From positions 1 through 64,000 of the forward strand of contig MU858084.1 in assembly GCA_033297075.1 (NCBI GenBank): a stretch of 64,000 nucleotides of DNA. Direction: 5' to 3'. Below, piece after piece: positions 1 through 64,000 of the stretch. The translations under genes and the position numbers were made by a program. Each line of letters opens with the position of its first letter. Position 1 is the first letter of the stretch. The DNA is from Rhypophila decipiens (taxonomy: Eukaryota; Ascomycota; Sordariomycetes; Sordariales; Naviculisporaceae). The notes below the pieces were generated by a model, which was not told the origin of the DNA, searched no databases, and was given only the letters and a program-made list of their open reading frames with translations.

Positions 1-770
1 ATAACAGCCTGCCGCAGCAGTAGGCCTCGTGCAACGTGATCTGGGTCCGTGACTTCACCACTTCAGACGTCTTTACATTAAATTGCAACCAACACAAAGT
101 TTTGATCTTAATCTTGTCATGCGAAGCAATCAAAGCACATCACACCTTTTGATCGGGCCGATAGTTAAACAGCCAAGGTGGGCCATGTACTGGGAGTAGG
201 GTTGGTTGGGGAAAGAGGACAGAATGCCAGGAAGAGGCCCAGTTCGCTGTGTTGGCCTGACTGCTGAACCTGGGATGTAAATGAAGGTGGTATCCCCTGC
301 CACAATCCTACCTTCTTGGTCCTCTGATATGGGAACCAACAGCTTGACGGGATGCGACTACATCTTGTTGAAATCAGCCGTAAGATTTGAGTGAAGCCTT
401 GCTCTGAAACGTTGCCTCAATTCTGACCCAACGCTCTGGAAAGCAGACTATTTACAAAGGTAGATGCCTAACTGTAGGCCGACAGGCAGTACTTTGATGA
501 AATATTGATGACGGCAATAAATTGTTTGCATGAATGGACAGGTTCGTGTCATGATAGCAGAAGATTCGAGAAAGGCGTGAACACAGTGCCACCTGAGACA
601 AACACCAAGGGTCACATTTCTATTCTCTTAGCTATGACAGTTTATAGAAATTGGTACATTGGAGGATATGAACAAAAGAATGCCCACGACAATAAGCTAC
701 AAAGTTCCTCAGTGCGGAGACTTTGGGTCAGACATCCCAGTTGAACTCTCGGTCCTTATCCACAGCCTGT
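1..770. other. Intergenic, no gene recognised
   Basis: Only short open frames occur here. The best is a minus-strand frame at 130-339 (about 69 codons, extendable upstream to a TAG near 360). It has no recognisable domain or start context, so no gene is called. Confidence 0.4.
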
Positions 771-2155
771 TTACACCATGTTAGAATGGGTTTGGAATTC
801 CTGCCTCACATAGATTCCCCTTTGGCCGGCTATCTCATGTAGAGGGTTAATGCTGGACCCCCCGGTCCGAACAGTCATCTTCGCGCCGGGCTGGGTCACA
901 AGCAAAATATCCTGAGAATGACGCTCACCGTAAACGGTGGATCCCAGAGAGATCTCAGTGTAGCTGCTTCTCAACCAACGACCCTTGTCAGTCTTATGGT
1001 TACCACCGCCAGCAGGCCCAGATCCTCCAATAGTGTTGACTCGCTGTGAGCTCGAGTTCTCCTTGGATTTCTTCGAGCCCCCGTAGGACCCGAAAAGACT
1101 CTCTGATGCCCTTGAAATTGCCGGTCCCACATATGTCCTGAAGAAGGGGGCGGTTGTGGGGACGCAAGCAACGACAATGCCGAGTCACACCTCCACGATG
1201 CTCAGGACACCAACATCAGCCAGCGCCACAATGCCATCGGGGTTGCTGTGGACGGTGACATATATCCTGTAAAACATGATGCCAACGGTGCTATATCAGG
1301 GTCACACAGGGTAATTAGCAAGGCCCGGTGCATCGATTGAGCGCGCATGTAGGTTAGCAGTCCCCGAGCGATCGGTGACTCTTGCAAGCTATGGGCAAAC
1401 TTACACGAAACCAAGACTGAAGAGGAATATGACAGTAATCTTCTTCCGGAGCGGCATCTGGAGAGACCAAAGGAATGGAAGCGGCAGACAGACTATAGCG
1501 AGATCGAGCAGAGAATTGATGGAGTTGGAGGCAAGCTCTGTTTGCGTAATTTCTCTGCAGGACCCCCAAGGCACCGGGTTCCACTGCTGGGACGCAGGAT
1601 CGCAATGAGTGATGAAGACCACCAAGAAGGTGACACAATAACAGGCGCAAATAGCCATGATTATTCTGGCAATGCGCACGAAGAGAAGCATGTCGAAGAT
1701 TCGGGTGTACAGCCAGAGAACTGCTATCTTCACCACGGCTGTAGAAACGACCCAAGCGACACTCGAAGCCACGAGTACCTTGAGATATTTGTAAGACAAT
1801 GTCAGAGTTTGGTGATGGGGCAGAACTCTTGATCCTCACCTGGGCTTGGACTTTGAGATCATCAAGGCTCAAATCCGTGGCTGGGTTGCCGAGACCGTTA
1901 TTTAGTCCCCATATTCCCACACCGACCATCGTTAACATGGAGATCTAGAAGGAAGGAAATTCTCAGCCATGAGTTCAGTGAGTGTTGTTATATCGACTTC
2001 CTTACATAGGCAACCAAGACGAGGATGTCATCGACATAGAGTTTTCTTTTCTGGATCCTGGCTGAGCAGATCCGTAGAACAAGGCATAACGTGCATATGA
2101 TGCTGAATGACACGAGCAGTGCCAGCACTGGATGCGCCTTGGCTCCTCGGATCAT
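771..2155 (-). pseudogene. Rhodopsin-domain (PTH11-like) membrane protein with an in-frame TGA
   Basis: Four exons can be joined in frame: 2155-2006, 1944-1840, 1778-1405 and 1290-771. The introns have GTAAGG, GTGAGG and GTAAGT donors, and the joined frame spans 383 codons. The product looks like the fungal seven-helix rhodopsin-domain family of integral membrane proteins. Helix 1 is followed by YVDDILVLVAY, helices with TAVVKIAVLWLYTRIF and the conserved CDP and W-G-x-C positions follow, and a later helix carries LADVGVLSIVEV. Codon 245 (1187-1185) reads TGA, where the family continues with a small residue or Cys before LGIVVACVPTTAPFF. The stop removes the last helix and the Ser/Gly-rich cytoplasmic tail, although the frame stays open to 771 afterwards. 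The sequence shows the stop; whether it is a real nonsense mutation or a base error is unknown. Such proteins are often called GPCR-like, but the ligand is unknown. Confidence 0.7.
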
Positions 2156-2821
2156 GGTGATGGAAAAGGAAGAGAGGGTGATAAGGAGCTTCGGGGGATT
2201 GTGAAATGGGTAGGTGGTACGGCGACAGAGTTACGATACGCTTGGTCCCCTCTGAGTGTTAAGTTTGAGTTAATCTGGCTCGACGGTAGCCGTTCTGATG
2301 ATAATTATAAATCCAGATATAGCTCAGTTAACAGTACTTATGAACTTTCAAAACAGACAACTTTTAAGTGTGTCATTATTAGATGCTCACATTTGCTTGA
2401 CGTCCTTTTGGTCGACGCCATTTTTATGCATTTGAGCTGATATCCCATTGATCATGAATATGATAACGGTCCGAATGCAATAACAGCCCAACAAGAATTT
2501 TTTAATGTATCTGCGCCATAGGCTGTGACTCCCTTGGCATGTAACGCGGACACCTCGGCATGCGCCTGGATATCATCCATCACCCACATTCCGAGGTCCG
2601 GTCCTGTCTAGACTGTTTCTATCTCAAACACCTAGACGCCTGGCACGCGCCTATATATTTGGGGATAGGGGAGCGGCACTCCCTGATTACTACCCATATG
2701 ACCAAACAATGACTTCAGTGGTCTCACATTCACACCCTAATTATTACCCCTTATTCGTCGTTTACTTTGTTACAAACCGTATCCAACTGCTCAACGTCAC
2801 CTCCATTGAGGCCTTTCACCT
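2156..2821. other. Intergenic, AT-rich
   Basis: Upstream of both flanking damaged genes. An open frame at 2132-2440 (+) has no recognisable protein character. I looked here for the missing FAD-binding half of the downstream relic and did not find it. Confidence 0.4.
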
Positions 2822-3790
2822 TTGAGAGGGATAGGGACGGCTCAGAAACTTGGCATTTCCGCCAGGAAGGCCAAGGGCACCTCAGCAGTTAACGCCATGT
2901 GGAAGTCAGCTTCGGCCGGGCTGGAAATAATTTGGGGTTTCGTGTCCAGCGACTTTCTCAAGGTTTACCAGCGGCCCAAACATCTCATTGGTTTGCTGGT
3001 ATTTCCCCTCGCCGAGGCCAAGAAGGTCTTGCTGGAAGGTGTGCAGAGACTCGATAAAGAAGGCAAGATGGCGGGAAACTTCAAGGGAGAGTTTCTTGTC
3101 GGCAATATGCCCGGCCTGGGCCCTACGCTGACTTTCCTGTGGTCATGGATTTGTGATGCAGGTCATGACGAGGAACTGGAACAAGGTCGAAGGCTCCTCG
3201 GCGAGTTCCAACTCCTCGGGACTGTCTTGCTGAATACTGTATCCGAGAGTGAGCCATCCCTTTCTCCAAGGAGCTCGAGTTTACCTAACAAGCAACTTAG
3301 CATCCGCCGTCCCGATCTATGAACTTTTGGGCGGGACGTATACAGGAGGGAACTTTGATCATTTCTACTCGGCTGCAGTCTCGGAGCTGTCGTCGGACTT
3401 GCTTGACGTCCTGATCAACAACCCGCCACCGGCAAAAATGGTTTTTGTACTACCATCGTCTTCCACCATGCGCATCACAGAGCTACTCAGGATGACAAGG
3501 GCGCTGTCTTCCATATACGCCAGCCCCACTATATCGTCGGCCTCACTAGCGCTGCTGCGGCTGATTCCAGCTTAGAAGAGAGGGAAGCTGGAATCCGGTG
3601 GGCAGACGTCGTCTTTTCGGGGCTCACAAATGCGGGTTTCGGCATCAAGGAGGGCTATTGGAGCTTCTCCAGACCCGAGCATGCCGGCGTGGTTTCCTAC
3701 TTTGGGGAGCATAAGACCAAGAGACTCAGGGCCTTGAAGGAAAAGTACAATCCTCACAATGCCCTCCAAAAGGCATACCCAGTACTTTAG
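2822..3790 (+). pseudogene. Relic of a FAD-linked (BBE-type) oxidoreductase, C-terminal part only
   Basis: Exon 1 runs from about 2822 to 3248. A 52-nt intron (GTGAGC donor, CCTAAC branch point, CTTAG acceptor at 3300) joins it to a frame encoding PIYELLGGTYTGGNF. At the A5 run 3434-3438 the protein continues only after a one-base shift, into KNGFCTTIVFHHAHH and on to the ending KYNPHNALQKAYPVL and a TAG at 3788-3790. That ending is the usual C-terminus of the berberine-bridge (BBE) domain of secreted fungal VAO-type FAD oxidases. The N-terminal FAD-binding PCMH domain, with its flavin-attachment residues, is absent upstream, and there is no convincing start ATG. The gene is therefore both 5'-truncated and frameshifted. 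The family assignment rests on the C-terminal half only. Confidence 0.6.
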
Positions 3791-4251
3791 ACCGTCTTCT
3801 GGACATGTGATAAGAGGTGTCGTTGGAACTTGACCCAGATCGACCCCCGCCGACGGGTAGATCATCTCCGGCTTCCGGGTAACAAGATGGGAGTCGCGCA
3901 GGTCATTGGTGAGGGTCTATATCAATGATTATTATCTTGTCGGACACGTTTTAAACGAGCCCACCGGTGGCGAGAGGGTTGTAACCCGGTCTATGCGCTT
4001 CAATCAGGATTCATCCCCGAGCGGGGCGATACGACAAGTTCCGGATCCATCAACTACAGCCTGAACGCATCGATGCAAGGTACCATCGCTTTTCTCGTTA
4101 GGGATATATCACATTCCCACCAATGGTTCATTCATCACCAGAACAGTACCAAGTTATATTCTCAAGTAAATCCGATTTCCCATCGCCTGCCCGAGACAGA
4201 GATTGGCACACTTCTGTTCCTAGATCCAAGCATCCGTTGCATCTCATCAAC
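3791..4251. other. Intergenic; promoter side of the GH43 gene
   Basis: No coding signal. The downstream glycosidase frame is open from 4123, but the 43 residues before 4252 are not signal-peptide-like, so this stretch is taken as 5' leader. Confidence 0.4.
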
Positions 4252-6012
4252 ATGGTGAAGCTCCCATTTGGTAGCAGCGTCTTGCTGGGCCTGCTCGTCC
4301 TGATCAGTGTGTCACTTGCTCAGTCCAACAACTCAACGTACAACAATCCTGTTCTGCCCGGTTGGCATTCGGACCCTTCATGCACCCAGGTCAACGGCAC
4401 ATTCTTTTGTGTGACTTCGACCTTTATCGCTTTTCCCGGGCTTCCCATATATGCTTCCAAGGATCTCATCAACTGGAAGCTCATCAGCCACGCATGGAGT
4501 CGCGAGAGCCAGCTCCCGGGCATTAGCTGGAGGACGACGGGCCAGCAGGAGGGCATGTTTGCCCCAACCATCCGTTACCGCAATGGCGAGTTCTTTGTCA
4601 TCTGCGAGTACCTTGGCATGTCCGAGGGGATCATCGGCGTGCTCTTCCGATCCAAAAACCCATACAGCGACAAAGATTGGAGCGACCCTCTTAGGTTCCG
4701 GCCGACCAAGATTGACCCCGACCTGTTTTGGGACGATGATGGCAAAGTCTACGTTGCGACCCAGGGCATCATTCTCCAAGAGCTGGATCTCAAGACGGGG
4801 AAGCTCAGTGAACCCGCAATCAGCTTGTGGAATGGAACCGGCGGCGTCTGGCCCGAGGGCCCGCACATCTACAAGAAAGACGGCTGGTACTATCTCCTGA
4901 TTGCCGAGGGAGGAACCGCATTGGACCACGCTATCACCATCGCCAGGGCTCGCAAGATCACTGGTCCCTATGAGCCATACGCCAAGAACCCAATCCTCAC
5001 CAATCGACGGACAAACGAGTACTTCCAAACCGTGGGACATGGCGATCTCTTCCAGGACACCAACGGGAACTGGTGGGGCATGGCACTGGCGACAAGATCT
5101 GGACCAGAATACAGGAATTACCCCATGGGCCGAGAGGCCGTCTTGTTCCCAGTTACCTGGAACAAGGGCGAATGGCCCATCCTGCAGCCTGTCAAAGGCC
5201 AGATGAGTGGCTGGCCCCTTCCTCCGCCCAATCGCGATGGAGTCCCAGGCGACGGCCCGTTCATCACCGATCCCGATGTGTATGATTTCGACAAGGGCAC
5301 CTCTATCCCGCCAAATCTGATGTTCTGGCGAGTTCCCCGCAATGGCACCTTCTCCGTGACAGACAGGGGGCTGCAGATTGCTCCCAGCCGGAACAACTTG
5401 ACAGGAACGCCCTTCTCGACCAGAACTCCTGAGCTGAGCGGCCAGCAAGGTCTGGCCTTTATCGGTCGCCGTCAAACTGACAGCCTGTTCACCTTTACCG
5501 TCGACCTCACTTTCAACCCCACCGCAGTTGGCCAGGAAGCTGGTGTGACCGTCTTCCTGACCCAAGTCAACCACATTGATCTGGGAGTCGTGCTGCTGGA
5601 CAAGAAGGGAGCTCAAGGAAGCAAGGAATTGTCACTCCGGTTCAAGGCGGAGGGCACAGGTGGCCCCCCTGCATCAAAGACAATCGCCCTCCCGAAAGGA
5701 TGGGCTGCGGGTCCGATCCGCCTGCAGATCAAGACGGCCAATTTGACGCACTATAGTCTTTCTGCTAGCTCAGCAGACGACCCCAAATCCAGTGTGCTGG
5801 TTGGTGCGGCTTCGGGTGCGCTCCTGAGTGGTGGTAACGGATCTTTTGTTGGGAGTTTGGTGGGTGCATACGCTACTTGCAACGGGGCCGGCTCTGGGGT
5901 CAACTGTCCGGCTGGCGGCACCGCGTATTTCAAGAGATGGCGCTATGAAGGGGACGCCCAGTTTGTGACTGCGACAAAGAGCATCCCCAGCCTTGGCAAG
6001 ATTCGGGAGTAG
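4252..6012 (+). CDS. Secreted GH43 family glycoside hydrolase (beta-xylosidase / alpha-L-arabinofuranosidase type)
   Basis: Intronless, 586 aa. The ATG at 4252 is chosen because it gives a clean signal peptide (hydrophobic residues 8-22, cleavage near SLAQ). The five-bladed propeller catalytic domain follows. The general base Asp lies in GWHSDPSC (D41), the pKa-modulating Asp in KIDPDLFWDDDG (D155), and the general acid Glu in WPEGPHIYK (E202). GHGDLFQD adds the usual active-site His region. From about residue 360 a beta-sandwich (concanavalin-like) C-terminal domain follows, as in GH43 beta-xylosidases. Family enzymes release xylose or arabinose from the ends of hemicellulose outside the cell; the exact specificity cannot be read from sequence. 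Several N-glycosylation sites are present. It lies convergent with a pectate lyase, consistent with plant-wall degradation. Confidence 0.92.
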   Translation: MVKLPFGSSVLLGLLVLISVSLAQSNNSTYNNPVLPGWHSDPSCTQVNGTFFCVTSTFIAFPGLPIYASKDLINWKLISHAWSRESQLPGISWRTTGQQEGMFAPTIRYRNGEFFVICEYLGMSEGIIGVLFRSKNPYSDKDWSDPLRFRPTKIDPDLFWDDDGKVYVATQGIILQELDLKTGKLSEPAISLWNGTGGVWPEGPHIYKKDGWYYLLIAEGGTALDHAITIARARKITGPYEPYAKNPILTNRRTNEYFQTVGHGDLFQDTNGNWWGMALATRSGPEYRNYPMGREAVLFPVTWNKGEWPILQPVKGQMSGWPLPPPNRDGVPGDGPFITDPDVYDFDKGTSIPPNLMFWRVPRNGTFSVTDRGLQIAPSRNNLTGTPFSTRTPELSGQQGLAFIGRRQTDSLFTFTVDLTFNPTAVGQEAGVTVFLTQVNHIDLGVVLLDKKGAQGSKELSLRFKAEGTGGPPASKTIALPKGWAAGPIRLQIKTANLTHYSLSASSADDPKSSVLVGAASGALLSGGNGSFVGSLVGAYATCNGAGSGVNCPAGGTAYFKRWRYEGDAQFVTATKSIPSLGKIRE

Positions 6013-6173
6013 AGGGACCGTCTGTTACAAGACACATGGCTCTGAGTCAGCGGACAACCATGGCCTAGACCATTCAAGTTCTTTGATAGCCAGATGAAAA
6101 AGAAGCAAATGTAATATTGTAAACTAGGTCAAAGACTACCTTGCCAGTACCACATCAATCTGTGAATATGAGC

Positions 6174-7322
6174 TCAGTCCCAGACGAGAAACTCCAAAGT
6201 TTGGCCGGCATACTTGGCGACGGCGGATTGCACGGTCTCCTTGTCGTACATGTACCAGTCATATGGGTACGGGAGACTGTCAGCAGTCATGTCTCCGGCC
6301 GGGGCCGTGGCAGTGCTCTCGCCGAGTACGACATCCTTGATAGTTGCGAAACCGTTCTCGACGCTCTCCGAGCTCAACACGGCCTTTGAAGCGCTGTTGC
6401 TGGAAAAGACACTCGCCTCGACCAATATCTCAGCGCCCATCCGTGTGTTGATGGCATTTTCAAAACTCTCATAATACGAATTGAACAAGTGTCCGGTCCC
6501 AAACCGAAAAGACACAGCGTTCTTGACGTTTTTGAAGTGGTTTCTGCCAAACGTTACATGAAGCTTCCCCTTGTCCTGCTCCCCATTGGCATCCGAGTGG
6601 CCTACTGACGCTGCTGGGGTGGTGTCGCCATGATCCTGGAACAGATTGTTGGTGATGCTCACGTAGTCGCTACCCTGGGTGATGTTGAGCTTGGATCCTG
6701 AAGAGAATTCCAGATGGTCAATCCAGATGCTTCTAGCGTTCTCTATGGTCACAGCGGCGCTCCCATGTGCAGGCTTTGTGACCTTGAGATTGCGGACAAT
6801 CACATTTCGGCTTCCCGAGAGGACAAGTTCGATCCCGTTGACGGCTGGGTTACAGTCATCCATGTCAGCGCACCGGTCGAGGACACAGCTCCGACCACGG
6901 CCTTTACTTACAGCTTCCGGGCAGGCCCACAATCGTCTTTCCGGAGCCGATGACAAGTGTCCCGCTACCAGAGATGCTCCCCTGGACAACAACGACGGCA
7001 GCGTCTGATCCTGTCACTGACGACTGGAGTTCCTCTTGCGTGGACACCACTTTGGATTCGGCTCCCCATCCACCAATGGTGCTGCTCGGCGGTCAATAAA
7101 CCAGAACTGAACAAACTGTCAAGGACGAGGGGCAACTTACGCCCCCATAATTGCACAAAAGCCGATATTGCACGCATCATCATACGTGGCAGGATCCTGC
7201 TCAAACGACGACTCTCGCGCCCTGATATTTCCAACAGAGCTGCCTCGGCTTGGGAAGGCGAAGGAGGTCTCAAACAGGATTGAGACGACAACTCCAACGA
7301 CGGCAAGTGCTTTCGAAACCAT
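6174..7322 (-). CDS. Secreted pectate lyase (PL1 family)
   Basis: Three exons, 7322-7141, 7081-6912 and 6844-6174, with GTAAGT donors at both introns, give 340 aa in a single frame. An N-terminal signal peptide (residues 1 to about 22, ending SFAFP) is followed by CNIGFCAIMGATIGGWGAES, the start of the PL1 parallel beta-helix. Family motifs follow in order: NVIVRNLKV, IWIDHLEFSS (calcium-binding Asp region), GSDYVSITNNLFQDH, and FRFGTGHLFNSYY with the catalytic Arg. PL1 lyases cleave de-esterified polygalacturonate by calcium-dependent beta-elimination outside the cell. The gene is convergent with the GH43 gene about 160 bp away. The intron ending at 6845 has a CTGAC branch point, which supports the splice choice. 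Confidence 0.9.
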
Positions 7323-7809
7323 GACTGGTGCAGGTCGAGGTGTAGAATCTGTGGTACAGCTGACGGACCCGTGTTCAAGTTGCTGAGACTCGGAGTGATT
7401 GGGTACCAGGTCTGGGTGATGATGGCTTGCTTTATACCACCGTTGCTAGTGATTAATCTTCCGGTCATATTGCCTCATTTCCAGAAAAGCAGCTCTTTCC
7501 CCGCTTGTGATATACGGCTGTACACTAGAATGCGGCTAATCATGTCTTGTGCGTCGCCCGCGAGGACCCGGTTCAACACATGGCATGCAGTGCTTCTTCA
7601 ACTTGAAGATTGAGCCGCCTTGGGGTAGCATTAAGCTTGAACCCACGCGTGCCTGTTAGTCAGGGAGGAAACACCCGGCAACCAGACGCCCGGCAATAAT
7701 AAACGGATCAGAGTCTTGAATGGTAAAAGTACTCAATGGTACATGAATAATTAGTAATTATTTCAGAACTAGCAAGCATGCATCATCAACTACAATTCCT
7801 CCAGTACAC
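7323..7809. other. Intergenic; promoter of the pectate lyase and 3' flank of the arrestin gene
   Basis: No coding signal and no repeat recognised. Confidence 0.4.
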
Positions 7810-9429
7810 TTAATTCCACCCCGGTACCAGCTGGACTCCATGCTCCGCAGCTATCTTGACCTTCTCTCCAACAATTTCCAAGGTAACCTCGCACTTGAGC
7901 AAATGGGCCAACGTAATGTTATACGAGACAAAGTCGGGGGCCAGCTCGTTCCCACCCCACCGCTCCTTCTTTCCGCCTAGCCGTGGCATGCAGTCCCTTG
8001 CAAGCTGAAGTTTTATTCTTTCTCCCAAGTTCAAGAAGGGAGTTGTACTCGTATCGCCTAGGTTTTGTAGGTAAATTGTATGATTGGGATCCATGCTTGG
8101 CCCTGGACCGCCCACGCCAGGCGTAGCATCGGCATCAATGTTCTCAAGACCCGTAGCTGCTCCGGTCCCCGGCATTTCTTGAACACTTTTACCCCCTGCA
8201 AAGTTCATAGGTGGCGTCCTGGGGGTATAGGTAGGAGGACTGGACGATGACCCCGCGCCGTCGTCTCCCGTACTTGGATCTTCAACCATGGCCTCTTTTC
8301 CACTCCCAGCCGCCCCCTGAACGGCAACCGGAGGCGATGGAATAATAATGTCGCCACCAACAGCCTCTTTCTCCCAAGGCTGTGTGAAGTTGATTTCGAG
8401 ATGGACCTTTCCGTCTTTGCGATATCCTCTCGTGTTCCAGCTATCCTCGTAGTCAATTTTCGTTTCCACCTGGCTGGTGATACGCAGCTCCAATTTCACC
8501 AGTCTAACAGTCTGCTCCACTTGAGCGATACTGTCAGACATGTTCCTCGGGTATGGAACAACCCGTATTCCTAGTGGAATGGAGTTGCCAAATTGCAGCG
8601 TGGTGGGGAGTTCCAACTCGACAGAGAATGTGTACTGCGGTACCGAAGAGGTGTGAAAAAACTTGGAAAGGTGCTCGCGGGTGCTGAGCTTGCTTTCTGC
8701 CCCTCGGCCGGGTAGCAGGCGCTGCGAATAAATGCGTTGGCCTGGCATTTTGTAGCGGAGCATCCGGTGATCCAACAAGGGGGGGGTGGGCGCCGTTGAG
8801 AGTGGGAGCGGAGCACGGGCATGCTTGATCTTGGGCAATCTTTTATGGCCGCCAAGGAAATAGGTGCCCTCATGCTCCTCCGTGAGAGTTGCCTCGAGGT
8901 AGTACTCTACCCAAGCATCGACCTCGTCGTGGGAGTAACCCGAGTGAAACTGGAAACTACCCGGTAGGGCTGTGGCGCAAATTGTCTGATGATCAAGCGG
9001 TAAAAAGGACCGCTCCGGCCGTTTTTGCTGAATGTTGGATGTTGATGTTGACGGGTGGGTAGGGAGGGTCAGGGAAAATGGCCAGGTATGCGGTTCACTG
9101 GCATTGGCGGGGATGTGGACAGGTCCGTCGAAGACTTGCTGCATTTGCTCAAAGAGTACAAACTTGCTGTGATAGTGTCGTGTCGTTGTACTATTTCCCG
9201 ACCTGCGACGCTTGGCGTATAGCGCGACCGATCTTCCGATGAGGGCGATGGTAATCGTCCCACGCGGGGCCACTATATGCTGCTTTCTGGAAATAAAGCC
9301 TGTTACAGTCTCTCCCGGATGGAAGAACATGGGCTGACCGGGGACTGTGACTGGTGGGCGGTCAAGATGTATCGCGAGTTCTGGGCCAGCTTTGGCCGCG
9401 ACTGGCTGAAGGTTCGTATACTCGCCCAT
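7810..9429 (-). CDS. Arrestin-like (alpha-arrestin / ART) protein
   Basis: Single exon, 539 aa, starting MGEYTNLQPVAAK. The N-terminal about 190 residues form an arrestin_N-like beta-sandwich (PGETVTGFISRK, a buried strand TITIALIGRSVALYA, then HIPANASEPHTWPFSLTLP). An arrestin_C-like half with YTFSVELELPTTLQFGNSIPLGIRVVP and paired strands follows to about residue 380. A Pro/Ser-rich insert contains PPTY, which fits the PPxY motif that binds WW domains of Rsp5/HulA-type HECT ubiquitin ligases. Known alpha-arrestins are adaptors that direct ubiquitylation and endocytosis of plasma-membrane transporters; that role here is inferred. The target is unknown. Confidence 0.85.
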   Translation of the reverse strand: MGEYTNLQPVAAKAGPELAIHLDRPPVTVPGQPMFFHPGETVTGFISRKQHIVAPRGTITIALIGRSVALYAKRRRSGNSTTTRHYHSKFVLFEQMQQVFDGPVHIPANASEPHTWPFSLTLPTHPSTSTSNIQQKRPERSFLPLDHQTICATALPGSFQFHSGYSHDEVDAWVEYYLEATLTEEHEGTYFLGGHKRLPKIKHARAPLPLSTAPTPPLLDHRMLRYKMPGQRIYSQRLLPGRGAESKLSTREHLSKFFHTSSVPQYTFSVELELPTTLQFGNSIPLGIRVVPYPRNMSDSIAQVEQTVRLVKLELRITSQVETKIDYEDSWNTRGYRKDGKVHLEINFTQPWEKEAVGGDIIIPSPPVAVQGAAGSGKEAMVEDPSTGDDGAGSSSSPPTYTPRTPPMNFAGGKSVQEMPGTGAATGLENIDADATPGVGGPGPSMDPNHTIYLQNLGDTSTTPFLNLGERIKLQLARDCMPRLGGKKERWGGNELAPDFVSYNITLAHLLKCEVTLEIVGEKVKIAAEHGVQLVPGWN

Positions 9430-9937
9430 CTTGGCGACGATTTGCGATTTGCTTTCCCAGTACTGTCAGGATCGATTGTTGATGGATGAGAAGGGCTTCG
9501 TAACAGCTCGAACGCGGACGTGGTCTTTGTAAGTGGTTATAAGCTTCTATTGAGATTCCGGGTATGTCCGATAGATAAATTACCTTCCAGGTTAGGTAAT
9601 TTCCATGGGAGGTGGCTTAGCCAGGCTGTGGTGCCATCCAGGGGCTGTGCAGGTCACTTGCGTTGGAACTTGGGGGCAGGACAGGTTGAACCGGCCGAGT
9701 TCCACACTTTTCTTTCACAAAAGTCAAAGCCCTCGGTAAACACAACTCTATATAGATGAACAATCAATGTCAGATGTGCTTCGACGCTGGTTAATAACAC
9801 CAATACATTATACATGTGATAACCGAAGTTCACTGGTCGGGCAGGGTTAGGGTTAATGACGCAGCTGGGGAATGTTAACCTCCCTCGCGGAGTCGTGGAG
9901 GTGGGACAAGTGTCCGTCACACTGACTGCAATGACCC
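9430..9937. other. Intergenic with one short telomere-like motif
   Basis: Promoter side of the arrestin gene. GGGTTAGGGTTAA at 9844-9856 contains two TTAGGG-type units. No coding signal. Confidence 0.4.
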
Positions 9938-10442
9938 TTAGTTCACCCCGTGCTCAGCCTGACCGCCGACAGGTCCCCAAACAGACCGCTCAACGAGCCA
10001 TTCCAACTTCCCAGTTTCGCTGTTTACCTTTCCAAACATGAAGCTCTCAAAGAAAGCTGCTGAACCTTCAATCGTGATTGTCCCGGTCATTCGGCTGGCT
10101 AGCTTGTCGCCATCTCTGAGAAACTCGTGGCTATTTACCCAGGCCATCATGAGAGCAGGAGTGTCAGTTGACTTATAAACTGCTTATCAAGGTTCTGAAG
10201 TTTGAAAACTTGGTTGAGGTTCAACCGAACTTACACTTGAGGTTCGTAGTCGCTTGTCTTCCCGCGCCACTCTTCGATACCTTTAATATAAGTATCATAA
10301 GACAGCTTCTGGCTGTTCATGACGTGGTAAAGTTGGGCATGACAGTAGCCTCGACATAATCCTTTGCCTCGTTAGGAGGACCAGTCAAGCTCCATTTCAT
10401 AGCTCCCTGGAAGCCCTCGGTGGTTGACGTATATTCGGCCAT
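9938..10442 (-). pseudogene. SnoaL-like (NTF2-fold) small protein, frameshifted by one base
   Basis: Exon 1 is 10442-10235 and exon 2 is 10130-9938 (GTGTAAGT donor, AAATAG acceptor). Exon 1 starts MAEYTSTTEGFQGAMKWSL and reads to VEATVMPN, then stops at TGA. One extra base in the AAA run at 10329-10331 (TTT on the coding strand) would restore the frame to YHVMNSQKLSYD, then to EEWRGKTSDYEPQV, and across the intron to HEFLRDGDKLASRMTGTI and FFESFMFGKVN. The two exons sum to 3n+2 bases, exactly one short. This pattern, about 133 residues with E-W-R-G and F-M-F motifs, fits the fungal SnoaL-like family (cyclase/isomerase-type NTF2 fold, often of unknown role). It is either a fresh pseudogene or a base miscall. 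Confidence 0.65.
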
Positions 10443-11224
10443 GGTGCAAACAAAACGGACACCGACTCCCGTTACACTTCATGTTTCCAGTTGTAGTGGT
10501 TAGCGATATTCCAAGGCAAGTTAAGAGCACAAGCTGGGTTCTGGAATATGGAAAGGTAAGCTAGGTAGGTTGGAAACTGAACGACTCGTTTGTTGGAGGA
10601 GCTTCCGCGGGCAGCCATACGCAGGTGATCCCAGATTTTGGTATTCGCAAAGACCTAAGGATATAACGAAAACTTTCCCTCTCGACCTCTCAGTGTTAAT
10701 ATCACCGTCTGACCACCAAGCAACATACCCCGCTCTTTCCGTCGCCAACAGTGATCTTTGGTTGGCTTAGTCTACGAAAGATGTCAGCCAACATACACGT
10801 GTTACGTGTACAACATACATACTTCTTGGCGCCTAGTACAGTTCTGGGAAGGACGGATGCCAATGGATCCTTTAGTTTCAGGCCTCTCATGTCTTGAGAA
10901 TACAAAGGGGAAGTCTATGAGTCTATCAGCAACAAGGATCAAACGGCAGATTGTGCCAAGAACCACGGCATGGCGCACAGAAAGGTACTAGGGGTTACAC
11001 ATCTTTCTTAAACTCACACTTTGTTCGAATCATATCATGCTGGCTTCCGGAGCTTCTGACTCTTGAAATGGAAGCGCACCATGAGCATCAACCATCGGTC
11101 CGGCGCGAGCAACTTCCAGCTTACCACTAGTGCTGATGGTGCTTGGAGGTTTGTGGGGATGGGACTCTAGTCAGTTGCTGACGGAACTAATTAATCACAA
11201 AAGAAATAGAGACAAGGAGTCCAA
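10443..11224. other. Intergenic, no gene recognised
   Basis: Short frames only (for example 10758-10991 +). None has a domain, signal peptide or splice support. Confidence 0.4.
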
Positions 11225-11448
11225 ATGGCGCCAGAATTAGCATCGGAGTTCGGCGTGATATTATTCCAAGCACGTGAAGATGGTCAAGTGAGTGATCATG
11301 GTAGAAATCTTACCGAGCCGACATCCCCACAATTGCCAGTGCATCAAGATTCCGTTTGCGCTGCCCCAACGCCGCAACAAGCTCGAACAGAGAGTCCACC
11401 CAAGTCTTTGGACAACCAAATGTTTCCCGGTCTTCCCAATTACCATCT

Positions 11449-12306
11449 ATGTCTTCGTCAAACTCTAACCCCGTTCAGCCCGGCCCGTCCGAACGCTACA
11501 GTGCCGAAGAGAATGACTGGCTGAGGGAGCACTATCGGGGCGAGTTTCACTTTCTTCGAAACCATGGACTCAACATGTACAAAGATGAACATCGGGAGGA
11601 GGGTAGAGCAATCTCGCGGGCTCTCATGGAGCATGACAGATATCACGACAGCGGTATGAACGGCCATGGGGGCCAAGTTGCGAACTATTACTCTCAGTCC
11701 TCTGGTAGTCCATCTGCTCGTCATGCTGGCACTGGTTACCCTGAGCAATTCTTTCCAGACCTCGGACGCCCAAGCCAATGCGACAGCCGGGGCTCCGCAA
11801 GACATGACTACTTCACTCATTATGACCACCCGAACGGAGGTGGCAGCTACTACGAGGACAAAAGCTGTTCCGACACACGTGGCATGGTCTGGCTGGATGA
11901 TAATGGTCCTCAGACCCAGTCACCAGCGACCGCACAGCCCTTCATCCCTCACCACGACAACGACGACCACATGCAGTATCGAGCTAGTGATAGCGAAGGC
12001 AATGTTGAAGTTCACGCCAGCAATAACCACGGTGGTTACGATTTTAACCCCTATTACCAATCTGGTGGTATGGATGATAGCAGACACGAAATCAGCTACG
12101 ATAATAATGGTGGCTGCGAGGCCAGTTTTGGTCATGATTACGGCTATAATGGCGACGATGGTGATGGGGATGACGATGGTGATGATGACGTCGATGGTGA
12201 TGACAATGATGACGACGGCGACGACGACGGTGATGATGACGGCGACGATGGTGATGATGATGACGGCGATGATGGTGATGATGATGACGATGATGATTAT
12301 TATTAG
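11449..12306 (+). CDS. Hypothetical protein with a C-terminal Asp/Gly-rich repeat tail
   Basis: The open frame is longer than this entry (from about 11356). The first in-frame ATG is 11449 (MSSSNSNPVQPG), giving 285 aa. Residues about 15-65 (YSAEENDWLREHYRGEF, then a helix with FLRNHGLNMYKD and EEGRAISRAL) resemble a short helical region seen in uncharacterised fungal proteins. The middle is low complexity (Gly, His, Tyr, Asn, Ser). The last about 55 residues are an almost pure Asp/Gly run encoded by GAT/GAC repeats (about 12150-12300), ending DDDYY. An upstream ATG at 11225 with a GTGAGT donor at 11288 could be a first exon spliced to 11395, but the acceptor is weak. The function is unknown. 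The polyacidic tail could bind basic proteins or metal ions, which is speculation. Confidence 0.5.
   Translation: MSSSNSNPVQPGPSERYSAEENDWLREHYRGEFHFLRNHGLNMYKDEHREEGRAISRALMEHDRYHDSGMNGHGGQVANYYSQSSGSPSARHAGTGYPEQFFPDLGRPSQCDSRGSARHDYFTHYDHPNGGGSYYEDKSCSDTRGMVWLDDNGPQTQSPATAQPFIPHHDNDDHMQYRASDSEGNVEVHASNNHGGYDFNPYYQSGGMDDSRHEISYDNNGGCEASFGHDYGYNGDDGDGDDDGDDDVDGDDNDDDGDDDGDDDGDDGDDDDGDDGDDDDDDDYY
12150..12304 (+). repeat. GAT/GAC trinucleotide-rich tract encoding the Asp tail
   Basis: An imperfect run of GATGAT, GACGAC, GGTGAT and similar units, in frame with the protein above. Long ATG-containing frames on the same DNA in the other phases are by-products of the repeat. Confidence 0.8.
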
Positions 12307-12538
12307 ATAATAGTCGTCTGTTAAAGCTTGAAGCCATGTAATTTGATAGCATGGGGATTGGGTCGATACTTGTACAAAATGGGTGAGGAGTGGTGCTGGT
12401 TAGACATTGCAAATAAGATTATCGGCTAGATGAACAGCAACTCGATCATTCTCGAGTCCAGCTCGAGAACTAAATTACATGTATATAACTACAAGCTACT
12501 TGTACAAGTCTTCAACTCGACATTACTGATGAATAGAC

Positions 12539-13806
12539 TTAGAAAGCACACCGAAACCCCAGCTTAATGGTGCTATCTCCGCACTTCCATGTCTGCGGTG
12601 TAAATAGACAGCTGGTACTGAGTGTCTCAAACTTGGCGACGCCCGAGGCCGGGTTCCTCCAGTCGACCCAGCTGGCGCCACCACATCCATTCCAGACATA
12701 TTCCAACCCATCGGCCAAGAGGACAGGAAAACCACATGGATTAATGTCCAAATCCGTGATGGTGGTGTATTGACATGCACTATCCGGCGCCCCCGTCTCG
12801 ACAAAAGCAATTTTCCGCTTGAAGTTGCTCCCCTCAGCGTCTCCAAACCATACCGGAAACTGGGGTGTTGCTTTGGGATCCGTGGTTGGTTGGGGTCCCG
12901 GACTCGGACTTTCCATGTTGGTGCCAGTTTCCGACATTACCGGGGGGTCCGCGACTGGTCGTTCAGGTTGTGATGTTGTCGATACCCCAGGGACGGTGAC
13001 GGTTGAAGTGGTGACACTGATGAGGGACGAGGGCCCCTTTGTCAAATTAGTATTAAATGCTAGAGTGGTCGACTTTGAGGACCGCGAACTGCGAGTGGGT
13101 CTGGACATGAGCACCGTTGTGACTTTGTCGGACGATGATGATGAGGTCTTGGTAGATGTTTGTGATTTCGTATGCGAAAGTGAGGATGGAACAACATCCG
13201 TTGGACGAATATTGCCCGTGAACGAACCCGTGTGGGTGAATTGGATGGTGGTAAGATGCCCGGACACTGAAGTCACGAGAGTCTCAACCGAGATTGCAGT
13301 GCCGGTTCTAAACGCGTGTTTGAGGTTCGGGTTAACGAACATCCAGAAATACTCTATACAGCCTAAGGTATCCTCCCATGACGATTCTCGAATACTTGCC
13401 TGTTTGGGCCCGAGTCATGACCTCTGTCAGACTCACCATTTGTCCCGGCTGCTGGGGATGGTCCAGGCTTGAGTAACACGCCGGCGACGATAGCGCACAC
13501 AATGGCTGTTATCACGATCCCTATTGCCAAGATGATAAGAACCCCGAAACGTGACCAGCAGGACACGCTGTCTCGGGCCCTCTCCCTCTCTTTCCACGTC
13601 GTATAGACACGCGACAACTCTAACCCGGGGTATGACACACGTGCTTCCAAGTTTACCCTGTCGGCTCTGGTGTCTATTTCTGGCAGGGACGAGAATGCCA
13701 GTGGTGCAGCTGACCGAGGAGTGCTGGGCAAAGATGGGAGCGGTGCTGGGGATCCAGCCTGAGGGGAGCGGGACATGGTTGTGATGAACCTATCGTCACT
13801 GAACAT
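12539..13806 (-). CDS. Single-pass membrane-anchored protein of unknown function
   Basis: Two exons, 13806-13437 and 13362-12539, joined by a GTGAGT/CTTAG intron, give 397 aa in one frame. The ATG at 13806 (MFSDDRFITTMSRS) is preferred; an in-frame ATG at 13893 would add 29 residues. Residues about 1-75 are a Ser/Pro-rich presumed cytosolic part. One strong transmembrane segment, FGVLIILAIGIVITAIVCAIVAG, lies near residues 87-110. After the splice site the outer part starts GCIEYFWMFVNPN. A long Ser/Thr-rich, probably O-glycosylated region follows, then a C-terminal domain with several cysteines (ACQYTTITDLDINPCGFPV, YVWNGCGGASWVDW, SCLFTPQTWKCGD). The layout resembles cell-wall or surface-sensor proteins, but the family is not recognised. 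Confidence 0.75.
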
Positions 13807-14554
13807 GTTGCAGCGAGATTCGGAACCGTGACCAACAAAGACATTGGGCGTGGAATGACCAAGATAACAAGAGCCAGGATACTGCAGACACAAGGTAGTA
13901 CTTTTAGACCGGGTTTATTTATGCTGAACCGAGGTAGTGATGCCTTTTGTTACAAACTTGAAGGTCTTGCTCGTCTCGTCTGCGCAACGAGTGGCTGGCT
14001 TATTAAGACGGTCCTTTTGTCGCAGCACAGCACCCTGCTCCAATGATGTCAGGGTTCTTACCAAGTACTCGGGCCTGGGCGGCACTGTTGATTCGGCCCC
14101 CAATATCTTCGGGTTGTGGCCAGTGATCTGGGAATATCCAAACTTTGGAGGCCGTTTTGGCTGCTTATGCATCGTCCGCCGCATTATGTCGGCGGAATTT
14201 GCGAACGAGTTGCCTCCCGGAACCCAAACAGAAATGGATAAATATTGCTGCTCAGTGGCTTGAAAAAGATAGTTCATATGCGCCTCGTGCTAGAGCTATG
14301 TACTATTGGCTATTTATAATCTGCGACAAGCCTTCAGACGAGTCGTGAGACAGGTGTTGGGGCTGAGGAGGCAAGAGATCGGATTGAGCAGCTGAGCCTC
14401 TGAGGGCGACACTTGCGTGGGTCAGAATCGTTCTGGAATGTATCACAGATCGGAGGATTAATGAAACAAGGAAATACATATTCTCCGACACGCAGCCAAT
14501 AGTAAATGCAAAAGAAGAACCGCAATCATCATGATAATCACTACAATCAGAATC
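13807..14554. other. Intergenic, unresolved open frames
   Basis: Overlapping open frames occur on both strands (13915-14277 minus, 120 codons; 13937-14263 plus, 108 codons). Neither shows a domain, signal peptide or splice support. Confidence 0.35.
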
Positions 14555-17500
14555 TCACTCCTGCCAAGTCACCTTCCTCTCACGCAACAAGCTCACCATG
14601 CCCATAGGCAGCAGGCCTGGGTCGACAATGTTCAGCCCTCCGAACCTCTGCACCACCTCGGGCCCATACATCATGCTGATCCACGTCCAATACAAATCCG
14701 TCCTGGACCAGGTGATGCTCTGCAGCCCAGGCTGACTCTTTAGCTTTTCCAACGCAGGCCTGATCCGATGGGCGTCTACCGCGACTCCCCTCTGCACCGG
14801 ACTGTCCATGAGTTGATCGAAAACGGATGCGAGCTGGGCCTCGCTGCCGTCGAAAGTGAGCTCGTCTCGGTAACGCATGAGCTCGTCGAATGACGGGAAG
14901 TTCTTGCGGTCCACGGCCGTCTCGGGTTGCCAGTCAGGCTCGTCGAGATCCTCGCGATCAGGGGCTACTGACCCGTTCAAGAACTTCTGCTTGGCTTTCT
15001 CATAAAACTCACGTTCCTGCTCCTCAATCACGTCGGCGAGAGTGTTTTCTTGCAGGTCATCATCGTGACGAAGCAACAAAAGGGGCACAAAAGGCGACTT
15101 CAGTTCGAGACCTCCCATCTCGACAGGGAAGAAAAGAAAGCCGTCGGGGATGTTGGTGACCCCAAAACGTCGGCTCAGTGTCTGCTTGATGTGGTCCACG
15201 ACGCTGTCAGCACTGCCGTCACCCATCTTGGAGAAGACCTCGCGCTGGATCCGGCCATGGGTGGCCAGCATCTGGTCCACGTGCTCGCGGCCGAGACATT
15301 CAGCTGGCTTCCCAAAGTTGGAGGTAAAGAAAGTAGCTGCATAGGTATTCCAGGTCTGAATAAAGGCAAAGATGCTCCGGCTGTTCTTTGGGGACTGCAG
15401 CTGGGCGCGCAGCTCATCGATATGGTCGTCAACAAGGCCGTCATCGATCTCGAATCGACCAGTCTGCGGCGAGAGCTTGAGGAAGCCCCACCTGATCTCC
15501 CCTTGCGGAAGCGCCTTGTCGATGCTGAGTGTGGTATCGGGATTAGATGAGATTCTGACAGTTCCTGTCTTGTCCGGGTTGGTGCTGGTGCATGTTACCA
15601 GTGCGAAATCCTGGACAGTCTTCCATGCCTGGACCGCAACGGAATGGTCCGAGGACCAAAACCAGACGTCGTCCAAGACTCGCCAAAGCTGCTGCCCATT
15701 GGTGGCCTGGTTGACAGAAAAGTCGAGGCAAAAGAGGGTGACTTCACCAAATACATTGCTGAGAACATGCGACCCCGGCGTGCCTCGGCGCCTCGTCCGC
15801 GGCTTGGCGTTTTCGCCGTCGCTCATCAGCTTGAGAGGCGCCTGGAGGAAGCGGGTGAAAAAGGACAGCCAGGTATCCGAAACACCAAAGAACTTGAGAA
15901 TGGCGAGAACTGTCTCATGGGGCAGTCGAGGATTCCATTCGTCGAAAGTTGAGTGAAGGGCAGTCAGCTCTCCGTCAGGCCGCGTCTTGGCCAGAATCAG
16001 GTCGGTGGAAAACATGTGCAGTATCTTCTGTTTGAGTTGCATGCGGGACTTGGGCATTTTGTCGTCGACGTCGTCATCTTCGACTTCGGATTCGTCATCG
16101 TCGCTCTCCCAGTTGTCGCGGTCCAGTGAATGCAGGTGTGAATCCGGGAGAATCCTGCGGTGCCTCTTTACTCCGCCTTGTCGGGGAACATAGTCTGAAG
16201 TACTGGGAGCGCTCTTCCTTGCGGCCTTGCCGGCGAGTGGCTTTCTGGGCGCCTTTCCACCGGTTGATTTGCGCGCCGTTTGTTTCGTGCGACCTCCCGG
16301 ACGCTGAGCATGCTGAACGTGCTGAGCATACTCAACCTCCTCCTCCCCATCAATGTCATCTTGCTCGTCGTCTATGTCCGAGATCAGCTGCGATAATGTG
16401 AAGCCTTTTCGGTAAATCCTGCGATGCGACGTCTGTACCGAAGGCCACATGCGAACTTTGCCGGCTCCCAGGTAATATCCCAGTCGACGCTTCGTGTCTT
16501 GGCTGATCTGGTGACGACCCTTCTTCCAAACTCCTCGTTTGGCGAAGAATCTGCTTTGGAGAGCGTCTTTGAAAAAGGTTGACCACTTGACGCCAATGTA
16601 CTGCAAGAAGATGGCTTGAAGTAGATCCTCGTGCATGTGCATGTTGAAGGCACCGTTGATCATGCGTCTTTCCTCAATGGGCACGCCGCTTGGTCCCCAT
16701 GACCACGTGTCGAGCGCTGCCATGCGCATATTAAGAACATCAGCAACCTCCTTCAGAATCATTGGGTTCCCCACAAAGTCGTTGAGGACCTCCCGTTTCT
16801 CGTTGGAGAGCAGGCCTGACGACATGAGGCCCTTGATCGTCCAAACCAAGGTATCATTGTTGAACTGGCCCGACAGGAGAAGTTGGCGTTCATGCTCGGC
16901 CACGTCGGAGCGAAGTCTGCCGAGTGCCTTGAAGACTGACTGCCTCTCGGGCTCGGGCCTCGACTTTCCCTTGGCCGGCATCCCAAACAGAGAGCCCAAG
17001 TACTGCTGAAGCCGGGGAACATTGACCTTGGCTGGCTCAAAGACGCTCATCTCCCATTCGATACGGGATTGCAGGCGAGCAGACTTGTCGACGTTCTCAA
17101 AGCCGCTCTCCTGCATCTCAACGTCGCCCCCATCTTGATCGGAGTCTCCAGAAAGCCAGTCGTTGACGAGCTGGGCGCAGAGGGATGCATATTCATACTT
17201 GAGCGACTGCTTGTCAAGATGGTGGCGGAGGCGTTGCTCCCATTCGGCGAGCGCCGCAGCCGGAACCGAAGGATCGTTGCGAGCCTGTGCAACGAAGCGT
17301 TCGATGTTGTACAACTCGGACTCAAGCTCTCCTGCGCTGCCCGGACTGTTGCCAACATGCTTCGTGCTCCTAATCGAGAAACACTTCATGACACCCTCGA
17401 TGAGGGCGACCAGGCGCTGGATAGCATCAGCGCCTTGCTCCTCAGCCGACCCAAGGGCTGCCTTCTTGGCCGCCTCAAAGGCAGTACGGCGCTTGGAGAG

Positions 17501-17566
17501 TTCTTGAAGCTTGGTGGTGGTGATCTCGTTCAGGGTCTCGGAGAAGACACTACCGGAGGTGGCCAT
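14555..17566 (-). CDS. rvt: RVT: reverse-transcriptase-related cellular protein (rvt family), carrying an internal histone H3 tail copy
   Basis: Single exon, 1003 aa from the ATG at 17566 ([16 protein letters not shown]); an upstream in-frame ATG at 17677 would add 37 residues. The N-terminal about 250 residues are helical, with coiled-coil-like heptads ([16 protein letters not shown]). The RT core has a motif A-like region ([21 protein letters not shown]), motif B ([17 protein letters not shown]), motif C with the catalytic Asp pair in [11 protein letters not shown] (D632, D633), and IRWGFLKL further on. These match the single-copy rvt genes known from fungi and other eukaryotes. For the Neurospora RVT, family knowledge is that it is multimeric and polymerises NTPs in vitro; the cellular role is unknown. 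It is not a retrotransposon: there are no integrase, protease or flanking repeats. Residues 426-471, between the N-terminal part and motif A, copy the histone H3 tail (separate entry). Confidence 0.88.
16154..16291 (-). other. Histone H3 N-terminal tail mimic inside the rvt protein
   Basis: In the rvt reading frame, residues 426-456 match histone H3 residues R2 to T32 at 29 of 31 positions. The stretch begins [17 protein letters not shown]; the two differences correspond to Q19P and S22G. A seven-residue insert (SDYVPRQ) follows, then GGVKRHRR, corresponding to H3 G33-R40 with K36 kept. Equivalents of H3 K4, K9, K14, K18, K23, K27 and K36, with S10 and S28, are all present. The copy is internal, so it lacks a free N-terminal alanine. 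It is flanked by acidic stretches, [14 protein letters not shown] before and [12 protein letters not shown] after. The match is read directly; any function such as binding or being modified by histone enzymes is inference. Confidence 0.92.
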
Positions 17567-18911
17567 GATGACGACGTTGAGACTACGAGGTGTAGTATAA
17601 GGAACAGAAGGTGGGAGGATGAGATGGATGGGACTTGGCAGGTACTCGATGAGCGGTGCTTGTTGGCTTGGATGCACTCAAAATGGGTGCAAGGCTTTTC
17701 ACTTTCAGGGAAGAGGAGAAGGAGAAGGGAGAGAGCAGGGGGAGGAGCAAAAGGAGGGACGGACTCCCCTTTTATACGGTGAGGTTGATAGAGGCACGTG
17801 ATCAGTGTAGACGTGTAGTTGATGGCCGTCCAATGATAATGCTTGGAAGGAGTGAGAAGAGTCATAAGCGGGGCAGGTCGGTCCGGTCCGGCTGCCTGGT
17901 GCGATGGTTGGGGATGCCCTAAACCTAGGACATCGATATATCCACTATTTGTCCCCATGCCTGCCACCTCTGTTGCTTCAATCTTATCTCCTTGGTCTCG
18001 GTCCTAGTAAATCCAAATAATAACATCATTAGCAGGGGACGCATCGTGCGCTTCCTTGAACCTGTTAGGTTAGATCCACATCTTCAAGTTTTTGTAAGAG
18101 ATTATGCCAACGAGAAGACCCCAAACTCCGGCCACTTCAAGTTGACCTGCATTGGTCGATCCACCTCCCGCTACTGTGTGTTGGACACCCAGCTGGGGAT
18201 TTGTTTATGTCGGCACAAGTACCACCGATAACCTGCACTTGGCCGCACATTTGTCGGCTGTGTTTATGTAACACTGATGCTTAACTCCGAGGGGTTGTTG
18301 GCAAGCCCCAGCGAACAACGAAAGTTCATCTTTGCGTGACGGTTTCTTTTCAGTCATAAAATACCTTCCAGTCTCGGACCAAATTCACTTGGGGAGAAAA
18401 GGCTACCCAGGCCGTAACTCTTGGGTACTTGAGTATCACGCAGAGCAACATGGCCCGAGAACACCTTGGAATCCTTGCGAAGCCCACCGCCGTGCTCTCA
18501 ACCCTAACCCTAGTACATCATGCTTCGACGCTGTTGGAACTTGGGGGTTACCACTTGTAGCCTTATAACTGTCCTAAGGTATCTTACAGAGTGACCGGAA
18601 CTGCCTCTAGGCCGGCACGGACTGGCATAGGACTTGGAGACATAGAAATGATATCAACGTTGAGAGGGTCTTAGATGATGGTTTGAACAACCAATTCAGT
18701 TCAATGTAATCTAGAATAACTTATCTTGGCTACTTATGGGATTCGGTGCTGAAATGCGCATCCAGAAGAATTTAAATGAACGATAAGAGTACAACAATAT
18801 GCTTTATTGCCGATTCGAGGGCCATGGACGGGATGGCATTACAGTATTGGAGACATATACAGCCTACCAGGCTATACTTTCACATATTCTATTACATGCT
18901 AACCCCAAGAC
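17567..18911. other. Intergenic; rvt promoter side and 3' flank of the GDPD gene
   Basis: No gene recognised in 1.3 kb. It holds a TGACTC motif (separate entry) and one telomere-like AACCCTAACCCTAG at 18500-18513. Short frames lack domain or splice support. Confidence 0.4.
17859..17864 (-). promoter_or_regulatory. Possible CPC1/Gcn4-type site upstream of rvt
   Basis: TGACTC on the minus strand (ATGACTCTTC in context), about 295 bp upstream of the rvt ATG. It matches the core of the amino-acid-starvation activator site TGA(C/G)TCA at six of seven positions. A 6-mer can easily occur by chance. Confidence 0.25.
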
Positions 18912-20250
18912 TCAGAACAGGCCATAGCAGTTGGCATAATACGTCACCGTCGCACTCCAGTCGGAAAACACACCAATCACTCCCACATCCTGAGCCAGGA
19001 CATGCAGCAGCCTAAAGACATCCGACTCCTGGTTGATGGCGCTGGCGATAGTCGCATAATAGTATCCGCCGTGAGATCCGTCTCCCAACCATGCGCTCCT
19101 CTCCAAGCTCCAGGTGATCATCTTGAGACCCAGCTTCTTGGCCGTCTTGGCATACTCGCTCGGAACGATGGACTTGCCGTCCTTGCCCAGCGTGACGAGA
19201 TAGGGCAAGGGCGGGGCCACAATCTTGACCCCGGCCTTTGCATATTTGGCCAAAGCCGCCGTGGCCTGTTCGAGGCTGCCGTTTGGAGGGTCGCCGCTCT
19301 CGTCAAGAAGGATCGCTTGCTTGGCGAACTTGGGCTCGTTCTTGAGCCAGTAGAGCACATCATCGTAGAGGAACGACTGAGGGTAGACCCTCGAGGGGTG
19401 GATCCCCGCAGCTTTGAACTCGTCGATGAGATGCTGGGCGTAGGCTGCCTGCGTGTAATTCTTGCCGTTGGGGCCGACAAAGGGCATGGGAACCTCGGGC
19501 GTCTTGAGTTCGGGCGTAAACTTGAGCCCCAGGTCGTCGACGAACTTGATGTACTCGCCGACGGTGTAGAGACGGGAGCACGTCGTCTTGGCGTACAGAT
19601 CGGTCCGCCATGAAGGGGTGCCCTCGAGGTATTGCGCCGGCGTGGTTGCCTGGGGGTCCGAGGCGTCCATCTTGGCACAGAGCTGTCTGAGCTCGGCCAT
19701 GGTAAAGTCCGAGGTGCAGCATTTGGCCGTTGCCGGCTTGCCGTCGGCTGCGGGCTGGAAAGGCACTGTGCACTTGGCGTTGAGTGAGGGCACGTTCACC
19801 ACGTTGGTGGTGGTGTGCAGGTCGCATTGCGAGTGCCGGCAAACGAGCTGGAGGTCCTTGGTAAAGGCGACATCACACTCCTGGATCCCTGCCCCCATTC
19901 GAGTCTGAAAGTAAAACCACGTCAGCGAAACATGCCTAACCTTTATTCTTTTACCCAAGACCTACACCGGCAAGAATGGAATCAAACGTGTGCTCCGGAA
20001 ACTGCAATGTTCCCCCTCCACGATGTGAAATGCTCCATTCGCTTCGCTTCATCTCCTTGTCGGCACAGGATGCAAGTTTGGTCTTCAGTGGCCCATCTTC
20101 AAGGTGATCGACGAGCCAGTATGGCCGAGGTCCGAGAGAGATTTTCTTGATGGGCTTGACGACCTGGCCGTGTGGGTTGCCTGGTCTCGGGGCAGCAACC
20201 GCTGCGCCAGCGAGGGCTATCAGAGGCAGGAGAGTAGCGAGAGAGGCCAT
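18912..20250 (-). CDS. Secreted glycerophosphodiester phosphodiesterase (GDPD family)
   Basis: Two exons, 20250-19966 and 19904-18912 (donor GTAGGT, acceptor TTTCAG, CGCTGACG branch point), give 425 aa. Residues 1-20 form a signal peptide (LLPLIALAGAAVAAP). The GDPD TIM-barrel follows: catalytic HR in SISHRGGG (H76, R77), then FPEHT (E86), the metal-binding pair in IQECDV (E104, D106), and a second catalytic His in LVCRHSQC. Later barrel strands include LKFTPELKTP and MITWSLERS. Family enzymes hydrolyse glycerophosphodiesters to sn-glycerol-3-phosphate and an alcohol, and need a divalent metal. Secreted fungal versions may scavenge phosphate or choline; the substrate here is unknown. The splice site just after ILAG is chosen because only it keeps the barrel in frame. 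Confidence 0.9.
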
Positions 20251-21315
20251 TTTGTCGGTTTGGGGTCGCTTGCTTCACGGACAACGACGGACGTCAAACC
20301 AAGATTTGGGAGGACTACCTCACGACTTTATACTAGTCAGGACTAAAAACGCCTCAGCTGCTGACAAGAAACGTGCCGTTCTTAACCACTCGTCAACACA
20401 AGCTTGAGGGGTAGCATGCTGTCCCGCCATGCCCGTGCATGGACCGATCTGCAATCACCGAAGATCTGGCCGCGGTAACCCTGGTAGATATGGGGGATTA
20501 TCGGCTGTAGTAAGCAAATAAAGACGGGGCAATTTCCACGTGTGCGGCGTCGAGTCTTGAGAGCTTCCTCATGAAGCAACGGGTGCCAAGACATGGTGCT
20601 GGTTTCGCCAGGGGGCGTGGCTTGGGCATGGTGTCTCATTGGTCCCCTCGGGGGGGAACCAATGTCACCGTCACCAGCGCCCTGGATTCAGGTAGTATTG
20701 GGATCTTTGGTGTTGTATCGTTTCCTGTCGCATGAACTCTGACGAAATACCGTAATATCAGTCATTAGACCTGGACCAAGGCACGTGCAAGGTACCGGTA
20801 TGCAGAGAGACGGCCATGTAAGATTCTGGCCCCTGGGGTGATTTGTGATCGATATGGAGTACTTACTCATCATGGTTAAAAACGCCTGCTGACAATAAAA
20901 TGTAAGAACGGCCCACCTCTTGTCGGCAGGCGTTTGGCCCTGACGAGTAGTACTATACACATTTACACGTGTGAAGCTGAACTGTTGAGAATTAGGAGTA
21001 CACTTGGCTTGAAAACGAAGGGAGTGCAGTCTTCTTGTACAAGTCATGTTGGGGCGAATAATTGACTTGCACGTGCATCATTTTCCCATTGGTACTAGTA
21101 GTGATAACAACCATCATTTGAAGAATTCTTGGAATATACGGAGAGTGTTGAACTCTCCGGTGCTGACCATGTTCAAGTCCCAAGACCAAACACAGCCAAT
21201 ATATCCCATAACCAGGCTCCTTCGCATACCATCCAATCTCGATCGCAGATGTTCCAATAACATTATCAACGACTGGCTCGCGTTGCGTGGAGAATTGACT
21301 CGACTTCGTGGCCGC
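20251..21315. other. Intergenic, no gene recognised
   Basis: About 1.1 kb with only short frames (20382-20639 and 20688-21047 minus) that show no domain or splice support. Confidence 0.4.
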
Positions 21316-21558
21316 CTAGCAGGAGCCGTTGAAGCAGCATGGGGGTCCAGTGCAGCTGCTCTCGTTGCAGTTCTACATTCAGTCCGACAAAGTTAGGTAC
21401 TTTAAATCTGACAAGGTCAAGGATAGAGACTATGCCAGAGTGGGTGCTGAAATGGAACATACACAAAGCTGGCGTTTCTCCTTGTCCGACTCCATCATTC
21501 TCTCGGGGACAGCGGCCACCAGGGCGACAAAGAGAGTGGTAATGAGAGCGAAACGCAT
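21316..21558 (-). CDS. Small secreted cysteine-rich peptide precursor
   Basis: Too short for a simple ORF search. Exon 1 (21558-21463) and exon 2 (21372-21316) are joined in phase 0 by a 90-nt intron with GTATGT donor, CCTAAC branch point and GTAG acceptor, giving 50 aa. Residues 1 to about 17 (MRFALITTLFVALVAAV) are a signal peptide. A short acidic propeptide follows, ending in a Kex2-type Lys-Arg at 28-29. The predicted mature peptide is 21 residues with six cysteines spaced C-x-C-x4-C-x4-CC-x4-C and two possible N-glycosylation sites. All six cysteines lie in the last 19 residues, spread over both exons, which supports the splicing. The spacing resembles small disulfide-rich secreted peptides, but no family is recognised. 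It could be an effector, antimicrobial or signalling peptide; none of these is shown. Confidence 0.65.
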
Positions 21559-23261
21559 TTTGATCGAATGGTTAGGTGTCGGCTTGACTATGAGCGAAAA
21601 AAAAACACAAGACAGGCTGGCTGTACCGTTGAACTGGGGAGATTGACGAGGAAGTGGGATAGAGGCTGATGATTTCGGAAATGGCACCAGACCTTCAAGA
21701 GGGGGGGGGGGGACTGGCAAGGCTTTATAGCATTTTCTGTTCCTCAATCAAATCTCATGAGGCTTGCAGTGGCTAGCCCGTTTCCTTCCTGGAAGTTCCG
21801 TTTCAGCCCAAGGCTCACCGCCGGCTCTGCACCCCGTCATGTCACTCAATAATTAGTGCATGTTTCCTCGTGTCAATTTCAAACAACACGAGTGTCGAAA
21901 AAGCCCATCTACGTCGTGATTTGTCACCTCAGGCCAGCTTTGAGATGCAGTCGGCCGCTGTGCCCCTGGTCTCCAAACAATATGAAAACGGTAAACAGTC
22001 ATGGCCTGCTGGTGGTTTTGGCTTGGAGATTTAGTTTGACCATCTTTCCAGTTTGAAGTGGCAGATCCATATGCTGTGTCAATCGGCGGTCGAGGGATCA
22101 ACTAATTAATCAAGTAAACACGCAAGATAGTAACGTTGATAGAGGTATATAGCCAAGATGATGAACGAGGCGACAATTTCCTGCTTTATTTCTCACCATG
22201 CTTGTCTCATAACGGGTTATTACCTTCTATGTTTGTTACCCAACGTATGTAGAGGCTCCAGGAGCCACAGAAAGCCAAGCTTGGACAATATGGATTCATC
22301 CTAGCATCCGTCTTTGCCGCATCTGCTACACGGGTACACGGCATGAAATCTGGCACAGGTTCCGGCATGCAAGTGTGCCATGAAGTTTGAACCACGACTG
22401 GTGTGGCAAACAATACTCCATTTGCGGTATATGAAAGCTTGTTTCCCCGAGTTGGTTCATGTTAGGAAGTCGCATCAGTGGCTCAAACAGTCGTGCCTTA
22501 AAGCCTTTCATGTTTCCAAGGATCAACAACTGCAGGTCTTGGGTCTTTGTACTTTCTATCGCAAGTCCGCGTACTTCCAGGTTTATTGGAATCCAATCTC
22601 AGCTCTTGCAGTACAAAGGTGATGCCCACTGACCATCACTTGGTGTGATCGGGGTCGACGGCGATCAGTCGACGAAGCTATGATGGAAGCCATTCACGAC
22701 GCTTCAATATTTGACAAGTCTCGATGGATTAGGTTTGGGCAACTACTAGTATTGCTGAGATCTGGATCATGATTCACATCCATCAACCCGTACCAGGTGG
22801 AGCCGCTCTAGGGGCGGGGCCGTGTTTATTAACGACTGCACTCGGTTGTGAGGGTGTGGTGGTCAAGTTAAGCTCTCCCAGCTCGGCTGGAAAAGTACCA
22901 AGCGGGGGGGAATGATGATCACGTACGCCAAGGCAGACGTGCCCGAGACTTGGTGCATCTCAGTTCCTGAGTCCTATGGTCTCGACATTATATGTATGAT
23001 GTACCCGAAACACCAGTTGACAGGGTGAGGGAAGAAGCTTGGGTTAAAATGATGATTGCAAAAGTTCAAGTCGGAGAAGCATTGCACGAGGCACCGAGGA
23101 CAGTCTGGAAATGAACACCATGAATTGCAAACTATATAATTCTCTCCTGTTGCGATTCTGGCATCTCCGGTTCGAGATGGCCATGCTACATTGGCTTGAC
23201 ACTCGCACCGTAACCTCCTCCGTGTTCGGTCCCGTGATATACACTTGTCCAGGACCGAGTC
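21559..23261. other. Intergenic; G12 tract, otherwise nothing recognised
   Basis: 1.7 kb without a supportable gene. A homopolymer of 12 G lies at 21701-21712, about 140 bp upstream of the peptide gene start. Confidence 0.4.
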
Positions 23262-24291
23262 TTAGCCACCAGCGGCGTCAAAGGCCTCAGTAGTCGCACT
23301 CTGTGCCTTGAGTACCGTCTCCTGGTTCTTGAAGTAGGTCGCATCGGCAGCGTCTCCCTTCCCAGTCGGGCTAATCATGACGAGCTCCTTGGGCGTGAGC
23401 TGTGCGCTGACCGAGCTCTGGTAAAGCGCTGGCCCGACAGGAGGGTAGGGAAGAACAGTCTTGGTATTGAACACGTCGTATTTGAATCCGGACTCATCCT
23501 TGACATACGCTCCAGGGAATGTGACGCCCTTGGGTGTGGCGGTGCCGCTGCCGGTGACCTTGAAATTGAAGCAGGTCATGTAGAACTGTGGGCCGATGGG
23601 ACTCCATTCAAATCCGGGGTTGGTGTGCAAGGCAAAATGCAAGGCAATGATCTAGAATAAGGGTGAGCAAGCTGGTACATGTAGGGATGGTAATACAGGC
23701 ATGAGCCGACTTACTTCGTGGCGGATAACATAAGTACCAGGCTTGATATCGGCGGGGATGGTGGTGGTCCAGGTGCCGTTGGTCGAGTCGAGGAGCTTGG
23801 TGGTAGCCCAGACACCCTGGCTGTCCACATCCTCCTGGCCGATCTTGAAGAACTCGAGCTTGTTCACGTCCACCTTGGAAATGGGTCCATCGTAGGGCGC
23901 CATGAAGGCCGTGATGGGCCCCTTGTGGCTGTAAAGCCAGCGCGACCAGTGGAAAGTGACATTGCTTCCGGCACGGACCTCGGCGACGGCTCCCGGTGCC
24001 GGGTTGTGGGTCTGGCCGCAAGCCATGGCCTTGCTCTTGAGGTCAAAGACCGGGCCCGTCTGGCCGCCGCCATAGGCAACACGAGCTGGAGCGGGACTCG
24101 TGTAGCTGTCAAGGAAAATATCCCAGCCAGGGTACCTGCAAGAACTGTTAGTCCAAGGTTGGAAGCATGCAGCTGGATTCTCTTGCTCCTTACACAGTAT
24201 TGTCCGCTGTGACGCGGTAAATGTAGCCGTGGCCAAGGGCCTCGCCGGCGAGGGCGAGGACGAGGACGAGAGCGGCGTGAACCGACCGCAT
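23262..24291 (-). CDS. AA9 lytic polysaccharide monooxygenase (former GH61)
   Basis: Three exons, 24291-24194, 24135-23715 and 23651-23262 (donors GTAAGG and GTAAGT), give 302 aa. A 20-residue signal peptide ends LAGEALG, so His21 (HGYIYRV) becomes the N-terminal copper-binding His of the histidine brace. The second copper His is H103 in LYSHKGP. The axial tyrosine is Y197 in GPQFYMTC with Q195, and IIALHFALH precedes it, as in the family. AA9 enzymes oxidatively cleave cellulose, and some hemicelluloses, outside the cell using copper and a reductant with H2O2 or O2. No CBM1 is present; the protein ends shortly after the core with a short tail. The C1/C4 regioselectivity cannot be read from this. 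Confidence 0.93.
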
Positions 24292-25237
24292 TGCAAAACT
24301 CGAGCCTTCCAGTCAGTTGTTGATGGGCTGCAAGTCAAGTAAAGGCAGTAGTATGTTGTTTTCTGAGTTTGCGATGACCAAGTGCTATCAGTTCCGTTGG
24401 CTAAGCTTCCTGGTCGCTACCTTATGTACCCGGATATGGTCAGAATCATGGCTCTGGGTAGCGGCATGTTGACACCTTGGAGCATATGACAACCTTGGCA
24501 GCAGCCATGCTGGTGTCCAAGACTGGCAATCAAAGTTCCCCAGACTTCTGCTCGTCTGTCCAATCGGCTCTGCAGTCGAGTCTGGGGTGTAATATCGGGT
24601 TCGGCTCGGGTGCAATGTGGACATTGTCTCCATGTGTTGGATATTAAAACTCCATCATACTTGTTTATGTAGAGTGCTAATGGTCAAACGTATAAGATAT
24701 AATAAGTTCCGCAAGTTAATATCCTCCCCCCACCGTTTCCGGTTTGCTCGGCCCCGCCGGGTATTTGCTGAGGTTGAGCCGGCCTGGATCACGTAATTAG
24801 CAGCAACCGAGCACTGGTTGAGCTTTATGTGGCACGCCCGGTGGACGCGCGGCTCTGGGATGCGGCAATGTAGTGGATTATCGATGAAAGATGTGCCTGT
24901 TCCCTTCATCCCATCATCAATACCTACGACAAGAGCATTCTGACTGATGGGGTGTCAACCGGACAATGACACAATGTCCGCTCGCTACCGACCATGTCCA
25001 GTGTCGGATATAAACCAACCCAAAGGCTGTTGTTGAAAGAGAACGCTTCCCGTCCGGACCGGATGGCAGATATCAAATGAGTCGAAGAGGGGGGCCGTGA
25101 CGCTGCAGAAGATATCAACAAGTACAAATACGCAGCCTTCAGAGTTCTGGCCTGCTTGCAGAGGTTGCCCATGTAGTTTGCCACTTGAACCAACATAAGC
25201 TTTACCACTGACCTGCCCTGCCATTTGAGACCTAACC
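24292..25237. other. Divergent promoter region between the LPMO and intradiol dioxygenase genes
   Basis: About 950 bp with short frames only. It serves as upstream region for both flanking secreted enzymes. Confidence 0.4.
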
Positions 25238-26575
25238 ATGCATATCACTTCACTTGTTGCCGTCTTCCTCTTGGGCCACGCGATCCAAGCACACCCGGGT
25301 CACGATGTCCACCACGAGGCAGCTCTGCGACGGCACTACCTGTCGGTTCAAGACAACAGTCTCGACCATTGTGCCGAGGTCTTTGCGGCCGAGGGGGTCC
25401 ATCGCCGGACAATAGATCGTCGAGCTGCGCGTGTTTCCGAGCTGAGTCCCAATCTCGAGAGTAGGCTGAATTCTGTCCAACCCTCAAGTTGGCCCGGGCA
25501 TCTTGCAATGTCGTTCTAACAGGCATGGGACCTCTAGGTCGACAGGCTCCCAAGATCCCCCCGAGCCATAAGGGTTCTCAGGGATACAAGCCCGACACTG
25601 ATCCTCAGCTGGTGTTTGGTTCCAACAAGGCATGCGTGCTCACCCCAGAGGTTACCGAGGGTCCATTCTGTAAGTGTCAAGGCTCTCAGCTGCCGACGTG
25701 GGCATGCGCTGACAAGATCAACCCACTGCATCAAGACGTCCAGGGACAGGATGTTCGCAGCAACATTGTCGAGCAAGAGAAGGGCGTGGCCCTGCATCTC
25801 GACTTTCAGCTGATTGACGTGACAACGTGCAAGCCCATGAAGGATGTTTATATCGAGCTGTGGAGTGAGTCTTTCTTCCTGGGTCCCACACTTTACTTGA
25901 GAATGGTTTCTGACATGGCGTGCGTCCATCCGATTAGACGTCAACGCGACTGGCGTCTACAGCGGTGCCGTATCCCCCGTCAACGGCGTTGGTGGCGACA
26001 CCAAAAACCTCGACCGGACCTTTCTCCGCGGCGCCCAAAAGACCGACGAGGACGGCGTGGTCCAATTCCAGACAAACTTTCCAGGCCACTACGCCGGTAG
26101 AGCCACCCACATACATCTCATGACGCATCTCAACGCTGAGCCCAAGGCCAACAACACCATGTGGGACCTCTCGGCCACCTATGCCGGCCAGCTCTTCTTC
26201 GACCAAGATCTGATCGACGCCATCGAGAAGCTCGACCCATACAACAAGAACCGACAGTCCAAGATGCGCAACACCCAGGACACCATCCTGCTGCAGGAGA
26301 CGCCCACGGCTGATCCCTACCTCGAGTATGTCTACCTCGGGGACAAGGTCGACGCTGGACTCTTTGCCTGGTACAGACTCGGTGTCAACCCCAGCCACAA
26401 CCGGACCATCATGGCAGCAGCGCAGAGGTTCAAGGAGGGTGGCAAGATCAAGACAGGAAATCCCGGTGCCGGAGCTCTCTTCCCAGGTGGATTCCCAACC
26501 TATGCTCCTGGTGTGGGAAGCCCGGTGCCCACCGGTGCCGCTGGCGGCGGGAGAGGCAAGTGGATGAGGGGTTAA
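25238..26575 (+). CDS. Secreted intradiol ring-cleavage dioxygenase
   Basis: Four exons, 25238-25460, 25523-25669, 25736-25864 and 25938-26575, all in frame, give 378 aa. The signal peptide is residues 1-18 (MHITSLVAVFLLGHAIQA), followed by an N-terminal extension. The catalytic domain begins NKACVLTPEVTEGPFYVQGQDVRSNI, spanning the exon 2/3 junction, with the Tyr of EGPFYV as an expected iron ligand. It continues with VYIELWNVNATGVYSG across the exon 3/4 junction, and GHYAGRATHIHLMTH with the His ligands. The Gly/Pro-rich C-terminus is low complexity. Family members are non-haem Fe(III) enzymes that cleave catechols between the hydroxyls; extracellular fungal ones act on lignin-related or plant aromatic compounds. 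The exon junctions are supported because each restores a family motif. Substrate unknown. Confidence 0.88.
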
Positions 26576-26762
26576 AGCATGATAATAATTATGCTAAGAT
26601 AGGGTATGGTCAAAATATGGAGCTGTTCATAACAATCCTTGTGTACAAAAGATGGCGATATCAAAATGCCATGAGGCAACAGTAGTAACTTTTGTGTTTC
26701 GTATAACCCTTGTGAATCTCAGGACCGAGCTACCTAGTAGAATTAGTACTGGTATGGGACTA

Positions 26763-28345
26763 CTAGCAGCAGTTGACACTACACAGGGCCTCAAAAGCAC
26801 GACGCCCAGGCTTATCGTGAATGGCATCAATCCAAGCAATTTCCGTCATCTTGACTCTCACTTCGTCCCACGTCATCGCGTTTCCTTCGATTTCTGCATT
26901 CCAACGAGCTCTCAGCCAGGTCAAGTCATCAGAGGGTGCATCCGGCGATGAGATTGCGGCTGTGTCGACTTTGAAGACAGCCACTGCGCCTACCAGCAAA
27001 ATCCAGAGAATAATGTCTCGAGGTGCGTGTCGGCCCGAGAATTTGGGGAGTGCAATTGCCTGGCAAGACTCTCGGAGGCTGTCCTTCAGGTAGGAATTAT
27101 TAGCCGATGCTTCCCGTCCTGTTTGAGAAGAGGCCTCAGACGCCGAGACCAGAAAGGCAAGCAGTGTCAGGCAGAGAGCCTTGTGAACCGGAGTGACATG
27201 ATTCGCGGCAAAGCTGTTCCGCAGGTCTAGGAGCTGATATTGTAGAAGGTGTACCAGGCTCTGGGTTTCGATGGTAGAGAGTTGTTTGAGTGTCTCGGAA
27301 GGGTCTGTGTTGAGCTGATGCGTGAGGCTTTGTACTCGTCGGAGAAGAGCGACAAGTTCAACACCATTTTGGGATCCCAGGTGAGCGATAACAGTGTCTG
27401 TCGGGATGCTGTTACCTGATATCATGGAAATGTTGTCTTCATGAGAGCATTGTTCCAGTGACTCGTCTTGGTGGGCGAGTTGATCTTGGAGAAAGACGGG
27501 TTCATCGCCAGAGTGGATTGCAGCCGCCAGATCGTATCTCGCGACTTTGGCAATGAGGTTCGCACAATGCTTGAACATGGCCAGCCCCCCACGCAGCCTC
27601 GTAATCTGTGCCAGGCCCTTCATATGAATCCTGGCAGTGGTGTGCTCGCCCAGGGAAGAAAAGGCGAGAACAAGAGTGGCGACCATGCAGGTGGTCGAGT
27701 CGTTGATCGACAAGAGAGGATCAGCCAACCGTTGGTTAAGAGACCTGATGGTATTGTCTAGGTGGTATAGCGCAGTCTTTCCCAACGGAGCCCGCTGCAG
27801 GATGCTGTAGCTCGCCGAGATGCAAAACAGCAGCGGGTGCGTGTAGGTGGCATCTTGCACCACCCACTGATGCCAGAGCCGCTCGCCCAGGTCAAAGTCG
27901 ACACCCATGCCGAGGTTGCATATCGCAGTCGAGGAGCCTGTGTAAACTGCCTACCATGAGTCTCGGACCTGATTCTCTAAAGTGATCTAGCATACTTACA
28001 GTCAAAGGTCAGGCCCTGTGAACAGGCGTCGAGGTTGTGATAGAACCGAAAGGGAGAAACACAAGACCGAACAGCCAGTGAAGGGGTTTCGTCGTATCTG
28101 GTGCTTGAGCTCTGCCGTTTGTGTTCAGGGATGGGCTTGGAAATGTGGCCGTCACTTCGAGCCAGGTGACTTGGAGCCAGGTGGACCGACGGCACCGGAC
28201 GCACGCCGATCCGTAGGTTCCTGCCATGCATTACATGTCTGCGGATGAGGCTCTTATCTTTGCACTTCTGGGGCTTTCCGAGACCGTTGACGGGAATAAA
28301 GGCAAACTCTTTGGGTCGCCTAATCCTCTGGGTCGATCTGTCCAT
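26763..28345 (-). CDS. Fungal-specific transcription factor-like protein without a zinc cluster
   Basis: Two exons, 28345-28000 and 27937-26763 (donor GTAAGT, acceptor ACACAG), give 506 aa. The N-terminus (RRPKEFAFIPVNGLGKPQKC, then a basic RRHVMHGRN) matches the opening of fungal proteins that carry only the C-terminal Fungal_trans_2-type regulatory domain. That domain is visible from about residue 115: LWHQWVVQDATYTHPLLFCISASY, LNQRLADPLLSINDSTTCMVA, and HMKGLAQITRLRGG. No Zn(II)2Cys6 binuclear cluster precedes it. Such proteins may act as regulators or have lost direct DNA binding; targets are unknown. It is convergent with the intradiol dioxygenase gene. Confidence 0.8.
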
Positions 28346-29052
28346 GGCAGCGAGTCAGGCGTCCGTCTCTCGGGCTGATATTGCGTCTCTGATGTTGGGC
28401 AAATGTCGGCCGGCTCGGGTGAGTGTTACGGTACGGGTTTTATTGCTAGTGGCACTAATCCGGTAAATAATCGGGTGGAGCATGGATATTCTGGCTTCTG
28501 GTCAAGGATTCAGAAATAGATAGAACAGATGCCATCGTCGTGTCCGAGTCGGTCGAGGCACAGTTCACCGCTATTACCTGAATGCTGACACGACTACGCG
28601 TGTACGATCTGGAGGCTAGACACACCCAAACAACCATCGGATAGCCAATGAGAGCGGGGCGGAGAAGCTTGATGCCCCGATGCCGAGGTTACCATGCCCT
28701 TCTAGGACACACCTGTAACCCCGCCCCCACTCGACCATTTTCCGTTTTGGGATCAATAGGTAAATTTCAAGACGGACGTGTGTGATCCTTTGTCTGTACT
28801 GCCCTGTCAAAGCCCTGCCAGATGATTCAATGGCATTGCGGCGGTTAGGGCACAGCTTGTTATTTCCGATCATGGCTGGATATATTGGCCCCCAAAAAGG
28901 ATATTGATAAGAACAGACCTTTACGATCAACGGTTTAAAAGGTCTGAGGATTCGCTCTCCTCGTCAATGTCTCTTGAGATTTTCTTTGTCATTGTCTTCA
29001 TTATATCTGTAACAAGTATCATAGCTCATCCTCAACAGCCTTTGCCACCATC
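28346..29052. other. Divergent promoter region
   Basis: Between the transcription-factor-like gene and the dienelactone hydrolase gene. No coding signal; a CT-rich stretch precedes the hydrolase start. Confidence 0.4.
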
Positions 29053-29980
29053 ATGAGCTCAAAGGCCCCCTGCGACCAATGTATCAAGGTATGATGGCAT
29101 TTCCCTCTACACATTAACCGCGGAGCATTTGCTGATTGACAGGCAGGGGACGATCCACTCGGGAAATCCCATTGGAGAAACCATCACCCTTCATGGCCTG
29201 ACGACGTACGTGGTCGGGAATCGTACGAGCCCGCGCGGGATAATCGTCATGTACTCGGACGTCTTCGGCTTGGAACTGCCCAACAACAAGCTCATAGCAG
29301 ACAGCTACGCCAAATCAGGGGAATGGCTGGTCTACATGCCGGATTTCTTCGAGGGGGATCCCGTGCCTCTGAAGATGGCTGATTTGCTGATCCCCGTGGA
29401 TGCGGCCAGCCAGTCCAAGATTGGAAAATACGGCGGGCTGCTGGCTTCCATGCCCAGTTATCTTCTCTGGACGGGGAGGCACAAGACGGCAAAGACGGAG
29501 AAGGTGTGCGTCGACTTTCTGGCCAAGCTGAGGCGAGACACGCAGCCCAAAGGCCTGAAGATTGGCATGGTCGGCTTCTGTTGGGGTGGCAAGTACGCCA
29601 TCCGCGCTGGTCTGGACGAGCATATGATCGAGGTCGGTGCACGCAAGGAAAAGGTGCCCTTGGTGGACGCCGTCGTGGCTCTCCATCCCAGCCATCTGGT
29701 CGTGCCAGCTGATGTGGAAGGATTGGTCGTGCCGGTGAGTTATGCATGGGGAGAAGAGGACTCCCTTGTGAGTCTCGAAACAAAGACCAAGGTCGAGGAG
29801 GTGGAAAGTCGAGTGAGCAAGGCCGAGGGAAAGAAGCCCAGGCCCAAGATGGAGCACCAAGTCTACAAACCGGGACGGCATGGCTTTGCGGTCAGGGGCA
29901 ATCCGGATGATGCTGCCGAGAGGGCTTGTTTGGAGAACTCGGTCACCCAGGTGCTGGAATGGTTTGGGAAGTGGCTCTGA
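29053..29980 (+). CDS. Dienelactone hydrolase family protein
   Basis: Exon 1 (29053-29088, MSSKAPCDQCIK) and exon 2 (29147-29980) give 289 aa. The acceptor at 29146 is chosen over the one at 29142 because it yields KGTIHSGNPIGE, the usual opening of fungal DLH proteins. The alpha/beta-hydrolase fold has nucleophile Cys157 in VGFCWGGKYA, Asp217 in WGEEDSL and His257 in GRHGFAVRG, the DLH Cys-Asp-His triad. Bacterial DLH opens dienelactone in chlorocatechol degradation, but most fungal paralogues have unknown substrates. No signal peptide, so likely cytosolic. Confidence 0.9.
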
Positions 29981-30141
29981 TGTCACTGTATGTTCCTTGG
30001 CAAATATCTTGTTATTACTACTATATACGGTTTAACCATAGCCATACTCTTCATTATTGCGTGCCTTCATAAAGACAATAAACTTGTAAACTGAACGCTC
30101 TGTCATCCTCACACGGTGCCTATCAAACAACATAAAGACGT

Positions 30142-32075
30142 CTAAAACAAAGTGCCCTTGGTGTTGTTGACCTTGGCTACGTTGATATTCCTAATCATCA
30201 GGGTCCAAACGATGGTCAAGGCCATGACACCAGTACCGGCAGCCACCATCCTGGTCTGCGCATACGAGTAGGCCTCCTGGATTGCGATTCTCGTGGCACT
30301 TCCGACCTCGTACGACAGCTGGGTCTGGAGGTCATATGCGATGGTCGTCAGATTCTCTAGCGCATCCTCGGGAAGATAACGCTCGAGGGCCGGGGAAAAT
30401 GTGTTGGACCAGATGGCACCAGAGACGGTGGAGCCGATGGCACCGCCCGTGCTGCCAATGACAAAGAGCAGGCCCAACACGGCGGCCACACGCTGATGGT
30501 CGACGGCGGCAAGGACGGCAACCTGCTGGACAATGATGAAGATGGCACCGCCGATGGAAGTGAAAACCTGGCACATAATGAGGTACCCGGGTGCGAAACT
30601 GGCGGTGCGGAAGTAGATCATAAGACCCTGGCCGAGGAGGTAAATGGGCACTGCGATATAAAGAAGCCACTTGAAGTAGCCAGTCTTGTGGATCGAGTAG
30701 CCGACGATGAAGAGAAGAAAGCCCGACACGACGCCGAAGGTGCTGCTGATGTAGCCAGCCTCGGCCATGGTGACATTGTTGACGACCTGGAGGAAGGAAG
30801 TGAAGTAGTTGGCCCAACAATAGTACCCGATCTGGTAGGTGGCGTTCATCAGACAGGTTCCAATGATGGTGCGGTTGGTCAGCATCTTGAGGTTGAGCAT
30901 GGGCACGGGAGCCACGAAGGTCTCATAGAGGCCAAAGCCAACGAGGATGAAAAAGCCGACCACCAACATGGCGATGATGTGGCCCGACTCCCAGCCCTTT
31001 TCGGCCCGGTAGGCGAGGTTGAAGGGCAGAAGAAAGACGATCAGGCCAGCAGAGAACAGAAAGACGCCCGGCGCTGTGGCAAGGAAACGGTTAGTTCAAC
31101 TTGGAGAAGCGGGGAGGCTAGGGTTCGGGTTGAAGATGTACTTACCATCAAACTGGACAAAGTAATGCCAGAGGCTCTGCATCATGGTCCGGCCATTATC
31201 TTCCTTGACCATCAACCCTTGTTCCTTGGCTCTTCGGAGCGCGGCAAGAAGGATAAAGAAGAGCGGCGCGGCAACGACGGGAAAGAGGATGGCAAACATG
31301 CCAATGCCCCATCGCCAGTTGTCTGGCCACCAACCCTCGGCGGCCTTGGAACCAGCAAAGGCAGTGATCATATAAGGGGACGAGGTGAAGGCGTAGGCAA
31401 GACCTCGGTTCTTGACCTTGGAGGCATCGGCGGTTATGACGTCGATACAGAAGGTGACACCCATGAAGCCGACATTGTAGAAGACATAGGCTGCGCAAAA
31501 CATGGCGTAGTTGGTGCAGGCCGCCATGAGCACGATTCCCAGAGTGATGAGGGTGGCCATGAGAAGGAAGCCTTGGGGACGGCCCCAAACGTCGAGAACC
31601 TTGGACAGGGGGATGAAGACCGAGGCCGTCATGACATCCGAGACAATGTAGATGATGTTGAGCTCCGAGTGGGATTCGTAAAAGCTGGCGACGTACGGCA
31701 CGAGGTTGTATACGATGGACGACATGAAGGCGTTGCAGAGGTAGAGCATCCAGATGCTGCAAGGGGCATATGGTTAGCACTAGTCGTCGTCTCCCAGTGG
31801 ATGGCAAGTACTGACTTGAAAAAGACGAGAGCAAGCGTCTTCTTGGACCAGCTCAGGGTGACGGCCTCGACGGCTCTGACACCCTCCTGAAGATTCTCAT
31901 CGGAGCGGTCCGAGTCGCCGTGCTGCGACACATCAGACCCGTTGTTGACGGCAGCAACGTCGGCTGCGGCCAAGTCCTTCTTCTCGTCCCCGGCCGTCAC
32001 GGCTTGGGTCTCGCTGGCCTTGGAGCTGGACTCGCGGAAGGCGACCAGGATTTTGGACAGGATCGGTACAGACAT
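30142..32075 (-). CDS. Siderophore iron transporter (MFS, ARN/SIT/Mir type)
   Basis: Three exons, 32075-31816, 31756-31146 and 31073-30142 (donors GTCAGT and GTAAGT), give 600 aa. A hydrophilic cytosolic N-terminus of about 75 residues precedes a 14-helix MFS. Typical SIT motifs include IWMLYLCNAFMSSIVYNLVPY at helix 1, IPLSKVLDVWGRPQG between helices 2 and 3, and VGFMGVTFCIDVITADASKVKNRGLAYAF. YQIGYYCWANYFTSFLQVVN lies in the second half. Family members at the plasma membrane import ferri-siderophores by proton symport. It heads the siderophore locus, and its upstream region carries two ATCWGATAA sites, pointing to SreA control. Its place beside sidH/sidF/sidD resembles the MirD-type transporter next to the A. 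fumigatus cluster; the exact substrate is inferred. Confidence 0.9.
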
Positions 32076-32348
32076 GATGTGCTGTAAGTCTAAAGTCCTC
32101 AAACAAGGACAAGATTGAAACAAGAAAGAGGAAACAAAACAGCGGCACTGGGCCCGTTTGGTTCAAATTAGGAGGCGGAACAAAACAATATGGGAGAATT
32201 GCTCAAATGCAACTAGAGAGAGGCAGAGTGACGGCGGTGCAACCTTGTCCGGGAGAAATGGAGTGCAGGAACTGGAACTGCACGAGGACTCGGGAACGAA
32301 CAGCTCCAAGTGGAGGTATACATGTACTGGCGAGCTGCCACGGGGACC

Positions 32349-32685
32349 ATCTGATAAGATTAGATGGGAAAGCCGGCCAAGGTCAGCCAAGTTCGGCCAA
32401 GGGACGACTGCCCGAGGTCGGGAGAAAATAACGCGGGCATAGTATACAGTGTTTTCGTCTGGGCACTTGATACTGTGAGCCTGGGGAGCTGACGGGGACG
32501 AACAAGGATGGGAGCCAAGACGCGGGTTTGTCAGGAAAATGGCCTGATCTAATCAATCCATCAGATTAGATCAAGAGGCGGACTGTGATTGGCTGGCGTG
32601 GTCCCTTTGGCTGCGGGTTTCTCGCTTAGCTCTCTGCCAGGATTGGAGCAATGGAGCGGAGCTGCAAGAAAAATCTTTATCAGAT
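32349..32685. promoter_or_regulatory. Two SreA-type GATA sites in the siderophore transporter promoter
   Basis: ATCTGATAA at 32349-32357 (+) and TTATCAGAT at 32677-32685 (site on the minus strand) both match ATCWGATAA, the high-affinity site of the iron-responsive GATA repressor SreA/SRE/Urbs1. They lie about 275 and 600 bp upstream of the transporter ATG. Confidence 0.7.
32545..32573. repeat. Perfect 10-bp inverted repeat in the transporter promoter
   Basis: TGATCTAATC (32545-32554) and GATTAGATCA (32564-32573) are exact reverse complements, separated by 9 bp. The right arm overlaps an ATCAGATTAGAT motif at 32560-32571 that recurs near sidJ. Confidence 0.75.
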
Positions 32686-32857
32686 CATGAGGAACCAAGG
32701 ATCATGCCGCCCCTTTTCCCGCGCAACCAAACAAAAGCACGCAGTCACAGAAATGTGGAGAGAAATCGTGCTCATTCCCGTAGCTTCTCGAGACTATTGA
32801 TCTACATACGGATACAGCGCGTCATAATCATGCGGGCAGTTCTCAAGATGAAGCCCA

Positions 32858-33779
32858 TCACAGCTTGGAGTCCACCCACTTGGTCGGTCGTTTCTCGACA
32901 AACGCCTGGATGCCCTCTTGGAAATTCTGGCCCGCCATCAGTCGAGGATACCACTCGTTCTCGAGAGCCGTGACGGCGCCTTCCACACTGCCGTCCTCCC
33001 AGCTCATCCGGACACCAATGCGGCCGACAACTAGCGCATCGGGGCTGTTGCGGCACATCTCGTGGGCAACTTTGACTGCTTCCACACCGACGTCTTGGCC
33101 CTCGTCCACCAGTCTCGACACAACCCCCCATGAATGCAACGTCTTGGCGTCCACCTCGCGACCCGTCAGCACGAGGTCCATGGTCCGCTGCAGGCCCATG
33201 GTCCGGGTCAAGCGCGGCAGACACCCCGCCACCGGCACGATGCCTCGCTTTCCCTCGGGCAGGGAGAACTTGGCGGCCGTCGACGCCAGCACCACATCGC
33301 AGTTGGCCACCATCTCGAACCCACCTCCCATGCAGAGCCCGTTGACCGCCGCAATGATGGGCTTCTTGCCACTTCGACGGGGCAGGCCGGCCAGTCCAGG
33401 CGGGGCCATGGAGTTGACCACCCCTGTCTGGTTCATCTTGTTCCATTCTGTGGATATGGCTCCGTGTCAGTTGTGTGGAGGCCCACGTTGCCCACCGACC
33501 GAGAGGGCAAAAAAGAAAAGGAAAAAAAGAAAAAGAAAAATACTCACCGTGCAAATCAGCACCCGTGCAGAATGCCCGTCCAGTCCCGGTGATGATGCCC
33601 ACCCAAAGAGTCTCATCGTGGTCGAGCTGGTCCCAGATGGCTCCGATTTCTTTGCTGGTGGCTTTGTCGATGCAGTTGAGCTTTCTGGTGTTGGTCAAGG
33701 TCACAAGGACAATGTGTTCACCAGGAAAGGTGACGGTAAAGTTGCGGAAGTTCAGGGACTGTGACCGTAACGACGACAT
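32858..33779 (-). CDS. sidH: Enoyl-CoA hydratase family protein SidH (mevalonyl-CoA hydratase), peroxisomal
   Basis: Two exons, 33779-33548 and 33447-32858 (donor GTGAGT, acceptor CCACAG), give 273 aa. Crotonase-fold motifs: TGTGRAFCTGADLHE (oxyanion loop, across the splice site), PIIAAVNGLCMGGGFEMVANCDVVLAS, and FSLPEGKRGIVPVAGCLPRL. The protein ends in SKL, a textbook PTS1 peroxisomal signal. In Aspergillus, SidH turns mevalonyl-CoA into anhydromevalonyl-CoA, the acyl donor for fusarinine-type siderophores, and acts in peroxisomes. The gene is divergent from sidF across a 450-bp shared promoter, as in the known clusters. On sequence alone it is a crotonase; the SidH call rests on context and the PTS1. 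Confidence 0.87.
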
Positions 33780-34229
33780 GGCGAATTTGGTGAGATGATG
33801 GATATTGTGTGAGTACCAAGGTTCCTATGTTTCTATGTTTCTTTCACCTCTTCCTTCGGCCTGCATATATGTAGTATGTACGGATACCTTTAGGTCGGCA
33901 TGATATTAGTGTACATGCACCATCCAAAAGAGATCCGGGGCCTTGGGGCCATTTCGGGACAAGAGATCCATTTGTCCCGATGTCACACGTGGTAGTGGTC
34001 TCTATCCATTGCGTTGGCCTTTACAGGCAGTACCTGGGTCAATGATACAGTAGGGTTAGATAAGCACGTTTTCTATCAGAGCGAGCCATCAAGGTCCTTC
34101 TCCTTTGTCTCTCTATTGTCACCGTTCCTCATCGTCATACTTCGCTCAATCTAGCCGGAGCTGCACTTCTCGGGCCTCAATATCATCAATTGCCATAGCG
34201 GGCACAATCCCCATAAAGGCAGATTCACA
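33780..34229. promoter_or_regulatory. Shared sidH/sidF promoter with GATA cores
   Basis: A bidirectional 450-bp region. AGATAAG at 34058-34064 (+) and CTGATAG on the minus strand just downstream (about 34074-34080) are HGATAR GATA-factor cores. No full ATCWGATAA was seen here. Confidence 0.45.
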
Positions 34230-35654
34230 ATGGCATCCCCATTGACGCCCAATTACCCGCCGGTCAAGCTGCCGCACCCCTTTTTGACCGTCTACCGTGT
34301 GCGCTCAACCTCGACAGGCAAGCTCAGCTTGAACTTTGACAACCAACCGTCAAAGGGCCGCCCCGTACCCGAACCATTTCACCACGACTCCCTCTCCTGG
34401 ACAGAACTGGCTTTCCCTTCCAAAGATGGAATTCCTCCAATCTCGGACAATGGCCCATGGGCGCGCGCACGGCGAGCACCGTCGACCGCCTTCTCGTGGT
34501 CTGCATCATCCAAAGCTCCGACTCTAGCCCAGATCTGGAACGTCGTACATGCCATCTACCTCGCCCACCCCAAGAACGAGTACTTTCGCCTGGCGCTTCC
34601 CAGTGGAACTCGTGCCAGCGATGCCGTCCGCAGTCAGTTGATCCATACGGGACTGGCCGTACCACACCCTGTCAAAACGGCCCGCCACCTGCTCCCCCTT
34701 GACGATGGAAGCACGAGCTACCCGGGCCAATCCGAGCTGCTGGTGTTGCGGTCTTCTTTCTGGCAAGGCGCCGCATCGCCCGTTGGCCCCAGGCCCATCT
34801 GGGTCCTTGGAGACGGGATAGACAGCCATACCGGCCTCTCCAAACCCCTCTCCCAATACCCACCATGGCCCGAGAACTTCCAGTTAACCAACAAGTTCCC
34901 GGCCGAGGCCGTCTACACACGCCATCCCGTCCGGCAACCGAAACCTGCGCCAGGTTCCATCGCATACAGTCGCTATGTTCCCGAGATTGACGCCCATTTC
35001 TCCCTCGAGGTGGTGGACTGGACGAGCCAGGAGCATCTGGAAATTTTCAACAAGTGGCAAAATGATCCCCGAGTGGCAGCTGGATGGAACGAGACAGGCA
35101 CACTGGACGAGCACAGAGAGTACCTGAGGAAGCTACACTTTGATCCTCATGTGCTCTGTTTGTTTGGACGGTTCGACGAGACGAGATTTTCGTACTTTGA
35201 GCTGTACTGGTCAAAGGTTGGTTCTGTTTGCCCCCTGATTCACCTTGCTGGCATGGATGCTAACACACTGATTCAAAACCAGGAGGATCACTATGGCGCA
35301 CACTACGATGCCTCATCGCACGACCGTGGCCGACACTCGCTCGTGGGTGACGCCTCCTTCCGGGGAGCTCACAGGGTCAACGCGTGGTACTCGAGCTGCA
35401 TTCACTACTGCTTCTTGGATGACATTCGCACGGGCAACGTGGTGGGCGAACCCAAGGCCTCGGGGGCAACAATTCTGTCGTATGAGAACGCGCAGGGCTT
35501 GACGATTGGCAAGTATGTCGATCTGGGCCATAAGCGGTCTGTCCACTCCATTTGCAGCAGAGAGAAGTGGTTCCAGTTGTGTCCATTGTTTTGGGACGGC
35601 CGGGAGAAGCCCCTTGAATCGGCCGATCGAGCTGCCTGGAATGCAAAGCTCTAG
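34230..35654 (+). CDS. sidF: Hydroxyornithine transacylase SidF, peroxisomal
   Basis: Exons 34230-35216 and 35283-35654 give 452 aa. The 66-nt intron (GTTGGT donor, GCTAAC branch point, ACCAG acceptor) is a multiple of three and open, so it could be missed. The C-terminal half is the siderophore acyltransferase (GNAT-fold, IucB/AlcB-like) domain: [53 protein letters not shown], then [33 protein letters not shown] and [20 protein letters not shown]. It ends in AKL, a PTS1 signal. In Aspergillus, SidF moves the anhydromevalonyl group from CoA to N5-hydroxyornithine in peroxisomes. The start is chosen at the first ATG after the divergent promoter. Confidence 0.9.
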
Positions 35655-35972
35655 ATGCCCGTATTTACTATTTAGTATACACTGGAGTCCAAGTACTGCC
35701 GTGTCTAAATTATGCAAAATGCAAAGGTTCTGCCCCCGGTCTCGCCAAACTGGCAACTCGAGAAAAATCTTGTACCAAGCAGCAGTCCGCATTTGTTCGC
35801 AAACTTTACTTGAGAATATAGCACTCTCCCAGCGTGATTATCGTCACATGTAGCGTATGAGCCCATCATGGTCTCTCGGTGGACAAAACCCCGAGCCCAG
35901 GTCCCCACATGGCGGAAAAAGGATTCAAAGTGCCAAGAAAGCCGGAGGAAGGTCGACAGGCACAAAATTCGG

Positions 35973-36193
35973 ATCTGATAAAATTTTTACATCTGATAAA
36001 CAACTGAAGAAAAAGAACGCAACCCGCCAAGGATGCCCAGCCGGCAACGTGTGAAAATTTTCTCTCGGTTTGAAACCAAGCAGCCAAGCCCCTGAAGAGC
36101 CGATCAACTGCCTTCCCGCGACCCGAGATCGGACAGAAAGCCCCTAACCTGATGGGGAAGTACCTATCCCACGATGGGTTAATCTTATCAGAT
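35973..36193. promoter_or_regulatory. Three SreA-type GATA sites between sidF and the ABC transporter gene
   Basis: ATCTGATAA at 35973-35981 and 35991-35999 (spaced 18 bp start to start) and TTATCAGAT at 36185-36193 all match ATCWGATAA. They sit about 370-590 bp upstream of the ABC transporter ATG, so iron control of that gene is likely. The closely spaced pair is typical of strong SreA targets. Confidence 0.7.
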
Positions 36194-36564
36194 GGACGAT
36201 TTCCCCTTTTGGCGCCACTTACAGGACGGGGATCCTGCCCCGTTTGATGTGACAATCCCTGGCAGTTGGTGGGCAATATGTTGATGTGGGTTCACTGGGT
36301 TGAGGAATTACGTGGATAGCTTGGAGATGATGTGAATTCCAGAGTCCGTTCTCTGGCATGATGCGAAATGTCACTCTAGAACTTCTTTTCTAGAATTATC
36401 TTGGTGTGTTCCATCTTGTATTCTTGGTAACTGCACCTGCGTGCTGAACTTGAACTTGTCAGGCTCAGATTCACGGACATAGGCTGCGATAGTTTCAGTC
36501 AAGTTGTCTGGCTCTCAAGTCAAACAAGCCATTGAAAGCAGCCAACACGTCCCATGTCGCCGTC

Positions 36565-39500
36565 ATGAAGTTCGTCAGCACCCTCTCGGGCTACATCAGC
36601 CTCATTCTCTCCAGCAATCCATCTCCATCCGACCTCTGCACCCTCGCCGTCGCCGTCCTCTCGTCCATCGCCTCGGGAGTTCCATTCCCCATCATCGGTA
36701 TCTTTTTCGGCCAGCTCCTCAACGACTTCAATGAGGTGACTTGTGTCGAGGAGGCAACTTCGGCCCCTCCGAGCGCCGCCGAAGCAGCTGCCTACCAGTC
36801 CTCGGTCGACGACAAGATTCTCATGATCGTCTACCTGGGCATCGCTCAGTTTGTAACCATCTACATCCACCTCTTCTGCTGGTCCATGTTCGGGGCCCGG
36901 CTGGTCAACCGCCTCCGCGACAAGTACCTCTCCCAGCTTCTCCGCCAGGAGCCCAGCTACTTTGATGGGCTACCAGCTGGAGAGGTCGCGTCAAGACTCA
37001 GCGCCGATATGCAGACGATTCGCTCTGGCACGTCCGAGAAGGTCGGCATCTGCCTGTCGAGCGTTTCCTTTTTTGTCACGGCCTACATTGTGGCTTTCAT
37101 CAAGGACTACGAGCTGGCTGCTACCCTGATCTGGCTGATCCCGGCCTACTTCATCATGTCCTTTGTCGGAAGTCACTACATTGAGAAATATGCCGGCTTG
37201 ATGACGGATTACGCTGCCAAGGCAGCATCTGTGGCCTCGGAGGCGCTGAACAATGTCGTGGTGGTCCAGGCCTTTGGGGCAAACGGGAAGCTTGAGGACA
37301 AGTTCGCTGCCGCCCTTGGGGAGTCCAAGCGGGAAGGGCTCAAGAAGGCCGCTGCGGTCGGTATCCAGAGTGGTGTGCTGTATTTCATCGCTTACGGGGC
37401 CAATGGTCTTGCGTTTTGGAAGGGCAGCAGGCACATCGCCGATGCGGTAGCAGGGAGAGAGTACTCAGGAGGCGTCAGTGTCGGTTCAACCTTTACCGTC
37501 ATTTTTATCCTGATTGAAGGCAAGTCATGGTTTCCCATACGTTGACACGTGCAGTTGCTGACATGGTTCCCCGTCCAGCAACCTTGCTTCTCAGCCAAGT
37601 CGCCCCCTTTGTCCATCTCTTCACAGCAGCTGTTGCCTCGTACCGGAAGCTCCGAGAAGAGATTGACAGGGCCTCGCTAATTGACGGCACCTCTGAGGCC
37701 GGACTCAAATTTGATGATGCCGGCAATGATGCCGGATTCGAGTTCCGAGATGCCTTGTTCACGTACCCCTCGCGGCCCGAAGTCACCGTCCTGGACGGAA
37801 TCAACATCCGGATCCCACTGAACAAGCACACAGCCATCGTGGGTCTGTCTGGCAGTGGCAAGTCTACCATTGCCAGTCTCATCACCCGTCTTTACGACGT
37901 TACTGGAGGCATGCTTCTCTTTGGCGGCCATGACATCAAGGAGATGAATGTCAGGGATTTGCGAAGCCGCGTCAGTCTGGTCCAGCAGGAACCCAACCTG
38001 CTCGACCGGTCGCTTCTCGAAAACATCGCCCACGGTCTGGTCAATTCCACCAACCCCGCTCACGAGAAGCTCAAAAAGGTTATTCTAGGTCCCACCCTGG
38101 GTGAACTGGCGGCTGAAATCAGGGGTGGTGCCGACTTGATGGCTGCAGCCGAGAAGCGTGGTTCAGATGTCGTCGAGCTGGTCACACTGGCTCGCAACGC
38201 GGCCAAGCTCGCCGACGCAGACGATTTTATCACCAAGCTTCAGCAGGGGTACGGCACGACGGTTGGCTCGGCCGGAAGACTGATCAGCGGAGGCCAGAAG
38301 CAGAGAGTCTCGCTTGCAAGAGCTCTCATCAAAGATCCTGCTGTTCTGGTGCTGGATGAGGCTACCGCCGCCCTCGACTCCAGCAGTGAGGACCGCATCC
38401 AGAGAGCCATTTCCAACATCTCGGCTGGGAGGACTGTCCTGACCATCGCTCATCGTCTGTCTACCGTGACTGGCGCGGACAATATCATTGTCATGCACAA
38501 GGGCAAGGTCGTCGAGGAGGGCGACCACGCCACCTTGATGCAGAAGGGCGGTGCCTATGCCGACCTGGTCAATCTCCAGACGTTGAGGTCTGCACCGTCA
38601 AGCACTGAAGCGGATCGGCCCGTCGAGTCGCTCGACCAAGAGGCCAAGCCTCGTCCCAGTTACGACATCACCAGCCAGCCAACCGACGATGACGAATCCA
38701 TCACTCCCGAGAAGCAGACGACCCCAGAGCCAGCTGCAGCTGCAGGGGAAGAGGAGCCGGAGCCGCCTACTCCGTCGAGATCTCTTTGGGCCTTGCTGAA
38801 AGGTTACGCGCCTGCTCTCCGGCCACATCTGCTGGTCATCATCCTCGCCTTGATCGGCTCTTCCCTCGTCGGTGGCGCCTTCTCAGGTGAGGCTGTCATC
38901 TTCGGCAACACGGTCGGCGCCCTCAACATCTGCAAGTCGCCAGAGGACATCCGCAAGTCTGGATCCTTCTTTGGGCTCATGTTCTTTGTTCTCGCCGTCG
39001 TCGAGTTCTTTGCCAACGTGGTCAGCTGGACTGGTTTTGGCTGGGTGACGGAGAAGATTGTCTATTCTGTCCGTGTCCTGTCTTTCCGATCTCTGTTTGA
39101 GCAGGATATACAGTGGCATCAAAGCGAAGGAAGGACGCCTGCCATGTTGCTCAGCTACATCACCAGAGACGGAAATGCGCTGGCGGGACTGAGCGGGAGC
39201 GTGATTGGCACTCTGTTCTCCATCACGGTCAATCTGATTGTGGCCATCGTCATGACGCACATCATCTCGTGGAGGATCGCCTTGGTGTGTCTGGCGTTGG
39301 TGCCGCTTCTTCTGGGAGCGGGCTTGATGGAGTTGAGAGTGCTTGGCAAGTTTGAGGAGCAGCATGAGAGTGCATACACCAGGTCGGTGGACATTGGCAC
39401 CGAGGCCATCACCTCCATCAAGACTATCGCGGCCTTGTCTCTGGAGGAAGAGACGCTCAATACCTACCGGAGATCTCTAAAAGGCCCGAGAAAGGACACG

Positions 39501-40646
39501 TTCAAGGTCACTGTGCAAGCTTCGCTCTGCCAGGCCTTGACCTATTTCTTTGGCAACTGCGTCAACGCCCTGGCGTATTGGTGGGGTGGCAAGCAAATCA
39601 TTGCTGGTAATACTTCGACCACGGAATTCCTGATTGTCGTCTTTTCGCTGCTCGTCAGTGCCCTTCTCTGGAGTCAGATGTTTGCCTTGGCCCCTGAGCT
39701 GTCCAGCGCGAGAGCAGCCATGGCGCGGATTCTTTCTCTGATTGAGATTGGGTCCGACCAGATGCAGGGAAATGTCCCGCCTCGCAAGGCGCTGCCTTCT
39801 TCTGGTTTCCCCCCCTTGCCGTCTTCTTCGTCTTCGTCCGTCAATGAGGAAAAGACGCTCGAATCAGACGGAACCAAGATCTCACCGGCCCAAGGAGCCA
39901 GTGTATCTTTCCACAACGTCACCTTCTCGTACCCCGCTCGGCCCGACGCACAGGTTCTCAAGGGACTCTCCCTGACTATCCAACCATCCACCTTCTGCGC
40001 CTTTGTTGGGCCCTCGGGCGCAGGAAAGTCGACGACAATCGCCCTGATGGAACGCCTCTACGTCCCATCTGCTGGTTCGGTGGTCATCGACGGCAAAGAC
40101 GTGACCAAAACCCGTGACGTCTCTTTCCGAGATAGCATCGCACTTGTCCCGCAGGAGAGCATGCTGTTTGAAGGAACGGTCGAGTTCAACCTCTCTCTGG
40201 GCGCTCGACCCGGCCACGCAGTCTCGCTCGACGAGATCAAGGAGGCATGCAAATTGGCCAACATCCATGATGTCATCGAGGCTTTGCCCGAAGGCTACCA
40301 GACCCTCTGTGGTCCAAACGGAACTCGGTTCTCGGGTGGGCAGAAACAACGATTGAGCATCGCCCGCGCCTTGGTTCGTAAGCCGAGGTTGTTGATCCTC
40401 GATGAGCCGACCAGCGCACTCGATGCCGAATCAGAAAGACTGCTGCAGGATGGGTTGGACAAGGTCAAGGCCAGCGGGGCAGTCACTGTGGTTGCCATCG
40501 CTCACAGGCTGCATACCATTAGGAGGGCCGATTGCATCTTTTTGATTGAAGACGGCAAGTGTGTCGACCGAGGCAGACATGAAGAATTGCTGGAGCGGTC
40601 GGCGCGGTATAGAGAAAACGTCATGAGACAGACTGTTGCGTCCTGA
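36565..40646 (+). CDS. ABC transporter of the siderophore cluster (full-size ABCB/MDR type, SitT-like)
   Basis: Exons 36565-37519 and 37579-40646 give 1340 aa in TMD-NBD-TMD-NBD order. NBD1 has Walker A GLSGSGKST, signature LISGGQKQRVSLARAL and Walker B VLVLDEATAALD. NBD2 has Walker A GPSGAGKST, signature FSGGQKQRLSIARAL and Walker B LLILDEPTSALD. A Pro/Glu-rich linker joins the halves. The intron uses a GC donor (AAG|GCAAGT) with a CTGAC branch point and CCAG acceptor; no GT donor keeps the frame. An ABCB gene sits next to sidD in A. fumigatus (named sitT), and the position and SreA sites here fit that. Whether it exports siderophore or imports or sequesters hydrolysis products is not settled. 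The start at 36565 gives MKFVSTLSGY; a non-ATG upstream extension is ignored. Confidence 0.9.
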
Positions 40647-41231
40647 GAGCTATATCCCATCATTGATGCCACGGTCGTGTTGGGAATACGAACTTGTTCA
40701 GATAGACATAGATACCATAACTAATAATTGCACTTTTTTTTTTCTTTAAACGATTCATGTTTAGCTCGTTTCGTTCCTTTTAAATAAGCAAGTCTTAATG
40801 GCCAGGCAAGCAACAAGACAGGAAGCCTGGTCCATGATGATGTCCCAGCCTCGGGTCACGATTACGAGACACAATGAGAAATAACACGGAGTCGGGACGT
40901 CAGGACTTGGTGGACAATGGACAAACATGGAGCAAGGGGCTTCAAGTTGTGATTCCGGGCAACCAACAGAACTACATTGAGGAATGGCTGGTCAATGGAG
41001 CATATACCCGCTTTGCCAAAACCAAAATAGACACAAGAGACATCCATTATCACTGCAAATGCCGTACAGGAAAGTTAAATGACCCATGATATTGAAATGA
41101 AAGCCTTCATTGCGTCCTTTTATGTCACTAAATTTACAAAAGTTCCCACACCCCAACGCCGTGTTCCCAATCTCAAGAAACCAAATGCCAGTCGGCAAAA
41201 CACAAAACGAGACATGCCACATCTTCCATCA
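40647..41231. other. Intergenic between convergent genes
   Basis: 3' flanks of the ABC transporter and sidD genes, with a T-rich tract near 40735-40745. No promoter is expected and no gene is seen. Confidence 0.45.
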
Positions 41232-44200
41232 CTAAACAGTATCCGTCGCGTGCAACTCTTCCACACGCTCCTTCAACTCATCCAAGAGCCCCTCCAAAAA
41301 GTGCCCATCGTCGTCTCCTTGCCGACCAACAAGGCCAACATTCAACGCTCCATGTTTGTCATAAAAGGTCACCACCTTGAGGGAATACCGTGCATCGTCC
41401 CCATGCGGACTCAGCAGATCGGCCTTGCACCTCTTGCCGGCAAACATCATGGCGTCGAAATCAGCCGCTTGCTCGTCCTGGTGGTGGACGACCGAGTCAA
41501 AGAATGTTGCACGCTCGCCATGGCTCTCTGCCGCACCAAAGAAGTCATAGGCCGAGGACGCTGCAGTTTGAGCTTGGGTGGCTTCCAAGACGGCAGATAA
41601 GCCTTGCGGGGGGGAGGAATGGTCCTCTGGCAGCTTCATCCGCACGGGCGTGAACTGGTAGCATGGACCTACCACGGCGTGCGGGTCGGGTAGGCTGACG
41701 AGGTTCATGCCACGGCCAGAGGTGACGGTACCAAATGTGACATCCGTTGTGTTAAGACGGCGGGACAGCACAAGGCCCCAGGCCGTAGTGAGGATGGTGG
41801 AGGTGGTTATTCCCGATGATGACGAGGAAGAGTCGGGAGCAAGATTGACGGCGGTGGACTTGAATACTCCGGCCTTGGTTTCCGACTCAGTCGAGGAACG
41901 AGATGGTCTGTCGAGGACAGCGAGAGATGCGCCATCCAGCAACTTCTCCCAGTAGGCCTCTGCCTCTTCTTGTGCACTCTTGTCCTGGATCGCCCAGAGA
42001 TACGAAGAGAAAGGCACGACGCTGGCCGGGTTGATGCCGTCTGACTTGGCATACAATCCTTCCAGGTCACGAAGGAGGACCGGAATGGTCATGCCGTCGT
42101 ACTGTGCGTGAGAGATGCCAATCACAAGGCAAGAGGACTGTTGCTTGCTGCTGCTGACGAAGAAGACGCGGAGGAATGAAGATCCCAAGGGGAACTCGCC
42201 ATCCGAGGTGCTGGCACACAGATCTTTGACATAGTCTTCCAGGCATGTCTTGTCGTCCATTAGGGCCTTTGTTGTCACTGGAACATCTAGCTCCTTCAGA
42301 ACGACCTGCAGGAACGAGGACTCATGTTCGACAAAGACAGTGCGGAGCATTTCATGCGTCCGGACAAGTCTCTTGAAGGCGTAAAGAAGTCGCTCCTGGT
42401 CGATGCCGTCTTGGAAGTAGAGAGGCAGATACTGCATCGAAGTTCGTGGCTTTTGGACCGTGTTTCGAATGTCAAGCACCTGGGAATCCGCCACGGGGTA
42501 GACATCCTGAACTGGCCATGTCGCATCGCCCAGACTGGGGCGGACAACTTCAGACAGGAAGCACTCCAAATTGTCGGCAGTGACCGGAAGCATGGAGAAG
42601 GGCTTGTATGGCCTTGATACCTCCTTCTTCACTGCAGCCGATGTCTCCTTGACCTTGAGGACCTTGGCCGCATCAATGAGCTTCATGTGGCGGAAGATGT
42701 CGGCCACAGTCAACTTGTGCCCTTGACTGCCGAGGTAAGAGACCAGCTTCATGGCGAGAACCGAGTCACCGCCGAGACGGAAGAAGTTGTCTTGCAGGTC
42801 AATTTGCTCGGGCCGGTCGATACCTAGGATCCTGGCCCAAGCACACCTCAGGATGCCCTCAGCGGTTGTGACGCCCTCGTCAACGGTCAATCGGGAATCA
42901 TTCCAAACCTCCTTGAGTCCGTCAAGAAGAAGCTTGAGGTTTTCTTCGGACATCTGGCCTGCTATCTGGCCCAGGTCTTTGCGGTCAAGGGCCCTTTCAA
43001 CAATGATGTAGGCGGCGGGGACTGAGCTTGGGGGAAGTGAATGTTGAGCAAACTTGTCAAACTTCTTTAGGGCTGCGGCAAGCGAGATGGGAATGGTGGC
43101 ATTCTTGTAGCCCGAAAGGAATTCTCCGGGACTATCAAGGTTCGACAAGGCCGGCGAGACGGGAATGGAATCTTCAGCTGCCAGTGATGCTGACTTTTGC
43201 ACGAATACCACAACCTGCTGCCTCTCGGGAACAGGGACAGCAGCAGCCCAGAGATCTGACGCTAGATGTTGCCTCAGTTGGGCCTCGATTCCGGCAAGAT
43301 CAACGTGATAGCCGCCGTCTTGAAGATGGGCCATTTCGTCCTTTCTCCCGACAAAGACCAGCGAGCCATCCTCACCAAGACTGACGATATCCCCGGTGGC
43401 ATGCAGCGTCCCTTTGCGTCCAGCGATCTTACCACAACCGGCAACAAGCCAAGCCGGGTCTTGAACTGTCTCGGTGCCAAGGCAGAGGACATCGCCCTCC
43501 AGCCAGAGCTGGCCTGCGCATCCGACGGGCGCCAATGCCTCTGCGCTCGAAGCGTCACACACCCAAGGAACTGAGACGGGGGGGTATGCCGACCCTGGGA
43601 CCTTCAAGGCCAACGATGCGCCGAGCTTGCTGAGCGGGGGCACGCGATTCCAGGTCCAGATTCTTTCCAAGTCTTCGGTTCCCAACAGCCCGCCAATTTG
43701 GCCCACATGGATTTGGTTATCAGGATCCGTGGCGCCCTTCATCAGCTTTACACAAGCCTGTTCAAACTGTCCCAGAATCCGCTCCATCTGGGTCTTGCTC
43801 ACCACGCTCGAGTCAAAGCTCGCAGCCACTCGGAACCCGCCCGCCTGCTCCTGCGCAGTCTGGGAGACAGGAATTCCACATGCAAGCATCAGACTGTACG
43901 GATTGAAGTGGATGGCCTCCCGTACCACATCCCCCATCTGGAATCCGAGCTCCTCGACCAGACCCGAGACATCGCTGTTTCCCTCGGGCTGGATGACCAG
44001 TCCCATGGGCGCCTCACAAGCCACCATGGCATCCGGACTGCACCTCCTGATATGCTGCATGCCCATGTGTTGATGTGATGTCCTTGCCAAGATGGCATCC
44101 TGCACCCTGCGGAGATAAGTCTCGACGGACTGGGCTCTGTCGATGCGGACACGAATCGGGACGGTGGCGATCAAGGGGCCAACGATGGACTCGACGCCCG

Positions 44201-47200
44201 AGAGTGGAATGTCTCTTCCCGTGAGGGTCTCGCCAAAGATGATGTCGGATGAGCGGGTATACTGCGATGCCACCAGCGCCCATGAAGCACGGATCAGAGT
44301 GGCGAGGGTGAAGGGGAACTTGTTCCCTTTCGGGCCATCAGACGAGGGAAGAGCGATCTGTCGCTCGATGATGGTGTCGGGGGCCGGGATGAAGTCTCGT
44401 GACGGGACCTGGGGGAATTGAGCGAGACCTGATGCGCCCAAAAGATCATTCTTCCAGAATTCTCGAGTTTCAGACAGCGGAACAGATTGCTGAAGGAACT
44501 GCACAAAGTCGCCCATGTCTTTCTCGGGAGTCTTGGTTGTCGCGTTGAGCAGGGCGTCCCGGACCTTGGCCAGAATGATGGGCTCAGACCAACCATCGTA
44601 AACGACGTGGTGCAGAGTCCAGACCATGTGCCGCTGGTTGCTGACCTTGTCCTCGACGACGGCATATCGAGCAAGGCGCTGGCCCAGATCCATCCGTTCC
44701 CTGCGATCCTCGTCGAGGTATTGCGGCAGGTTGCTGCCCGAGTTCCACACGATGGGCTCGTTCAGTACTACCTGTTTGAGGCCGTGGGAATCCTCGCCTG
44801 GGAGATCAAGCTGGACGACTCTGGTCCGGAGGATTGGTGTGGCTGCAATGACCGTGTCCCATGCTGCCTTCCATGCCGAGGTGGTGATGTGGGAGGGAAT
44901 GAGGGCCACTCGTTGGGCAACATAGGGCACTTCGGCCTTGAGAGAAAAGGTGATGAGTGACTCTTGGGTCGCCGTGCAGGGGTACATGTCCTGGATATCA
45001 GAGGGCTCGACATGTCCCTCGCAAAGTCGAGCAGCAGCAACGCAGGCGTCTTCGTGTGGAGAGGAAATCATGGCGAATGGTGATCGTTGTTTGCTGTCAT
45101 GAGGAGCAGCCGAGTCAATGACACGGAGAACCTTGGCCATCGCTGCGAGTGACGGCTTTCCAAAGGTGTCGGTGACGCTCAGGTCAAGGCCGCTCTCTCG
45201 GCAAAGCGACACCAGCTTCATGGCAGCCAGGGAATCACCGCCCAAAGCAAAGAAGTTGCTATCGGCATGGATGGTGGTGGTGGCTGGGTCGAGCTTCAGC
45301 ACTTGAATCCAGCCGTCTCTCAGTCGCTGCTCCATCCCGGTCAACTCGCGATCGTGGTTCTCGGCCGCGGGGTCTTTATCGCCGTCTGCACTCTCCGCAT
45401 CTATAACCTCATGATGCTCGTCGAGGTCCCTCAGATCAACGGTGCCAGCAAACTGCCTCAGTCGCTTCCGATCAGTCTTGCCAGAGATCAAGGTCGGGAT
45501 GAAGTTGACTGGAATATACGCATTCGGAACCATGTACCGCGGCAACACCTCTCCAATCTCCTTGGCGGCCTTGTTTAGCATCTCACGCAGCTCTCCTGGC
45601 AACTCGTGTACCAGCTCAATGTCAATCCCGTCCGGGCCCTTGCCAGAGTGGGATGCCACAAAGGCAACCAAAGTGCTCTGACTTGCCCCTGACGTCTTGA
45701 CCACCTCGACAATCACGTTCGCCTCTCTTGGCAAGCGCGCCTTGAGTTGACTTTCGATCTCACCCAGCTCTACTCTCTGGCCTCTCAGCTTGACCTGGGT
45801 GTCCTTCCTGCCCACAAAGACGATCTCGCCCGTTCCAGCAGGGTCATATCGTCCAAGATCGCCCGTCTTGTACAGCCGCCCACTCCTCCCTTTGAAGCCA
45901 GCTTTCTCGTTCCCTGCGACCAACCAAGATGGGTCATGGATAAAGACTCCCTTTGTCTTGTCCTCGTCGTTGAGATATCCCTCTCCCACAATGGGGCCCT
46001 CAACCAGAAGCTCCCCCACTGCACCAACCGGCATCAGCACCTCGTGGTCGTTTGGGTCCACGACCCACATTGCCGCTCCATTCCCTGGCCCGATGGTGAT
46101 GTAATCCCTCCCCGTGGCGGCGCTGCTGTTGATGGTGCACCCAATGGTACACTCACAGGGCCCGTACCCGATGATGATTCTGGCAAACTGGCCCCAGTAA
46201 TTGGCATCTCTGGCCGAAACGGCCTCTCCGCCAAGGCCCAGACCCTGAGTGAGCGAGGCAATGACTTCAATGTCCAAAATGCGTGCCACGCTGGGCGTGA
46301 TTCCAGCATAGTTGACTCGCATATCACGCATGACACCATTAATGTCGTTCAGGCGGGCTTCGTCGGAGGGAATGCACAGCGTCCCGCCATTGGAGACTGT
46401 CAGGAGCATGCTGTCGATGGAGACGTCAAAGGCGTACGAGGCAAAGTCGAGGACCCGAGAAGTGGGCGAGTAGCCGACTGCTGCGGCACGGGGGATGGCG
46501 CTGCTGGTGTAGACTCGGTGCGAGATCTGGACGCCCTTGGGGGTGCCGGTGCTGCCCGAGGTGAAGATGATGTACATTAGGGTCGAGGGGTCGACTTTTG
46601 GCACAAGAGCAAGTGTGTCCGCCGATGAAAGTGGCGACGAGTCGGTGAAGGTGCCCTCGCCGATGGGAACTACCTTGCCGGACGGGAGGATGGAGTTGGA
46701 AAAGTCGAGCTGAGAGAGGGATGACAGGATGGTCTTTGTGCCGATTTGCTCAGCCATGTTCTGCAGGCGTGCGAGCGGGAGGGATGGGTCCATCATGGCC
46801 ATGGTCGCGCCAGCCTTCATCACGCCAAGGACGGCCACGATGGTCCAGCGGGACTTTTCGAAGCAGAGGCCGATGAAGTCTCCGTCTTGGACTCCATGTC
46901 TTGTCCTCAACTCGTGGGCGAGCATGGTCGAGAAGCGGTCCATCTGGGCGTACGTGAGAGAGCCATCCCAGGAGTCGATTGCATGCTTGTCTGGGTAGGT
47001 TTGGGCCACCTGTGAGATGGCGTCGTGCATGCAGTAGTTCAAAGTCGGGGGCACGGTACGGTTCCAGGACCAAATCTGGTCCAAGTCATACTGCGTCGGC
47101 TTGAGGCACTCGGCGATGGTGAGCTTGTCGGGACTGTGGGAGATGATGGTCCTGAAGGTGTCGGCCAATGTCTGCATGTGACGAGTGAGTGTGAACTCGA

Positions 47201-47784
47201 GGACCTTGGAGTCTCGCCATAATGGTGTGATGTCCAATCGACCTTGGACTTGGTGGAACTGTGCTTGGATGTGAAGATGTGGCTGCGGAAATGTAAGCAG
47301 ATATGCGACAGACGAGTGAGAGAACATGACGTCTTACCTCTTCGAGAATCTCGCCGGAAGTTCTTGTGAGTGAAGCAGTGCTTAATAGCAGCAGAGTGGA
47401 TGAGGGAGCCGTTGCAGACCCAGCTTTCTTTACATGGGCTGCGACTCTGTCGAGAGTCTCTTTGACTGTTATGCTGAGGTCTGTCACAATCTCACCCACC
47501 TGGACACGATACGCTGGGATGTCTTGCTCTTCGCCTTGATATGTCCACTCGAACCAGAATTGGGTGTCTTCTCGTGTCCGAAGAAGGACAATGATCCAGG
47601 ATAACACCGTGAGCTCGGCCTCCAAGTTGCTGGTATCCCACTGTGACGCGCTGTCGGTTGAGAGGCCAAATGACTGCAATAGGGAACCATTGGACTCTTG
47701 TTGGTCGTCAAGATCGAACCGAACAGACTTTTTGCTGGTTTTCCCAGACGGTGACTCTGGTCTTACAACCTCGATGGACCCCAT
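41232..47784 (-). CDS. sidD: Fusarinine siderophore synthetase SidD/NPS6 (NRPS)
   Basis: Two exons, 47784-47338 and 47282-41232 (donor GTAAGA, acceptor CCGCAG), give 2165 aa. Domains in order, approximate residues: N-terminal helper region 1-240; adenylation 240-780 with YIIFTSGSTGTPKG, YGPCECTIG and YKTGDLGRY; thiolation near 830 (FFALGGDSLAAMKL); condensation with HHVVYDGWS near 1043. A shortened, degenerate adenylation-like segment follows near 1360-1560: it keeps IWTWNRVPP, TGDIVSLGEDGSLVFVGRKDE, but lacks the AMP-binding loop. Then thiolation near 1653 (FFRLGGDSVLAMKL) and a final condensation-like domain with SHAQYDGMT near 1873. This A-T-C-dA-T-C order is the signature of NPS6/SidD, which joins and cyclises three anhydromevalonyl-hydroxyornithine units to fusarinine C. 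It is convergent with the ABC gene and divergent from sidJ, with several SreA sites between. Confidence 0.93.
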
Positions 47785-48793
47785 ATTGTGCTAATAATTG
47801 GCTGTAGCTAGATTAATTTTCGGATACGTCAAGGAAGCAGAGAGGCGAGATCTGATGACAGCTTCTCATAAACAAAAAGACTCAAAATAGCATATTTTGA
47901 TGTTCAAGACGGATGAGAATGCAACTGCATGACGTCTGAAGCCCCCTTCCAGGCTCCATCAAGGACATAAAACCCTTTCCCCGTGTTCGAAAAGCAGCTG
48001 TTTCCGCGCCCACGAGTCCGGAGAAGCGTCTACCCTAACCCTCGCTCCATCACCACTGGCAGTTGCATCTCCATGGCCCACGGGTTTTCGGGGACAATGA
48101 CTCGGGACACCATGCCCCAAACGGACCGGAGGTATACAGTGCGGCGGCTGTTGGACCTGGGAGGAACTACGACCTCGATAAAAACCCGGTAAAGTGATTG
48201 CTACGTGCAGCATGCTGGGCGAGTGGGTCATGGCGAGAACAGCAGCCGAGGTGTGGATGCCCTCTCGTCCCCTTTTCAGCATGCTTGGATGCTCGAATGG
48301 AAGATTGTGGTTCCGGCTGGTTGGACAAGGATGCGGCATCAAGGACAAGCAGGACGTCGAGGAAATGCAGATCTTGCTCACAGGACTCCAGAGGTGGCAA
48401 TCCCAAGCGAGACATGCTCTTTCAGTCTTCTTTTCCACTTGATGTCACTGCAAGGCGCTCGGATTGTGGCCTTTTAAACAGGACTATTTTCAGACAAGAT
48501 GCAAGAGAATTTTCTTAAGATTTTTTAAGAATCCTCTTGATCCAAAGAACGCACTACTGAACGTCGAGAACCACTGGCAGACCGAGCCAGTGGAACAGCC
48601 CGGGCCAAGCGACGACCAGCAGAAACCCCTGGCATATGGGACGATGGATGGCGGGTGGGCTGGGAATCGAAATGCGGATGGAGAGTTGACTGGGTTGTGG
48701 AATTGCGGTCTTGAGAAAAACAAGACAAGAATAATAATAATAATAATAATAATAACAGATCAAATCGATAAAATAAGAAAATGCAAGAATTGT
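47785..48793. other. sidD upstream region with ambiguous overlapping open frames
   Basis: At 47959-48480 open frames cover both strands. On the minus strand, one from 48438 would join a protein-like frame (QLPVVMERGLG at its end) only if one base were removed from the CCC/GGG run at 48185-48187. On the plus strand 48172-48441 is also open. No family is recognised, so no gene is called. Confidence 0.3.
48730..48756. repeat. (AAT)n microsatellite
   Basis: About nine ATA/AAT trinucleotide units, between sidD and sidJ. Confidence 0.85.
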
Positions 48794-49389
48794 TTATCTG
48801 ATCCGACTTGAGCCGAGATGGACCGCTGTTCTCCACTTCTCAGTAGGTACAGTGTATTGCTGACCCCGGCACCTGGAACTCAGGGATGAGGACCAGAAAG
48901 ATTTCCCGCCATGAAATCCGGGCCAATGGCAGTTCAATGCAACCCACAAGGGAGCTTCGACAAACAGCAACTCCAGTGGTGTGGTCCTCATCAAGGCTCA
49001 CGGGTGGGAAAGTTGAAAAGAAAAATAATCACTTTCCAAGGAGTGGTAGCTCAAAACAAAGTTCTGCCATAATCTGATACTGGCACAACTGGCCAAGCCG
49101 GGAGATGTCGTCAATTGAGCCAAGACTTTACTCATCTGGATTCTGGACCAAACCGGCAGCCAAAATCGGAGACGCACCAAGCAAATGTAAGGATATCTGC
49201 AGCGGTGAATGTCAAGCCGAAAACGAGACAACGAGGGCGAGATCTTCAACGTGTCATCCAATGTGGATGTTATCAGATGATCTGATTAGATTTTTCTCTG
49301 CTTTTCTCAGCACGCCAAGCCACTTAGCGCCATCAGATAAAAAACTCTTCACCTCTCATCCCCGCTTTTGCCAACCATTCTTATCAGAT
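48794..49389. promoter_or_regulatory. Four SreA-type GATA sites between sidD and sidJ
   Basis: Matches to ATCWGATAA: TTATCTGAT 48794-48802 (minus), TTATCAGAT 49270-49278 (minus), ATCAGATAA 49332-49340 (plus) and TTATCAGAT 49381-49389 (minus). ATCTGATTAGAT at 49280-49291 directly follows the second. They lie 1.0-1.6 kb upstream of sidD and 0.5-1.1 kb upstream of the chosen sidJ ATG. The group fits iron-repressed control of both genes by an SreA-type GATA factor. Confidence 0.72.
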
Positions 49390-49890
49390 GCTGCAGAGCC
49401 GCGGAGCTTTCCCTTTTCTGACCATGGTGTTGTGGGGACATGAGGAGACAATGACAATCCTTTGGTCTTGGTCCCCGAAACAACCCCCAGCAAGGGAAAA
49501 ATTGTGGAATGAGTCAGTCCTGCCCGACATCGGGTAATGATCCCCCACAGGATAATAATGTGGCTATTGGTCGGGACTCGCGGCGGATGAGGGGCACAGT
49601 CACGACGAGCCAAGGACAGCGACAGAGAACCTGACGAGGAGAACACCATCATGCTCTTCCTACGCCAACAACTTCAGCCACATGCACCCTCGACCATCTT
49701 GGCCCGCCTGAAATCCTGGAAAATCGACATTGAACTCGATCCGCATCCGACTCTTTGCAGCTCTCCTACAACAGCAACAGCACGCCCAACAGCAGTCCCC
49801 AACACCACTGGCGGCTCCAATCTTGCTCACGGCAGCCCGACCAAGTCACTCAGTCGTCCTTTTCACACCTCTGCCTCTACCTCTACCGCC

Positions 49891-51165
49891 ATGGGTTCCC
49901 AGTTTTGGTCCAAGTCCGGCTCGCCAGGCATCCTGCATCACTATGTATGTGCCAGTTATCTCATCTTATCAGATCCTGTCTTCAACAATGGTCGATGCTT
50001 GATGGTGCCTATCTTATCAGATCATCTAATCTGATCAACCCCGGGCCCATCAAATCTCTGGCCCTTTTCCTTACCCCAGACTGGAGCTAGCCACAGCTCC
50101 CGAGTCCCTGAATCGGCCTGCCAAGCCAACTCGCTAACCTCCCTCCAGACTGAGACCCTCACCACCTTCGAGTACACGCCCTCCCCGTCCGCACACAAGC
50201 CACACACCATCCTTTTCATAGGCGGCTTGGGCGATGGACTCGCCACAACCTCATACACCTGCGACCTGGTGACAGCACTGGCACCCACGCAATGGTCTCT
50301 CTTCTCCCTTAACCTGTCCTCGTCCTACACCTCATGGGGAACAGGCCACCTGGATCGAGACACGGACGAGATTGCCCAAGCCATCAAGTTCATCAAGTCG
50401 TACAAATCATCCAAATTTTCCTCTGAAAATGGCCAGAAATTTGTCCTGATGGGCCACTCCACCGGGTCTCAATGCGTCCTTCATTATCTTTATCGTCCTA
50501 ACCCACACCAGGGCCCGCCGCCATCGTTTGACCCTTACCTCGTCCACTGCGAGCGTCCAGTCCTAGACGGCGCAATCATGCAAGCGCCTGTGTCAGACAG
50601 ACAAGCAATCCAGTGGATCATGTACGAAGGCTTCCTGGGGCGTACCCCGGCAGAAATGAAACAAACCTACGATACTCTCGTCAAGATGGCCAAAGATGCC
50701 GTAGCATCAAATTCCAAGTACGACACTATCCTGCCGATGGAATTGACTTCTCATTTCGGGTACGGCAGCACCCCCATGTCGGCGCGGCGTTTCCTGAGTC
50801 TGGTGAGTCCGGACTCTCCAGCTTCACCGGGAGAAGACGACCTCTTCAGTTCGGACCTGTCAGATGAGACGTTGGACAATACGTTTGGGTTAATAGCCCG
50901 GAGGGGGTTGCTGAGAAAGAACAAGCTGGTTGTTCTCATGTCAGGCAAAGACCAATCGGTGCCGGACTGGGTGGACAAGCTCAAGTTGCTGGGCAGATGG
51001 AAGGAGGCGGCTGATAATGGTGGCAAGGTCAGGATATGGGATGATGAGCGGAGTGGTCTCATTCCGAACGCCTCCCATGCGCTCAGCAACGATGACCAGG
51101 CCGAGCCTAGACAGTTTCTGGTCCGCAGGGTCATGAGTTACTTGGACGAAGTCGTCAAGAATTAG
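49891..51165 (+). CDS. sidJ: Siderophore esterase/hydrolase SidJ-like (DUF1749)
   Basis: Exon 1 (49891-49944, MGSQFWSKSGSPGILHHY) and exon 2 (50149-51165) give 356 aa, with a 204-nt intron (GTATGT donor, CCAG acceptor). The open frame extends upstream to an ATG at 49651, which would add 80 Ser/Thr-rich residues; the later ATG is preferred because it gives the compact family-like N-terminus. The alpha/beta-hydrolase fold shows ILFIGGLGDGL, nucleophile Ser in LMGHSTGSQ, VVLMSGKDQSVPDW with the likely acid, and ASHALS with the likely His. DUF1749 proteins include A. fumigatus SidJ, which hydrolyses fusarinine-type siderophores inside the cell to recover iron. The position beside sidD and the GATA sites support this. 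Confidence 0.85.
49966..50035. promoter_or_regulatory. SreA-type GATA sites inside the predicted sidJ intron
   Basis: TTATCAGAT at 49966-49974 and 50014-50022 match ATCWGATAA. ATCAGATTAGAT (minus strand, 50024-50035) follows immediately. Either the intron is regulatory or the transcript starts downstream. Confidence 0.6.
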
Positions 51166-52167
51166 ACACGCTACAATAGTAGAATACCAACATTGTCAAT
51201 GGGGCATCGCGTTGGACAAGACGGCTTTTGGAGTTGGGCAATGAAACAAGGTACATAATGACGATGTATTGAGGCTTGACTGCAAGACGTTCCATCTGAG
51301 AGAAATGCTGGTGCTTTAAATGGCAAGCTTCGCTCCTTCATGTTGTCATCTTATCTGCTGCACTTCCATCCTGACCTTACCGCCCCATGCAGGTGGCAAT
51401 GAGCGGTATGGGTAGGGTTTGAAGATGGCTCATTGTTATGAGCGGCTCAAACCTCTGGGCGAATAAGGAGACGCCCAGACAATTGAATGGTTTGCGCTAT
51501 TGCGTGGTTTAATGGGGGTTGAGCAGCACGAATAACGAACTACTCATTGATTCAAGCCATCTATCGACGGCTGGTTTTGACTGTACCGTCTATTGACAGC
51601 TCGTTCGACGAACCGCCCGAAAAAACGCAAACGTCTCGCGATTGAGCCATCACGATACCACTCAATGCACGAGCAACTCATTAAACAAACCACGCACGAA
51701 AACAAGCCACTCATTCAACTGAACTAGATCAATATAGCTTACGCCCCCCTGAACCAATGTTAGACCGCTCAGAGATATCACCAAAATCCCGCTAATCGGA
51801 GTGTCGTCATCATTTCTATATACAACCATTGTTTGATCGCTGTTGTTGCTGCGTCTTATTATCGACCATCTGGTAACAATCCCCTCATGAAGATAAACTT
51901 ACTGCGAATTGAGCTTCAGGCAGCAACATGCACGACATTCCTCCGCACGTCACAGTGAATTTGGTCAAGGAAGTATGACTCACGTGACAAGTGTGAGATT
52001 CCGCATGCCAGTGCTACGTTGAAGCCGTATTGGGCCGGAGGGATAGCTTCTATCGATAGAGCCAGCACAAGTCTCCTCTCAGGATCAGAAGATGCAACAT
52101 TTCCCCAAAAGGGAAAACCTGAGGCTATTCCCAACATCTGCCAGAGTGGCCCCTCCCGACAACAAGT
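51166..52167. other. Intergenic, no gene recognised
   Basis: 1 kb marking the right edge of the siderophore locus. Short frames only; no terminal repeats of a mobile element were seen. Confidence 0.4.
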
Positions 52168-53023
52168 ATGCCTCGACAACCACTCGAGTTTTATGAAAGG
52201 GAAGGCATTAGTGCTGAATCAAGCTTGAATGATTCGGCCAGACGATTGTTGCGCGATTATTCTCATATCCCAGACGACCTTGTCAACCACCATGTCGAGC
52301 AAATCCGAAGAGAAGCCTTCCGAGTGGCCCCTTACCCATGCATCGGCATGTTTCAATTCCTCGATCTCAGCTTGAAATCCATGACGGACATCTATCCAGA
52401 CATCCTAGACCGGGTCAAAAGGGGGGACAAGTTCCTTGACCTCGGATGTTGCCTCGGCCAGGAAATACGACAGTTGGTCCTCGATGGCGCACCATCTGCC
52501 AATACTTATGGTTCTGACCTCTACGGGGGCTTCTTTGATGTCGGATACCGGCTCTTCAACGATTCCAAGGATTCATTGGACACGACTTTCATCGCAGCAG
52601 ATATCTTTGATGACAAATCGCGCCTTGTGACCGAACTCACTGGCAAGCTGGACATCATCTACACGGGGGCATTTTTTTCATCTCTTTACCCTCTCGGAAC
52701 AGGAAAAGGTCGCTCTACAGGTGGTGCGATTGCTTACTCCAAAGCCTGGGTCGCTCATCGTTGGTCGACAGTCGGGTGGCGAGGAAGCTGGAGAAAATGC
52801 GCGAAAGGGTGCTCCTGGGAGTGCAGGCCCCTTCACACACAACGTGAGAAGCTGGACGGAGCTCTGGGAACATATCGGGAAGGCGACTGGAACTCGGTGG
52901 TCAGTCGAGGCAGATCTCAGTTTGCCCGAGTACACTTTGTGCGGCGTGGCGGAGGGAAAGTCCAAAGAGATGCAGAGCAAAATCAGTGGCAAGGGGTTGA
53001 GATACGTTATTCACCGTCTCTAA
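52168..53023 (+). pseudogene. Class I SAM-dependent methyltransferase with a one-base insertion
   Basis: The frame opens MPRQPLEFYEREGISAESSL. It shows the SAM-binding motif I in DKFLDLGCCLGQEIRQLVLDG and acidic motif II around YGSDLYGGFFDVGYRLF, and reads to IIYTGAFF. There a run of seven T (52672-52678) shifts the frame. If the run were six T, it would continue HLFTLSEQEKVALQVVRLL, TPKPGSLIVGRQSGG and so on to the stop at 53021-53023, the typical end of this fungal family. The restored length is 3n (284 residues). Members of about this size modify polyketides, terpenoids or other secondary metabolites; no substrate can be named and no biosynthetic cluster surrounds it. Confirm from raw reads whether it is a pseudogene or a homopolymer error. 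Confidence 0.75.
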
Positions 53024-53668
53024 AGATACCTTACCACACCCTCATGAATATGATTGATCTCATTCCAAAGGTACCATCTCTCCAAATCCTGATAACTTGT
53101 GCTGGCGAGTACTAAAAGTGATAATAGCCGGAAGATATGCCGTATCAAGATAACGACGGGTAGAAGCTTGAAGTCCATGCGCTCTGAAGCGATGAAGTCC
53201 AATTAAGCAATTCCCATTGACACCCTCCAAGCCTCCTCTTGCAAAACAGCACTATCGCCACTTTCCGCCGGATATCTGCCGGCACCAATCCCGCACCAGC
53301 TCATACACACCAAAGACGATTGTTTCTAGATATAGTTGTCGCTAACGTTGCTGGTATAGGTCGGTCTTTGGAATGTCTTGGCTGTGATAGGCCGGGAGAA
53401 TCACCACCATTCACCCATAAAAGGATGGCAATATGCAAACCCGCGGCACTTGGCTGTCCACACGGGAACACGATTCCGGATGGGCTCGCCAGCGTGGCAG
53501 TCATATTCTCTCCTGAATCTTGGCATCTATATACTCAGTGTCCAGAACAGCCCCAGGCCTCCGGTACCAACTTCTTGTCCTCTTGGCTCTCGTTGACCGT
53601 CCTTGTTAGCAAACTGCTCCTTACAGACCAATCCTCACAAAACCAGTCCATCGGCGTCACACTCCGTC
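53024..53668. other. Intergenic; promoter of the DUF1996 gene
   Basis: No coding signal. The methyltransferase frame remains open in the wrong phase to 53115. Confidence 0.4.
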
Positions 53669-55309
53669 ATGTATGCTCTTGCTCTGTTGGCCTTGACGGC
53701 TGCAGCACATGCTGCTCCTCAGCGAGGAGGTGGCGGTGGTGGAATGCTGGGCGGCGGCGCCATGCTGCGGTTTGGTTGTGCCCAGACCGTCATCGACCGT
53801 ATCGACCCGTGGGTAGCATCTAACTTGTCACGATACAAACGAGGAATCCCAGAATGGCTGATTAAGGAGTACTGCCATGATACAGCCTCGTGGACCCCGG
53901 AAAAGTCCCATCGCCCCATGTTCACCAGGTTGTCGGTGGGGTGAGTTGAGATACGATACTCGGAGCCCATAGCTACTGTGAAGCAGATGGCTTATGGCTA
54001 CTCTCTTAGAACGCCTTCAACGCCAGCATGCCAGTCGCAGACATCGCGGGTCTCGCCACCTGCACGAGCTGCCAATTTGACGAAGACCTTTCCAACTACT
54101 GGACGGCTGCCATCTACTTCAAGGCCCAGAATGGCACCTACAAGGTATATAAATCGGGACGGAACGGGACGAGGACCATGGACCATGGGGCTAACTCGAG
54201 TCGCAGCGCATCGAGACGATGGCCAATCAGCAAGTAAACGGCGCCAACGGAGGAATCACGGTCTACTACACCTCCCCCGGGGCCAAGCAAGTCACTGCCT
54301 TTAAGCCTGTAAGAACCCCTTGACTTTGTACATGTAGTGCCAGGAAGAGTAGTCCCCAAAGCTGACTATGGAATGCTTCAGGGATTCCGTATGTTCTCGG
54401 GTGACCCCAACAGACGGACACCTAGCGGGCTGGGAATGAAGGCCACGCAGAGCTGCTATCGGTGCTTTACCGGTCCCAACTTTCAGGGAAATACGTACTC
54501 ACCTTGCTTCGACCCCAAGCTCGACACCGAGGGTTTCCCGACCACCCCATGCCCCGGTGGTATTCGATCTAGTGTCATTTTCCCACTGTGAGCATCGTCC
54601 GGGAAGAGTCTACAATAACCATTGAGGATGACACGGACTGACATGGTCGGTTTGTTAGGTGCTGGGACGGAAAGAACCTCGACAGCCCGAACCATGTCGA
54701 CCACGTCGCCCATCCAGTCGGTGGACCTGCTTCCTTTGCCGTGACCAACGGGAAGTGCCCTGCCACTCACCCTGTCAAGATCCCACAAGTGCATCTCGAG
54801 GTGAAATCCCATATCCTCCCCAAAGGCAGGCAATCGGAAGCCGAAGTCACTGACATGACACATAGATCGTCTGGGATACCAGCAAATACAGCAACAAGGC
54901 CGACTGGCCAGCTGATGGCTCTCAACCTCTGGTTCTGAGCAATGGTGATACGTAAGCGTCCAGTCCATTAAAGCTGCAGTGATCATACGGTCCATGCCTT
55001 GCTGTACTAACGGTGACCCTGGACAGCACCGGATACGGCCAGCACGGTGACTACGTCTTTGGCTGGAAGGACGACACACTCCAACGGGCCATGGACAATG
55101 CCTGCTTCGGACCTACTTGCAAGGGCCTCAGCACGCAGGGATTCCCCGTTGCCAACAAGTGCACCGTCAACAAGATGGTCAAAGAGGACCATGATGGCTG
55201 TGAGTAGTCCACTTTCATCCTAATCTTGGACTTGCTAACACTTCATGTTGCTGAAGGGGTCAAATCGCTTCCGGGCTATGACACCATGGGGAGTATGACA
55301 GGCATGTAA
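53669..55309 (+). CDS. Secreted DUF1996 protein
   Basis: Nine exons: 53669-53808, 53886-53940, 54010-54144, 54207-54308, 54382-54587, 54659-54800, 54866-54951, 55027-55199 and 55257-55309, all in frame, giving 363 aa. A signal peptide (MYALALLALTAAAHA) and a Gly-rich stretch precede the domain. It begins MLRFGCAQTVIDRIDPLVDP and continues VPSPHVHQVVGGNAFNASMP, CTSCQFDEDLSNYWTAAIYF, SCYRCFTGPN and VIFPLCWDGKNLDSPNHVDH. It ends with GDYVFGWKDDTLQRAM and ACFG. These are the conserved blocks of DUF1996, a fungal secreted domain with many cysteines and invariant histidines and tryptophans. No biochemical activity is established for the family. The high intron number and each junction restoring a conserved block make the model strong. 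Confidence 0.9.
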
Positions 55310-55972
55310 ACAGGTCTCCCCATGGGCTCGTTATATGGCAGTAGCCGCAGCTGCTACTTCCAAGTTGAGTTGCATGGAGTCTTGGGTCGGCGATTCTTTG
55401 CAGTGGTCATTGGAGTGTACGTACTAGTACTCTATGTGATGGTGCCTCCTGACCTTTTTGGTGTGATCTCGTCAGATTCAGTATTCTGACAGTTCAGTGT
55501 CAATCGTTACCATGCCTCTATCGTGATGCAGGAATAATCCGAAAGCTTGAGTCTCCAGTCACCGAAGGTCGAACGGGATGCCCGAATCAAGATTCGAAAT
55601 CCCACCTGAACCTCGTGGCTGGAGCCAACCCCAGCGCTGTATCTGGAATAAAGTTCAACGTCGGGCAATGCCGTTTCTTACCTTGCTGCATACTCCTGGT
55701 CCACCGTCCACGTGCCAAGTTAAGGTTCAATGATGAGCCACTGGCAGAGGAGAAAAGTCTGCTTCGATGGTGACATACTCTGTGGCTTGCAAAACGAGCA
55801 GCCCGAAGTTTAAACAGGATCCCGTCGGTTACCTGATATAATGGTCGTGCCCACACACTTGGCCGCCCAAATTTTCTTTCTCTGCGCCATTCCACACAAC
55901 TTTGCTGGTCAGCACCTCATTCAACACCGAAACTTTCAGACCCAAGCACGAGGTCGAATCAAATCACGAGCA
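55310..55972. other. Intergenic
   Basis: No gene recognised. The next gene's frame is open from 55841. Confidence 0.4.
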
Positions 55973-56476
55973 ATGGCTCCGATTAGCTGGCTGGCCGATG
56001 CCACCCGCGACCAAATTGATTACATCCTGTCACATCTCGACGTCACCAGCATTCATATGACGGGCAACTCGACAGACGGAGGATTCGGGACCTTCACGTT
56101 CAACATCCCGCCATCACCTGCAACAAGCGACATTCCGGATGCTGCTGCTGCTGATGCGGCATCTGTACCCGCCGAATCCGGTTCATTCTGGACATTTTGG
56201 CATATTGTATTGGTGGTGATCGTCGTGTTATTTGTTGGTGGCCTGATTGGCGGCATTGCCAGCACTGAGGACAAAATTGAGGCGGTTGATACGAAGCTGA
56301 AGGCGCTACTTGAGAGGACCCAGGCAGCTGGAAAGGAGGAGGAACAGATCGACTTGGAATCTGGTAATGCTGAGTCAGATGGCAGCACGACGCCCGCCGA
56401 CGACTCCGAGTCTCTCGACAGTGACAAGGCCTCTGAAGACGAGGCAACAAAGTTTGCTGCACACGGCAGAATCTAG
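55973..56476 (+). CDS. Small single-pass membrane protein, hypothetical
   Basis: Single exon, 167 aa from the ATG at 55973 (MAPISWLADATRDQID); an in-frame ATG at 55841 would add 44 residues. One strong transmembrane helix, TFWHIVLVVIVVLFVGGLIGGIA, lies near residues 78-102. A short amphipathic stretch follows (IEAVDTKLKALLERTQAAGK), then an acidic Ser/Asp/Glu-rich tail. The N-terminal half carries Thr/Ser-rich sequence and NST. No family is recognised. Confidence 0.55.
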   Translation: MAPISWLADATRDQIDYILSHLDVTSIHMTGNSTDGGFGTFTFNIPPSPATSDIPDAAAADAASVPAESGSFWTFWHIVLVVIVVLFVGGLIGGIASTEDKIEAVDTKLKALLERTQAAGKEEEQIDLESGNAESDGSTTPADDSESLDSDKASEDEATKFAAHGRI

Positions 56477-57005
56477 CTCGGAAGCAGGCACCGAGACGAA
56501 CACGCCAAGCCCCCGGTCAAGCCTCGATCTGATCATCGCCAGCGGCAGGCCCGCCCCCAGCACACGGCGGAAACTTTGACTCCTGCCGTGACGAAACTGA
56601 CATATCGTACTTGCTGAGATGAAGAGATTGGGTACAGAGCAAGGACTACTGGCTTACGAAGACAAGGTGTTGGTGTGTTTGTATCGTCGGATAGTAACTG
56701 CGGTGGGAATACAGACAAGTTTGGTCACTATATTTTACATTTGCCTTGCTCGATTAAATCTAGGGGCCTCACAAACAGGCACAACTACTGTCAGATGCCA
56801 GTATCAATCACGAGGGTTAGGGTTACAGGCGACAATACCGGTAGAATCCACCATTTAATTAGATGTGTTTTACTGGGGTTAAAGATATCGTGTGCCTCGT
56901 CTCGACTGGCTGGAATAGAGAGCTACCTTGGCTAGCTAAAAGGATTCACTTTAGTTGACTGGTTATAATAACTGGCTACCATAAATGCCTTGACCAGTAT
57001 ACTTA
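56477..57005. other. Intergenic with a telomere-like motif
   Basis: GGGTTAGGGTTA at 56814-56825 is the second such motif in this orientation in the window. No gene recognised. Confidence 0.4.
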
Positions 57006-60000
57006 TCAACACCTAACTGAAAAGACGTCGGAGATTCTTCTATCCCAGTTTGCTTCTTTTACCAATTGTCTCAAGATACTCGCCACTGTGTTGCAATGCC
57101 CTTCGACTTCATCGAGGTTCATCTGGGCAGTGTCCCAGTTGGCAATGAAGAACAAGTTGGTCCGGTCCACCATGAAAGCATTCCAAAAGAGGCCACTGGA
57201 AGTGAGGTCAGCATTTGATCATTTCCAGTCATGTTCCGGACAAAGGTAAAAAAGGAGGAACTCACCAATCAGGCCAGTCGTATCTGCCCACAACTTCCAT
57301 CGCCTTTTCTTTGCCCCCCCTGGTTGCCTCGGCGGGGTCTAGACCTCCTGCCAGTCCCAAGCCAATACTGACATCCCACACAAAGGCCTGACGAAATGTG
57401 GCGTCTTCGGCCACCTGACTCTCCGCGCCACCGCCCAGTCCCTCGAGTACTTGCTCCCAAGGGACATGGCAATGTTTCTCCAAAAGCTCATGTTCGTCCT
57501 TCATTCTTGTCAACAACGTACCCACCGTCTCATTGTCGGCGTCGACTCTGCACAACTCCAGCGACCACTCGGTCGTGGGGCCAACAATGCTCATGGCCGG
57601 CGGCAACATCTTGGCCATCCAATCGGGGACAAAGGGCCAGGATCGTCCAGCGTGTATAGTATTGAAGATGGCATACTCGGAACCAGTCTGGAGGATGTTG
57701 AAGATGGCTATGGCGCACTTCATCACCAGGCTCGGCTCAATCTTCTTGGCCTGTCTAAGCCATTCTACGCCGGCGAGGGAAATGTTTCGCCCGACCCGAG
57801 GGATGGAATGGAACTCGGCCGCATAGTGCGATGCCCATTTGCCATGCCACAGCTGTTCCCGGGTTGAATCTCGGATGGAGGCCATCTGCCGAGGGCAACC
57901 GTCGTCGCAGATCATCCATCCTGGGGAGCGCTGTGGGGGCCAAAGCGCCGACTTGAAGCGCGAGATTCCGCGCAGGCGGGAGACGGTGTATTCTGCAGAG
58001 AGCTGGGCTGGGAGACTGGACTTGTACAGATGGAACAGCTCTGCAAAGGGCTTGAAAGGTGTAGACGGGGGAAGTGGAGTGCCGGGCTGGCGGAGTAGCC
58101 GTTCTAGGTCAAGATGCCAGGGCAGGATGGACATGGCGTCTACAATGGAGTGGTTATATGTCGCGCTGATAATGGTCTCGGGGACCGGAGATTGGACCGT
58201 GATAATCTGGAATTGGGCCATGAATGGAGAGGAATGGAACGAGGAGGAGCCATCTTTTGTCAAGGCGTCTCTGGAAGCTTGGTCCGGGACTGTGACTGTT
58301 TGGATTATCTTGTCGAACAGGCTTTCCGAAGGGCCCAGGATGATGTGGAAGGGATTCCCATCAGGAAGTCGGGCCAGAATTGTACGGAAGATGGACCGTA
58401 ATGTCAGACCGGCTTCGAGAGCATGACGGACGTCCGAGATGCTGTAGCGGTTGGAGATGCGAATAAGGGTGCGGATGTGGTAAGACTGGGGCCGGGTTCC
58501 GATGGCCAGGCGAAGGTAGTTCTCGCGGATTCGCAGCACATCCTCAATGTCGCTAACCTGAAAGCCAGCGGCGAGAGCGGCTTGGGCAGCGACCGAGTAG
58601 ATGACTGACTCGTGGTCGTTCTGGCTCTTGGGAGCCTGCGATGACCCCCTCAGTAGCAACGGAGTAGGAGCGGTGGAGGTAATCCCATTTGTATACATGG
58701 CTGGTTCGACATCAAAGACACTGGCACTGTTTGACTGAGTGATTGCTGGGAAAGACGACTCCAACATGGGTGCCCGAACCTCGTTTGTTGACCTTTGGTG
58801 AAGCAGCGCTGCCTGCTTGTTGATGGTATCATTGCCAACAAGGTCTTGGAGGTATAGTCTCTCGTCCAACGCATTCAGGACGCGGTCACAAAAGCGAAGG
58901 ATGGTGATGCTGTCGGCAAAGTGTGCAACACTGTCGTCCAGCCCGGGCTTCTCGCCGATCAAGGCTTCCCAGATGACGGCGAGCTGATGCGCAATTCGGG
59001 ACAAGCCACCTTGGAGGCCACCATGTAGCCCATTTGTTGTCGGGATTGCTTTTTCGCTGTCAGTTTTCACTGGCAAGAAGGTGACGGCTTGTTTCGGCTT
59101 CCTTAGTTGGTCGACTGCCTTTCTCAGCACCTCCTTTTTGATCTTTCCCAAGGACGTCACAGGAAATGTCTCCATGTCCAGATCGCCGAGGTAATAGACC
59201 CCATCGAGCACAAACATTGGCCCCAACTGCCGACATTTGGCCATGATCTCTCGTTTGATAGAATCTTTATCGGCGCCGTCGACAGTCTTGACGACCGCAA
59301 CGGGGACTTGGCCGGCAAAGTCATCGGTGGCGCCGACAACCTGGGCCAGTTGCACCCCTTCGACCTCAGCGATGGCGCCCTCCAGCTTCAGTGGCGGGAT
59401 GTTCTCCCCAGCTCGGATGATCAAGTCTTTGTACCGGCCCGAGATGTACAACACGTCATGTTCGTCCATCATGGCTTGGTCGCCAGTCATCAACCATCGA
59501 CCAGTCTCATCCTCGTAGAAGCTGTCGCTGGAAACATCTCCAAGGTATCCCACGACAATCTGCTCTCCGCCGATATGCAACTCGCCGAGCTCACCTCTGG
59601 CTACCATCTCCCTGCCGCTAGGCCGGCAGATCCTGATATTGGCCCCGGGAAGGGTTCGTCCAACACCAGGATGGTAGCCGTCGTTCTCGACCAACAATTC
59701 GTCATCTCTGTACCAACTGATAACAGGGGCACCCTCGCTCATCCCAAATGCCTGGATGGCATGGGTAGCTCCCAGTCCCTCTCTGCAGAGTCTGATATCT
59801 TCGGGCGTGATGATGGTGCCACCGATCGTCACCAGCCGTAGGTTCACCTTCTCCTTGCCCGGAAAGGCCGGATTGGCCAAGATGGCTTTGACCAATGCAG
59901 GAACAGCCGACATGACGGTGCATTGCTCATCCACCAGCGCAGAGAGCGTCGAAGAAATGTCAAAGGCTTTGGAGGGAAAGATGACGGCATGTCCGAGCTT

Positions 60001-60894
60001 AAAAGCCCGGAGTGCGTTGTTGACGGCAAAGATGTGGCATGACGGCGTGTGGACCAGCCATCGGTCGACATGGGACGGGTCTGGATTAGGGTCGTAGGTG
60101 TGAATTTGGGCGACAAGGTTCCGGTGGGTGTGCAGACAGCCTTTGGGACGAGACGTTGTTCCCGAGGTAAATATTATGAGTGTCAAAGAGTTGGAGTCGG
60201 TGTTTACATCATCGTTTGTGATGGCTTGGTCTGACGCATCTGACGACGAGGTGGATGGGGTGCGTGGTGACAAGATGTTGCGAAGTGAGGTCCAGCCCGG
60301 TAGCTCAGCTCCTGTGCATTGGATTCGGATCATGTTGGCCTGTCCTTCACAGAGCTTGTCGAGTGCTGTTGCCTCGTTGGCGTTCTGAGCTACCACCACA
60401 CGAGGGCTTGTCGAGTTGACCAAAAATTCGCCTTCGCTGGCAAGAAGACGAGGGTCGAGAGGCATGTAAACAAGCCCCAGCTTGGCAGATGCCCAGAAGA
60501 AGAGTCCCCATTCGACCGAGTTCCAGAGAAAGGCGGCAACTCGATCCTGGGGTTGACATCCTTGATCCAAGAGCCAAGATGATAGGAGGATTGATCTGTG
60601 ATGGAGTTCCCTGTAACTCCATCGAACGTATTCAGGAGTGAGAGAAGTATTGGAAATATTGGGAAGATGAATGGCTCCCAGGCCTCCTGGCGGGATGCTC
60701 TCCGTGAGCTTGTCTGCCTCTTCTTCATCGCAGTCGTCCTCCGTCTGCCACATGGAGACGATGGCATCATGGTCTGGGTGCTCCGAAGCCGTTGCCGAGA
60801 AGAGGTCCCAGAGAGTTTGATCCAGATTGCCAAGCTTCTCCCCCTCAACCTGCGATAGGGCTAGGGGAGGCTGAATCTGTTTTCCGTCTGCCAT
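57006..60894 (-). CDS. One-module NRPS: adenylation - thiolation - condensation
   Basis: Two exons, 60894-57266 and 57195-57006 (donor GTGAGT, acceptor TTCCAG), give 1272 aa. The adenylation domain (about 20-600) looks like an acyl-AMP ligase: IIFTSGTTSRPKGCLHTH, HTPSCHIFAVNNALRAF, AFGMSEGAP, WLMTGDQAMMDE, SGRYKDLIIRAGENI and a late TSLGKIKKE Lys. A thiolation-like segment follows near 660-700 with HFADSITILRF: the serine is kept but the usual GG is not. The condensation domain has YNHSIVDAMS near residue 914 (the catalytic second His and the Asp are kept) and ends FWNAFMVDRTNLFFIANW. No thioesterase or reductase follows. The likely role is to load one acyl or amino acid and condense it with another unit; the product is unknown. 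It is divergent from a P450 gene 2.1 kb away. Confidence 0.87.
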
Positions 60895-63038
60895 AATAGT
60901 TAGTAGGGAAGTCGGGTCTCTGGACTAATATCAATGCGAGAATTCGAGACTGCGTGCTGAACAATGTGAATGAAACTCAATGTTGCTGGCCAAAGAAGTC
61001 TAGGACTTCTTTTCTACGCCTTGGGTCAAAGGGGCGGGCAGCCGAAACCCGGAGAATATGATGGTAAATAGAACCAACCGATCACGCTAGGACTCGGTGG
61101 ATACTTTTTCTATCTCGTCCAAGACCTTTATCGTTCTAGCAGCGTCAGCATTAGTATTTGTTGGTTCGTGAGTTTGAACCAAAGTCCATGGCATAGGTCT
61201 TGCAATATTGAAAGATTATGTATCCCGGCGGCGTGTGATTGCATGTTGTTAGGCTTACAACCAGAGCAACGCAGTGGCATCCCCCAAGTCCTGGGCTGCA
61301 ACGAAGATACAGCAACACCTTCTTTACGATATTCATATCGGGATACACTGTGTCTCACTGCATGTCGTCGGCCGCTGCCGGTCCCGAACACCTCGTCACT
61401 AGCCTGACCGGACATGCTGACCACTATCATCACACTTTGATCTGAGGCTTGATGGGAAAAGGGAAAATATGCAGGATTAAGGCGTCTATCAAACGACGGA
61501 GAGGAGGACAGATAGCTAACTGGATAGAAAGCTTGAATAGATGCATGATATCAAACGATACGTCACGTATTACTAAGAATGGCTCTCGTAATATTTACGC
61601 GTATTAGGTACATATGCGGTGTTACCCCCGATTTCGATAGTCTTTGAGCTGGATGTCTAAGACCACAGGGAGCTGAGGGATTCGACGAATACCAAGGCGT
61701 TCAAGAGCGTACTGGTACGGTACGTTGGCTGCATGTCAGCACGGTGGGCGTGAAATATATCTCAATCACACCTAATAACATAGGAAGACTACTAATGGCT
61801 GCCCGGTTTGTATTCGGTGTGTTTGGAATCTGAAGCCATCTAATTCTGGACGTGGAAATTTGCATCTTCAGTATATTCTTCCTTCAGTGTAGCTGGCACT
61901 GCAAAAGCTGCAACCCTCGCTGGGCAATGCCTGTGAGGTTCTTGCAGGAGGGCTGCCAAAGTACCAGCTATCTCCGGAACCGAGAGCTACCCGTTCGTAC
62001 AGATGTAATTTACTCCATTCCAGCTCTTGGGGCAAATCTTCATGGCTCATGTCGGCAGGACGTAGGGTGGGTGGTATCCGTCAGCAATGCCATTATGACT
62101 GCAGAACTAGTCTACCAGGCATATCAAGTCGGCCGTACGAGATTGGCCGCGTAAACACAGAACAGGCAGACTGATTCACTGAATACTTGGAATAGCACGG
62201 AATTACTACAGGGTTTAGACCAGAGTAACTAGTCTGCAACGGTGCAGTCGAAGCGAACATGGTGGCAGTGACAGAAGAATAGGCCGTAAAAAGCAAATTC
62301 CACGTCTGTTAAACGACGGTTACAGGACGACAGAAAACTAAATAATACCCCTTTGAGGAGCTAATGAGGCTGGAATACTCACTACTCAATGCGTTGTGAA
62401 GTACATAATGCACATGTACATCCACTCTTGTTCGTCTCTGGGGGCCTTCCACAACTCCCGAGACACGGATGCGGATTAAAAGACAAATTGGCACCAACGG
62501 AACTGACCGTCGGAGAAATAGCTGAATGGGAAAAGTTAAAATGTATTTGGTGTGGTCGTGTCAATAAAGGCGCTCACATGTGCCACAACATCACAGGTGT
62601 CAGGCCGGGTCATCCTATTCGTTCAACCGTGGTGATTTGCAAAGGACGAGCACAGTGCATCAGGCAGCTCGTGATGTAATAGGATTAGTTGGAGGTATTC
62701 TGCTGGAATCACAGCCCCATACCGCCTCGGGGCGGATGTTTGTCGGATCCGTCAATATTCCTGATTTTATGGATCAGCGAGCCTTCGGGTGATCACCTTG
62801 GTCCTCACATCTCACGTCACATGTTGGACACATTGGGTCTCAACCAGATATTATAAGAAATAAGTGCAGTGTCGCCAGGCATTCTCACATCTAGCTGTTA
62901 AGTTACTCACATTGTCCCGGTGCTCTGAGCTCAGATTTCAGCAAGTTTCCAGGAAGAAGTCAGTTATATTTCCAAGATACAAGATTGATTCTTTCACCTC
63001 CTACACACCTCAAGCAATCATTCCTTTCACACCGCAGG
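60895..63038. other. Divergent region between NRPS and P450, no gene recognised
   Basis: 2.1 kb with several short frames. The one at 62389-62679 (+) contains CIWCGRVNKGAHMCHN with a zinc-finger-like Cys spacing, but has no family match or splice support. Confidence 0.35.
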
Positions 63039-64000
63039 ATGGCGGGCTTCGGTGTGGGGTCAGATCTGATCTTGTATCTCTCTCCAGTCCTCGTCCTCTC
63101 GCTCCTTGTTCGCCGTCTCGTTCACTTCTTCAATGACAAGAAGCTTATCAAACAGCATGGATGCAAGCCGCCCATGAACATAGCGCCCCTCTGGGACCCT
63201 ATCTTGGGCATCGACCTCGTCCTCCAGTTCATACGCGCCGCCAGGGAAGGACGATATATTCGTTTCTCGGGCGGCAGACTGATCAGCTACGATTATGCCA
63301 CCTATGTGATCAAACGCCTCGCCCTTCCAGACACCATCTACACAGCCGAGCCAGAGAACATCAAGCACATCCTGGCCACTGAATTCAAGAACTTTGGGCT
63401 GGCCGAGCTACGGATCAACGCCATGTTTCCTCTCTTCGGCAGTTCCATCTTCACCACCAACGGTCCTGCCTGGGCGCATTCCCGAGCCCTTCTCCGACCG
63501 AGCTTCACGCGGTCCAACATGGCGCCCTTGCACAAAATGATGGAGCGGCATTTTCAACTCTTGCTCAACCATATCCCTCGCGACAAGTCGTTCTTCGACC
63601 TCCAGCAGCCCTTCTTTTGCTTCACCATGGACACTGCCACCGAGTTCCTCATGGGAAAGTCTACGCACACATTAGATTCCACCCGTCACTCCGAGGCCGA
63701 ACGGCATTTCGTGCAAGACTACCTCAACTGCTGCTATGAGGCCGTACTCAAGATCGTCTTGGGCAAGCTGCAGATTTTCCGTTATAGTCGGACAGCCTCC
63801 AAGGCCCGAGATCGTGCCTGGGCCTATGTCGACGGCTTCGCCGAACATGCGCTGGCCAGCCGAGAGGCGCGCAAGGTAAAAGGCGAGAGTGCGATTGAGG
63901 ATGAAGGGGACGATTCAGCCGAGTACAACTTTCTCGAGGAGATGACGGCCCAGACAAACAGCCGTGCTGAACTGCGAAGTGAGGTGCTCGGCGTCTTGCT
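63039..64000 (+). CDS. Cytochrome P450, CYP52-like, 5' part (runs off the window)
   Basis: The frame is open from the ATG at 63039 to the window edge (320 codons). An N-terminal membrane anchor (LILYLSPVLVLSLLVRRL) is followed by a hinge. Family blocks typical of CYP52/alkane-type P450s follow: TAEPENIKHILATEFKNFGL, then GSSIFTTNGPAWAHSRALLR (helix C WxxxR) and PSFTRSN, and MDTATEFLMGKS. The I-helix, ExxR and haem-Cys motifs would lie beyond the window. CYP52-like enzymes hydroxylate alkanes or fatty acids at the ER with NADPH-P450 reductase. Its position divergent from the NRPS is suggestive only. Confidence 0.85.
   Translation, partial: MAGFGVGSDLILYLSPVLVLSLLVRRLVHFFNDKKLIKQHGCKPPMNIAPLWDPILGIDLVLQFIRAAREGRYIRFSGGRLISYDYATYVIKRLALPDTIYTAEPENIKHILATEFKNFGLAELRINAMFPLFGSSIFTTNGPAWAHSRALLRPSFTRSNMAPLHKMMERHFQLLLNHIPRDKSFFDLQQPFFCFTMDTATEFLMGKSTHTLDSTRHSEAERHFVQDYLNCCYEAVLKIVLGKLQIFRYSRTASKARDRAWAYVDGFAEHALASREARKVKGESAIEDEGDDSAEYNFLEEMTAQTNSRAELRSEVLGVL

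Follow-up and report, generated by a model that had tools for sequence, protein, structure and literature searches.

Most of the known histone mimics are viral proteins, bacterial effectors, or one of a few animal proteins. The AutoN motif of ISWI resembles the basic patch of histone H4. Prp8 has a reverse transcriptase (RT)-like fold without polymerase activity, and we know of no histone mimic in Prp8. EZHIP, according to the passages of PMC6513997 that deal with it, is a non-histone protein with a tail-like peptide, and acts as an H3 K27M-like inhibitor of a chromatin enzyme, PRC2. In ISWI, AutoN is tied to recognition of the H4 tail and works with an acidic motif, AcidicN (AutoN passages of PMC5305211). 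The rvt genes are described, in the rvt passages of a meeting report (PMC10680173), as stress-response genes with non-templated polymerization; an earlier reading of the DNA described here (the original prediction) had stated that RVT proteins have no known cellular role, a statement that is now dated. A loop of RVT proteins, loop 2a, is described in the RVT passages of PMC5718144. The rvt passages of PMC10680173, PMC3520738, and PMC5718144 make no mention of histones in connection with rvt, and among the papers listed by a full-text literature search, no title or abstract opening describes histone tails in RVT proteins, with the founding rvt paper (Gladyshev and Arkhipova 2011) lying outside this comparison.

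Here, we describe an RVT-like protein of the ascomycete Rhypophila decipiens that carries histone-tail sequence in a disordered loop, together with its relatives. Like the products of the domesticated RVT genes, it combines an RT fold with a large loop that precedes the motif-A strand (loop 2a in the RVT passages of PMC5718144); unlike them, its clade lacks the motif-A Asp in 236 of 236 rows and often carries histone-like blocks. EZHIP also has an H3-tail-like peptide in a non-histone protein, and its peptide occupies a histone-tail-binding enzyme (EZHIP passages of PMC6513997). However, EZHIP is K27M-like and mammalian, whereas the RVT loops show up to ~30 H3 residues and part of H4, with K27 kept in the R. 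decipiens protein. ISWI likewise has an H4-linked motif and an acidic part inside a larger protein (AutoN and AcidicN passages of PMC5305211), but is a remodeling ATPase. Prp8 shares the RT-like fold and differs in architecture.

The window, i.e., the whole stretch of DNA that was analyzed, comprises 64,000 nucleotides of R. decipiens, from a source genome of 45.7 Mb. The features discussed below are as follows.

14555..17566, minus strand: RVT-like ORF, a single intact frame of 1003 aa plus stop (ORF translation; nearest relative 74% identical)
16055..16327, minus strand: hypervariable loop, residues 414–504 (pLDDT <50 over 422–497)
16199..16291, minus strand: H3-tail block, residues 426–456 (29/31 identical to H3 R2–T32)
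16178..16198, minus strand: spacer SDYVPRQ, 7 residues, 457–463 (translation)
16142..16177, minus strand: H4-tail-like block, residues 464–475 (9/12 to H4 13–24)
16055..16123, minus strand: acidic loop end, residues 482–504 (loop alignment and translation)
15923..15970, minus strand: motif-A strand and following residues, 533–548 (residue 540, at 15947–15949, is Thr; Asp in both paralogues)
15668..15673, minus strand: motif C Asp632–Asp633, kept (alignment and translation)

Both the structural model and its fold matches place an RT fold in the RVT-like protein. The core of the model is a confident RT fold and the loop is predicted to be disordered; the nearest folds are those of R2, LINE-1, and group II intron RTs, DRT9, and telomerase, among others. 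One further match is the yeast spliceosome core chain 5lj3_A, which we take to be Prp8. The label “RVT” in the original prediction is consistent with this fold, and the Pfam RVT_1 match of the protein is sub-threshold (12.1 bits, with a cut-off of 29.6 bits); the name as used here rests on that prediction, the fold, and the published description. The structure alignment took in 74 of the 132 clade rows gathered by then. The disordered residues 414–504 form a large insertion that precedes the motif-A strand (533–541). We infer the numbering of RT motifs 2 and 3 and, likewise by inference, identify this insertion with the described “loop 2a” before RT motif 3. In a whole-protein search, the nearest relative among the 120 matches listed of 499 is a Naviculisporaceae (Sordariales) protein with 74% identity at 100% query coverage. 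Two RVT paralogues were found in the source genome, on contigs C4 and C158, both without a histone block; the paralogue L028 lies ~9 kb from an H3-H4 gene pair (C158:46506-61292).

The original prediction reported that residues 426–456 match H3 R2–T32 at 29 of 31 positions. This identity was reproduced in the intact ORF, taking the source genome's own H3 as the reference, with mismatches at Q19 and residue 22. That H3 gene is ordinary (C158:46506-46874), and H4 matches lie on C84 and C158. When H3 was used to query the source genome, the RVT loop block was matched at E 9.5e-9, and PDB histone H3-type chains match residues 425–474 with E of 1.4e-9 to 2.5e-8 (60 matches listed of 136). The H3 block score lies at the floor of a test against 300 shuffles of its own loop (p 0.003). 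The part after the spacer has a different assignment from the one originally given. GGVKRHRR had been taken as the equivalent of H3 G33–R40, but GGVKRHRR(ILPD) fits H4 13–24 at 9 of 12 positions, against 6 of 12 for H3 33–44, and the H3 33–40 reading was dropped. Hence, the lysine that had been called K36 is better named the H4 K16 position, while the other lysines listed originally (K4, K9, K14, K18, K23, and K27) and both ARKS motifs are kept. The H4-like block, the missing motif-A Asp, and the mimics in unrelated fungal proteins go beyond the original prediction.

Relatives were gathered in three ways. First, the whole-protein search (499 matches, 120 listed) gave, with the window protein, 121 rows, of which 116 were scored. 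Second, a search with the loop (residues 418–480) gave 171 matches, 120 listed, mostly with histone domains; among those listed, it added RVT proteins, including some from Leotiomycetes and Dothideomycetes, and some filed as “histone H3.” Third, a loop-blind search with residues 490–960 of a Dothideomycete relative, P0196, gave 854 matches, 120 listed, of which 104 were new and 103 were scored. A block was called at p ≤ 0.002 against 999 shuffles of each loop. Loops of <30 residues were left unscored (P0055, P0057, P0073, P0074, and P0078 in the 121-row set, and P0256 in the 104-row set). P0055, P0057, P0073, and P0074 are Fusarium gene models without the loop, and their close relatives have the block; in these four, the absence of the loop probably reflects a predicted intron in the gene model.

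In the whole-protein set (116 scored rows, window included, from 120 matches listed of 499), an H3 block was called in 81 rows, an H4 block in 55, either in 101, and both in 35. The comparison of orthologues that had been suggested with the original prediction thus places histone-like sequence, of the H3 or the H4 kind, in this disordered loop for 101 of the 116 scored rows. The new loop-blind rows (103 scored, from 120 listed of 854) gave 54 with H3, 2 with H4, 54 with either, and 49 with neither. Given the 49 rows without a block, not every clade member has the mimic, and with two rows showing H4, the H4 part belongs mostly to the whole-protein set. Sixteen loop-blind matches were already in the other sets and are not counted among the 104; an H3 block is present in 15 of them. 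Among 11 rows picked by their H3 block, all 11 have H3 and 2 have H4. Summed over the three sets, a block is present in 166 of the 230 scored rows. With Ser taken at position 22, 39 of 236 loops match at least 24 of the 31 H3 tail positions. The remainder of the loop varies greatly among the rows, both in length and in sequence. Most of these counts are of related sequences, with kinship allowed for only by parsimony counts on a FastTree tree. What emerges is a widespread fungal family whose otherwise variable loop keeps up to ~30 H3 residues, joined in many members by part of H4.

The presence of histone-tail sequence in these non-histone proteins exceeds chance. At a score of ≥45, H3 is found in 58% of 219 loops, compared with a mean of 0.6% and a maximum of 2.7% for 20 permuted H3 tails; in the equivalent control for H4, the figures are 22% and 0.02% of loops. 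H2A and H2B tails gave 0 of 230 loops at p ≤ 0.002, so the histone likeness is not mere basic composition. Chance composition was therefore rejected, on the shuffles, the permuted tails, and the control tails.

The blocks also turn over. A FastTree tree computed from sequences with the loop removed requires at least 42 changes in whether H3 is present and at least 23 for H4 (21 and 22 on a smaller tree), counts that are inflated by applying a p threshold to degrading sequences. In one Fusarium group (P0016, P0017), an H4 core sits in register inside the H3 block (TGAKRHRKILASKACRKSAPSTGGV). Both RHR[KR] and SAP[STA] occur in 23 of 127 loops; RHR[KR] precedes SAP[STA] in 8 of these and follows it in 15. 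This exchange of H3 and H4 at one fixed place suggests that selection acts on histone likeness as such; with such imitations in most of the relatives compared, the loop is probably under selection to resemble a histone.

The RT core itself also departs from that of the paralogues. At the ungapped equivalent of motif A, the two paralogues read RSDFKWFG and QTDIQWFG, while the window protein reads HSTFDEWN. The motif-A Asp is found in 0 of 236 clade rows, which have V (139), T (27), A (16), E (14), S (10), and others at this position. Motif C is largely retained (D632 in 228/236 and D633 in 194/236). Because the motif-A Asp is absent throughout the clade and kept in both paralogues, the clade RVT protein is a probable pseudo-enzyme, likely to have lost polymerase activity. 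The 14 rows with E at motif A include a near-root branch with Lachnellula rows, and 13 of 236 rows combine this E with motif-C Asp632, so some clade members may keep activity. A PDB sequence search with the paralogue L027 matched no RT, and the motif-A assignment thus rests on the ungapped two-paralogue alignment and the end of strand 533–541. For a bacterial rvt comparison of the motif-A Asp, contig scans gave no relative.

The original prediction held that the modifiable lysines are the conserved point. Across relatives, this was not borne out in detail: retention is 550 of 602 aligned cells for the arginines (H3 R2, R8, R17, R26; H4 R17, R19) and 471 of 943 for the lysines (H3 K4 to K27; H4 K8, K12, K16, K20), with lysine giving way to R in 164 cells, to M in 100, and to Q in 66. 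Within H3, retention is high for R26 (125/133), R17 (122/139), P30 (107/117), Q19 (107/136), A21 (118/139), S22 (106/137), and A29 (106/123); the lysines range over K4 75/100, K9 67/115, K14 58/126, K18 48/137, K23 87/135, and K27 68/128. Where an H4 block is present (59 rows), 58 rows retain R17, all 59 retain R19, and 55 retain H18, while K16 is K in 22/59 and M in 28/59, and K12 is kept in 3/50. Both the H4 block and the residue pattern at this finer level were first seen in the very rows used for the counts, the loop-blind rows excepted. The parsimony rate is 0.19–0.27 changes per row for eight K sites, compared with 0–0.12 for six R sites (K-versus-R rank test, p 0.0007 without H4 K12, with H4 K8 not included; p 0.0028 with K12). 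At K sites, 100 of 472 substitutions are to methionine, compared with 82 of 732 elsewhere (Fisher p 3.4e-6, with kinship ignored). A K-to-M “oncohistone trap” was considered as a general rule and not adopted: the commonest M sites are H3 K18 (28/137) and H4 K16 (28/59), and the EZHIP-type K27M is rare (Met in 7/128 rows), with Lys at K27 in the window protein.

The pattern of kept arginines and of lysines replaced by R, M, or Q favors a docking or decoy peptide over a substrate for lysine marks. Arginines, small residues, and prolines that are kept, lysines that are free to vary, disorder, and acidic stretches together fit a mark-independent docking or blocking peptide. Beside the observed mimicry, its conservation and turnover, the missing motif-A Asp, and the predicted loop disorder, we therefore set one tentative reading, to which we give a little under an even chance: the RVT protein of the ascomycete clade is probably inactive, and its disordered loop is a histone-tail mimic, likely a docking or decoy peptide. 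Under this proposal, polymerase activity would have been lost in the clade, and the long disordered loop would display H3-like and H4-like tail peptides, with acidic stretches alongside and, in R. decipiens, both peptides in tandem. The loop would dock to, or decoy, one or more proteins that bind unmodified H3 or H4 tails. Recognition would run through the arginines and their small-residue context (PRxQLASxAARxSAP of H3 and GGxxRHR of H4), needing no lysine modification and often disallowing it. The protein would be nuclear and bound to a tail-binding factor. Many PHD fingers and WDR5 are readers that require the H3 N-terminus. Since the block is internal and has no free A1 amino group, such readers would not be expected to engage it in their normal manner. 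If the docking proposal is right, the histone-like loop offers a concrete handle on the cellular role of the puzzling domesticated RT genes, and >200 related sequences, in which H3 K4/K9/K14/K18/K23/K27 and H4 K16 are changed to M, R, or Q, amount to a natural mutational scan of what a tail binder needs.

The original prediction proposed instead that H3/H4 methyltransferases and acetyltransferases modify the loop, so that mark readers are recruited and RVT is tied to chromatin state. The window protein would suit this, with all six lysines up to K27 and both ARKS motifs, and K4 (75/100) and K23 (87/135) are kept in many rows. For the clade, however, we consider it unlikely: K18 (48/137), H4 K16 (22/59), and H4 K12 (3/50) are often lost, the frequent R, M, and Q replacements cannot carry lysine marks, and the overall retention of lysines (471/943), far below that of arginines (550/602), indicates that lysine marks are not what most of the clade preserves. 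The lysine-mark model is possible for species with all lysines, such as R. decipiens.

Some stretches resemble tails other than those of histones, and some lie outside RVT proteins. The source genome's ribosomal P proteins end in EKEESDDDMGFGLFD, in two places, and (D/E)DMGFGLFD-like stretches resembling this P-stalk end occur in RVT loops P0258, P0259, P0260, P0277, P0294, P0316, and others. Two VIT-VWA proteins, P0178 (Clonostachys rosea) and P0198 (Xylaria bambusicola), begin with MARTKQTAR and have two internal H3-like stretches each; P0178 also has an H4-like stretch (GKGLGVGGALRHRRIL). The source genome's VIT-VWA locus L061 (C178:55500-60500) has no histone block; its main frame contains FG nucleoporin-like stretches, and part of a different frame has YSPGSP, resembling the Pol II CTD, and an MGFGLSD stretch (SDECMGFGLSDG), resembling the ribosomal stalk end. 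The DUF7025 protein L012 of the same genome (C228:46764 onward) has an N-terminus equal to the first 13 residues of mature H3; no histone block was found in the other DUF7025 loci fetched from this genome.

Integrated decoys of plant immune receptors provide a model for how such sequences might work. A fast-changing loop that imitates disordered tails of essential machinery (H3, H4, the ribosomal P-stalk, the Pol II CTD, and nucleoporin GLFG) would catch or sense parasite proteins. In its broadest form, in which the dead RT and, independently, VIT-VWA and possibly DUF7025 proteins of filamentous ascomycetes make up a rapidly exchanging tail-display system of integrated decoys, baiting or sensing attackers or titrating host factors, we regard this idea as unlikely. 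As an account of the RVT loop alone, i.e., a bait platform, it is improbable. It would gain from the at least 42 (H3) and at least 23 (H4) presence changes on the tree, and from the histone-like or stalk-, CTD-, and FG-like stretches in the unrelated VIT-VWA proteins. Counts in 236 loops also lie above shuffle means for P-stalk-like ends (14 versus 0.04), YSPxSP (6 versus 0.00), and [GS]LFG (10 versus 0.10), but these patterns and the query panel were chosen after the loops had been viewed, with only the query letters of the stalk end taken from sequence data. By alignment (230 loops, p ≤ 0.002), the panel gave 27 loops for the P-stalk, the weaker of them plain acidic runs only, 2 for the CTD, and 4 for GLFG, and acidic or basic control queries gave similar numbers (beta-tubulin 12, H1-like 6, alpha-tubulin 5); other controls gave RGG 2, Hsp70 1, and ubiquitin 1, with ~0.5 expected by chance. 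Against these controls, the stalk alone clearly stands out, through its MGFGLFD core. The acidic parts were also considered as tubulin-tail mimics, and this found no support, since at a score of ≥30 tubulin tails matched no better than permuted queries, despite the p ≤ 0.002 matches for beta-tubulin (12) and alpha-tubulin (5) in 230 loops.

Histone tails are import signals, and they could have been kept in the loop for nuclear import, or as basic patches for nucleic-acid binding. KRKR-like stretches before the block in many loops would agree with this, but charge alone would not keep Q19, A21, S22, A29, and P30. Moreover, lysines matter for histone importins and are often lost here, which leaves this explanation as improbable as the bait platform. 

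The origin of the block bears on the last alternative. Among the codons of the 29 shared residues, 11 are identical to those of the source genome's H3 gene, compared with 12.28 expected when drawing from the rest of the RVT gene. The codon mismatch is at chance level, so the amino acid sequence is what is preserved, and a recent copy of the H3 gene was ruled out. The H3 block would then be old and constrained, or re-made by selection. While the sequence alone makes it plausible that the block once derived from H3, a functionless insertion or gene conversion from the H3 gene, or an assembly chimera, is extremely improbable given the chance-level codon agreement, the intact reading frame, and a block at the same place in relatives of three fungal classes, the last of which makes a chimera in itself very unlikely. 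The original prediction had raised absence from all close relatives and lack of constraint as grounds for doubt; the block proved common to relatives and constrained.

Three Lachnellula RVT proteins (P0172, P0174, and P0175) are named “histone H3” in public records, apparently from the mimic, and annotation pipelines should be warned that some RVT-like proteins are filed in this way. Beyond the fungi discussed above, a 696-aa protein of Oikopleura dioica (P0161) has three H3-tail-like stretches, one of them N-terminal. Lastly, two metagenome SET-domain proteins (P0176 and P0205) have a near-perfect H3 tail, possibly as a built-in substrate or inhibitor.
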